IMG/VR virus record: IMGVR_UViG_3300040751_003304
Span: 1-36,501 of that record
DNA: 36,501 nucleotides
Source: a virus
Direction: 5' to 3' (one strand)
Part shown: piece by piece, positions 1 to 36,501 of the stretch
How positions within the stretch are numbered: the first letter of the stretch is position 1
Layout of the letters: each line of letters opens with the position of its first letter
Program-made: the position numbers and the translations under genes
The notes under the pieces: model-generated
Databases searched by the model: none
What the model saw: only the letters and a program-made list of their open reading frames with translations
What the model was told of the DNA's origin: nothing

Positions 1-691
1 CTCGAGCTCATCAGCGGACCCGTCGAAGAGGCGATCGACGATATCGAGCGGATCCAGAAGAGCGGAGAGACGACCGGCTTAAAGAGCGGGATCTCCTCCC
101 TCGACAAATCAATCGGAGGCTTCAAGCCTGGCGCGCTCTATATCCTCGCCGCGCGTCCAGCGATGGGGAAGACCGCGCTCGCGCTCAACATCGCCAGCGC
201 GGTTTCCCTCCGCGATCACGTCGCCTTCTTCTCTCTGGAGATGCCGAAGAAGCAGATTGGGCAACGACTCCTCTCCAGCTATTCAGGCGTCTCCGTCCAG
301 CGCATCGATGAAGCAACCGTGAAGGCCGACGAGATCCCTCACCTCGTCAGCGCGGCGGAGTCGATCAAGGATAACAAGCTCTGGGTAGACGACAGCGCGG
401 GATCTTCGGTCAGCTACATCAAGGGTCAACTTCGACTCCTTCAATCAAAGCAGATCGAGATCGGGATGGTCGTGATCGACTATCTCCAGCTCATGGGCGG
501 AAGCAAGAAAGGCGCGCGCCGATCCAGAGAGCAGGAAGTCTCCGAGATCTCGCGATCGCTTAAAGAGCTCGCGAAGGACTTCGACTGTCCAGTGATCTGC
601 TTAAGTCAGCTCAATCGCGGCGTCGAGAGTCGACCTAACAAGCGACCTCTCCTCTCTGATCTGCGCGAGAGCGGATCAATCGAGCAAGATG
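1..691. repeat. Terminal repeat, left copy (partner 35811-36501)
   Basis: Bases 1-691 align without gaps to 35811-36501 (offset 35810). I count about 55 mismatches between positions 111 and 564, nearly all at silent codon positions. Only RD to KE and one A to T change the helicase protein. Bases 1-110 and 565-691 are identical, and the right identical block is exactly 127 bases. This fits a circular genome of about 35.8 kb assembled through two strain variants rather than a true in-virion terminal repeat, which should be identical. Confidence 0.9.
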
Positions 692-885
692 CCGACATGG
701 TGCTCTTTGTCTATCGCGACGAATACTATCACCAAGAGAGTGAGGATAAGGGTCTCGCCGAGGTGATCATCGCAAAGAACCGAAGCGGACGAACCGGAAC
801 GACGAAGCTCGCCTTCTCTGGTGAGACCGTCCGCTTCTATGCGGTCGACTATTATTCGAGTGACTACGAGAAGAACGGGTGGTAG
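1..885 (+). CDS. dnaB: Replicative DNA helicase, DnaB family (3' part; gene continues from the other end)
   Basis: This is the ATPase half of a hexameric DnaB-type helicase, which unwinds the phage replication fork ahead of the polymerase. The reading frame is open from base 1, so the 5' end is missing here. It carries the RecA-like core: Walker A (AARPAMGKT, near bases 145-174), Walker B (MVVIDYLQLM, near 466-495) and the arginine-finger region with GSIEQDADMVLFVYRDEYY near 673-730. The missing start lies at 35370, just behind a helicase loader. Joining 35370-35810 to 1-885 gives a 441-residue protein, a normal DnaB length. The gene stops at 883-885 and is followed by a non-coding control region. 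Identity as DnaB is very secure; the split is an effect of where the circle was opened. Confidence 0.97.
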   Translation, partial: LELISGPVEEAIDDIERIQKSGETTGLKSGISSLDKSIGGFKPGALYILAARPAMGKTALALNIASAVSLRDHVAFFSLEMPKKQIGQRLLSSYSGVSVQRIDEATVKADEIPHLVSAAESIKDNKLWVDDSAGSSVSYIKGQLRLLQSKQIEIGMVVIDYLQLMGGSKKGARRSREQEVSEISRSLKELAKDFDCPVICLSQLNRGVESRPNKRPLLSDLRESGSIEQDADMVLFVYRDEYYHQESEDKGLAEVIIAKNRSGRTGTTKLAFSGETVRFYAVDYYSSDYEKNGW

Positions 886-891
886 CCTGAC

Positions 892-912
892 CTCTCATCG
901 AGTCGACGAGAG
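892..912. promoter_or_regulatory. Imperfect 21-bp palindrome just after dnaB
   Basis: The two arms are CTCTC-A-TCGA and TCGA-C-GAGAG around a central G, so nine of ten positions pair. It begins seven bases after the dnaB stop and is followed by GTCGACATTTTC. It could be a weak transcription end for the replication operon or a protein-binding dyad; there is no long T-run, so an intrinsic terminator is not secure. Confidence 0.4.
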
Positions 913-978
913 TCGACATTTTCAAACCCTGACGGACCTGAAAATCGATGTATGTGTGATCGGAGGCGCCGCGAGCTC

Positions 979-1008
979 TTTACAAGGGCAAGCGGCGTTT
1001 CTTATTAT
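979..1008 (+). promoter_or_regulatory. Sigma70-like promoter ahead of the terS operon
   Basis: TTTACA (979-984, five of six consensus bases) and TATTAT (1003-1008, five of six) are separated by 18 bases. This is the most A+T-rich patch in the 267-bp gap between dnaB and terS. Transcription would start near 1015 and give a leader of about 140 bases before the small terminase gene. This is inferred from sequence only. Confidence 0.6.
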
Positions 1009-1020
1009 AAGGCGCTTCTC

Positions 1021-1063
1021 CGGTTCCTTAACCGACCCTTAAGGGTCCAGTTGTCTATCAACT
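1021..1063. promoter_or_regulatory. Cluster of three adjacent inverted repeats in the terS leader
   Basis: Three dyads follow each other directly: CGGTT-CCTT-AACCG (1021-1034), the perfect palindrome GACCCTTAAGGGTC (1034-1047), and AGTTG-TCTAT-CAACT followed by TTTT (1049-1063). They start about six bases after the predicted transcription start. Candidate roles are operator sites, an attenuator in the leader, or a terminase recognition (pac/cos) region, because they sit directly upstream of the small terminase gene. The rest of 1064-1152 shows only a G+C-rich stretch before the start codon. Confidence 0.45.
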
Positions 1064-1152
1064 TTTCCCAGCGGGCGAGTAAAGGGTGTTCATGAGAGAG
1101 AATCTACTCCGGAGAAGTGTTTTATCAATCAACGCGCGCGCGCGGGGTAGCT

Positions 1153-1578
1153 ATGCCGGCGAGCAAATTGACCGAAGAGGCGATCGATACGATCTGCCGA
1201 CGACTCGCTGAAGGCGTCTCCCTCGAAGCTGCTTCGGAAGCGGCGGGGATTCACCGGATGACTCTCCGAAACTGGCTCAGGCGATCCCAAGAGCCCGACG
1301 CTTCGGAGCTCCACCTTAAGCTCGCGGTCGAGGTTCGCGAGGCTCAAGCGCTGGCGGAGGTCTCGCTCGTCACCGTCATGAGGCGCGCGGCGCTCGAAGG
1401 CTCGTCAGGTGACTGGCGCGCGGCGGCGTGGCTACTCGCCAGGCGTCACCCTGATCGCTGGAGCGAGAAGCGAGAGATCCAGATCAGTCAGGAGCAGAAG
1501 AGCGACGGGACCAAAGAGGTGCTGTCGATGCTCGCGCAGCTCCGCGAGACCGACGAAGAGGAGAGCGACGATGAGTGA
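1153..1578 (+). CDS. terS: Terminase small subunit (terS-like, helix-turn-helix)
   Basis: This is the predicted DNA-recognition subunit of the packaging motor, which would bind the phage pac or cos site and hand the DNA to the large subunit. Residues 1-40 form a helix-turn-helix: LTEEAIDTICRRLAEG, then the repeat AASEAAGIHRMTLRNWLRR typical of phage small terminases. A helical middle part and the motif GDWRAAAWLLARRHPDRWSE, common in this family, follow. The tail is very acidic (DEEESDDE). I chose ATG 1153, five bases after GGGG, over GTG 1117 because the extra residues are low-complexity and the GTG sits too close to its GGAGA. Unusually, the large subunit is 5 kb away on the other strand. 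The fold is clear; the function is inferred from family and position. Confidence 0.8.
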   Translation: MPASKLTEEAIDTICRRLAEGVSLEAASEAAGIHRMTLRNWLRRSQEPDASELHLKLAVEVREAQALAEVSLVTVMRRAALEGSSGDWRAAAWLLARRHPDRWSEKREIQISQEQKSDGTKEVLSMLAQLRETDEEESDDE

Positions 1579-1819
1579 CGATCGGATCCTCGCCGCTCAA
1601 GCTCAAGGGATCTCGATCTATCTCCCTAGTCACTCCGCCAAGCTGCATAGAGCGCGCGCGGAGCTCCGCAAGGTCCAAGAGCGTCTGTCACTCGATGCGC
1701 CGACCGGATACCTCGACCGCGTCATCGAACTATGCGAAGCGCTCCAGCCAATGGATCGACGAGACGCGGAGGCGATCACTTTGGGGCCTTCAGATATCCC
1801 TGCTCCCGAAGAGCGCTAG
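1571..1819 (+). CDS. Small coiled-coil protein of unknown function
   Basis: This 82-residue reading frame starts at ATG 1571 inside the last codons of terS (8-base overlap), so the two genes are probably translationally coupled. Residues 20-62 are helical and charged (HSAKLHRARAELRKVQERL, then DRVIELCEAL), suggesting a short coiled coil. Its 3' end overlaps the end of thyX on the opposite strand by 44 bases. I do not recognise a family. Its position right after terS hints at a packaging accessory, but this is only context. An overlapping frame starting at 1575 is rejected as a shadow. Confidence 0.6.
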   Translation: MSDDRILAAQAQGISIYLPSHSAKLHRARAELRKVQERLSLDAPTGYLDRVIELCEALQPMDRRDAEAITLGPSDIPAPEER

Positions 1820-2456
1820 TCGTCATCGGGAAGAGTGATTCGACGATCTGAAAGGCTGCTTCTACCGCTTCGCGCGTCTCCGGTTGCACGTCGGGTGCAA
1901 GGCGCAAGTGAAAGAAGTTGAGCCAGTTTTTCAGGTTTCCACTCATCCAGAAAACAGTGTATGAGCTCACGGGCAAAACCGACCGCGCGAGCTCCCTCGC
2001 GACACCTTTCCCGATCAGGTCATAGTAGAGATCTCGGCTCGCGCGGTTATGCCTGGCGAAGCTCTCCAGAAGAGCTGGATCGTCGATCACCTCTTCGGAG
2101 GAGCACTGTAGGTTCTTCTTGGCTTGAGCGCGGAGCTCGCGAGGCGACCAGAAGCGGAGCTCCGCTGAAGTGTAGCGGCGAGAGAGCTCGTTGAACGAGA
2201 AGGTCCTATGCCTGAAAATCTGGGCGCGAACGAAGAGCGGGACCGTCATCCGAATCGTGATCGACGAGTGCTCAAAAGGTGTCGTATGACCATGACGGAG
2301 CAAGAAGAAGATCAGCTTCTGATCGTCCTCGACCGGTCGCTCTTCGATGTCCCTCGCGAAAGATGCGCGCGCTGACGCGGCGGCTCTTCGGTCGTCTCCC
2401 ATGTGATCGATGTACTGAACCAGGCCGATCCCGTCGCCGTAGATGTCGAGCTCCAT
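1776..2456 (-). CDS. thyX: Flavin-dependent thymidylate synthase ThyX
   Basis: ThyX makes dTMP from dUMP using methylene-tetrahydrofolate, FAD and NADPH, and so boosts the nucleotide supply for phage DNA synthesis. The 226-residue length is typical. The signature RHRX7S is present as RHRTFSFNELSRRY at residues 82-95. HTTPFEH (57-63) and the C-terminal block with RSVLPVSSYTVFWMSGNLKNW and the FFHLR helix also fit the FAD/dUMP-binding homotetramer. The start ATG at 2456 follows AAGGCG. The gene runs alone on the minus strand between two rightward units, so it needs its own promoter in the 2457-2631 gap. The assignment is secure. It is a common auxiliary gene in phages. Confidence 0.97.
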   Translation of the reverse strand: MELDIYGDGIGLVQYIDHMGDDRRAAASARASFARDIEERPVEDDQKLIFFLLRHGHTTPFEHSSITIRMTVPLFVRAQIFRHRTFSFNELSRRYTSAELRFWSPRELRAQAKKNLQCSSEEVIDDPALLESFARHNRASRDLYYDLIGKGVARELARSVLPVSSYTVFWMSGNLKNWLNFFHLRLAPDVQPETREAVEAAFQIVESLFPMTTSALREQGYLKAPK

Positions 2457-2500
2457 TTTCGCCTTGCTTTCTTCGTCTTAATATAGTGTTAATTGATGTG

Positions 2501-2545
2501 CGGTTGAGATCATTCTTCGTTAGATCACTGTCGCGATCTCAACCG
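2501..2545. promoter_or_regulatory. 11-bp inverted repeat in the thyX/GHKL divergent region
   Basis: CGGTTGAGATC (2501-2511) is repeated exactly inverted as GATCTCAACCG (2535-2545), with a 23-base spacer. It lies between divergent genes, next to an A+T-rich patch at 2478-2497 that contains TATATT on the minus strand and TATAGT on the plus strand. A regulator dimer or two spaced sites controlling both directions is a reasonable reading; the binding factor is unknown. Confidence 0.5.
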
Positions 2546-2556
2546 AGATTTTAGAG

Positions 2557-2618
2557 GCCGCTCCGGTTCTGCACTAAGGCGGAGCGGCTCACTTAACATA
2601 GTCCAGCGCAAGGCTGGA
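2557..2618 (+). promoter_or_regulatory. Two leader hairpins upstream of the GHKL ATPase gene
   Basis: GCCGCTCCG (2557-2565) pairs perfectly with CGGAGCGGC (2580-2588) across a 14-base loop. A second stem, TCCAGC/GCTGGA (2602-2607 with 2613-2618), contains part of the GGAG that would be the upstream ribosome-binding sequence of the gene starting at 2632. No T-run follows the first stem, so it is not a standard terminator. The second stem could limit translation initiation. Confidence 0.4.
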
Positions 2619-2631
2619 GACAGGTTACAAC

Positions 2632-4350
2632 ATGGGAGATATGCGTATCGGCAAGGCCGGCGTGAATAATCTCGTCGACATTATCTACTCGGACTCGGAC
2701 AAGTTTCAGTTCGTCCGCGAGCTCGTCCAGAACTCGATCGAAGCAGGCGCCTCGAAGATCAAGATCTCTTATGAGAGGCAGGGCTTCGAGATGTATAAGG
2801 TGAAGCGCTTCCTCATCCAAGACGATGGCAAGGGGATGAGCGTCGAGGAGCTCGGTGAGTTCTTAAACAAGTTTTCCTCAAGCGGGAAAGAGGTCGGAGT
2901 CGACAAGAACTATGGGATCGGCGCGAAGACCTCGACGATCCCCTGGAACAAGCTCGGCGTCGTCTTCGTCTCATGGACTTCCGAAGACGATCCAGGCGCG
3001 ATGGTCTGGCTTCATGAGCAGCGCTCTGGAATCTATGGTGCGCGCGAGTTCGTGGACGAAGAAGAGGACGTCGTCGAAGTTCTACCCCTCGATCAGTACT
3101 ATGAAGAAGTGGGCTACGAGTATGGGGTCGACTTTCGTCTCTTGCGAGAAGACTGGAATCACGCGAGCGGATCCGCTGTCCTGCTCTTGGGGAACAAGAA
3201 GCTTGAGGACACTTATAATCCGCAGATCTTAAAAGAAAGAGCCTCCAAGGAGGAATACAGTAGATATTTGTCGAGGAGGTACAAAGAGCTAACTGTACCT
3301 ATACAGATCTCGCGTTTCGCATACGGTGAATCGCGCGACAATCAAATGACCGACCTAGTCAAGAGTCTATCTGGCTTAGACGAAAAGTATATCGAGTCTT
3401 CTGGGTTTTTGGTCCGAGATGACCAAGTGTCGATCGAATGGTTCTTACTGAAGTTCAATAAGAGCATGAGACAGTATAGCTTCGGGAGCGGTTTTATAGC
3501 GCTTGAAAATAAGGGGGAACTCTTCCAGCACAGGAGCCATCCGCAGACATGGCGGGCTTTTGGCATCCATCAAAAGAGTATCTGGTCTCGCCTTTATATC
3601 GTGGTCAAAGATAGCAGTTTGACTCAGAACGCCGCGCGAACCGCTCTCAAGAATAGCGACACTCATGAGGCTCCCGACTTCGCCACCTTCGGCGAATACT
3701 TCCGAGCGAATCTCCCAGAGTATCTCCTGAACGAACAACGGAAGCTCATCGCGGAGAAGGCGAATAATCTAGAGATCGACGAGTATCGGAAGCGCCTCGC
3801 GAGCGAATACGGCAATCGATTTAATGATGTCCTCGGTCCAGGCGGCGCGAAGAAGAGGACAGCAGCGAAGAAGGCCAAGCCAAAGCAGGGCGAGCTCGAA
3901 GGCGTCACCGGCCAAAACAAAACACCGCCCGGTCATGACAACCGAAAGAGAAAGACCGGATTTCCAGAGTGGCGATGGGATGGATATCACGAGGAAGATA
4001 GTGTCGGTTATTGGGTTCCGCCTGGGCGAGAGTATCCCGACGGGTGCATTTTCCTAAATGCCGCTTATTCAGTGTTCACAGAGATCAAGCAGCGCTTCGC
4101 TGGTCGGATCGGTGAGGAGTATCAAGAGCTCGGCGCGGGCGTTATCCACAACACGATTGGAGCTGACTACGCGACGAAGATCTCACACGCTCTCCGTCAT
4201 AAGAAGGTCGCGCGCTGGGGAGTGCGCGGAGTCAATGAGCAGCTTCTATCCGACGGAGCTCTCACCATGATCTCGCTCGGATTCTTCGGGATTGAGCACG
4301 CGATTGAAATCGCTCTCCGTCGAGAGCTTAAAGGGGGATTCCTTGGTTAA
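2632..4350 (+). CDS. GHKL-family ATPase, MORC/MutL/Hsp90-like
   Basis: This 572-residue protein has an N-terminal Bergerat-fold ATPase. The N-box is FVRELVQNSIEAG (catalytic E30, Mg-binding N34), motif G1 is DDGKGM (64-69), and the lid motif is YGIGAKT (94-100). The layout, with a wide transducer-like middle region (about 150-400), resembles MORC-type and related para-MORC ATPases rather than histidine kinases. A lysine-rich linker (about 404-440: KKRTAAKKAKPKQ) leads to a distinct C-terminal domain (about 445-572) that I do not recognise. It heads an operon and overlaps the SSB gene by 8 bases, which points to a DNA-linked role such as replication, repair or countering host defence. ATP binding and hydrolysis is near certain; the biological role is open. 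Confidence 0.85.
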   Translation: MGDMRIGKAGVNNLVDIIYSDSDKFQFVRELVQNSIEAGASKIKISYERQGFEMYKVKRFLIQDDGKGMSVEELGEFLNKFSSSGKEVGVDKNYGIGAKTSTIPWNKLGVVFVSWTSEDDPGAMVWLHEQRSGIYGAREFVDEEEDVVEVLPLDQYYEEVGYEYGVDFRLLREDWNHASGSAVLLLGNKKLEDTYNPQILKERASKEEYSRYLSRRYKELTVPIQISRFAYGESRDNQMTDLVKSLSGLDEKYIESSGFLVRDDQVSIEWFLLKFNKSMRQYSFGSGFIALENKGELFQHRSHPQTWRAFGIHQKSIWSRLYIVVKDSSLTQNAARTALKNSDTHEAPDFATFGEYFRANLPEYLLNEQRKLIAEKANNLEIDEYRKRLASEYGNRFNDVLGPGGAKKRTAAKKAKPKQGELEGVTGQNKTPPGHDNRKRKTGFPEWRWDGYHEEDSVGYWVPPGREYPDGCIFLNAAYSVFTEIKQRFAGRIGEEYQELGAGVIHNTIGADYATKISHALRHKKVARWGVRGVNEQLLSDGALTMISLGFFGIEHAIEIALRRELKGGFLG

Positions 4351-4669
4351 TGATGTTGTCCTTCTTGGTCGTCTAGGCCAAGACCCTGAACTGAAGCGGA
4401 CCGCAGCGGGTAAAGAGTTTTGCGTCCTCTCTGTCGCGACCTCGATCGGCAAGGGAGAGCAGAAGAAGACCGAGTGGCATCGGGTCGAAGTCTGGAGCGC
4501 AGCTGCCCAGACTTGCGAGCGCTATCTTCGCAAAGGGGCTCGCGTCTTCGTGCGCGGTCGCCTCAAAAGCAACGAATGGGAAAAGGAGGGGATGAAGCGG
4601 AAGGACTGGCGCGTCGTCGCTTATGACGTCCGCTTCCTCGACCGAGAGGAGCGCTCTCATGGAAGATAG
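4343..4669 (+). CDS. ssb: Single-stranded DNA-binding protein (short form)
   Basis: This is an OB-fold SSB that coats single-stranded DNA at the replication fork. The N-terminus VNDVVLLGRLGQDPELKRT, then FCVLSVATS, EWHRVEVWS and GARVFVRGRLKSNEW, match the conserved strands of bacterial-type SSB. I chose the TTG at 4343 because AAGGGGGA sits five bases before it and the classic start motif follows directly; the protein is then 108 residues. It lacks the flexible tail ending in the acidic DDDIPF-type tip of bacterial SSBs and instead ends in basic residues (EERSHGR). It overlaps the ATPase gene upstream (8 bases) and the next gene (11 bases). The family is secure. Confidence 0.93.
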   Translation: MVNDVVLLGRLGQDPELKRTAAGKEFCVLSVATSIGKGEQKKTEWHRVEVWSAAAQTCERYLRKGARVFVRGRLKSNEWEKEGMKRKDWRVVAYDVRFLDREERSHGR

Positions 4670-4940
4670 AGTCGACCCAAGAGAGACCGCGTATCACTCC
4701 CTCGAGCTGATCGTTCGGATCGCTGGTCAGCTACTGAACCAGGGAACGCCAGTCGAGGAGATCGTCGTCGCCCAGATCACCCAAGGGATGATCGAGGCGC
4801 GCGAACTCGTCGAGGGGGAGAGCCCACAGATTCTCAAGGCAAAGAAGAACGCGGCGATCAAACAGAGAGACGCCTGGGCGAAGCAAGTCGACTATCTCGA
4901 TCGACTGATCGTCGCGGAGCTCGTAGGGGAGGGATCATGA
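4659..4940 (+). CDS. Small helical protein of unknown function
   Basis: A 93-residue, mostly helical and acidic protein. ATG 4659 follows GAGAGGA at 4644-4650 and lies inside the end of ssb. Residues 8-50 (HSLELIVRIAGQLL onward) and 60-88 (KKNAAIKQRDAWAKQVDYLDRL) look like two amphipathic helices, the second able to form a coiled coil. The stop overlaps the next start as ATGA. It may work with SSB or the following DNA-binding candidate, but nothing in the sequence names its function. Confidence 0.7.
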   Translation: MEDRVDPRETAYHSLELIVRIAGQLLNQGTPVEEIVVAQITQGMIEARELVEGESPQILKAKKNAAIKQRDAWAKQVDYLDRLIVAELVGEGS

Positions 4941-5563
4941 CCAGGAAGCGAGTCGCACCTAAGCAAGAGATGCTTCAAGTTCGGATCCATAAGAACATAA
5001 GAACGCGCGCCGAACTCCTCTTGGAGTGGGTCGCTGGAAATGCGGAGCTCTCTCCATCCGGCTCTGCTGAACTGACAGACGTTTACAGGATAGCAGTCAG
5101 CTTAGGGCTCGAACGGTTAGAGAGTAAGCGGAGACGTGAGCTCAACGAGAATCCAGATCCGCCAGAAGATCAGGATGAAGAGTTCGATCCGCTACAAGGC
5201 GTGTCAGAGATGGAGTCCTCTCGTGCGGTCACTCGCGCTCTTCTCCTCGCTCCAGAGGAGACCGCAGCTTCTATGCTTCGAGAATGCGATTTGTTAGAGA
5301 GTAAGCGGAGACTTGAACTCAACGAGAATCCAGATCTGCCAGAAGAGATCGTCGAGAATCCAGATCCGCTAGAAGACGAGGATGAAGAGGTCGACCCGAT
5401 ACAAGGCTTGTCAGCCTTCCAAAAGCAGATCTACGCGGAGTTCATAGATAAGCAGAAAAAGGTGATCAATATCGCACCAAAGGGACAACCGGAAAAGTTG
5501 ATAGATGCGGAGCTCGCTCGTGCGGTCGAGAAAGCTTTGAACCTTCAAAGGGGAGAGGGATGA
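4937..5563 (+). CDS. Probable DNA-binding protein with internally duplicated acidic region
   Basis: A 208-residue protein starting at the ATGA overlap with the previous gene. Residues 10-65 (EMLQVRIHKNIRTRAELLLEW, then a helical part) look like a strand followed by two helices, as in ribbon-helix-helix proteins; this fold is a guess. After that comes a block that occurs twice: LESKRR.ELNENPD, an acidic run, then DP.QG, at about residues 61-90 and 120-159. The C-terminal part (ELARAVEKALNLQ) echoes the middle (SSRAVTRALLL). The acidic repeats could be protein-interaction or DNA-mimic segments. No known family recognised. Confidence 0.7.
   Translation: MTRKRVAPKQEMLQVRIHKNIRTRAELLLEWVAGNAELSPSGSAELTDVYRIAVSLGLERLESKRRRELNENPDPPEDQDEEFDPLQGVSEMESSRAVTRALLLAPEETAASMLRECDLLESKRRLELNENPDLPEEIVENPDPLEDEDEEVDPIQGLSAFQKQIYAEFIDKQKKVINIAPKGQPEKLIDAELARAVEKALNLQRGEG
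5117..5414. repeat. Internal direct duplication inside the 4937-5563 gene
   Basis: The 19-base stretch TTAGAGAGTAAGCGGAGAC occurs at 5117-5135 and again at 5294-5312, 177 bases apart and in frame. Similarity continues to 5207 and 5414. The second unit is 30 bases longer because its GAGAATCCAGAT segment is itself repeated. This points to a fairly recent in-frame duplication. Confidence 0.85.
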
Positions 5564-5640
5564 GCAACGGTCTTCTTTTAGCCTTCGCGCTCTGGATCGC
5601 CGCGCGGCCTCGTCGGAAAAGACGAAGAAGAGTAGAGTGA
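5560..5640 (+). CDS. 26-residue membrane micro-protein
   Basis: ATG 5560 overlaps the previous stop (ATGA) and is preceded by the strong ribosome-binding run AAGGGGAGAGG (5548-5558). The product begins MSNGLLLAFALWIAARP, a short hydrophobic helix, and ends in a highly basic tail (RRKRRRRVE), so it would insert in the inner membrane with the tail in the cytoplasm. It precedes another membrane protein gene by 23 bases. The start signals make translation likely; the role is unknown, possibly connected with lysis timing or membrane association of replication. Confidence 0.55.
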   Translation: MSNGLLLAFALWIAARPRRKRRRRVE

Positions 5641-5663
5641 GCCTCCACAGATAGGGGGATCTC

Positions 5664-6176
5664 ATGTCAAAATCCGCGCGCTCTTGGTTAGCCTCACTGA
5701 TCTTCTTGACGATGGTCGTGGGGCTGATTTTTTTTCTCACGTTCTTGGAGATCCCAGACAAGAACAAAGACCTTATCACCTCGATCATAGGTATGCTCGT
5801 CGGCTCGATCTCGATGGCGATCTCAATCTTCGTCGGTCGCGATCCCGATGACGTCGCCGCGCTGAAGGGGCAGATTGAAGAGCTCTCCGACGATCGAAAC
5901 ACGCTCATCGCTCGGCTCCGCGATGCGCAGATCGATAAGGATATCCTTCGGAAGCAACATGAAGGGCTTCAGGCGTTGGTTATCTCCAAGCTCTCCGTGT
6001 TCGCAGAGGACAAGCGACTCGGCGAGCTCGCGGCGCTGGCGGACGAGCGCTCGATGCCAGAAGAGGTCGCGCGATGGATACCAGGCGAACGAGCTCCGCA
6101 GATCCCAGCGACGATGACGCCGCTCCCTAAGAGATCGTCGCTCGACGATGTCTTTGGAGGAGAGGATAAGAGCTAG
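5664..6176 (+). CDS. Two-helix membrane protein with cytoplasmic coiled coil
   Basis: This 170-residue protein begins after GGGGGA (5654-5659). Two membrane helices are visible at about residues 9-28 (WLASLIFLTMVVGLIFFLTF) and 36-58 (ITSIIGMLVGSISMAISIF), then a coiled coil at 64-105 (VAALKGQIEELSDDRNTLIARL onward) and a proline-rich tail. Holin-like topology is possible, but a soluble tail this long is more like a membrane anchor or sensor. Its stop codon overlaps the terL stop on the other strand by two bases, ending the rightward early operon. Confidence 0.75.
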   Translation: MSKSARSWLASLIFLTMVVGLIFFLTFLEIPDKNKDLITSIIGMLVGSISMAISIFVGRDPDDVAALKGQIEELSDDRNTLIARLRDAQIDKDILRKQHEGLQALVISKLSVFAEDKRLGELAALADERSMPEEVARWIPGERAPQIPATMTPLPKRSSLDDVFGGEDKS

Positions 6177-7552
6177 AAGCCTCCGGCGCCTTCCCAAGGC
6201 TTCCGCGTCTTCTTCGGTGGAGAGTAGGAGCGGCGCGGCTTCTCCTTCTTCTCAAGAGCCTCGTCGTCGTTCCACCTCCACATGATGCAGTCATAGCGGA
6301 GAGCGTCCAGCGGGTCTTCTCTGCCGTCCTTCACTGGCGACTCTTTGCGTTTATCCCACCGATAGCTCTCCAGCGCTTTCCGCAGACTGTTCCCGCTCGC
6401 CTTGCGTCCAGCTTCCCAGACCTCGCGAGTGACTCGATAGTTCCGTCGCCAGATCGAGCGCTTGAGGCGCTGCACTCCGTTGATGATGTCGACGCGGACC
6501 GGCGAAGTCGTATGACGGAGACGCAGACCGATACCGCGCGGCGGAGCTCCGGAGAGGACGCGGAACGAGGAGAGGGCGGTCTGATCGTTTCGAGCGGCGC
6601 CCGCTTTGTCACCGCATCCCGCGTCGAGCCAGATACGCGGACCAGGCGCGCTCGCCTTGTGCTTCCTTGGCCAAGCGATGTTGAGGATTAACCGCGCGAG
6701 CTCTTCGAGCGTCACCTCATGAGGGTTCAGCTCTCCGCAGATGATGTCCGCTCCGAGATCTGGATCATGCGCGATAATGAGGACGGATGGTTTACGGAAT
6801 CCCCAGTCAACCGCGATTCTCCCCTCCATCGTCGGCTTGTACTTCCAACCGTCGACGATATTCTCCTCCGACCATTCGGGATATACGGTTCCCGTCGGCG
6901 GACGCGGTTCATTCATGATCATCGCCGCGCGCTCTTCAGGGGGGAGCGCTTCGGTCGCCTTGAACCAAGCGGCGGAGAGATTGCGCTTGTTCGCGTAGCT
7001 TGTGTGGTAGATCGGCTGGCAACCGTTATCTTCCGCCATCCGGACCCACCAGGCATCGGCGACTGGTAGGCCGACCATAACGAGAATCGGCGAGGGTCCA
7101 GATCGAAGACGACCAAGCGCCTTCTGGGCGACCTCTTCGTTCATCGTCTGGGCTTCATCGATGAAGGCGGCGCCGCTGACGTTGATACCCTCAAGTGGGT
7201 TGTGTGACGAGTCGCGCGTGCCTGGTCTGAAGTATGCGCGACACCAGACCGAAGAGCCCGTCGAGGGATCGGTCCACGTCCCCTTCAGTTGATTCCACTG
7301 CCAGCCAAGCGGGCCAAGCCACTTCTCTATCTCGGGTGCTAGGACGGTCCGATATCTCGGAGCCGTGTCAGTGATGAGCAGAGACGACGAGCCAGGGCGG
7401 AGCTTGCTCATCATGAGCAGACCGAAGACCAGCGCGCTGGTCTTACCTGATCCCCATCCGGCGCGGACCGCGATGAAGGTCTCTTCATCGACGAGAGCGC
7501 GAACCAAATCCTTCTGTAATGGGTTGAGCTTCATAGGATCATTGTCTCTCAT
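6173..7552 (-). CDS. terL: Terminase large subunit (ATPase and nuclease)
   Basis: This is the packaging motor, which translocates DNA into the prohead and cuts it. From ATG 7552 it is 459 residues. Walker A is AGWGSGKT (31-38), Walker B FIDEA (130-134), and the RNase H-like nuclease has its acidic residues in RIAVDWGF (D249), IWLDAGCGD (D310) and REDPLDALRY (D413/D416). The reading frame is open far upstream to 7963, but that part is antisense to the portal gene and is rejected. ATG 7534 is an alternative start; neither has a good ribosome-binding site. CATAAT at 7568-7563 (minus) could be its -10 box. The gene stands alone on the minus strand, between rightward operons and away from terS, which is unusual. 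The function is secure. Confidence 0.95.
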   Translation of the reverse strand: MRDNDPMKLNPLQKDLVRALVDEETFIAVRAGWGSGKTSALVFGLLMMSKLRPGSSSLLITDTAPRYRTVLAPEIEKWLGPLGWQWNQLKGTWTDPSTGSSVWCRAYFRPGTRDSSHNPLEGINVSGAAFIDEAQTMNEEVAQKALGRLRSGPSPILVMVGLPVADAWWVRMAEDNGCQPIYHTSYANKRNLSAAWFKATEALPPEERAAMIMNEPRPPTGTVYPEWSEENIVDGWKYKPTMEGRIAVDWGFRKPSVLIIAHDPDLGADIICGELNPHEVTLEELARLILNIAWPRKHKASAPGPRIWLDAGCGDKAGAARNDQTALSSFRVLSGAPPRGIGLRLRHTTSPVRVDIINGVQRLKRSIWRRNYRVTREVWEAGRKASGNSLRKALESYRWDKRKESPVKDGREDPLDALRYDCIMWRWNDDEALEKKEKPRRSYSPPKKTRKPWEGAGGF

Positions 7553-7570
7553 ACTGAACGAAATTATGGT
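7542..7570 (+). promoter_or_regulatory. Candidate promoter for the virion operon
   Basis: TTGTCT (7542-7547) and TATGGT (7565-7570) are exactly 17 bases apart, each matching four of six consensus bases. The site overlaps the terL start and would begin transcription about 15 bases before the portal start codon. The intergenic space between terL and portal is only 39 bases, so the opposing promoters must overlap. The call is weak on base matches but well placed. Confidence 0.4.
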
Positions 7571-7591
7571 ACTGAACACTTGGGAGGTTCT

Positions 7592-9013
7592 ATGTCGTAC
7601 AAGACAGGCTATCAAAGAAGGCGCGATCTGCCCTATCAGGGCGCTCCAGCGCTTCCCCCTCTCGGCGCGCGAGGGATCACCGGAACCTACCTCTCCGGCG
7701 GACAAATCACCGGCAAAGAGCAGAACCTTCGCCTCACTGGTCTTCAGTGGGTACGCGAAGCGGAGGAGATGCTCTCGACTGATCCAGTGATTCAAGCTTC
7801 TTGGCGAGTCTTGAAGCAGACCCTTCTTGAGGCGTCTTGGCGATGGATACCAGGCGACGAGGACGACGCGCAGTCGAAAGAGTTCGCGCGATATGCCAAC
7901 GAATGTTGGGGGCTCGACGGTTATCCAGGGATGATGTCTCTCTCTTGGGAAGAGCAGCTGCAATATCTCTGGGAGTTCGCGCCGATCGGCTACCGTTACG
8001 CGGAAGAGATCTACAAGATCGCCGACGACGAGAACGGGACGCCGCGCGTCTGGCTCGACCTCTACGCCGACCGCGAGCCTTCAGCGCATTTACGCTGGGA
8101 GTCGCTCGACGGTCAGACCCTCGAAGCGGTCTGTCAGCAGCTCCGCGGGAACACTCTCCCACCGGAGCCGATCCCAGCTTCTAAGCTGCTCCTCCTCACC
8201 CTGAACCGCACCGGCTCAAACTTCGAGGGGCGCGGCCTTCTTCGTCCTGCGTGGTGGTGGTGGCGATTCAAGCAAAGAACCGCGAACCTTCTCGGCGTTG
8301 GTATGGAGCGTTGGGCTGTCGCGACTCCTCGCGTCGCTGTCGATCGGTCGGCGGCTGAAGCGGCTGGACTGACTGATACCGATATCGATGAGATGATCGA
8401 CCGCGCGGCGGCGCAAGCTCAAGCGTATATCGCACAAGAGCAGAGCTTCCTCGTCGATAATCCGGTCGTCTCCTTCCAGACCTTCGGCGAGCAAAAGCTC
8501 GACAGCTCTCACGCGCTCGCCACCATCAAAGAGTGCGATCACCAGCTCTCGATGGCCTTCCTTGCTTCGTTTATGAATCTCGGAACCACGGACACGGGAT
8601 CGAGGAGCGTCGGCGAAGTTCACCTCTCTGTTTTCCGTCGATCCGCGCTCAATCTCTGCGACATGATCTCCTCTTCCGTCGGCGGGATGGATCGGAGAGG
8701 CGGCGGGACAATCGGGCGCCTTCTGCGATGGAACTACGGAGAGTGTTCACCCTCCCAGCTCCCTCGACTCGTCCACTCTGGTCTTGATGCTGACGAGCTC
8801 GCGGAGAGCCTCACCGCTCTCGCTCCGCTGGTCCAGTTCGGTCTCCTCACTCCAGAGGACGATCTTGAGCGCGCGATCAGAGAGCGGATCGGCGCGGGTG
8901 AGCTCCCAGAAGAAGCGGCGCGCTCTTACTTCGACCGCGTCAGCGCTGGTCTCGGTGGAGGAGCGACCGCTCTTTCAGAGCGTTATCGCGCGATGAAGAG
9001 AGGGATCAAATGA
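7592..9013 (+). CDS. Portal protein, Mu gp29-like (DUF935 type)
   Basis: The portal is the dodecameric ring at the special vertex through which DNA passes. The 473-residue protein starts at ATG 7592, five bases after GGGAGG; an upstream TTG at 7580 is less likely. The middle region with RGLLRPAWWWWRFKQRT, and later SHALATIKECDHQLSMAFL then NLGTTDTGSRS, follows the pattern of the Mu-type portal family. It opens the rightward virion operon and overlaps the protease/scaffold gene by four bases. The neighbouring protease, MuF-like protein and G-like completion protein are also of Mu type, which supports the call. Confidence 0.88.
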   Translation: MSYKTGYQRRRDLPYQGAPALPPLGARGITGTYLSGGQITGKEQNLRLTGLQWVREAEEMLSTDPVIQASWRVLKQTLLEASWRWIPGDEDDAQSKEFARYANECWGLDGYPGMMSLSWEEQLQYLWEFAPIGYRYAEEIYKIADDENGTPRVWLDLYADREPSAHLRWESLDGQTLEAVCQQLRGNTLPPEPIPASKLLLLTLNRTGSNFEGRGLLRPAWWWWRFKQRTANLLGVGMERWAVATPRVAVDRSAAEAAGLTDTDIDEMIDRAAAQAQAYIAQEQSFLVDNPVVSFQTFGEQKLDSSHALATIKECDHQLSMAFLASFMNLGTTDTGSRSVGEVHLSVFRRSALNLCDMISSSVGGMDRRGGGTIGRLLRWNYGECSPSQLPRLVHSGLDADELAESLTALAPLVQFGLLTPEDDLERAIRERIGAGELPEEAARSYFDRVSAGLGGGATALSERYRAMKRGIK

Positions 9014-10989
9014 GCTTCAAGCGGAAAGCCAGGCGCCTCGCGGAGCGTCGTCGCAAGGATGATCCGAAGACTCCCGCTCCTAAGCGAGATCAGCGGACCG
9101 GATCGAAGACGAATCCGAAGGGCTCCGCATCCGGAACACGCGGCTCCATCGAGGTCTCGGATCGAACCGAGAAGGCGCTGGAGAATATGCGCGACGAGCA
9201 TAACGAGAAGCACGAGGCGAAGGGCCGTCGTGTTGATCTTGGCATGCTCAAGGCTGTTTATCGGCGCGGAGCTGGAGCCTTCTCGACCTCTCACCGTCCG
9301 TCGGTCACCTCTCGCGATCAGTGGGCGCTCGCGCGCGTCAAAGCCTTCCTGAAACTGGTCGGGACTGGACAGCGAAAAGAGGCTTATGACACCGACCTCG
9401 ACCTTCTCCCAAAAGATCACCCTCAACACAGGGCGAAAGAGGCGAGCGAGAAGATGGCGGAGCTCCCCAAGAAATATGCCCACATCGACTTCAAGCCTCC
9501 AAAGGGTGCTCAAGAAGCAGCGGCGCGCGCCTTGCAGGTACGCGCGGAGAAACCGGAGTCACAGCGAGGGATGACAGCGGTTGGAATCGCGCGAGCTCGC
9601 GATCTTAAGAACGGCCTCGAGCTCTCTCCGGAGACCGTCCGTCGCATGCTCGCGTACTTCACGCGACACGAGATCGATAAGAAGGGCGAGACTTGGGACG
9701 AACAAGGAAAAGGCTGGCAAGCCTGGCAAGGGTGGGGCGGCGACGCGGGATTCGCTTGGGCGAGAAAGGTAGTCGGACAGATGAACGCAGCTGATGAGAA
9801 GACACTTACAGAAAGAGCTTTCACCTTCTCCGAAGCGGAGGAGATCGACCTCGATGGCCTCACCGTCGTCGTCGAAGATGGTCAGCAGCTTGGGCGCCCA
9901 TTCGTCACGCTCCGCGCTGGCACCGTCGCTTCTCGGATGAGCGGTGAGACGATCGCCGAAGTTACGCCTTCAATGCTCGCGGAGATCGTCCGCGTCTACC
10001 AGGCACGCAAAGAGAGCGACCCAGTAATCATCGACTGGAATCACCAGAGCTCTCCCTCATACGGATCAAACACTCCTGAAACCGGAGGAGCGCTCGGCGA
10101 GATCGTCGATCTTCGCCTCTCCGAGGATGGTGAGTGTTTGATCGCTATCCCCGCTTATAACGAGCGCGGACTTAAAACAGTCGCGGAAGCTCAAGGCTCT
10201 CTCTGGTCGTCTCCAGAGTTTGTTCTGGGCGAAGTCTACGCGAGAGAGAGCGGAGCTCCCACAGGAGGCGCTCAACTTCTCGCTGTCACTCTTACCCCTC
10301 GACCGCAGCAGACTGCGAGCTCGGTCGATCGTGTTCTACTAACCGAGGAGGTTAACCTCATGGAGACCCGTGAGAACCTGATGAAGATGGAGCGGGACGA
10401 CCTCGTCGATCTCTTGCTTCAGAAGATGGCGATGGTCGCCGAGATGGAGAGTCGTCTTACCGAGGAAGAGCCCAAAGAGCTCGCCGAGGAAGAGGACAAG
10501 AAAGAGATGGCCGAGGACGAGGAGAAGAAGAGCCTCGCCGAGGATGAGGACAAGGAAGAGATGATGGAGAAGAAGAACTACGCGATGAGCGAAGGTTCTG
10601 CTCTCCTTCTCGCCGAGGTCTCCACTCTTCGCGAGCAGCTCACCGCTCTCCGTGAGGAGAACCAGAGCGTCAAGCGCCAGGGCGCCGTCGACGAGCTCGT
10701 CCGCTCCGGTCGGATCTCTCCCGCCGAGGTCGCACTCGCCGAGAAGGCTTGGAACCAAGCGCAGAGCGGCGACGACGCATTCTGGGCGATGTTCAACGAG
10801 CGCAAGGCAGGTTCTGTCGTCTCTCTCCGCGAGGTCGGTCACGGCGCCAGCGGTGAGCAGATCAACCGCGAGACCCTCGCTGACCGCGCGAAGCAGCTTG
10901 CAGCGGAGAAGTCGATCAGCTTCTCCGAGGCTCTTAACACGATTCGAACCACTGACCGCGAGTTCTTCCTCGCTGCTATGGAGGGCTAA
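9010..10989 (+). CDS. Multidomain head maturation protease fused to scaffold, Mu gpI-like
   Basis: A 659-residue head assembly protein. Residues 70-140 (RRVDLGMLKAVYRRGAGAFS onward, YDTDLDLLPKDHP) and 185-262 (GMTAVGIARARDLKNGLELS, then WQAWQGWGGDAGFAWARK) are two domains I know from phage head proteins but cannot name safely. Residues 270-440 resemble the Mu gpI protease, with DWNH (342-345) as the likely catalytic histidine site and SLWSSPEF (397-404) holding the likely nucleophilic serine. From 451 on, an acidic Glu/Lys-rich coiled coil forms the scaffold part. A strong internal start at 10360 lies at this boundary. The protease would cleave scaffold and itself before DNA packaging. Confidence 0.82.
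   Translation: MSFKRKARRLAERRRKDDPKTPAPKRDQRTGSKTNPKGSASGTRGSIEVSDRTEKALENMRDEHNEKHEAKGRRVDLGMLKAVYRRGAGAFSTSHRPSVTSRDQWALARVKAFLKLVGTGQRKEAYDTDLDLLPKDHPQHRAKEASEKMAELPKKYAHIDFKPPKGAQEAAARALQVRAEKPESQRGMTAVGIARARDLKNGLELSPETVRRMLAYFTRHEIDKKGETWDEQGKGWQAWQGWGGDAGFAWARKVVGQMNAADEKTLTERAFTFSEAEEIDLDGLTVVVEDGQQLGRPFVTLRAGTVASRMSGETIAEVTPSMLAEIVRVYQARKESDPVIIDWNHQSSPSYGSNTPETGGALGEIVDLRLSEDGECLIAIPAYNERGLKTVAEAQGSLWSSPEFVLGEVYARESGAPTGGAQLLAVTLTPRPQQTASSVDRVLLTEEVNLMETRENLMKMERDDLVDLLLQKMAMVAEMESRLTEEEPKELAEEEDKKEMAEDEEKKSLAEDEDKEEMMEKKNYAMSEGSALLLAEVSTLREQLTALREENQSVKRQGAVDELVRSGRISPAEVALAEKAWNQAQSGDDAFWAMFNERKAGSVVSLREVGHGASGEQINRETLADRAKQLAAEKSISFSEALNTIRTTDREFFLAAMEG
10360..10989 (+). CDS. Scaffold protein from an in-frame internal start (nested)
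   Basis: Within the protease gene, GAGGAGG (10345-10351) lies eight bases before ATG 10360, which is exactly in frame (codon 451). Initiation there would give a separate 209-residue protein made only of the acidic coiled-coil region. This is the arrangement known from Mu I/Z and lambda C/Nu3, where the scaffold is translated from inside the protease gene. The sequence signal is seen directly; production of the protein is inference. Confidence 0.65.
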   Translation: METRENLMKMERDDLVDLLLQKMAMVAEMESRLTEEEPKELAEEEDKKEMAEDEEKKSLAEDEDKEEMMEKKNYAMSEGSALLLAEVSTLREQLTALREENQSVKRQGAVDELVRSGRISPAEVALAEKAWNQAQSGDDAFWAMFNERKAGSVVSLREVGHGASGEQINRETLADRAKQLAAEKSISFSEALNTIRTTDREFFLAAMEG

Positions 10990-10991
10990 GC

Positions 10992-11396
10992 ATGGGCCGT
11001 CTTTCAAACTCTGATATCGATACTTTTATCGCCGCCGAGGCGATCACTGCTCTCCAAGCTGTCGTCTTCGACAGCAACGGGAAGGTGGCACTCGCTGACA
11101 CCACGACCGGCGAGAACGTCGACGGGATCGCACAGCGCAGCGCTGACGCTGGCGACGCTGTTGAGGTTGTTCTTCGTGGTCGTACTAAGGCGATCGCTGG
11201 CACCACTCTCACCGCAGGGACTCATTCTCTGCTTATGGTCGAGACGGGAACCGCTCGCCTCATCCCGTGGGCTACCGGTGGCGGAGCTCCAATCCAGCGC
11301 AGCGTCGCTCGCGTGATCTTTAATCAGAATGTTACCTCATACGCCGACGGCGACGAGATTGAGGTCATTTTCTCCGGCGCTAGCCAAGCCTCCTAA
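10992..11396 (+). CDS. Head decoration (capsid cement) protein
   Basis: A 134-residue beta-rich protein starting at ATG 10992, six bases after GGAGGG. Stretches such as ALQAVVFDSNGKVALADTTT, VDGIAQRSADAGDAVEVVLRG and YADGDEIEVIFSG fit the small capsid-cement family (DUF2190-like) that binds the outside of HK97-fold heads. It lies between scaffold and major capsid genes, the usual place for this protein (as gpD in lambda). Function is inferred from family and position. Confidence 0.78.
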   Translation: MGRLSNSDIDTFIAAEAITALQAVVFDSNGKVALADTTTGENVDGIAQRSADAGDAVEVVLRGRTKAIAGTTLTAGTHSLLMVETGTARLIPWATGGGAPIQRSVARVIFNQNVTSYADGDEIEVIFSGASQAS

Positions 11397-11409
11397 GGAG
11401 TCGTAAATC

Positions 11410-12417
11410 ATGGCCCGTCCAAGTTATAGCAATCTTCATCCCGTCGATCAGATCTTGACCAACATCGTCGCCGAGGCGATCCCAAGCGACAGTCAGCTCA
11501 TCGCTGGTCGCGTGATGGAGCAGGTCGACGTTCCAGAGCGAAGCGGGACCCTCCTCGTCGAGGAGACTCGCTCCTTCATGGGTGCTCCAGAGGCTGACTC
11601 TCGCCGCGCGCCAGGCGCAAGCCGACAGAGTCTCTCCAGCTTCAACCGAAGCAGCCTCACCTTCAAGGCGGAGATCCACTCGTTCGAGGACTCCATCGCG
11701 ATGGAGGACATCGAAGACTCGCAGTACCCAGGCTCTGAAGAAGAGCGGAGCGCTCGCAAGGTTCGCCGCGCTCTTCTCCTCGCTCAAGAGAAGCGCTGCG
11801 CAGATCTTCTCTTCTCGACCAGCGAGTTCACGAATAACACGACCCCAGGGACTAAGTTCGATGCCGCTGGAGCGGAGCCTTTGAGCTTCCTTCACGATCA
11901 GCTCGACATCCTTCGCGCGGCGAATCACGGGATCGTCGCTGATACTCTGATCCTTGGTTATGACGTGCTCCGCGCTCTCGCTCGTAACCCAGAGATCAGA
12001 TCATTCGTGAGCGTTGGCGACGCCGCACAAGGCATCGGTATTGCGAGCGGGAACCGCATCCTCGCTGATGACGCAGTGCTTCAGGTTCTTAGCACGGTCC
12101 TCAACATCCCGAACGTCTTTGTCGGTAGCGCTCGACGCGAGACCGCGATCCCAGGCGCGACCTCAAGCGAGGCGAATATCTGGAACGGTGAGACGATCGG
12201 CCTCTACATCATGCGCGGCTCCGACGCTGTCGCGCAGAAAAGCGGCGGCGTCAAGGCTATGCCAGTCGCGGCGCTCAACATGATGTACAAGAGCCTTCAG
12301 GCTGGGCAGTACGACTCCCTCGACCTCGTCCGTCGTCATGTCTGGGGTGAGCACGTCCAGCTCTTCAAGAAGGTCGACGCAGACCGCGGTCGTCTCCTGA
12401 CCAACTGCCTCACCTAA
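11410..12417 (+). CDS. Major capsid protein (HK97 fold)
   Basis: This 335-residue protein should form the icosahedral shell. Its place directly after protease/scaffold and decoration genes is decisive. The sequence has a long N-terminal arm, a spine helix region with KVRRALLLAQEKRCADLLF, and A-domain motifs IVADTLILGYDVLRAL and NIPNVFVGSARRETA, as in Mu-type and related capsids. There is no separate N-terminal scaffold domain, in keeping with a separate scaffold. The start ATG 11410 follows AAGGAG (11396-11401). Confidence 0.9.
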   Translation: MARPSYSNLHPVDQILTNIVAEAIPSDSQLIAGRVMEQVDVPERSGTLLVEETRSFMGAPEADSRRAPGASRQSLSSFNRSSLTFKAEIHSFEDSIAMEDIEDSQYPGSEEERSARKVRRALLLAQEKRCADLLFSTSEFTNNTTPGTKFDAAGAEPLSFLHDQLDILRAANHGIVADTLILGYDVLRALARNPEIRSFVSVGDAAQGIGIASGNRILADDAVLQVLSTVLNIPNVFVGSARRETAIPGATSSEANIWNGETIGLYIMRGSDAVAQKSGGVKAMPVAALNMMYKSLQAGQYDSLDLVRRHVWGEHVQLFKKVDADRGRLLTNCLT

Positions 12418-12426
12418 GAGGTATTG

Positions 12427-13344
12427 ATGCGCTGTCTTCACTGCTCTTCACACATTCACCTCGCAGAGGACGCGGACGCGAAAGCGATCGACGACTTGAC
12501 CCGCCAGATTAAGGCGGCGACGGACGCTCGATTGCTCCAAGTGCTCCGCGCGTCTAAAGCTCAACTACAGCTTGAGGCGAAGCTCGATCGGGATCTCCGT
12601 CGAGCGCTCCGAAGAAGCAAGGCTGAAATCGTGAACGCAGTGAAGGCAGCAGCCGCGCGCGGTGGACTCGACGAGCTCCGCCGGATGCGCCGTGGTGAGA
12701 TGAACGCTTGGATCCTAGATAATGGCCTAGCTTCCTCCATCATGCAGATCACTGACGCGGAGAGAGAGACCCTCGCGAATGTCGAGGAGCTCCTCTTGGC
12801 GTCTGAAGAAGGCTTCTCGGTCTCCGAAATCGGAGGCGTCGGACAAGCCCTAGCTGACCAGACAATCTCGGGGATCTACGATGATGTCATTTTGCCCGAT
12901 GTTCAGCGCTCGGTCAGAGACGCGCTCTCAAGCGCCGCTTTTACTCTGGAACCCTCTGATGTTATCAGCGGCCTCGATGCTGCTCTCCGATCCGCAGAGG
13001 GTCGTCAGATCACAGAGGCGAGAACGAGAATCACAAGCTACGGTCGCGAGCTCACCGCTATCGCAGCCGAAGAAGCTGGACTGAACCATTATCTCTACAC
13101 CGGCCCGCTAGACGGGATCACTCGCTCATTTTGTCGAGTGATCGTCGGCAAGGTCTACACGCAGACACAGGTCGGAGAGATGCGAAATTATCAGCTTGAG
13201 CCAGTGTTGACGCGAGGGGGCGGTTACAACTGCCGGCACTCGTGGTCGCCGGTCTCCGAAGAGCTGATCGAATCGGCTAACCTAGAACGCGGGACCGACG
13301 CGGAAGTCAGACAAGCGAACCAGAAGGCGAGGGCCGATCGATGA
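12427..13344 (+). CDS. Minor head protein, MuF-like, with N-terminal CxxC
   Basis: A 305-residue morphogenesis protein. The C-terminal block DGITRSFCRVIVGKVYT, then GGGYNCRHSWSPVS, is the conserved core of the Mu gpF family, whose members sit with the portal inside or at the base of the head. The N-terminus begins MRCLHCSSH, a CxxC pair that could bind a metal together with histidine, followed by a long charged helix (about residues 15-75). ATG 12427 is preceded by AGAGG; a TTG one codon earlier is possible. It overlaps the following gene as ATGA. Family assignment is good. Confidence 0.83.
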   Translation: MRCLHCSSHIHLAEDADAKAIDDLTRQIKAATDARLLQVLRASKAQLQLEAKLDRDLRRALRRSKAEIVNAVKAAAARGGLDELRRMRRGEMNAWILDNGLASSIMQITDAERETLANVEELLLASEEGFSVSEIGGVGQALADQTISGIYDDVILPDVQRSVRDALSSAAFTLEPSDVISGLDAALRSAEGRQITEARTRITSYGRELTAIAAEEAGLNHYLYTGPLDGITRSFCRVIVGKVYTQTQVGEMRNYQLEPVLTRGGGYNCRHSWSPVSEELIESANLERGTDAEVRQANQKARADR

Positions 13345-14324
13345 TCAAAGCAGCTCAAAACAAGGATTATATCTTCTCGTGGGAGTCGCCTTATCCGCTC
13401 GCCGCGACGCCGACTCTCGCCTATACGCTCCCCAACGGAACGACGCGCGCCGCGTCGAATATGACAGCGGTGCACTCTTCGGCGACGGTGACAGCTCTTG
13501 GAGGAGATCGGCGGACTCTCACCCTCTCCGCCAGCGCTGACGCTTCAGGGCGAATCGGCGCCAGGTCGGGTCGCGCCTTCCTCGTCACCGATGAGGACGG
13601 GCTCTTTCTCGTTACGGTTGATCGGATTGACGGGGCAACCGCGATCCTCGCCGACCTTCTCCCGCGAGGTCTAGCACTCACCGAGAGCGCCTCTCTCGTC
13701 TGGGCTGGATACGAGTATACAATCCCCGCAGCGGATACAGCGACGCGCGGTCTGATCGACTGGACCGTCGCTTATACCAGCGACGAGAGCCCGAACGATC
13801 GACCACTCCTCGCGCGGAACGTGATCGAGGTCGTCCGTCGACCATTCGACACCGGCCTCACCCACTCCGACCTCGTCGCGAAGATGCCCCAATTAGGCGA
13901 CATGATCCCGCGACGTCAGCAGGATCTCTCTGAACAGATCGCGGCGGCGCTCGACGAGCTCACCCTTTATATCAGAGACGAGCTCCTTGAGAGCCAGACC
14001 GAAGACGACATTTTCAATCCTCACATTTTCCTCGAAGCTCACCGCTATCTCTCCGCGTCGCGCGTCTATGAGATGACCGCTCAACTAGACATCGCGGAGC
14101 GCATGAGTAATCGAGCGATGGAGCTCTTCACCAGGGCGATGAGGCAGCTCACCCTCGACACCGATGACGACGGAGTGATCGACTCCGACGAGATCAACCT
14201 TCGCAGAGCGGGTGGGAAAGTCTCCGACGCGCGCGGAACCTTCTCCCTCCCATCGGTCCAGCCTACACAGCGAGAGAAGGACATCGCGATCGAGTATCCT
14301 CGCTGGCGAGGGATGCAGCACTAA
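13341..14324 (+). CDS. Head-tail connector/neck protein candidate with EF-hand loop
   Basis: A 327-residue protein in the position of head-tail connectors. The first 170 residues are beta-rich (VTALGGDRRTLTLSASADAS and similar), and 175-270 are helical (QQDLSEQIAAALDELTLYIR). At residues 273-284, DTDDDGVIDSDE has all calcium ligands of an EF-hand loop (D1, D3, D5, D9, E12), so calcium may stabilise the neck. It overlaps both neighbours by 1-4 bases. The connector role comes from gene order; the loop is read directly. I do not recognise a named family. Confidence 0.65.
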   Translation: MIKAAQNKDYIFSWESPYPLAATPTLAYTLPNGTTRAASNMTAVHSSATVTALGGDRRTLTLSASADASGRIGARSGRAFLVTDEDGLFLVTVDRIDGATAILADLLPRGLALTESASLVWAGYEYTIPAADTATRGLIDWTVAYTSDESPNDRPLLARNVIEVVRRPFDTGLTHSDLVAKMPQLGDMIPRRQQDLSEQIAAALDELTLYIRDELLESQTEDDIFNPHIFLEAHRYLSASRVYEMTAQLDIAERMSNRAMELFTRAMRQLTLDTDDDGVIDSDEINLRRAGGKVSDARGTFSLPSVQPTQREKDIAIEYPRWRGMQH

Positions 14325-14902
14325 TGACCTCCAAGGTTAAAGTCTCGATCACAATTCCAGAGCTCTGGACGGTGAGAGATAGTCAGATCACAGCGCTCGA
14401 CACGATCGCTCTGGTCCGCTCTCGCGTCTATGCTGGTAAGAACACGAGCGACCGACCTTTTAAGGAGTATTCAGAGCGACCGATCTATATCTCGTATCAA
14501 GCGAACCTTCCGCCAAAAGGCGGCGAGGAGACTCCGAAGGGGGTCTACTATAAAGGCGGCTATCGAGAATATAAGCGGAAGAGCCGACGCTATACGCCAG
14601 GCGGAAAGAACCAGACTGCCGAGGTCGATCTCACCTTGAGCGGCGCGCTCATGAATAACCTGATCACGACCAACGCGACGAAGACGAGCTACACGATAGG
14701 GCTCTCCTCTAAGGTGCAGTCTTATGGTTATGATGTTCACCGAGATCGTCCGTTCATTGGGCTCTCTAACTCAGACCAGAGAAAGCTCACCAACGCGATC
14801 GCCGCGAGGATGCGAAAGAAGCTCTCTCCAGTGGGCTATGGTTACGCAGAGCAAAAGAGCTTTATCAGCTCGATCAATAGAGCAATCGGAGGTCGAAGAT
14901 GA
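14324..14902 (+). CDS. Head completion / virion morphogenesis protein (Mu gpG-like)
   Basis: A 192-residue protein with a basic, tyrosine-rich middle (GVYYKGGYREYKRKSRRYTPG), then VDLTLSGALMNNLITTNATK and the end pattern DRPFIGLSNSDQRKLTNAI. Such patterns occur in the phage virion morphogenesis (gpG-like) family, which joins head and tail. Its start shares the A of the previous TAA stop. Position between connector and tail terminator agrees. The family call is moderate, the context strong. Confidence 0.7.
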   Translation: MTSKVKVSITIPELWTVRDSQITALDTIALVRSRVYAGKNTSDRPFKEYSERPIYISYQANLPPKGGEETPKGVYYKGGYREYKRKSRRYTPGGKNQTAEVDLTLSGALMNNLITTNATKTSYTIGLSSKVQSYGYDVHRDRPFIGLSNSDQRKLTNAIAARMRKKLSPVGYGYAEQKSFISSINRAIGGRR

Positions 14903-15366
14903 GCCAAGGAGTCGCGAGCGCTTTCTCTTTCCTCATCAATCGCCTCGAGGCGCTCATCCCGAAGACCGACGAGTCGCAAGGATTCGTCTGTGTTGATCCT
15001 GCTTCGGGGATGGAGCTGCTAACAGATCGCCGACCGAATACGCTCCGCCTCTTTGAGCTCCGCACGACCACTTTCCCCCATGACGATGGGCAAGCGGGAA
15101 TCACTGGAAGGAAGCGACTCACCGCCGAGCTCCGCGTCCGCTATGATATCCCGCGAGACGTCGGCCTTCTGGAGCGCATCGTCGGAGAGGATAGCTCACA
15201 GCTGGTCAACTCCTTGCGCGATCCCGCGTATAGTCTAGCGACGACTGGGATCACCTCACTGATCACCGGAGAGGCTACGACCACTCCGCTCCTTGATGAG
15301 GCAGGAAACCCAGCGGCGCTCCTTCTCATTGTTCCGTTCGACCTTCTCTTCTCGGAGGCCTTCTGA
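14899..15366 (+). CDS. Tail terminator / tail completion protein candidate
   Basis: A 155-residue protein in the slot directly before the tail tube gene, where long-tailed phages encode the tail terminator that caps the growing tube. It has an N-terminal helix (AFSFLINRLEALIP) followed by alternating strands (LRLFELRTTTFP, RKRLTAELRVRYDIP, ALLLIVPFDLLFSEAF), the usual layout of these small alpha/beta proteins. It overlaps neighbours by 4 and 1 bases. Function is inferred mainly from gene order. Confidence 0.65.
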   Translation: MSQGVASAFSFLINRLEALIPKTDESQGFVCVDPASGMELLTDRRPNTLRLFELRTTTFPHDDGQAGITGRKRLTAELRVRYDIPRDVGLLERIVGEDSSQLVNSLRDPAYSLATTGITSLITGEATTTPLLDEAGNPAALLLIVPFDLLFSEAF

Positions 15367-16661
15367 TGGCAGTTACACATCGTTCACTCTCGGTCGCGGT
15401 CGAGAGCTCTTTCGGATCGCTTAGCTCTTTGACTGGAGCTCCAAGCGCTACCGGTCTCTCCTTTATCTCGATCCCCTGTGAGAGAGATCCCATCGTCGTT
15501 CCAGGCGAGCCTCCGGTCTCGGAGCGCACAGAGGCGCGCGACGGTCCTCACGGTCTCCCTCCGGAGCTTGATACGACATACATCGCCGGAACCAAGCAAC
15601 AGCGCAGAACCGGAACCGTCACCGTTCGATGCGACTTTACCACGCTCGGCACTGGTTCAAACTACGCTGGGACCGCTCTCGGTCGTCTCCTCTCCGCTGG
15701 ATTCTCGACCACGATCCCAGGCGCGGAGAACGACGCGGTGAGCGCGGCGGTGGGGACGAATGAATACACCCCGACCACTCTCGCGAGCTACAAGCTCGGC
15801 GGCCTCTTCGGGATCGAGATCAACGGGCGCGCAGAATACGCCCATGTTACTTCCAAGAACGGAAGCGGGACGGGGAACATCGGTTACTCTCCAGCGCTCT
15901 CCCGCGACCTCACCACATCCGACACCGTCCGTCTCCTCCAGACTTGGTACACGGCCAAGGGAGACAACAGCGGATCCGTCGCGAACAGCCTTGCCTTCCG
16001 CGTCGATGGCGTCGGCGTCCTCTCCTATGCTTTCGGATGCAAGCTTGAGAGCCTCTCAATCTCGATCGACGGCGGGCGCTTGATGGGTGACTTCGTCTTC
16101 CAAGCTGCTCATATTGAGGACGATCACGGGAACGCGACTGGACCGGTTGAACCACAGACGACCGATGGAGCGACTCCGCATTTTCGGAGCTGCTATGTCC
16201 TCCTCTCCGACGCGGCCTCGACCTCGCGAACGGATATCGGGACCGATAACGGAGACGAACACGGGCGCATCGCTCTCTCCGTCTCCGAGTTCAGCGCGAC
16301 GATCACTAACACTCTCACTCCGATCGGTCAGAGCTCTTCTCTGATCGGGATGAGCGACATGGAAGTAAGTGATCAGACCGTAGAGGTCTCGCTTACCGTC
16401 GACTCTCCGAATACGACGATCAACAATGACTTCCGCGACGCGGTCGTGAGAGATCTCCTTGTGGGGACTGGTCCAGTCGGCGACGGTCAGGGGATGGCGC
16501 TGAACGTGCCAGGCGCTTACCTGACAGTCGATCCACAGATCCGAGTCATCGACGGAGAGATCGTTCAGCAGAGTCTCACCTATGCGGCTTCTCGCTTCGG
16601 TGGTGATGCGGGAACCGGCGACGCGGGAGGGACTCCTCTTCGGATCGGATTGGGGCTCTAA
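15366..16661 (+). CDS. Major tail tube protein
   Basis: A 431-residue protein rich in Ser, Thr, Gly and beta strands, located between the tail terminator and the tail chaperone, where the tail tube gene lies in long-tailed phages. GTVTVRCDFTTLGTGSNYAGT, FRVDGVGVLSYAFGCKLESLS and the late QTVEVSLTVDSPNTTIN fit a tube-fold core with added surface domains; at 431 residues it is larger than typical (150-260). No sheath gene lies before it, so the tail is probably non-contractile. The start ATG shares its A with the previous stop. Confidence 0.75.
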   Translation: MAVTHRSLSVAVESSFGSLSSLTGAPSATGLSFISIPCERDPIVVPGEPPVSERTEARDGPHGLPPELDTTYIAGTKQQRRTGTVTVRCDFTTLGTGSNYAGTALGRLLSAGFSTTIPGAENDAVSAAVGTNEYTPTTLASYKLGGLFGIEINGRAEYAHVTSKNGSGTGNIGYSPALSRDLTTSDTVRLLQTWYTAKGDNSGSVANSLAFRVDGVGVLSYAFGCKLESLSISIDGGRLMGDFVFQAAHIEDDHGNATGPVEPQTTDGATPHFRSCYVLLSDAASTSRTDIGTDNGDEHGRIALSVSEFSATITNTLTPIGQSSSLIGMSDMEVSDQTVEVSLTVDSPNTTINNDFRDAVVRDLLVGTGPVGDGQGMALNVPGAYLTVDPQIRVIDGEIVQQSLTYAASRFGGDAGTGDAGGTPLRIGLGL

Positions 16662-16663
16662 GA

Positions 16664-17176
16664 ATGGCGTTCATATTCTCCACGAGCACCGATCAGACCG
16701 TTGAAGTTGTCTCAACCGTTGACCCGTCGGTCATCGGGACTGAAGAGGCTAAGGTCGAGTATCTCTCGACGCGCGACGAGAGCCTCTTCGATTCGACGGA
16801 AGGGGCAACGCGTTTCACCCTTCGAGCGCTATCTCCTCAAGCTAGAGAAGACGCGGAAGTTGAGGCGGGCGCCTATTCTCGATCGGAGCTCGGGAGAATC
16901 CTCTGGACAGAGCAACCCGACGACCCGAAGGAGCGCGCGCGCTGGCAGCATGATCTTCCAGAAGATGAGCGGCGAGCGCTTGGCGAATACAATCGTTATC
17001 TGTCGCGCGTTTATCGGGAGATGCTTCGCGCTGGTCTCGTCTCCATCGAAGGTCATGACGGTGACCCGCTGGAGCTCGTCGACTCGATCCGTCCGGATCA
17101 TCATCGTCAAGTTTTGATGGGGGAGCTCGTCGCGCATATTCAAGCGCTCTCGCTTTTGCCACCCGCGGGAAAATAG
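16664..17176 (+). CDS. Tail assembly chaperone, short (G-like) product
   Basis: A 170-residue acidic, helical protein that ends at TAG 17174-17176. It lies between tail tube and tape measure genes, the fixed position of the lambda G/GT type chaperone that keeps the tape measure protein soluble. Its last codons contain the slippery heptamer GGGAAAA, and the -1 frame is open beyond the stop to 17598, so a minority of ribosomes should make a longer fusion. The family sequence itself is variable; gene order plus the frameshift signal make the call strong. Confidence 0.85.
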   Translation: MAFIFSTSTDQTVEVVSTVDPSVIGTEEAKVEYLSTRDESLFDSTEGATRFTLRALSPQAREDAEVEAGAYSRSELGRILWTEQPDDPKERARWQHDLPEDERRALGEYNRYLSRVYREMLRAGLVSIEGHDGDPLELVDSIRPDHHRQVLMGELVAHIQALSLLPPAGK

Positions 17177-17598
17177 CAGCGGGAGCCAGTGTCTGGATCG
17201 CCTATGCTGGTTCCCGCGCGTGGAGTTGTGAACAATGCAAAGGCGACCCGACACTAAGACGAAGGCGAGGCAACTGCGGCGGAGCTTTCCGCGCTGGTCT
17301 CCCCTGGCTCAAGCGAGACGAGCAAGGCGCCTATGTCATGGCCTATCGGATCGCGCCAGACTCCGACCCGTCTTGGGGAGATCAGCGGGTGAGGCGCTGC
17401 CCGATCGCCGACATGAATCGACTCTCTCCGATGGTCTCCAGCTATCGCGCGCACTGCGCTGGGCTCGGGAGTCTTCGAGACTTTTACCGCGAGCCTTCTT
17501 GCGCGGTGATAGATTTATGGACGGAGCTCCACACTCAAACCGAGCTGATGAAGGCTCGCGCTCGACAGCGCGCACACGAGGAGGCGAGTAATGGCTAG
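16664..17598 (+). CDS. Tail assembly chaperone, frameshifted (GT-like) fusion, join 16664-17173 and 17173-17598
   Basis: At GGGAAAA (17167-17173) a -1 slip avoids TAG 17174 and continues without stops for 141 codons to TAG 17596-17598, giving a 311-residue fusion. The extension reads IAAGASVWIAYAGSRAWSCE, then a segment with four cysteines (CEQCKGD, NCGG and C of RRCPIAD), and helical ends (VIDLWTELHTQTELMKARARQ). Without the slip, 17177-17590 would be a 414-base hole in a packed operon with no well-placed start. The only late ATG in that frame, at 17338, lacks a ribosome-binding site. The fusion end overlaps the tape measure start by 8 bases. In lambda, GT recruits the tape measure to the tube protein. 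Confidence 0.85.
17167..17217 (+). promoter_or_regulatory. -1 programmed ribosomal frameshift signal
   Basis: The zero-frame codons are G GGA AAA TAG, so GGGAAAA is a textbook X-XXY-YYZ slippery site; lambda uses GGGAAAG. Five bases downstream starts a stem of 11 pairs, GCGGGAGCCAG (17179-17189) with CTGGTTCCCGC (17207-17217), including one G-U pair and a 17-base loop. Spacing and stem are those of known stimulatory hairpins. This is seen directly; the efficiency is unknown. Confidence 0.88.
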
Positions 17599-19507
17599 CG
17601 GGGGAAAAGTCGAGATACAGGTCGAGCTTGAAGGCGGCGGCAAAGTTCAAGGCGCTCTTAACAAGATCGGAAGAGGCGCCGAAGTCGCTGGAGGTAAAGC
17701 AGCGCAGGTAGGAGAGGCGCTCTCGGCGAGCTCGAATGTGATGACCGCGTCTTTAGGTAATGTCGTCTCGACCGTTGGGACACTCACTGAAGGGATCGGC
17801 GGCCTATCCACTGCTTCAAAGACAGCGGGCACAAGCTTTACTGCGATGCTCGGTCCTATCGCCGCGATCGGTACAGCTGTCTTCGCTGTGGTTCAAGCGG
17901 TGCGTCAATATATCCGAAATTCTCAAGACCTTGAGACGAGAATGGAAGCGCTCAAGGCGGCGGCGTCAGAGTTTACCAGTGTTATGGAGCGTCTCGCCGA
18001 CGAAAATATCACTCTGACAAAAGCCGAGAGACAGAGGCTGATGCAGCTGACGCGCGTATCAAAAGCGCAGACTGAATATATACAGAAGATCAGAGAAGGC
18101 GAAGGCGTCGAAGGTCAGAGACTCCAGCGAGTGCAGAAGGCTTTTGCTCAAGCTCAAGCTGAAGTCGACATGATCCGGAAGCGGACGCACACTGAAGCGT
18201 ACTTCCTACAACAAAGTGTCGCAGCTAGAGCGCGGCTAAGAGTCGCGACGATGAATCTCAATGAGGCCGAAGAGGCTCTTGATGGGATGACTCAAAAGGC
18301 GATGCAATCGCGCCGAGAGCAGACACAGCTAGTTGAGAAACTGATAGAAACTAGAGGTCGCGCCGCTCTTCAGAAGCAACAAGAAGCAGCGACTAAAGCT
18401 GTTGAAGATCAACTGCGGGCAAATAAACAGATGCTAGCGCTCGGAGAGCGCTTTCAAAGGGAAGCGCTCTCAATAGAGGCGTCGACAACTTCACAAAGAA
18501 TCGCTCTCATTCGTCGAGAGCTCGCGGAGAGACAGCGACTCCTTGTGGAGTCGGCTGCTAGTGATCAAGAGTATGAGAAAGCGTCCTGGCAAGCGGAGCG
18601 AGTCGCCAGCGCGAAGATTCGAGCACTCCGCAAAGCCGATCGAGCGCAGAGGGAAGCGGGGCGCGCGCAAGAAGCAGCGGCTAGAAAGGCGGCGGCTGAT
18701 CGAGCTTTTGCCGATGAGCAGAAGCTTGCAGAAGCTCGGATTCGGCTGGCGACAAAAGGGATCGAGCAACAAAGACAGCTCATCGAACTCCGCTTTCAGA
18801 GCGCCCAAAGAGCGGCGGCGAATGAGACTCAACTGGAGACCGCCCAGATTAATCGCCAGCGCGAGCTCATGGCTCTTGAGGAAAAGCAGGAAGCCGACCG
18901 GCGCGCGGCGGAGATGCAACGGATCGACGCTCTCCAGCGCTCGATTGAGTTGACCAGGCAAGAGGCACAAGCGCTTCAAGAACTCTCCTCCGTCGATATG
19001 TCAAAGATCACATTAGCGGTTGAAAACTTCGGGCAAGGGCTGGTCTTCGCCTCACTCGCTGCACTCCAAAGCGGAGAGAGCGTCTCCGTCGCAGTGGGTG
19101 AAGCGCTCAAGGCGATCGCGCTCCAAGCTGGAGTCGAAGCGATTATGCAGACCGCTAAGGGGACAGCGGCGCTCTTCACGCCAGGGGGACAAGCGGAGGC
19201 GGCAGGTCACTTCAAGGCGGCGGCCTTCTTCGGCGCGGCAGCGGTCGCCGCTGGTTCCGCTGGTTCTGCACTCTCCGCGAGCGGTGGAGGCGGCGGAGCT
19301 GGAGCGTCTCCCACTGGAGCTGCTCAATCGATCAGAGATCGAGACTTCGATCGAGACGAAGAGCGCGGCGGCGTGACGATCAACGTCAACATGGGTCAAG
19401 CGGTGATATACGATACTAAGGCGGCGGCAGAGAGAGCCTTCGCTGACCGCGTCGTTCAAGCTATCAATACTCCGCGTCGCGGCGCGGTCCGTCTAAGGGG
19501 GGCATAA
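17591..19507 (+). CDS. Tape measure protein
   Basis: This 638-residue protein should set tail length and be ejected with the DNA. It has a glycine-rich start, a hydrophobic segment at about 80-105 (MLGPIAAIGTAVFAVVQAV), then a very long helical, glutamine/alanine/arginine-rich coiled-coil region (about 106-465). A second hydrophobic, glycine/alanine-rich stretch (about 480-575) precedes a C-terminal tail (GVTINVNMGQAVIYDTKAAAERAF) common in tape measures. At about 0.15 nm per residue it predicts a tail near 95 nm. It directly follows the frameshifted chaperone, as expected. Confidence 0.9.
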   Translation: MASGGKVEIQVELEGGGKVQGALNKIGRGAEVAGGKAAQVGEALSASSNVMTASLGNVVSTVGTLTEGIGGLSTASKTAGTSFTAMLGPIAAIGTAVFAVVQAVRQYIRNSQDLETRMEALKAAASEFTSVMERLADENITLTKAERQRLMQLTRVSKAQTEYIQKIREGEGVEGQRLQRVQKAFAQAQAEVDMIRKRTHTEAYFLQQSVAARARLRVATMNLNEAEEALDGMTQKAMQSRREQTQLVEKLIETRGRAALQKQQEAATKAVEDQLRANKQMLALGERFQREALSIEASTTSQRIALIRRELAERQRLLVESAASDQEYEKASWQAERVASAKIRALRKADRAQREAGRAQEAAARKAAADRAFADEQKLAEARIRLATKGIEQQRQLIELRFQSAQRAAANETQLETAQINRQRELMALEEKQEADRRAAEMQRIDALQRSIELTRQEAQALQELSSVDMSKITLAVENFGQGLVFASLAALQSGESVSVAVGEALKAIALQAGVEAIMQTAKGTAALFTPGGQAEAAGHFKAAAFFGAAAVAAGSAGSALSASGGGGGAGASPTGAAQSIRDRDFDRDEERGGVTINVNMGQAVIYDTKAAAERAFADRVVQAINTPRRGAVRLRGA

Positions 19508-20736
19508 TGCCAAGCTCTGACAGCGCGCCTAACTTCGCTCTGATGACAGCGGTCGATCTTCGAGACCTCTCTGGCGAGACGCTTTATCAACGCGGGTCGA
19601 CTGCCATCAACATCACGATGGCCTCGACGATCTACGCCGACATGATCGACTTTCTGAACGGCTACAGCGCGAGCCAGACGATCGCCGATACAATCGACCA
19701 TTATCTCACGGCGGCGGGATCGGGAACGGCGGGGACGTGGAGCGCGACGATCAACGCTGACGATAAGGTCGTGATCTCGAATACTGACCGCGCCTTCGAT
19801 CTTGAGCTCGTATCGGGAACGGACTATCTCGGTCTCGGGTCCGCTTCTCTCTCCTCGACTCTCGTCGGCGGATCTCATCAAGTGGTCGCGCCGAACGACT
19901 GGATCAGGGGGAGAGTCGCTGGTCCGTTCGTTCTGGATATCACGCCAAGCGGAGAGCCGAGCGTCGATATCATAACGATTGACGGAGAGTATCAAGACCT
20001 TCGCGTCGCGCTCCGCGAGGGGGGATCGGTCGGCGATGTAGACGACGCGAACGGTACGAATAACTTGAGCGCGCGAGATACCTCGATCATGAGCCTAAGC
20101 GGACTCAACTCGATTCGATGGTTGATCGATGAAGAGGGCTTTGCGGTCGTCTCTTATCCGACCGCTGTCACTGATCTGACGTGGAGCTCCACAGCGCTTA
20201 GGAATCTTCTAGGCTTCACGGGCTCCGAGACCTCGACGACGGTGATCGGCTCCAGCTATGAGCGCCTCAAAGCTACCTACCCTTGCGCGACGGTCCTGAT
20301 CCCTACTCGACCCGTCGAGCGTCATCAGCTCTCGGTTGAGACGATGGCGACGAGGCGGCGCCGACTAGGCGGATCAATGGTCTCGAACAAGCTCGGAACC
20401 TATACGCGGAGTCGCGTCGACTTCTTCGTCGATGCGGCGGCGGACGAGCGAGATCTTTATCAACACTTCGTCGAGCGCTTCGCTCCCTACACCGGACCAG
20501 GGCAGGCGCTCACCTATTATGGAGAGTGGGGAGATTCTCGACGACATGCGGCGCCGATGAGTGTCTTCGGCTCAACCTATGTTGTCGGCAACTATGGCCC
20601 GTTGTACTCGATCCAAGACGAGCGCGGTCGGTATATCGGGCGATTGATGGAGAACACCTTCGATCTTAATTATCCGACTAGGATCCGTCGCCGTGTTCCT
20701 CTATCTGTCACGATCGAGCATGATCAAGTAAGGTAG
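19507..20736 (+). CDS. Tail protein after the tape measure (distal tail-like candidate)
   Basis: A 409-residue beta-rich protein whose ATG shares its A with the tape measure stop. It occupies the slot of the distal tail protein, which begins the tail tip. Features include Ser/Thr-rich strands, DIITIDGEYQDLRVALREGG near residue 160, and a C-terminal part with many aromatic residues (LTYYGEWGDSRRHAAP, YVVGNYGPLYSIQDERGRYI). I cannot match it to a named family from sequence alone. A virion role is likely from operon position and composition. Confidence 0.6.
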   Translation: MPSSDSAPNFALMTAVDLRDLSGETLYQRGSTAINITMASTIYADMIDFLNGYSASQTIADTIDHYLTAAGSGTAGTWSATINADDKVVISNTDRAFDLELVSGTDYLGLGSASLSSTLVGGSHQVVAPNDWIRGRVAGPFVLDITPSGEPSVDIITIDGEYQDLRVALREGGSVGDVDDANGTNNLSARDTSIMSLSGLNSIRWLIDEEGFAVVSYPTAVTDLTWSSTALRNLLGFTGSETSTTVIGSSYERLKATYPCATVLIPTRPVERHQLSVETMATRRRRLGGSMVSNKLGTYTRSRVDFFVDAAADERDLYQHFVERFAPYTGPGQALTYYGEWGDSRRHAAPMSVFGSTYVVGNYGPLYSIQDERGRYIGRLMENTFDLNYPTRIRRRVPLSVTIEHDQVR

Positions 20737-20762
20737 ACACGCGTCTATCTTTTGGGGGTCTC

Positions 20763-21806
20763 ATGGCGAACACTTTCGTACTTCCAACTAGCGGCGCGGG
20801 TGCTGTCCCCTCTCCTGACGCGGTCGTCTCTGGTCAGGTGATCGAGTCGGAGACGATCCAGAAGCTGACTCAACTGGTCAACTTCACGCATGCTCACCTT
20901 GGCTGTTCTCCGGTCGTCAGTCAGGGCTATCAGGGCGCGGTCTTCTCTGTCCTAGGAACTCCAGCGGACTATAACTGTATCTGGCGCGTCCCCGTCCCTA
21001 GTGATGCTCATCAGACGCTTGTGATTCTGGTGAAGGCGAAGCTCAACAACGTCGGGACCGGCTCGATCGTTTTCACCGAGTCCGAGAACAGCAACACCGC
21101 GACCATCAACATCACGAGCAACGTCGCCACTTGGTATCGCGCGACGCTCTCAACTGGCGTCCAGTCGAACGAATATGCGGAGATCACAGCTAAGGCGATT
21201 CATAGCAGCTCGACGGGAACGATCATCGAGTATATCTCTCTCCACTGGCTCCCGCTCACCTCTCCTCTCGCCGCTGGTCAGGTCGACCAGAATCATTTTG
21301 GGACGCTCAAGATCACTCCACTCGGAGAGGACCGAAGCGGCGCCGACTATCCCCTCGCCAGCGCGCGCGGGAAGAATCTCGTCCAGACTCTCCGCGCTCT
21401 CGCCAAGCGACCTCGACCGCTCTTCGCGTGGTCTGGTCTCCAGCGGGTCGCCAGCGCGCGAGCTCCAGCGACGATGCTCCCTGATATGTTCCGCGAGTTC
21501 CGCGCACTCATCAGGGCTTGGGGAGGGTCTCGCGATCGAGATCATGAGTACACCGCCTTTGTCTTCGCCGCGACTCATGGGAACGGAGACGACCGCTTGA
21601 TCTTGTGGCGAGATCGACGGAAGACAATCGCGGCGGCGACGGTCACTCCCGCTTGGGAAGAGCTGACAGCGCTTGAGCCGTTTCGGCGCGAGAGTATCAG
21701 CGACCAGGCGGACACCGATCTCATTCGAGACGGTCTTGATCGACCTCCAACCGAAAACGTAGCACCGGCCTCGCCGGTCTGGTCTGTTCAGATATGGGGG
21801 CCTTAA
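20763..21806 (+). CDS. Tail structural protein of unknown family
   Basis: A 347-residue protein starting after GGGGG (20754-20758). The first 170 residues resemble a surface beta-sandwich: many short strands, VPSDAHQTLVILVKAKLN, TATINITSNVATWYRATLS. The C-terminal half is more charged (KRPRPLFAWSGLQRVASARAP, TAFVFAATHGNGDDRLILW). The next gene has a similar beta-sandwich layout with shared features (VRYRAAS-like strands followed by a Ser/Thr loop), so the pair may be related tail-tip proteins. No specific function can be given. Confidence 0.6.
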   Translation: MANTFVLPTSGAGAVPSPDAVVSGQVIESETIQKLTQLVNFTHAHLGCSPVVSQGYQGAVFSVLGTPADYNCIWRVPVPSDAHQTLVILVKAKLNNVGTGSIVFTESENSNTATINITSNVATWYRATLSTGVQSNEYAEITAKAIHSSSTGTIIEYISLHWLPLTSPLAAGQVDQNHFGTLKITPLGEDRSGADYPLASARGKNLVQTLRALAKRPRPLFAWSGLQRVASARAPATMLPDMFREFRALIRAWGGSRDRDHEYTAFVFAATHGNGDDRLILWRDRRKTIAAATVTPAWEELTALEPFRRESISDQADTDLIRDGLDRPPTENVAPASPVWSVQIWGP

Positions 21807-21809
21807 ACG

Positions 21810-22448
21810 ATGGCGCTGATCCCTGCCTATCAAATCAACGCTCCATCAACGCGAGCGTGCAACGTCGATTCGCCGGTATTTGGCGGGACGATCGCCCAGA
21901 TGATCGACCTCACGAATCACCTCGCGCTCGGTCGAGCTCGTCGCTGTGTTCATGCGAATTTTACGAGATTGACGCCCAAAGACTTCGCCGATCTCGACGG
22001 TGATACAGACACGATTGAGATAGACGCGGAGGCTCCAGAGTCGTCGGAGCTTTTGGAGATCCCTTGGCTCTCCTCACCCATGGCTCGTTATGTCGTCCTC
22101 TTTATCCGCTATCGCGCGGCGTCGTCTGCCTCGATCAATGCGTCGCTCTTCGAGCTGAACACGAGCGGCGGAGCTCATACTCAAATAGACGTCGGCTGTT
22201 CTTGGTCGGCGACCAACGGGCGTCTTCAATCGACCAACTATTCAGAAGGCGTAGGTACTCGATACGCGCTCCTTGAAGCGACAACGACCGCGCAGATCAG
22301 AGACGCGAGCGGAGGAGTCGACGAGCCTCGTCCTTTGGTGATCCCCTCCGCGTCTCGCGGCCTCGAGCTCATGGTGAGCCTTGATTGTACGCAAGTGTCG
22401 ATCACGTCGGTCGATATCTTCGAGCTCTACGAGGAGCAGTGGACATGA
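21810..22448 (+). CDS. Tail-associated protein of unknown family
   Basis: A 212-residue beta-rich protein four bases after the previous stop. Strand-like pieces such as ARYVVLFIRYRAASSASINAS and GLELMVSLDCTQVSITSVDIF suggest a jelly-roll or carbohydrate-binding type sandwich; this is inference. The stop overlaps the start of the large hub protein as ATGA. It is likely a tail-tip accessory protein. Confidence 0.6.
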   Translation: MALIPAYQINAPSTRACNVDSPVFGGTIAQMIDLTNHLALGRARRCVHANFTRLTPKDFADLDGDTDTIEIDAEAPESSELLEIPWLSSPMARYVVLFIRYRAASSASINASLFELNTSGGAHTQIDVGCSWSATNGRLQSTNYSEGVGTRYALLEATTTAQIRDASGGVDEPRPLVIPSASRGLELMVSLDCTQVSITSVDIFELYEEQWT

Positions 22449-25400
22449 GCTTAACGGATAGAAGCCAGAAGAGGCGCTTCGCGCTGGTTATCGCGGGCCT
22501 TCCGGAGGTCTACTATTCGCACTCCTCCGAAGGGCTGACCAGTGTTCCCGCGATCGGGAACGCGCTATCAACGACGCCAGGCGCGACGCTCCGGACGTTC
22601 AAGGAAGCGATCGTCAACGTCACAGACTACGGAGCGAATCTCGATCCTCTCGGCGGCGTCGCCTCATATACGCCGATCACGGTCTCGCTCGTTATCGACC
22701 GGAACGGAGGCGACTCTGATCCAGGCGTGATTCTCTCACGGATCGGACCGCGCGCGAGCGGCGCCTCTCACTCTTTCCTCGTCGATGGCATCAATCACAG
22801 TGACTCGACCCCAATCACCGTCGAGCTCGATCGCGACGTCAGCGCGGTTTACTCAAGCGGAGACTATGCGCATATCGGCGCCGAGACCTTCCTCGTCTCT
22901 GGGACGACGAGCGGCGCTAACCCCACCATCACGTTCAGCGATCGCGGCCTCGCCGATACTCCGATACAGGATCACCTGATCTCTCTGCGCGGAACCAACG
23001 CGCCAGAGATGACGGATCAAATCTGCTACTGGCGCGGGCGCCGCGCGTCGATCTGGGTTTCACCTGGTCGGAACGATGGTTCCTTCGGTGGCTGGGTCGA
23101 GCTCATGAGAGGCTTCCTCGACTCGACTCCACAGATTGAAGATGGTCTCGCGGTGACGCTCGAAGTCGTTCCCCTCACCGCGCTGATCGACCAAGGGCTC
23201 ACCGGCGAGATCTCCCGCCAGACGACACTCCTTCAGGGCTATCACCGCTTCGAGGCGGGCGTCGGGAACATCGTCGAATATGCGCAAGGTCTCCACGCGC
23301 CAAGCCCGACCGCTCAACCCAATCTCATGGGCGTCGGTATCGGTTCTTGGAATCACCACGGCGGCGGGTCTCTGCCTACTTCGGAAGAGTTCACGACTGG
23401 ACAACATCAGCACGAAGAGATTTTCGATATCACGCTCACCACAGCGGACGGCGCGCGATATAGCAATCATCCTCGCATCGGTGATCTTGGCTTAGAGAAT
23501 AAAGGCGGACAGATCGAGCGCTTCGAGGTCGTCGCCTATCGGATCGACGCCGGTCTTAACGTCGGTTATGACCTTGACCCCGATCCTCGACCGCTCTCCG
23601 AATTTCACAACGATCAACACGGCTACGTGATCCCCTGCCAAGAGATCAAGCGCTATGAACAATCCGAGGGTCTGATCCGATGGCCGGAGGAGTTCATCAC
23701 TGGATTCAACGCGGCGGCGCCGAGTGGTCGCACTGGTCGCGATGGCGGCTTCTTCTCGGTCCGCTTGGTCGAGGAAGGCGGACGGATTCAGCTCCGATTG
23801 CTCCCCTTCGCCGATACTCGCCTCCGCACTCACATCATGTTTTGGACGCATCCGGCGGCGCTCTTCAACGAGGGAGTGAGGAATCTCCGATACTGGAGCG
23901 CGAACGGTCCACAAAGACCAGTCAGCGAAGTGACCGGTCGCGAGCTCATGGTTCTTCCAATCGACTGGTCTCCGCCAGCGCGGCGAGAGTATCCCCTTCT
24001 CCCACCGCATGAAAACGCGAGGAGAGACGCGACTCTCTACCGGCGCGCATGGGAGCAAGACGAGCAAAAGCTTCAGGTCTACAATCTCCGCGATTATGCG
24101 CTCGCCTTCTTCCAACCAGGCGAAGGGAGAATCCTCGTCTCTGATCAGCTCCCAGGGCTACCCAGCGCAGCTGGGACCAGCGTTTTCCCTGTATCGGTGA
24201 TCAGCTACGATCGACGGATCGACTCTGAAATAGAACAGACCGTGATGGTCACTCATCAAGTCGCCGAGGTCTACGGGACAGCGACCGTCGGTTATGGGCT
24301 CATCCTCGCCGACCGGCAGCCCCAAGACCTTCAGCCGATTGTCGACTGGGCGTCACGCGGAGACGATGGTCGAGCAAAGATCGCTCTCGCGAATCTCTTC
24401 GACGCGGTTCCCCCTGGCGAGATCATTCTCCAGCTTCTGGAGAGCGGAGGGGGGAACCAGGTCAACGGCGACTATGACGTCTCCGCGATCGGGCTAAACC
24501 TGCCTTCGAGCGCCATCGACGAGAACAGCTTTCTCGCTCTCTCCGATGCGACTCGTCTCTCGGATATGACGCTCGCGCTCTCTGGTGATGATGTCGAGAT
24601 TCTGGACGTCGTCGAAGGGATCTTAAAAGCGCTCGGCGCCGCGATCGTCCTCCGTCGAAGCGGAACCGATAACGAGCGACTCAAGTTGACTTGTGTTCCG
24701 GTCGGGATGGAGCAGGCTTCACGAGTGCGCCAGACGATCGCGGCGGGTGACTGGCTTGTCGATCCTCCTCCATCATGGGGAACGCGCGACGCTTCGGTGA
24801 ACCAGATCGCCTTCAAGTATGATTGGGACGACGCGGAGAAGAAGTTCAACGGCGAGGTCATCGTTAACAATGAGCGGGCGATCATGGCTTACTCTCAAGA
24901 GCGCCAGTCGATGGACCTTGAGCTCTACGGCGCAACGGCGGAGCGACTAGGGCAGAACAGCGCAGATCTCTATTCAGCGGTGCGCCCGATGTTCACGCGG
25001 ATCTTCCGCCTCGCCTCTGATCCCGTCCGAGTCTGGCGCGGGTCGGTCGGCTTTGATCTTGGCCACCTTCTAGAGGTCGGCGCGATGGTCGAGGTCTCGT
25101 CTCCTCACTTCAAGGGCTACGGGGATTCATACGGTGTCACCGATGGCCTAGCGCTGGTTCAGTCGGTCCGCCAGTCTCTCACCGGCGAGGGGGTCGACGT
25201 CGAGCTTCTCCACTATGGTCTCGGCGCGGCGGGGTGGAACGCGAGCGCGGAAGTGGTGGCGGTCGTCTCGGCGACGGTCCTCGAATTTGATCCGAATACA
25301 TACACGCGCGGACGCGATGCGGCTGGAGAGCTCACCACAGACCTCGCGCTCTTCGAGGAGGGGGATCGGGTTCAATATATCCCACCAGGCGACGAGGACA

Positions 25401-25606
25401 ATCCGACGACGCTTAAGATCGACTCGGTCGACACCGCCACGAATCAGATCACGTTCACAGCGGCTCATGGGGTCGCGTCAGCGGTCGGTCATATCGAGCC
25501 GACCACATACGACACCGCGCCAGCGCGTCACCAGATCAGGGCATATCTCGCCGACTCTTCTGGGACGATCGGCGCTTCCTCTGATGACGGAGACAAATAT
25601 TTATGA
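22445..25606 (+). CDS. Large tail hub / tip protein
   Basis: At 1053 residues this is the largest tail-tip component. ATG 22445 overlaps the previous stop and follows GAGGAG; the upstream start at 22385 is rejected. The N-terminal third is strand-rich (SYTPITVSLVIDRNGGDSDP). Around 670-740, the pattern EIILQLLESGGGNQVNGDYD, then IGLNLPSSAIDENSF, recalls hub proteins where an opened tail-tip domain is followed by DVVEGILKALGAAIVLRRSG. The region near 860-940 (GSVGFDLGHLLEVGAMVEVS) is another beta domain. It should close the tail tip and contact the cell surface or help cross the envelope. It precedes the endolysin gene (ATGA overlap). Confidence 0.7.
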   Translation: MSLTDRSQKRRFALVIAGLPEVYYSHSSEGLTSVPAIGNALSTTPGATLRTFKEAIVNVTDYGANLDPLGGVASYTPITVSLVIDRNGGDSDPGVILSRIGPRASGASHSFLVDGINHSDSTPITVELDRDVSAVYSSGDYAHIGAETFLVSGTTSGANPTITFSDRGLADTPIQDHLISLRGTNAPEMTDQICYWRGRRASIWVSPGRNDGSFGGWVELMRGFLDSTPQIEDGLAVTLEVVPLTALIDQGLTGEISRQTTLLQGYHRFEAGVGNIVEYAQGLHAPSPTAQPNLMGVGIGSWNHHGGGSLPTSEEFTTGQHQHEEIFDITLTTADGARYSNHPRIGDLGLENKGGQIERFEVVAYRIDAGLNVGYDLDPDPRPLSEFHNDQHGYVIPCQEIKRYEQSEGLIRWPEEFITGFNAAAPSGRTGRDGGFFSVRLVEEGGRIQLRLLPFADTRLRTHIMFWTHPAALFNEGVRNLRYWSANGPQRPVSEVTGRELMVLPIDWSPPARREYPLLPPHENARRDATLYRRAWEQDEQKLQVYNLRDYALAFFQPGEGRILVSDQLPGLPSAAGTSVFPVSVISYDRRIDSEIEQTVMVTHQVAEVYGTATVGYGLILADRQPQDLQPIVDWASRGDDGRAKIALANLFDAVPPGEIILQLLESGGGNQVNGDYDVSAIGLNLPSSAIDENSFLALSDATRLSDMTLALSGDDVEILDVVEGILKALGAAIVLRRSGTDNERLKLTCVPVGMEQASRVRQTIAAGDWLVDPPPSWGTRDASVNQIAFKYDWDDAEKKFNGEVIVNNERAIMAYSQERQSMDLELYGATAERLGQNSADLYSAVRPMFTRIFRLASDPVRVWRGSVGFDLGHLLEVGAMVEVSSPHFKGYGDSYGVTDGLALVQSVRQSLTGEGVDVELLHYGLGAAGWNASAEVVAVVSATVLEFDPNTYTRGRDAAGELTTDLALFEEGDRVQYIPPGDEDNPTTLKIDSVDTATNQITFTAAHGVASAVGHIEPTTYDTAPARHQIRAYLADSSGTIGASSDDGDKYL

Positions 25607-26337
25607 GAGTGACGATCAAGAGCCTCAAAGCGGAAGTTTCAAACCTCGAAGCGGAGATTAAGCAGACCGCTTATCGCCTCCGCCATGTCGAGCGCGAGCT
25701 CCTCGCGAGCCAGATCGACCTTCGACCAGGCGACGACCGCGCTGGAGCTCCGGAGCCACTCGCGGACGCGATCTCTCAAGCGGCGCTCGACGCGACTCTC
25801 CGCGCGGAGGGTGAGTGGGAGCTCGACGTCACGGAGCCAGGCGGCGGCGGAGCTCACAGCGCTGATCGAATTAACGTCTACATCCGAAGCGATGAGGGCC
25901 TCCAGTGGGCTGACGCGAATATGAAGAAGGACGGCGCGAACCCATACGAGAAGAACGGCGACTTTGCCTGGTGCGGCGCCTTCGCAGCTTATTGCTGGGC
26001 GATCCTCAAACCCGAGATCCGTAAGCGTACGTTTCCCTCGACCTATCGTCTCTGGAGAGACTGGCAGTCGAGGCGCATCCCGACCTCAAACATGAGAGCG
26101 GGTGATATAGTCGTAGTGTGGAATGATTCGGCCTCACAGGCAGATAGGGAGCGCAAACCTTATGGACATCACATCACAATCTGTCGACGGCCAGGCGCCG
26201 ATTGCTTCTCAACCTGGGAAGGCAACGCCAGAGCTAACGGACCTGATGGACGCTATCGAGAGGGAGTCGGGACCAGAGAGCGCGAGCTCTCAACCGTCGC
26301 CGTCGTCTACCGGCCTCAAGTCTCCGATCTCACCTAA
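25603..26337 (+). CDS. Endolysin-type cysteine amidase/peptidase (CHAP-like)
   Basis: A 244-residue protein with an N-terminal coiled coil (residues 1-38, SLKAEVSNLEAEIKQTAYRL) and a cysteine hydrolase domain at about 90-240. The nucleophile is C124 in DFAWCGAFAAYCW, the histidine H189 or H190 in YGHHITICRR, and the third polar residue lies in WEGNA (205-209). This order fits CHAP/NlpC-type peptidoglycan hydrolases. It has no signal peptide, so export would depend on a holin. Alternatively it is a virion-bound lysin, because it follows the hub gene directly. The holin-like gene begins inside its 3' end. Confidence 0.8.
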   Translation: MRVTIKSLKAEVSNLEAEIKQTAYRLRHVERELLASQIDLRPGDDRAGAPEPLADAISQAALDATLRAEGEWELDVTEPGGGGAHSADRINVYIRSDEGLQWADANMKKDGANPYEKNGDFAWCGAFAAYCWAILKPEIRKRTFPSTYRLWRDWQSRRIPTSNMRAGDIVVVWNDSASQADRERKPYGHHITICRRPGADCFSTWEGNARANGPDGRYREGVGTRERELSTVAVVYRPQVSDLT

Positions 26338-26512
26338 GATCGTCTCCGCGCTCGGCGGGCGGAAGATGGCGGCCTATCTGGTCTCTGTCATTGTGACCGC
26401 TCTTCTCGCTGTCCTCGATAAAGCCTCGTCCGAGGTCTTACTCGCTCTTCAAACTGCGCTCGGCGCCTTCGTCGGCGGAAACGCGGCGGAGCACAAGTTC
26501 AAGGGAAAATAA
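26162..26512 (+). CDS. Holin-like membrane protein overlapping the endolysin gene
   Basis: A reading frame that begins within the endolysin gene (ATG 26162 after AGGGAG at 26146-26151) and runs 175 bases past its end, giving 116 residues. The overlapping part is a Ser/Pro-rich linker. The unique part has a membrane helix (MAAYLVSVIVTALLAVLD) followed by an amphipathic helix and GAFVGGNAAEHKFKGK, a pattern common in small phage holin-like proteins. A later start at ATG 26246 is possible. Holin function is inferred from topology and neighbour. Confidence 0.65.
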   Translation: MDITSQSVDGQAPIASQPGKATPELTDLMDAIERESGPESASSQPSPSSTGLKSPISPKIVSALGGRKMAAYLVSVIVTALLAVLDKASSEVLLALQTALGAFVGGNAAEHKFKGK

Positions 26513-26905
26513 ATGGCTCGCTTTGCATATACGACTCAACCAGTCCGGACCGCTGCTTATATCGCGTCGGTCGACACCTCCAGCAACGCTTCGACGGACT
26601 GGACGGATCTCTCTTCGGATGACTTCACCGACTCGAAGACCGGCTCCGCTCTCGCGGCTGATCTGCTCTTTACCGCTGTGACCGTCCACAATTCGTCGAC
26701 GACTGCGAGCGCCTTCTTCAAGCTCCGCGCGCGCGGCGGCGCTGGCGATACCACAAGCGGAGAGCTTGAGATCCCAGCGAGCTCCACGATCTCTATCGAT
26801 ATCGCTGGCCTTGCTGGATCGTCTCCATCGACGGTCGCCTATAAGAAGGCGGCGGTGGGAGACGAGCTCGTGATTATCTGCGGCTTTGAGCTCGCGACTG
26901 TTTAA
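26513..26905 (+). CDS. Small virion-associated protein
   Basis: A 130-residue Ser/Thr/Ala-rich beta protein starting one base after the holin-like stop, with AAGGGAAA just upstream. ALAADLLFTAVTVHNSSTTAS and GELEIPASSTISIDIAGLAGS look like strands of a small sandwich, as in fibre-base or decoration proteins. It lies immediately before the repeat fibre gene, so it may attach or trim the fibre. No named family recognised. Confidence 0.6.
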   Translation: MARFAYTTQPVRTAAYIASVDTSSNASTDWTDLSSDDFTDSKTGSALAADLLFTAVTVHNSSTTASAFFKLRARGGAGDTTSGELEIPASSTISIDIAGLAGSSPSTVAYKKAAVGDELVIICGFELATV

Positions 26906-26914
26906 GGGGGAATC

Positions 26915-29449
26915 ATGGCTATCAAGATCACAGGACCAATTGGTCAGGGTGGAGCAGGCGGCGCGGTGACTTCGGTCAACGGAGCAACCGGAGCCGTTAA
27001 CCTTTATGCAGACAACGCGACTTTAAACCTCGCTGGCGACGGGATCGTCGTCAATGGAGCGGGCGCGACGTCGACCCTCGACGTGGACAGCGGGACAACG
27101 GCGGGGAAAATCGTCAAGCTTGACGGTTCAGCTCGTCTCCCAGCGGTGGACGGATCACAGCTGACGAACCTTCCAAGCGCTCCCGTGACGAGCGTCAATG
27201 GCGCAACTGGAGCGGTCAACCTTTACGCGGACGATGCGACTCTCAATCTCGCCGGTGATGGGATCGTCGTCAGCGGAACAGGCGCGACTTCTACCCTCGA
27301 CGTGGACAGCGGAACGACAGCAAATAAGATCGTTAAGCTCGACGGGTCGGCCAGGTTGCCAGCGGTCGACGGTTCGCAATTAACGAATCTCCCAGCGGCG
27401 CCAGTGACGAGCGTCAACGGCGCGACCGGAGCGGTCAACATTTACGCCGATGATACGACGTTGAACATCGACGGAACCGGCCTAGTCTTGAGCGGAACCG
27501 GAGCGACCTCGACTCTCAACGCGGATGTCGGAACAGGGGCGAACCAGATCGTTCAGCTTGATGGGAGCTCGCGTCTCCCCGCTGTCGATGGTAGTCAGCT
27601 GACGAACCTTCCAAGCGCTCCAGTAACTTCGGTCAACGGCGCGACGGGCGCCGTGAATATCTACGCGGACGACACGACGCTAAACATCGACGGAACTGGT
27701 CTAGTCTTGAGCGGGACCGGCGCAACGTCGACTCTTAATGCGGACGTCGGGACAGGAGCGAATCAGCTCGTTCAGCTTGACGCCTCGTCTCGTCTTCCTG
27801 CTGTGGATGGCTCACAGCTGACCAACCTTCCGAGCGCTCCAGTGACGAGCGTCAACGGAGCGACCGGCGCGGTCAACATTTACGCCGATGATACTACGTT
27901 GAACATCGACGGGACTGGCCTGGTCTTATCAGGCACTGGCGCAACGTCGACTCTTAATGCGGACGTCGGAACGGGGGCGAATCAACTTGTTCAACTGGAC
28001 GCGAGCTCACGCCTTCCAGCGGTGGACGGTTCACAGCTGACCAACCTCCCTAGCGCGCCAGTGACTTCAGTCAACGGCGCAACCGGCGCGGTCAATATCT
28101 ACGCAGACGACACGACACTGAACATCGACGGGACTGGTCTGGTCTTATCAGGGACTGGCGCAACGTCGACTCTTAATGCTGACGTCGGGACGGGAGCGAA
28201 CCAGATCGTTCAACTTGACGCGAGCTCACGCCTTCCAGCGGTTGATGGTAGCCAACTGACCAACCTTCCGAGCGCTCCAGTGACGAGCGTCAACGGAGCG
28301 ACCGGCGTCGTGAATATCTACGCTGATGATACGACGTTGAACATCGACGGAACCGGCCTAGTTTTGAGCGGAACCGGAGCGACCTCGACGCTTAATGCGG
28401 ACGTCGGGACGGGCGCAAATCAGCTCGTTCAGCTTGACGCCTCGTCTCGTCTTCCCGCTGTCGATGGTAGTCAACTGACTAACCTTCCGTCGGCGCCAGT
28501 GACAAGCGTCAACGGTGCAACCGGAGCGGTTAATCTTTACGCGGACGACGCGACCTTAAATCTTGCCGGCGACGGGATCGTCGTCAGCGGAACGGGCGCG
28601 ACGTCGACCCTCGACGTGGACAGCGGAACGACAGCGAATAAGATCGTTAAGCTCGACGGCTCGGCGCGATTGCCTGCTGTCGACGGTTCACAGCTGACCA
28701 ACCTCCCAGCGGCGCCAGTGACGAGCGTCAACGGGGCAACGGGAGTCGTGAATATCTACGCCGACGATAGCACCTTGAACATCGACGGGACTGGTCTGGT
28801 TCTAAGCGGGACCGGAGCGACCTCGACGCTTAATGCGGACGTCGGGACGGGAGCGAATCAGCTAGTTCAGCTTGACGCGAGCTCGCGTCTCCCAGCGGTC
28901 GACGGCTCACAGCTGACGAACCTGCCGTCGTCTCCAGTGACAAGCGTCAACGGTGCAACCGGAGCGGTCAACATTTACGCCGACGACACGACGTTGAACA
29001 TCGACGGAACCGGCTTGACCCTTTCGGGAACTGGCGCGACCTCGACGCTCAATGTTGACGTCGGAACCGGAGCGAATCAGATAGTTCAGCTTGACGGCTC
29101 TTCTCGTCTTCCAGCGGTCGACGGCTCACAGCTGACGAACCTTCCAGGCGCTTCTCGTCCGACAGTCACCACAGACTCAAGCGGAACGAATAGCACGATC
29201 AGCAATCCAGCGGCGGGAACCCTCGAAGATATTTATCTCGTCTCAAATGGCGCGAGCGCTGTTACGATCACGCTCCCCACTGTTACCGGAAACAGCGGCT
29301 ATAAGGTCAACATCAAGCGGCTAGGTACTGCAAACGTCACGATCTCACCCGCGAGCGGGACGATCGACGGGGCGGCTTCACAGGTTCTTTCTGTCCAGTA
29401 TTCGGCCTATACGCTGACAACGGACGGAACGAACTGGCACATTATCTAG
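26915..29449 (+). CDS. Tail fibre built from ten 73-residue repeats
   Basis: An 844-residue protein: 17 residues of glycine-rich start (KITGPIGQGGAGGA), ten tandem repeats of exactly 73 residues, and a 97-residue C-terminal domain (RPTVTTDSSGTNSTISNPAA to TDGTNWHII). Each repeat begins VTSVNGATGAVN and ends RLPAVDGSQLTNLP. SVNG-TGAV motifs are common in phage fibres, where they are thought to form trimeric beta-structures. Two repeat types exist: LYAD.ATLNLAGDG (repeats 1, 2, 8) and IYADDTTLNIDGTG (3-7, 9, 10). The C-terminal domain likely ends the shaft or binds the tip proteins encoded next. Start ATG follows AAGGGGG. Confidence 0.85.
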   Translation: MAIKITGPIGQGGAGGAVTSVNGATGAVNLYADNATLNLAGDGIVVNGAGATSTLDVDSGTTAGKIVKLDGSARLPAVDGSQLTNLPSAPVTSVNGATGAVNLYADDATLNLAGDGIVVSGTGATSTLDVDSGTTANKIVKLDGSARLPAVDGSQLTNLPAAPVTSVNGATGAVNIYADDTTLNIDGTGLVLSGTGATSTLNADVGTGANQIVQLDGSSRLPAVDGSQLTNLPSAPVTSVNGATGAVNIYADDTTLNIDGTGLVLSGTGATSTLNADVGTGANQLVQLDASSRLPAVDGSQLTNLPSAPVTSVNGATGAVNIYADDTTLNIDGTGLVLSGTGATSTLNADVGTGANQLVQLDASSRLPAVDGSQLTNLPSAPVTSVNGATGAVNIYADDTTLNIDGTGLVLSGTGATSTLNADVGTGANQIVQLDASSRLPAVDGSQLTNLPSAPVTSVNGATGVVNIYADDTTLNIDGTGLVLSGTGATSTLNADVGTGANQLVQLDASSRLPAVDGSQLTNLPSAPVTSVNGATGAVNLYADDATLNLAGDGIVVSGTGATSTLDVDSGTTANKIVKLDGSARLPAVDGSQLTNLPAAPVTSVNGATGVVNIYADDSTLNIDGTGLVLSGTGATSTLNADVGTGANQLVQLDASSRLPAVDGSQLTNLPSSPVTSVNGATGAVNIYADDTTLNIDGTGLTLSGTGATSTLNVDVGTGANQIVQLDGSSRLPAVDGSQLTNLPGASRPTVTTDSSGTNSTISNPAAGTLEDIYLVSNGASAVTITLPTVTGNSGYKVNIKRLGTANVTISPASGTIDGAASQVLSVQYSAYTLTTDGTNWHII
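26966..29155 (+). repeat. Ten tandem 219-bp coding repeats
   Basis: Ten units of exactly 219 bases without a length change fill 2,190 bases. The protein is far better conserved between units than the DNA, with most differences at third codon positions. Repeats 8 and 9 reproduce the order of types seen in repeats 2 and 3, which suggests a past duplication of a block of about six units (repeats 2-7 and 8-10). Confidence 0.92.
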
Positions 29450-29458
29450 GGGAGCATC

Positions 29459-29863
29459 ATGAGCTATACAGGAAAAGCACCATCACCCTGTTTGATTCAG
29501 GGGCTCTCTACGTCCGATGTGCAAGACACCTGGACAGACCCGCGCATCACCTATTCCTCGACGAATAACAAGGCAGAGCTGCCCTCCTATTATAAGGCTG
29601 ACTGGTGCTTAAGATCTTCGATTGATATGGAGCCCAGCACCGTCGACCGGTACTATTCGAATTATAAGCCATATCAGGGCGCGTCTAGATCAGAACACGC
29701 ATTTGTTGAGAATTGGGAAGGCACAACCAATTTTTGCGGATCCGAGGCCTTAGTATGTGTTTTAAATTATATTGAGTACCGGATTCACAACGCCTATCAA
29801 ACTGCGTCAGCACCGATCCGAGATTATCCTGGATACAGTACAATATGTGAGCTCTTCTTATGA
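29459..29863 (+). CDS. Fibre-associated protein, unknown family (island gene 1)
   Basis: A 134-residue protein starting after GGGGAG. It is rich in Tyr, Ser and Thr, with four cysteines (C11, then C50, C93 and C100 approximately) and no hydrophobic membrane segment. The DNA is clearly more A+T-rich than the flanks (for example 26 G+C of 60 bases in 29761-29820) and uses codons rare elsewhere here, such as TTA and ATA. It may be a receptor-binding or fibre-assembly protein brought in by exchange. No function can be read from the sequence. Confidence 0.6.
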   Translation: MSYTGKAPSPCLIQGLSTSDVQDTWTDPRITYSSTNNKAELPSYYKADWCLRSSIDMEPSTVDRYYSNYKPYQGASRSEHAFVENWEGTTNFCGSEALVCVLNYIEYRIHNAYQTASAPIRDYPGYSTICELFL

Positions 29864-30315
29864 CTCACTTGACTTTTCAAACTGTAGACTTAGGCCTTGC
29901 CTGGTTCGCTCCCTCCTTCTCTGGGGTCCCTGCGTCAGGTGATTACTTTACGCTCACCGTAGGCGGCGTGAATAATCTCTCAATCACAGGTAGCGGCACA
30001 TCGACTCTCTCTTTCCCCGCCGGCACCTATCTGTTTAGGGTCGTCGTGGGTGGCGAGCGCTCCACCGCTGCACAAAATAATACTGATTATATTTATTATC
30101 AGATCGAGGTGGGGGGCTCTCTAGTTGGTAATGAGAGCGGTTGGGACCGCTACCAAAACTCAACAAATCAGCGGGTCTCTTCAAATGTCGCTGAGGCTGT
30201 CTTTACGATCACCAGCGCGACCAATGTAAGAATCAAATGCATCGCGGCATCTGGCTCTTCTTTCACGCTCGACTCTGACCTATCGGGGGCCATGGTGAGA
30301 GGAGATCAATCATGA
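29860..30315 (+). CDS. Fibre-tip / receptor-binding candidate, C1q/TNF-like sandwich (island gene 2)
   Basis: A 151-residue beta protein overlapping its neighbours as ATGA. The order SGDYFTLTVGGVNNLSITGS, FPAGTYLFRVVVGGERST, YIYYQIEVGGSLVG and FTITSATNVRIKCIAASGSS recalls the jelly-roll heads of phage receptor-binding proteins and eukaryotic C1q/TNF-type domains. It follows the long shaft protein, so it could form the adhesive tip. G+C is near 50 percent in 29941-30000. The fold is an inference from strand pattern. Confidence 0.55.
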   Translation: MTHLTFQTVDLGLAWFAPSFSGVPASGDYFTLTVGGVNNLSITGSGTSTLSFPAGTYLFRVVVGGERSTAAQNNTDYIYYQIEVGGSLVGNESGWDRYQNSTNQRVSSNVAEAVFTITSATNVRIKCIAASGSSFTLDSDLSGAMVRGDQS

Positions 30316-30845
30316 CCTTCATAGCTGAATCTAAGGTGAGCTCGGCCGCGTGTGCTCGATATTACGCTGCCGGTGATAATATCACGTTATCGGCTGGATA
30401 CATCATCAAGCCTCAAAGCTCGACCACGTGGGGGGCCAGTGGAAACTGGACCTATAACTCAAGCACAGGATTATTTTCCCTCTCAAGTTCGCATATCTAT
30501 TTGATTGAAGCAGACCTATATGCGGGCCGAGTGATAGGTACAGCATCTAATGGGTCCGTGGTCACTATGCTGACGGATGGCACAGGCACAGAGTTAACCG
30601 ATAGTTGTAGAGGGATTGGGATTTTCCTTTCTGCGCAGCGGTATTATGCCGATTTTCAGAAAGTCACAGACCAAACAAGCTACGCGGTAGTTGACGGCTC
30701 TTCCGTCTCGTCATTTTATTGGAAGGTTGAATCCATTGAACTGGATGTGACGGGCAGTGTTCAGATGAACTATACCAACGGATCAGGCGGCACATCGTGG
30801 GGTCGCTCTGACTCGCGTCTGATTATTCGGGAGTATCCAGCATGA
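30312..30845 (+). CDS. Second fibre-tip candidate, C1q/TNF-like sandwich (island gene 3)
   Basis: A 177-residue protein with the same kind of strand order as the previous one: YYAAGDNITLSAGYIIKP, LFSLSSSHIYLIEADLYAG, GSVVTMLTDGTGTELTDSC, and a final strand GRSDSRLIIREYPA. The SSSHIYLIEA motif corresponds in position to PAGTYLFRVV of island gene 2, suggesting both are variants of one head-domain fold. It shares the low-G+C composition and ends in an ATGA overlap with a return to normal composition. A receptor-binding role is plausible but unproven. Confidence 0.55.
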   Translation: MTFIAESKVSSAACARYYAAGDNITLSAGYIIKPQSSTTWGASGNWTYNSSTGLFSLSSSHIYLIEADLYAGRVIGTASNGSVVTMLTDGTGTELTDSCRGIGIFLSAQRYYADFQKVTDQTSYAVVDGSSVSSFYWKVESIELDVTGSVQMNYTNGSGGTSWGRSDSRLIIREYPA

Positions 30846-31153
30846 CCGACCAGCAGACCTATGCCGCTATCGCGCTCTCTTTCCTGATCTCGTTCTTCGG
30901 CGGTCGAGCGTCGGTCTCATCCGTCGCTCACTCTGACGAGTGTCGTCCAGAGATCGAGGCAATCGAAGTCGCAGAGAAGCAGATCAGTGACCTAGAGACG
31001 GCGCTCGCTGGCGCGGAGGCGCGAGGGCTGAAGGCCTGCATCGCTCGCGAGCGGCGCTTGTGTCAGGGCCAGATCGAGGCGACCGAAGAGGCGGGGAGCG
31101 CGCTCGACTGCATTATCTGCCGCAAGCGCTGCACAGATGGGAGCATCCCATGA
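30842..31153 (+). CDS. Membrane-anchored, cysteine-rich protein (spanin-like candidate)
   Basis: A 103-residue protein with an N-terminal membrane helix (YAAIALSFLISFFGG, residues 6-20), then a helical outer part (IEAIEVAEKQISDLETALAG) and six cysteines, four of them near the end (RLC, LDCIICRKRC). An N-terminal anchor plus periplasmic coiled coil is the layout of Rz-type inner-membrane spanins. The ATGA link to the next gene, which has a signal peptide, strengthens the idea of a two-part complex. The cysteines could give disulfides in the periplasm. Function remains a hypothesis. Confidence 0.6.
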   Translation: MTDQQTYAAIALSFLISFFGGRASVSSVAHSDECRPEIEAIEVAEKQISDLETALAGAEARGLKACIARERRLCQGQIEATEEAGSALDCIICRKRCTDGSIP

Positions 31154-31602
31154 TCCCCCAACTTGCTCTTGTCGGTCTCTTGGCTCAAGCGCCTATTGAG
31201 ACCGATCACTCCTTCGGCGTCGTCGTCAAAGCGGCGGCGGAGCTCGGCCTCGACGAGGCTTTCCTCGATGCGGGGGAACCGGCGCCGCGACCAGGCTTCC
31301 TCCTCACGCGGAATCAGCTCGCGCGACTTCTCGGAGATGTGAGCACCGCGCCTAGTCGTTGTGAAGCTCGTCTCCGTGATCAGGGCTTATCATACGAAGA
31401 GAAGCTCCAGGCGAGCGCGCGTCGATGCGAAGAGCGTCTCGCTCCGATGGTCACTCGTATCGACGAGCTCCAGCGGATCGAGGATCGCCTTCAAGAAGAG
31501 CTCGCGACGGAGAAGAATCGCTTATACTGGTGGAAGGTGGGGACGCTCGGCGGCGCCGCTGCTATCGTCACCACCTTCACCCTCATCCTAGTGATGGAGT
31601 AG
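31150..31602 (+). CDS. Exported coiled-coil protein with C-terminal membrane helix
   Basis: From ATG 31150 the protein has 150 residues. It begins with a likely signal peptide (MIPQLALVGLLAQAP, cleavage after AQA). A periplasmic part with a long coiled coil (about 75-127, CEARLRDQGLSYEEKLQASA onward) follows, and it ends in a membrane helix (VGTLGGAAAIVTTFTLILV). A cleaved N-terminus plus C-terminal anchor resembles unimolecular spanins, but there is no lipobox cysteine. It forms a cassette with its two neighbours. Confidence 0.65.
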   Translation: MIPQLALVGLLAQAPIETDHSFGVVVKAAAELGLDEAFLDAGEPAPRPGFLLTRNQLARLLGDVSTAPSRCEARLRDQGLSYEEKLQASARRCEERLAPMVTRIDELQRIEDRLQEELATEKNRLYWWKVGTLGGAAAIVTTFTLILVME

Positions 31603-31606
31603 ACCC

Positions 31607-31855
31607 GTGGAAACGATGACGACAATCTCTCTTGGGAGCGGGATCGCTCTTGTCGCGATCCTCCTCCAAGTGATCAAATTCAAGACCGAGAGCGCCGCAC
31701 AGATGGCGACGCTAGAGCAACGGGTCGTCTCGCTCGAGGCTCGCGCGAAGTCGGTCGACGCTGACCTGAAGGCGATCAGATCCGACCTCTCGGAGATCAA
31801 GGCTCTCTATATGAGGTTGGAAGGCTACTTGAAACGGACCCCTCCTCCCGCGTGA
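31607..31855 (+). CDS. Small membrane/coiled-coil protein
   Basis: An 82-residue protein from GTG 31607, seven bases after GGAG; ATG 31616 is an alternative. One membrane helix (LGSGIALVAILLQVI, about 9-23) is followed by a heptad-rich coiled coil (MATLEQRVVSLEARAKSVDA and on to about 75). The layout is that of small holin accessory proteins. Its end overlaps the last 59 bases of the leftward operon on the other strand, so the two units converge here. Confidence 0.65.
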   Translation: METMTTISLGSGIALVAILLQVIKFKTESAAQMATLEQRVVSLEARAKSVDADLKAIRSDLSEIKALYMRLEGYLKRTPPPA

Positions 31856-32174
31856 AGTGTACGAGCCAGGCTGGCCAGTCGATGACGGTCCAGTCCCATC
31901 GGCACCGATAGAGGAGCGCGCGGACTTGCTCGTCGATGCGATCCTCTCCGAAACTATGCCACTCCCTCCGGAGCTCCTCGACGCGGCGCTTCGCCTCTTG
32001 GAGCCGATACCAGATCTCTCTCCTGATGTGCTCCGGCGCTTCGTAGCACTCGACCTCTCGCTCTGTGAGTCGATCACGGTGAGCGGTGGCGAAGTCGAGT
32101 TCGCGAGATATCAGGCATAGGTGAGCCTCGCGAGTGATCGGGATCCACCAGATCCCGTCGACGTTAATCTTCAT
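31797..32174 (-). CDS. Unknown protein, last gene of the leftward operon
   Basis: A 125-residue protein from ATG 32174, which overlaps the previous stop as ATGA; a longer version from 32246 is rejected because it would run far into the neighbouring gene. It starts with a beta part (MKINVDGIWWIPITREAHLC), then a helical charged part (IRREIWYRLQEAKRRVEELR) and a tryptophan-rich segment (CRWDWTVIDWPAWLVHF). It is cotranscribed with the RecT-like gene. No family recognised. Confidence 0.65.
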   Translation of the reverse strand: MKINVDGIWWIPITREAHLCLISRELDFATAHRDRLTEREVECYEAPEHIRREIWYRLQEAKRRVEELRREWHSFGEDRIDEQVRALLYRCRWDWTVIDWPAWLVHFTREEGSVSSSLPTSYREP

Positions 32175-32422
32175 CCGCCGATGATCTCGGCGAGTCGCCA
32201 AGACTCTGCAAGCGCTGACTGACGCTTCCCTCTCTCGATCCACCATTCGAACGAGAGACCCTCTTTCGCGTCGATGAAGATCACTCCCTCGCCTTCGTCA
32301 TCCTTGCCTGGATGGTTCCAAATTAAGGCGCTTATCCCATTCTCGGTTGAAAACCCGAAAGGGTCTTGAGACGCATAAAGCGACCGCAAAACCTTTCTGG
32401 AGACTTTGCCGTCTCTGTCCAT
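32171..32422 (-). CDS. Small unknown protein downstream of recT
   Basis: An 83-residue acidic protein. ATG 32422 overlaps the RecT-like stop (TGATG) and is preceded by GGAGAG at five bases. The sequence holds a strand pair, ISALIWNHPGK and GEGVIFIDAKEGLSFEWWIE, and a C-terminal helix. Both neighbours are overlapped, so translation is probably coupled. It may serve recombination or replication, but only context suggests it. Confidence 0.65.
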   Translation of the reverse strand: MDRDGKVSRKVLRSLYASQDPFGFSTENGISALIWNHPGKDDEGEGVIFIDAKEGLSFEWWIERGKRQSALAESWRLAEIIGG

Positions 32423-33243
32423 CAAAGCTCTCCGAAGTTTAGTTCTTGTGAATCACCTAGAAGGTGAGGGTGAAGCGTAAAGAAGGGGGAATCAATGGAG
32501 AAGTGTTCATCGAGGATCGCCTCGACCTCGTCGCTCGTCGTCGGCGCCGCGATCTTCTTCCCTTGGAGATAGACCCGCGCGTCATCGTTGGGGATCCCCA
32601 TGTCAGCGAGTCGCTCGCGGAGCTCGTCGAGCGCGTTCTTCTTTGGCGCTGGCGCTGGCGCTGGTCGAGGCGGCGCGCTCTCTTCCGTCGGCGCGAGCTC
32701 GGGGACGTTGATGGTCTCCGCGACTTTGTCTTGATCGCGCGAGTCGAAGAACGCGGCCTCTTCGGTTGAATAGGTATTCGCACCGGAGTTCTGGCAGACG
32801 ATATCTGGAAAGAGGACGCTCGCCACTTCAGTATGGAGACGAGCGGCGAGCATCCGCTCTGGATATTGCTTCCATGTGTTTGAGTTCGCCAGGTTCGCGC
32901 GGCGAGCTTGTTCGATCGTCCAACTGAAGGACATAGCCTTGAGCCCCTTCCGCTTCACTCGAAGCGAGACTCTCTCCGGCGTCCACGTTGTATATTCGAG
33001 CTCCTCGACCAGACCGGAGCCGAGGACATCAGCCCACTGAACTGTCGCGTGCTCCGATAGCTTATCACCTCTCATGAGGTGAACATTCTGTACTGTTTGA
33101 GCCATGTTCCAGCCTCTCGGCTGACCAACGGCATAGTGAGCGAAGAGAATATCCGCTGGGCTCATCCCCTTCGCGAAACGTGAAGCGGAGAGCGCTTCCG
33201 CCATCGCCTTGTCTTGTGCGAGTTTCTCTGTGGTGATACTCAT
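32422..33243 (-). CDS. recT: RecT-like single-strand annealing protein
   Basis: A 273-residue protein that should anneal complementary single strands for recombination-dependent replication and repair. The first 150 residues follow the RecT pattern: MAQTVQNVHLMRGDKLSEHA, the strands SLRVKRKGLKAMSFSWTIEQ, ARRANLANSNTWKQYPERML and ARLHTEVASVLFPDIV. Residues 160-200 form a proline/alanine-rich linker (PRPAPAPAPKK). The C-terminal 70 residues are a separate acidic domain ending in LNFGEL. The start follows AAAGGAG eight bases upstream. No exonuclease partner gene is evident nearby; the two small genes downstream are unrelated to known nucleases by eye. Confidence 0.82.
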   Translation of the reverse strand: MSITTEKLAQDKAMAEALSASRFAKGMSPADILFAHYAVGQPRGWNMAQTVQNVHLMRGDKLSEHATVQWADVLGSGLVEELEYTTWTPERVSLRVKRKGLKAMSFSWTIEQARRANLANSNTWKQYPERMLAARLHTEVASVLFPDIVCQNSGANTYSTEEAAFFDSRDQDKVAETINVPELAPTEESAPPRPAPAPAPKKNALDELRERLADMGIPNDDARVYLQGKKIAAPTTSDEVEAILDEHFSIDSPFFTLHPHLLGDSQELNFGEL

Positions 33244-33260
33244 TGTTTTACTCCTTTGTC

Positions 33261-33295
33261 GGGGAGGCGTCTCGTGGTTATGGGGTCGCCTCCCC
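33261..33295 (-). promoter_or_regulatory. 9-bp hairpin between the membrane gene and recT
   Basis: GGGGAGGCG (33261-33269) pairs perfectly with CGCCTCCCC (33287-33295) around a 17-base loop, in the 59-base gap between two leftward genes. No T-run follows in the leftward direction; instead the recT ribosome-binding site comes ten bases later. A mRNA processing, stability or attenuation element is more likely than a terminator. Confidence 0.5.
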
Positions 33296-33302
33296 TACTT
33301 AT

Positions 33303-33503
33303 TTACAGGGGAAGAAGAAGACCGACGACGGTCGCGATGATGACGACGCCGACGACAAGAGCGCCAGCGATATGCTCGACAAGTGAGGGGTCATTCTCGA
33401 CCAGCGGAGCGGGACGGACCCACTCGTCTGTTGGGGTCTGGCTCCGAAGAGGTCGGAGATCTGTTGAGCAGAATGGGCCATTCTCTTCTTCGTAACGATT
33501 CAT
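33303..33503 (-). CDS. Tail-anchored small membrane protein
   Basis: A 66-residue protein with a charged, proline-containing N-terminal half and a strongly hydrophobic C-terminus (IAGALVVGVVIIATVVGLLLPL), so it should be anchored by its end. ATG 33503 overlaps the stop of the preceding zinc-finger gene, with GAGGAGAG upstream. Its place in an early operon suggests a host takeover or exclusion role, but nothing specific is visible. Confidence 0.65.
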   Translation of the reverse strand: MNRYEEENGPFCSTDLRPLRSQTPTDEWVRPAPLVENDPSLVEHIAGALVVGVVIIATVVGLLLPL

Positions 33504-33736
33504 GATGCACTCTCCTCAATGATCTCCGCGCAAGCGAAGCAAGTCAGGTTGTTGTTAGCGCCGACCTCGAGGTCGACCGGCCAAGCGCCGACGTGATCGC
33601 AGTTATGACACTCGCCATGTACGACGACCGCGAAGTCGTCACCGGCTGGATTAAATGGGAAGTTCTGTGAAGCGGCCTCGATCGCCTCGTCGGGCATCAC
33701 CCAAGCGGGGAACGCGAAGAAAGTCTTAATGCTCAT
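33500..33736 (-). CDS. Small zinc-finger protein
   Basis: A 78-residue protein with two CxxC pairs, GECHNCDHVG (about residues 42-51) and LTCFACAEII (about 64-73), which together can bind one zinc ion in a zinc ribbon. It begins inside the end of the ribbon-helix-helix gene (11-base overlap) and its stop overlaps the next start. Zinc ribbons of this size in phages often act on nucleic acids or on host RNA polymerase; here this is inference. Confidence 0.7.
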   Translation of the reverse strand: MSIKTFFAFPAWVMPDEAIEAASQNFPFNPAGDDFAVVVHGECHNCDHVGAWPVDLEVGANNNLTCFACAEIIEESAS

Positions 33737-33896
33737 AGCGGGCGTTCTCCATCGCGATAGCAGCTCTCAAGAGCTTGCGGACAATTTGAGAGCGAGAGGT
33801 TTCCTCGCCAGCGGCGCGGCGCTTGGCCACGAAGGAGTCGAGGAGCGCGAGCGTCTCCGGATCGAAGTTGATTGAAACGAGCTTCTTGATGGCCAT
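33726..33896 (-). CDS. Ribbon-helix-helix regulator (Arc/CopG-like)
   Basis: A 56-residue protein read on the minus strand from ATG 33896, with a consensus AAAGGAGG upstream. MAIKKLVSINFDPETLALLD is the DNA-contacting strand and first helix, and RSQIVRKLLRAAIAM the second helix with the typical S-x-hydrophobic-V-R pattern. It is the first gene of the leftward operon. Such dimers usually repress their own promoter, and a 26-bp imperfect dyad lies 32 bases upstream in the divergent control region. The fold is clear. Confidence 0.85.
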   Translation of the reverse strand: MAIKKLVSINFDPETLALLDSFVAKRRAAGEETSRSQIVRKLLRAAIAMENARYEH

Positions 33897-33927
33897 CAGC
33901 GGGCCTCCTTTCTTGTTCTCAAACAGA

Positions 33928-33953
33928 TTGACTTACGCTTAACGGTATGTCAA
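33928..33953. promoter_or_regulatory. 26-bp operator-like dyad with facing -35 boxes
   Basis: The site has symmetric halves TTGAC.TAC..TT and AA..GTA.GTCAA; ten of thirteen positions pair around a TTAA centre. TTGACA on the minus strand and TTGACT on the plus strand are -35 boxes, facing each other, although the matching -10 sequences (CAATCT minus, AACAGT plus) are weak. The dyad lies between the ribbon-helix-helix gene and the initiator gene and covers ATG 33947, which therefore is unlikely to be a start codon. Confidence 0.55.
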
Positions 33954-33985
33954 CAGTAAAAGAGGACGAGATGAAAGGAGGCAGG

Positions 33986-34519
33986 ATGGCTAGTCCGCCT
34001 TACGCTCCAGTCGAGGAGCATATAAGAGGAATCCTTCAAGACGTGCGCTTGAACCCGCTAGAGCGCTGCGCAGCAATCGAGCTCTATTATCACACTGACT
34101 GGAATACTCGACGGCTCAAGTGCCGAGGAGTGATCGCCGCGCATATCAGACGCACCATCGGTCGAGGGCAGACCGCAGCGAAGAAGACCAAGAAGAAGTT
34201 GGAAGAGCTCGGCTTCATCCAGGGGGACTACTTCGACGCGTCAGCTTGGGTCCGGTCAGAAGTGACTGGGCCGAAAACAGACCGGTCCGAAAACAGACCG
34301 GTCCGAAAACAGACCGGTCCGAAAACGGACCACCCCCCGTCCGAAAACGGACCACCCCCCGTCCGAAAACAGACCACCCCCCGTCCGAAAACGGACCACA
34401 ATACTTCTCTTACTTCTCCCTCTTCTCTTTCCCTCTCAAATCCAAGTCGACCCAAACAGCGCGCGAGCCAAGAAGAGGACCGCTTCGACGACTTCATGAA
34501 CTTCCTTGAGAACTACTAA
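33986..34519 (+). CDS. Replication initiator-like protein (lambda O-like role) with winged-helix N-terminus
   Basis: From ATG 33986, preceded by AAAGGAGG, the protein has 177 residues. The N-terminal 80 residues are helical with a winged-helix pattern: LNPLERCAAIELYYHTDWNT, GVIAAHIRRTIGRGQTAAKK, then TKKKLEELGFIQGDYF. Residues 92-140 are a low-complexity linker (PKTDRSENRPVRKQT, PPSENGPP) encoded by the iteron array. The C-terminus (EEDRFDDFMNFLENY) is acidic and may contact the loader or helicase. The next genes are a DnaC-like loader and DnaB, an order equivalent to lambda O-P. It should bind the iterons and open the DNA. The initiator role is inferred from architecture and context; family identity is not proven. 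Confidence 0.68.
   Translation: MASPPYAPVEEHIRGILQDVRLNPLERCAAIELYYHTDWNTRRLKCRGVIAAHIRRTIGRGQTAAKKTKKKLEELGFIQGDYFDASAWVRSEVTGPKTDRSENRPVRKQTGPKTDHPPSENGPPPVRKQTTPRPKTDHNTSLTSPSSLSLSNPSRPKQRASQEEDRFDDFMNFLENY
34271..34397 (+). repeat. Seven iterons inside the initiator gene; candidate replication origin
   Basis: CCGAAAACRGACC occurs seven times in one direction: 34271, 34287, 34303, 34319, 34341, 34363 and 34385 (first bases). The first four are 16 bp apart, the last four 22 bp apart, the longer spacing due to inserted ACCCCCC-type tracts. Most units sit in a dyad GTCCG-AAAA-C[AG]GAC. A pyrimidine-rich, lower-G+C stretch (34398-34440) follows. The layout parallels lambda ori, whose iterons and A+T-rich segment lie inside gene O. 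Confidence 0.78.
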
Positions 34520-34530
34520 GGAGCCCGACG

Positions 34531-35373
34531 ATGAATCTGGATCTACAAAGAACACTCGACACCCTCAAAGCTCTCGCTAAGAACGCTCCGGACAATCGGC
34601 CACCGTGTCCCGCTGTGGATGGAGTAGTTCCTAATTCTCGCTTGGTCGAGCAAGTGATCAGGGGAAAGGAGATCACCACGGTCGATCTTCTCCCTAACTG
34701 CAAGAGCGACTGTATTCGCTCCGAGAACGGCCTTCACTTCAAAGCTAACCAAGGATGCGCTCGCCTCTGTCCTTGCGGGAAAGCCAACCAGCGTCTCTCC
34801 TCGATCAAGGCTATGAAGCTGCCAGTCGAGGCAGCCGAAAAGAATCACGCGAACTATGACTGGAAGATCGAAGGTCAAGAGCTCGTCGGGAAAGTTGAAT
34901 ACTTCCTCAAGGCTCTCTCCGAGGGAGAGCGTAAAGTTCTTATCCTTGTCGGCGATCCAGGGACCGGCAAGACTCACCTTCTTTATGCGATGGCCTATCT
35001 CGCGGCGATCTCTCAAGGCGGATCGATGCGGGTGAACTATATCTCCCAACCTCACTATCTCTCTAAGGTCAAGGCGGGCTTTGACGATCCGCATAAGCGG
35101 GTCGAGCGCGTCACCGGCTCAAGAGCTCTCTTCCTCGATGAGATCGGCTATGGGCGCCAGACCGACTGGGAGAAGGCAACCATCAACGAACTCCTCCACC
35201 ATGCCTGGCAATCTGGACAAGCGCTCGTCCTCGCCACTGATATCGGATGGGAGCGCTTAGGCTCTTTCCTCGATAGACGGATCAAGGACCGACTCATCGA
35301 AGGGACAGAAGGAAAGCGCTTAGTTCATCACTTCACCGGCAAGAGCCAGCGCTCGAAGGGTGTGCAGTGGTGA
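34531..35373 (+). CDS. dnaC: DnaC-like helicase loader (AAA+ ATPase)
   Basis: A 280-residue protein that should open or deliver the DnaB ring to the origin. Walker A is GDPGTGKTH (141-149) and Walker B LFLDEIG (200-206); the C-terminal part holds sensor-type residues (LVLATDIG, FLDRRIKDRL). The N-terminal 100 residues have cysteines at 57, 61, 76, 80 and 82, likely a zinc site, as in some primosome proteins. ATG 34531 follows AAGGAG (34519-34524). The stop overlaps the dnaB start (GTGA). Position between initiator and helicase fits exactly. Confidence 0.9.
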   Translation: MNLDLQRTLDTLKALAKNAPDNRPPCPAVDGVVPNSRLVEQVIRGKEITTVDLLPNCKSDCIRSENGLHFKANQGCARLCPCGKANQRLSSIKAMKLPVEAAEKNHANYDWKIEGQELVGKVEYFLKALSEGERKVLILVGDPGTGKTHLLYAMAYLAAISQGGSMRVNYISQPHYLSKVKAGFDDPHKRVERVTGSRALFLDEIGYGRQTDWEKATINELLHHAWQSGQALVLATDIGWERLGSFLDRRIKDRLIEGTEGKRLVHHFTGKSQRSKGVQW

Positions 35374-36501
35374 GCAACACTCATCAGCTAAACGCAGAGG
35401 CGGCGCTTCTCGGCGGCGCGATGGTCGACATCAAAGGCTATCTTGAGGCGCGCGCGACTCTCTCCGCCGCTGACTTTACCGACCCGCTTCATCGCCAGAT
35501 CTGGGGAGCGATCGGGGAGCTCGTCGAGAAGGGGAAGCCGACCTATGCGACCGACGTCCTCTCCCACCTTCAAAGCAAGGGCGAAGTAAATGAGGAGCGC
35601 TTTCTTCAGGTCGCGTCTCATATCCCGATTGGGACAAGCGGTCTAACTGACAAGCTCAAGACGAGCGGAACGCGGCGCCAGATCGAGGCGGCGATTCATC
35701 AGGTCGCGGGATGGTTCACCGAGGGAGACGTCGAGAACGAAGAGCTCATCGCGAAAGCTCAAGAGACCTTCCTCTCTCTCGGCGCGAGCTCACATCAAAA
35801 CCGGAACGGCCTCGAGCTCATCAGCGGACCCGTCGAAGAGGCGATCGACGATATCGAGCGGATCCAGAAGAGCGGAGAGACGACCGGCTTAAAGAGCGGG
35901 ATCTCCTCCCTCGACAAATCCATCGGCGGCTTCAAGCCAGGCGCGCTCTATATCCTCGCCGCGCGTCCCGCGATGGGGAAGACTGCGCTCGCGCTCAACA
36001 TCGCAAGCGCCGTTTCTCTCAAGGAGCACGTCGCCTTCTTCAGCTTGGAGATGCCAAAGAAGCAGATAGGCCAGCGCCTTCTCTCCTCTTACTCTGGCGT
36101 CTCCGTCCAGCGCATCGACGAGGCGACGGTCAAGACCGACGAGATCCCCCACCTCGTCAGCGCGGCGGAGTCGATCAAGGATAACAAGCTCTGGGTAGAT
36201 GACAGTGCGGGATCGAGCGTCAGCTATATCAAGGGTCAACTTCGACTCCTCCAGAGTAAACAGATCGAGATCGGGATGGTCGTCATCGACTATCTCCAGC
36301 TCATGGGAGGGAGCAAGAAGGGCGCGCGCCGATCTAGAGAGCAAGAGGTCTCCGAGATCTCGCGATCGCTTAAGGAGCTCGCGAAGGACTTCGACTGTCC
36401 AGTGATCTGCTTAAGTCAGCTCAATCGCGGCGTCGAGAGTCGACCTAACAAGCGACCTCTCCTCTCTGATCTGCGCGAGAGCGGATCAATCGAGCAAGAT
36501 G
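35370..36501 (+). CDS. dnaB: Replicative DNA helicase, DnaB family (5' part; cut by the window end)
   Basis: The gene begins at GTG 35370, inside the loader stop. Residues 1-100 are the DnaB N-terminal helical domain (QLNAEAALLGGAMVDIKGYL, DPLHRQIWGAIGEL, ATDVLSHLQSKGEV), the site of primase and loader contacts. A linker follows and then the RecA-like core with AARPAMGKT and MVVIDYLQLM. It ends open at the window edge and continues, across the circle, at base 692. The protein differs from the 1-885 copy by only three residues in the shared part. Confidence 0.97.
   Translation, partial: MSNTHQLNAEAALLGGAMVDIKGYLEARATLSAADFTDPLHRQIWGAIGELVEKGKPTYATDVLSHLQSKGEVNEERFLQVASHIPIGTSGLTDKLKTSGTRRQIEAAIHQVAGWFTEGDVENEELIAKAQETFLSLGASSHQNRNGLELISGPVEEAIDDIERIQKSGETTGLKSGISSLDKSIGGFKPGALYILAARPAMGKTALALNIASAVSLKEHVAFFSLEMPKKQIGQRLLSSYSGVSVQRIDEATVKTDEIPHLVSAAESIKDNKLWVDDSAGSSVSYIKGQLRLLQSKQIEIGMVVIDYLQLMGGSKKGARRSREQEVSEISRSLKELAKDFDCPVICLSQLNRGVESRPNKRPLLSDLRESGSIEQD
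35811..36501. repeat. Terminal repeat, right copy (partner 1-691)
   Basis: Second copy of the 691-base terminal similarity, about 92 percent identical, with no insertions or deletions. The differences from the left copy are confined to positions equivalent to 111-564 of the left end. Confidence 0.9.

Follow-up and report, generated by a model that had tools for sequence, protein, structure and literature searches.

Characteristic of the G/GT tail assembly chaperones is a gene that undergoes a -1 shift and immediately precedes the tape measure gene. The tape measure protein is coated by G and the tail tube subunit recruited by T, while frameshifting sets the ratio of the two products (PMC5009743, PMC4493119). 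In lambda the slippery heptamer is GGGAAAG, described as highly shift-prone in E. coli, and the G:GT ratio is about 30:1 (PMC5009743). GGGAAAA is the reported -1 site in the tail chaperone genes of mycobacteriophage TM4 (PMC4626039) and Microbacterium phage Bush (PMC11749239). Mutants of TP901-1 gpG/gpGT show that infectious particles require both products (PMC4493119).

The locus described here lies in a 36,501-base virus record, the whole of which was analysed and is termed the window; coordinates are positions within it (Table 1). It very probably holds a tail assembly chaperone gene of the lambda G/GT type, expressed by programmed -1 ribosomal frameshifting. At the level of sequence this is supported by a slippery heptamer, a downstream stem, an open -1 frame under selection, conservation, and position before the tape measure gene. 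The mechanism is of a known kind; what is new is the family, with its cysteine-bearing T domain.

Layout of the G gene and its T extension

The open reading frame of G ends CCC GCG GGA AAA TAG, and its homologues in relatives encode proteins of 168-174 aa. The reading G_GGA_AAA puts the heptamer in the phase needed for simultaneous -1 slippage. In the -1 frame the first codon is ATA at 17173 and the stop is the TAG at 17596-17598; the predicted GT fusion has 311 aa, with the peptide PPAGKIAAGASVW across the G-T junction. A sequence-only reading of the window had placed GGGAAAA immediately before the G stop, an 11-bp hairpin five bases further on, and a -1 frame open for 141 codons filling a 414-base hole before the tape measure gene. 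All of these were recovered, the hole being the 414 bases (17177-17590) between the G stop and the tape-measure ATG.

Table 1. Features at and around the G/T locus
Feature	Position	Strand	Details
Conserved gene directly 5' of G	15366-16661	+	431 aa; a 428-440 aa neighbour in ten relatives
G gene	16664-17176	+	170 aa by normal decoding (G domain); ORF and translation
Slippery heptamer GGGAAAA	17167-17173	+	read G_GGA_AAA in frame 0
0-frame stop TAG of G	17174-17176	+	adjoins heptamer
T extension, -1 frame	17173-17598	+	141 sense codons and TAG; translation
Stem-loop, putative stimulator	17179-17217	+	five bases 3' of heptamer
ATG ORF inside T	17338-17598	+	86 aa; listed ORF
Tape-measure gene	17591-19507	+	638 aa; start overlaps T stop by 8 bases

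Slippage at GGGAAAA can be predicted with high confidence from these features. Most ribosomes would terminate at the G stop and release the 170-aa G protein. A minority would pause at the stem-loop, where both tRNAs would slip one base back on G_GGA_AAA, and translation of 141 further codons would then yield the GT fusion. By analogy with lambda, many copies of G and few of GT would use the G part to cover the tape measure protein, T would recruit the tail tube subunit, and both G and GT would depart before the virion is complete.

Conservation of the slippery site

Eleven close relatives were found, four identical to the window over the G/T stretch and seven differing from it at 48-72 positions. 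The heptamer is unchanged in all seven. Substitutions 5' of it mostly affect third codon positions of frame 0, and those 3' of it mostly third positions as read in the -1 frame; between L001 and the window, for example, the latter comprise 22 third, 4 second and 3 first positions. This third-position bias, together with an alignment of T in which 32 columns are invariant among sequences 43-52% identical to the window, points to protein-coding selection on the T frame.

A census set of 113 distinct homologues, forming 57 clusters at 90% identity, was assembled from three further scans with the T extension; at least 233 matching contig stretches were returned in one scan with this query. The T homologues are 43-100% identical to that of the window. 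An in-frame X_XXY_YYZ heptamer is kept in every member, as GGGAAAA in 108 and GGGAAAG in five. The slippery site is therefore conserved in related phages, a comparison that the sequence-only reading had proposed as a check, and a disrupted heptamer with stops in the -1 frame, the combination named there as counter-evidence, was sought among the 113 and found in none.

Eight residues (E, S, A, R, Q, V, L and T) are encoded by the codon before GGA, yet its third base is always G in the 113 homologues, a base that only the heptamer requires. The glycine codon of the heptamer is GGA in 37/37 clusters, while all four codons are found among the other invariant glycines of G and T; its lysine codon is AAA in 36/37, while the rest of the gene uses AAA and AAG equally. 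The 0-frame stop follows the heptamer directly in 111 of the 113 homologues and six bases later in the other two. A -1-frame stop abuts the 5' side of the heptamer in 32/113 and lies three bases further upstream in 35/113. In these 67 sequences the shift is thus confined to the heptamer and its edge, a span of seven to ten bases, and readthrough is excluded. Across T, the -1 frame is open in each of the 35 full-length clusters tested, while frame 0 contains further stops and the +1 frame is also interrupted by stops.

GGGAAA[AG] occurs ten times on the plus strand of the window, and thus the heptamer by itself proves little. The whole arrangement is conserved in 113/113 distinct homologues, which is more than chance provides. 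A second in-frame GGGAAAA (17602-17608) lies within the tape measure gene, six codons from its start; relatives do not conserve it, and it was set aside as a coincidence.

As the source is a metagenomic contig with no isolate, the break in frame could be ascribed to a sequencing or assembly error, the true gene being a single open reading frame. However, the same break recurs at the same heptamer in 113 distinct sequences from many samples, and another four contigs match the window exactly at this stretch; the probability of such an error is negligible.

Alternatively, T could be a separate gene that has its own start, or is coupled stop-to-start after G, with no frameshift. There is indeed an 86-aa ATG frame at 17338, and in the group of L056, L058 and L057 an ATG lies at or beside the heptamer (GGGAAAATGATG or GGGAAAATAATG), where reinitiation would be possible. 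Conserved residues of T in an alignment of 23 members (W8, W17, C19, C22 and RGNCGG) nevertheless lie 5' of 17338, so that T begins before that ATG, and the 86-aa frame as a separate gene is probably a mis-annotation. Moreover, in 42/57 clusters none of the start codons ATG, GTG and TTG occurs in the -1 frame ahead of the conserved W8, which, with the upstream -1-frame stops, makes independent T starts unlikely. A separate gene would also leave unexplained the fixed GGGAAA[AG], the constant G before it and a hairpin beyond coding needs. We consider it very unlikely that T is expressed in this way without frameshifting. In L056 (5980-6010), L058 and L057, the heptamer and hairpin are kept despite the adjoining ATG, and stop-start reinitiation could there make T besides the -1 frameshifting that we favour.

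The downstream hairpin

The 11-bp stem of the window pairs 17179-17189 with 17207-17217 and includes one G-U pair. In the minimum free energy fold (-29.2 kcal/mol) it is lengthened to 14 bp, 17179-17192 pairing with 17204-17217, and the hairpin has z scores of -2.9 to -4.3 against dinucleotide shuffles. Between groups of homologues the stem sequence is wholly different and the pairing partner is kept, as illustrated by GCGGGAGCCAG in the window, TTGCCGCCGCTGTGTG in L022 and GCCGGAG in L036. By eye, the register of the helix also differs between groups. For this reason the clusters were compared with shuffles that keep the peptide, with synonymous codons drawn from the same gene, instead of by column-by-column covariation.

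Against these shuffles, the region 3' of the heptamer forms a stronger fold than expected, with a mean z of -2.4 and p <= 0.05 in 25/37 clusters. The Stouffer score over the 37 clusters is -14.6, which is not a strict probability because the clusters are related. Seven control windows in G and T gave mean z values of -0.03 to -0.44. A downstream structure of the stimulatory kind is thus present at short spacing, though it is not universal. The L041 group (L041, L042, L048, L051 and L052) keeps the heptamer with no clear stem (z +1.7), and the hairpin is weak in a few other groups. The L041 group may use another stimulator or a longer-range structure, or may shift with lower efficiency. Few features of the gene are as rigid as the slippery heptamer, whereas the sequence of the hairpin drifts.

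Genomic setting, the T domain and known systems

The tape-measure copy of the window has no direct family match. Homologues at this position match PHROG 1538, tail length tape measure protein (L056, E 7.7e-9; L036, E 1.7e-7). In the relatives examined, a long open reading frame, of 630-830 aa where complete in most, has a start that overlaps the T stop or adjoins it, and the G/T pair is thus the immediate upstream neighbour of a tape measure gene. The conserved gene directly 5' of G gave no family match in Pfam, PHROGs and NCBIfam scans; from its position we infer a tail tube protein.

Several other features of the window were recorded. The large terminase subunit (6173-7552; PHROG terminase large subunit, E 4.9e-22) is encoded on the minus strand, in divergent orientation to the portal gene (7580-9013, plus strand) and the remaining head-tail genes, an unusual arrangement. 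A ThyX thymidylate synthase is encoded at 1776-2456 on the minus strand (Pfam Thy1, E 3.7e-46), and a GHKL ATPase domain (HATPase_c_3, E 2.2e-11) is carried by the 572-aa product of 2632-4350, an unusual neighbour for the structural genes of a phage. An 844-aa open reading frame (26915-29449), probably that of a tail fibre or another structural protein of similar kind, contains about nine 219-base repeats in tandem (27134-29152). At 34264-34399, within a putative replication initiation gene (33947-34519), there are short tandem repeats (CCGAAAACAGACCGGT, GTCCGAAAACGGACCACCCCCC), possibly an origin with iterons.

Searches of Pfam, PHROGs and NCBIfam with G and T, alone and across homologues, gave no convincing match; two of 12 G homologues weakly match PHROG 20192, tail assembly chaperone, at E 0.01, which is suggestive only. 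Sequence searches of the PDB with G and T returned no match. Fold searches of the PDB gave nothing significant for either, the sole known chaperone structure listed for G being YqbN (3klu, E 2.6). The model of T has a pLDDT of 85.5 overall, with confidence lowest around the first cysteines. Among viral models its fold matches one short unnamed UniProt protein of 84 aa (E 3.7e-3, 41% identity). As this is the length expected from a gene caller starting at the internal ATG, it supports the warning of truncated annotation. The expectation that ordinary gene calling would miss the fusion is plausible in view of this entry and of the 86-aa frame at 17338.

The G and T of the window have no homologue, as protein or DNA, in 50,697 GenBank phage records. 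Another T homologue gave a marginal match (E 0.1) in Enterococcus phage PEF9, which was rejected as it lies among small hypothetical genes and not in a tail module. Arthrobacter phages, which share a distant capsid protein, were also considered through Shrooms; the stretch of its record that was examined names no tail chaperone, and so it offered no comparison. No relative of T or of the capsid protein was found in 84,980 bacterial and archaeal genomes, and thus no host was found.

As neither G nor T convincingly matches any family or fold, one might suppose that the frameshift is real and that its product is something other than a tail assembly chaperone. Against this, the gene lies directly 5' of the tape measure in head-tail gene order, with the start overlap kept, and we know of no other role for two-product -1 frameshifting at this place in siphophages. 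The position is moreover the known location of G/GT (PMC5009743, PMC4493119). A different product is thus very unlikely, and a chaperone function for G and GT is the natural interpretation. A G/GT-like chaperone made by -1 frameshifting, the central proposal of the sequence-only reading, remains the best-supported account, given the 113 homologues and the position before the tape measure.

The same reading had drawn attention to a cysteine cluster in the extension that could bind metal. The cluster itself is well supported: C19, C22, C35 and C76 of T, candidate metal ligands, are invariant in the 23-member alignment, and the motifs W.C.QC..RGNC and R.CP[IV]A occur in 110/113 and 104/111 homologues, respectively. 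No convincing Pfam or PDB match identifies T as a zinc domain, and metal binding by these cysteines is plausible from their conservation. We put forward, tentatively and as a doubtful extension of the main reading, that T represents a novel domain for tail-tube recruitment, with four cysteines that probably bind metal and no relationship to known T domains, in a large uncultured siphophage group of which one subgroup (L056, L058 and L057) can also use stop-start coupling to make T. The conserved cysteine motif offers a testable handle on how T domains function.

With this family, a large and formerly unannotated group of siphophages would join those phages that set their G:GT ratio by -1 frameshifting. 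In such contigs, automated annotation truncates or drops the T domain just 5' of the tape measure gene.

Of the known systems, TP901-1 shares its gene arrangement with the window, and no sequence relation to it was found. TM4 and Bush share both the heptamer and the type of gene, although they belong to other phage lineages. Like lambda gpG/gpGT, the window gene lies directly before the tape measure and would yield two products through -1 slippage at a G_GGA_AAR site close to the 3' end of G; exactly the GGGAAAG of lambda is carried by five relatives. Unlike in lambda, however, the heptamer of the window abuts the 0-frame stop, a strong hairpin follows it and the T domain has four cysteines, and neither G nor T has a detectable sequence relation to its lambda counterpart.

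Follow-up and report, generated by a model that had tools for sequence, protein, structure and literature searches.

The start site for genome copying in a bacterial virus seems to be written as a set of repeated binding words inside the gene of the protein that presumably binds them. The window, that is, the whole stretch of DNA analysed here, is the entire virus record IMGVR_UViG_3300040751_003304 (36,501 bases), and within it positions 34271-34449 very probably form a theta-replication origin that lies inside its own initiator gene and is of the lambda O/ori working type, at which the initiator would bind, the DNA would melt and the helicase loader would be contacted. The evidence consists of an iteron array, the frames in which it is read, its conservation at the DNA level, the order of the neighbouring genes, the instability of an adjoining tract and, in near relatives, the replacement of the repeated word upstream of a conserved tail. 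An earlier sequence-only reading of the window had likewise placed an iteron-type origin in the initiator gene; the array, the adjoining tract and the order of the loader and DnaB genes bear this out, whereas its contrast with lambda, drawn from the dyad in the repeat, does not hold and the GC skew is weakly favourable.

Genome layout and the initiator gene

The first and last 691 bases of the record match each other in 640 of 693 alignment columns (92% identity), and the overlap has long exact runs at either end. Because the ends (1-691 and 35811-36501) overlap in this way, the record closes to about 35.8 kb (a circle of 35,808 bases), and the genome is probably circular, joined through two strain haplotypes. 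The terminal overlap falls inside dnaB. The initiator gene is the first of a replication cluster on the + strand (Table 1), and the loader and helicase genes predicted to follow it were found by Pfam and PHROG as DnaC/IstB-like and DnaB genes. The loader belongs to the IstB_IS21/DnaC families; the lambda P family was absent from the best 25 of 29 Pfam matches and was not named among 24 PHROG matches. The ATG at 33986, which follows AAAGGAGG at 33974-33981, is a likelier start of the initiator than the opening of the ORF at 33947, and the divergent ribbon-helix-helix protein is a possible regulator of the initiator promoter. Elsewhere in the record, a long ORF at 26915-29449 encodes near-identical repeats of ~73 residues (VTSVNGATGAVN...) and is tail-fibre-like by impression.

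Table 1. Replication region of the window, with positions in the record
Feature	Position	Strand	Basis or remark
Divergent ribbon-helix-helix protein	33726..33896	-	RHH_1 0.0033 (below cut-off); phrog_4738 transcriptional repressor 3e-7
Initiator gene	33986..34519 (ORF open from 33947)	+	N-terminal winged-helix-like domain, repeat-encoded linker, C-terminal helix; phrog_270 'replication initiation protein' E 4e-4; AlphaFold2
Iterons 1-4, 16-bp spacing (~1.5 helical turns)	34271..34331	+	Word search; GACCGGTC palindromes at three junctions
Iterons 4-7, 22-bp spacing (~2.1 helical turns)	34319..34397	+	Adjoin the melting tract
Pyrimidine-rich low-stability tract, proposed unwinding element	34398..34449	+	Stability percentile, pyrimidine maximum, conservation in L011/L015
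C-terminal helix, residues 176-189	34472..34513	+	AlphaFold2; proposed loader/helicase contact
DnaC/IstB-like helicase loader	34531..35373	+	Pfam IstB_IS21 6e-10; PHROG phrog_50 5e-28
DnaB-like replicative helicase	35367..36501, on into 1-885 across the circle junction	+	Pfam DnaB_C 2e-74

Pfam returned no family for the initiator up to E 1 (neither RepA_N nor HTH_36/PF13730), and the phage record collection held no match to it at E up to 1. In an AlphaFold2 model built from a 35-row alignment (mean pLDDT 68), ten-residue blocks score 75-94 at residues 21-100, a helical N domain, and 48-59 at residues 101-170, the linker, which is followed by the C-terminal helix. Foldseek gave weak matches to this model (best E 0.24, none under 0.2), winged-helix proteins among them. 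With VIA-align the best Z was 7.3, all values staying under 8 and tying with many unrelated winged helices; the DnaD N domains, at Z 6.6 (DnaD_N 2vn2) and 6.0, share in these ties, and 4pt7 ('Structure of initiator') and 5kbj ('Structure of Rep-DNA complex'), which we take to be RepA_N proteins, both reach Z 5.7, also under 8. At the level of a predicted model, the structure matches support the winged-helix fold class only.

A DNA-level iteron array

The word CCGAAAACRGACC occurs in seven exact copies between 34271 and 34397, all in the same direction on the + strand and starting at 34271, 34287, 34303, 34319, 34341, 34363 and 34385, with spacings of 16, 16, 16, 22, 22 and 22 bp; the whole 36,501-base record contains no further exact copy. 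Allowing up to two mismatches, the record holds 8 matches against 1.99 (sd 1.34) by chance, a number that none of 100 shuffles reached. Exact search and shuffles thus confirm the seven same-direction copies and two spacing classes first noticed from the sequence alone. The array takes up residues 109-151 of the 190-residue ORF, central in the gene, and it lies after the N domain in the low-confidence region of the model, in keeping with the claim that the iterons sit within the linker of an initiator-like gene.

Iterons have the form GTCCG-AAAA-CRGAC. The internal dyad GTCCG-AAAA-CGGAC that had been ascribed to the repeat is perfect (5-4-5) in copies 4, 5 and 7 only (3/7); in the other four, copies 1-3 and 6, it is imperfect, with CAGAC and, in copy 1, additionally GGCCG. 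The 16-bp spacing also creates GACCGGTC palindromes at 34280, 34296 and 34312, an alternative dyad register that is missing from the 22-bp block.

When the gene's own synonymous codons were permuted with the protein kept, no 13-mer reached more than 4 copies in 300 trials, and when codons were resampled the maximum was 3 in 300 trials, compared with the observed 7; none of the 600 synonymous variants reached seven iteron copies. Both spacings are 1 mod 3, and successive iterons are read in frames 0, 1, 2, 0, 1, 2 and 0, yielding PKTD, SENR/SENG and VRKQT in turn. Since the copies go beyond synonymous shuffles and the frame changes from copy to copy, we conclude that the repeat is a feature of the DNA from which the linker peptide results, and that the iterons are not accounted for by repetition in the protein. 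That the linker instead grew by slippage as a low-complexity protein repeat, with the DNA repeat as its by-product, would suit the low confidence of this region in the AlphaFold2 model, but we regard it as exceedingly improbable, given that a spacing of 1 mod 3 makes three peptides from one DNA word, that synonymous shuffles do not reproduce the repeat, and that frames and conservation in other loci (below) mostly point the same way.

The adjoining tract and GC skew

Directly 3' of the array, positions 34404-34443 contain 36 pyrimidines in 40 bases, the record maximum for that length (on the 50-base scale, 41 against a record maximum of 43), and 34399-34448 is the least stable 50-mer of the interval 33.9-35.4 kb and lies at the 99.5th percentile of the record. 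The pyrimidine-rich, easily melted tract that had been described beside the array is therefore present, with the pyrimidine maximum over 40 bases and the lowest-stability 50-mer of the region, and it ranks first on the 50-bp scale only: over 100 bp it is surpassed in instability by 33904-34003, a segment that spans the gene start and the DNA before it. In a wider set of loci, the least stable 30-mer within 90 bp 3' of the array was less stable than that within 90 bp 5' in 27 of 35 cases (Wilcoxon 2.6e-5). The cumulative GC skew of the closed circle, for which a minimum at the origin had been proposed as a check, reaches its lowest point at 345, beyond the junction and ~1.8 kb downstream, which is weakly favourable, but also has a further trough (~16 kb).

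These positions bear on whether the repeats are instead an operator array, used by the initiator or some other regulator to control its own operon, with replication starting elsewhere. The gene that holds the sites does open the + strand replication cluster, and repeats near the rep promoter of pSK639 have been suggested to serve autoregulation (PMC5703833). However, the array is situated ~285-411 bp inside the initiator gene, away from the promoter, it adjoins the least stable 50-mer of the region and is conserved together with it, and the in-gene arrays of such form that have been studied experimentally, those of lambda and pSK41, are origins (PMC7466680, PMC5703833). We thus consider an operator array unlikely and an origin the better reading.

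Conservation and word replacement in near relatives

Three contigs (L008-L010) encode an initiator identical to that of the window, and in a fourth, L011, it is 94% identical as protein. Between L011 and the window, none of the 131 alignment columns 375-505 differ compared with 39 of 399 in the flanks (24/320 and 15/79; Fisher 2e-5), a contrast that persists when the changed first iterons are included (columns 321-505; Fisher 5.5e-4), and the tract at 34398-34449 is unchanged. L015, the only diverged relative with the same word that the searches found for the window family, has a loader gene 69% identical in DNA (583/843); it keeps 51 of 53 bases in the last iterons and 49 of 52 in the tract, but only 35 of 70 in the gene tail. 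In L011 and L015 alike, the DNA of iterons and tract is kept where the flanks have diverged, as had been proposed for a comparison of related phages, and together with the three-frame reading this upholds the suggestion that the linker is a by-product of selection on DNA; it also argues against a repeat maintained as protein.

Two further contigs, L032 and L033, have a tail and a loader almost those of L015 and different words. L032 carries a CTCCAAAAAYGGAC-like word and keeps 50 of 52 tract bases, and L033 has TGTCACTACTGACA twice at 18 bp, a tract matching at 34 of 51 bases and a few residues before the array that are unlike the window's; both contigs start inside the gene, and their winged helices can be compared in part only. 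These near relatives have kept the tail and exchanged the word upstream of it. The contigs L015, L032 and L033 (first ~200 bases) all start within the initiator gene, either at the array or shortly before it, which looks like assembly breaking off at the repeats. A search for relatives through the loader alignment returned the same 7 contigs and nothing further.

The same word in other initiators

Scanning viral contigs by pattern for two copies of the word yielded 16 stretches, five of which belong to the window family (L012, L015, L020, L021 and L027). The other 11 comprise one further family (L013, L017, L019, L022 and L023), its distant branch (L018 and L024), and L014, L016, L025 and L026. 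In all 11 the word lies in an ORF just after the N-terminal domain, and the six searched against PHROG (L013, L018, L014, L016, L025 and L026) all match replication initiation, O-like or DnaD-like proteins. All 16 stretches have AAAA on the coding strand; on our reading, this direction encodes hydrophilic residues in all three frames and the opposite direction phenylalanine in each. The frame changes between copies in the window family, the L013 family, L014 and L016, and is kept in L018 and L024 (21 bp), L025 (24 bp) and L026 (15 bp). A search for the MTYxLNIDQ family gave 7 loci, none of them new. In prokaryote genomes, a scan for two copies produced 27 stretches, with L057 (Aromatoleum) as the sole initiator of this kind (frames judged by eye); the other 26 were rejected as simple repeats, PKTD-type protein repeats kept in frame, or other sequence. 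Two genome contigs, L045 (Bacteroidales, 1275-1304) and L060 (Tannerella, 5601-5633), each hold two perfect GTCCGAAAACGGAC dyads, in neither case within a clear initiator ORF.

The same core word occurs in initiators whose recognition helices look dissimilar by eye, so that the word by itself does not tell which protein reads it. Because the loci were searched by that word, convergence may be enough to explain why unlike helices share it. A common host or phage factor other than the initiator, reading GTCCGAAAACGGAC, would likewise account for a word shared by unrelated initiators, and the dissimilar helices beside it fit this; we nevertheless hold such a factor to be very unlikely, as the sharing came from searching for the word itself, as the word tracks helix type in a larger set (see below) and as it is replaced in L033 where tail and loader are kept. 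The initiator remains the presumed reader.

Spacing order in related initiators

An alignment of L057 and L014, seeds first found by the word, was used to collect the best 80 of 101 related loci, whose 75 ORFs of at least 130 aa were reduced to 53 below 80% identity. Counting a repeated 12-mer as significant if equalled by at most 5 of 100 synonymous shuffles, 33 of these 53 initiators carry in-gene repeated words and 20 show no significant repeat by this measure; the 33 include L082, the contig of seed L014, L057 being the other seed. Among their 71 spacings below 40 bp, 60 are not multiples of 3, and the commonest are 22 (25 cases), 23 (17) and 17 (9).

A second set was chosen by protein, with a tblastn search of the L077 N domain that gave 91 phage records, from which 12 of the 40 listed, differing in organism, were taken. 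All 12 named phages carry in-gene repeated words; in 11 the repeats were equalled by 0/60 synonymous shuffles, and those of AP22 by 1/60 at one mismatch and 0/60 at two. Of their 36 spacings in the range 15-25 bp, 21 by our own tally are not divisible by 3. The frame is kept in phiV10 and phiNP and in part in Edno5 and Vibrio phage P2; these multiples of 3, like those of L018, L025 and L026, are what a protein-level repeat would give, and the counts from the survey and the named phages speak against one. The repeats look to ignore the reading frame rather than to avoid it.

We divided the spacings into a short class (15-18 bp) and a long class (21-24 bp), with limits set after seeing the survey peaks and counts based on simple repeat calling. 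Where a locus has both, short precedes long in 12 of 13 (kinship ignored), namely in the window, L057, L071, L076, L077, L079, L081, L082, L083, L091, L135 and L144, the last counted though it fails the shuffle test (0.38). These 12 have four unlike word cores (the CCnAAAACGG type and those of L091, L135 and L144). L077 (17, 17, 22, 22, 22) has an N domain 100% identical to that of Burkholderia phage Bcep176. L018, the one case counted with the reverse order, rests on a false cluster from automatic repeat refinement, its two real copies lying 21 bp apart. If 25 bp is taken as long, our recount gives 12 of 14 short-first, with L078 joining and L057 (25, 17, 17, 22, 23) and L018 against; under looser repeat calling, 25 precedes 17 in L069 and L070 as well. 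Both classes occur in 6 of the 12 named phages, and the short one comes first in all six: phiV10 (18, 18, 24, 24), Acinetobacter phage MD-2021a (17, 17, 22, 22), Edno5 (17, 18, 24, 24), AP22 (17, 22, 24), Pae_CF127a (18, 22, 22, 22) and Vibrio phage P2 (17, 17, 24, 24, 24). Arrays of a single class are many, for example L108 and L013 (long) and L016, L026 and phiNP (short).

Recognition helices, words and a second tandem word

In a table of 65 initiators (53 + 12, the seed contig L082 included and the window left out), at least two copies of CCnAAAACGG, one mismatch allowed, were present in 21 of 24 with the motif [DN]xKT[VILM] and in 1 of 41 without it (Fisher 7e-13, confounded by shared ancestry). 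Judged from sequence, the type of recognition helix thus seems to track the word, ancestry being a confounder. The window's own helix falls outside the motif by eye, and its word has the CCnAAAACGG core.

A second tandem word, GAACC[AG]TCA, recurs mostly in 11-12 bp steps in the survey loci L068-L147 (e.g. L081, L082 and L108). With one mismatch allowed, at least two copies are found in 24 of 53 initiators and in 0 of 53 for its reverse, complement or reverse complement, compared with a mean of 5.7 (maximum 11) of 53 in 60 rounds of synonymous shuffling. Its copies favour one frame (51 of 80, EPS; 29 in the other two), and 48 of 56 lie 2-61 bp after the last iteron. At least two copies occur in 2 of the 12 named phages; the window has none. 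It is possibly a repeat of the unwinding element; a literal literature search for GAACCRTCA returned, among the matches listed, titles on other subjects.

Discussion

In the mechanism that we propose, the winged-helix domain of the initiator would bind the seven inverted-repeat iterons, the resulting nucleoprotein array would open the pyrimidine-rich tract beside it, and the C-terminal helix would recruit the DnaC-like loader and the DnaB encoded directly downstream. The linker peptide would be mostly a by-product of translation, with the DNA word kept and read in three frames.

We tentatively suggest, as a possibility that we rate somewhat short of even, that phage initiator genes share a two-part origin plan, in which a block of 15-18 bp steps (~1.5-1.7 turns) precedes a block of 21-24 bp steps (~2.0-2.3 turns) that faces the unwinding side; the word would be free to change with the recognition helix of the winged helix, as a readable protein-DNA code, with order and spacing kept and the frame largely ignored. 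What lowers our rating is that in L057, and under looser calling in L069 and L070, the short block comes after a 25-bp step. Searches of the open-licence literature listed no description of such a two-class order. Each block would have a task of its own: one might, for instance, serve opposite-face anchoring or copy control, the other same-face wrapping and melting. In each such gene the presumed reader comes together with its word. The genomes of many phages may therefore contain winged-helix domains already paired with their binding sites, from which the recognition code of this class of initiators could be worked out by sequence analysis. Uncultured phages could have their origins located to the base, the purpose of the two spacing classes would become testable in a simple in vitro system, and low-complexity linkers of such initiators can be DNA signals and not protein features.

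The principle of an iteron origin embedded in its initiator is already known, because the lambda iterons lie in gene O and the linker encoded by the pSK41 origin is dispensable. The lambda O gene with ori-lambda (NC_001416) resembles the window in its same-direction iterons in the linker of the initiator gene, the adjoining meltable tract and the downstream loader gene. Lambda iterons, taken from the annotation because automatic repeat refinement missed them (ATCCCTCAAAACGAGGGA and variants), are arm-A tract-arm inverted repeats like those of the window, with AAAA in 3 of the 4 annotated, and they too are read in three frames (phases 0, 2, 2, 1). According to a study of lambdoid phages, each iteron is an inverted repeat, and silent changes in iteron 1 of a minireplicon left no transformants (PMC7466680). 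The dyad therefore fails as the contrast to lambda for which it had been put forward. Of the claim that two spacing classes set the window apart, the difference from lambda stands (four iterons at 20, 24 and 23 bp; seven at 16, 16, 16, 22, 22 and 22 in the window), but such classes recur in other phages. The lambda melting tract is A-rich (AT-rich) and the window's pyrimidine-rich; unlike lambda, the window phage pairs a DnaC/IstB-like loader with its own DnaB, and its initiator resembles lambda O-like PHROGs only weakly (phrog_678 and 391, E 0.047 and 0.2).

Also similar in layout are phage proteins of the HTH_36 or 'replication initiation' type, among them L014 and L057, which match PF13730 (HTH_36), and their relatives in phiV10, AP22, Edno5 and others: they have repeated DNA words in the linker and short-then-long spacing as in the window, whereas their word differs outside the CCnAAAACGG core, their recognition helix differs and the window protein lacks an HTH_36 match. 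In the RepA_N plasmid pSK41, according to PMC5703833, the origin is central in rep and the linker it encodes is dispensable, the N domain is a winged helix of DnaD type and the A+T-rich part of the Rep box matters. The window initiator, by contrast, has no RepA_N match and no DnaD-like C domain (a short helix only), and it belongs to a phage with its own loader and helicase. As in pSK41 rep/ori, the window array is central in its gene, where we infer an origin role. In the hybrid pPR9, the N domain and origin region were exchanged as a block (PMC5703833), an exchange that resembles the replacement of the word seen among L015, L032 and L033.
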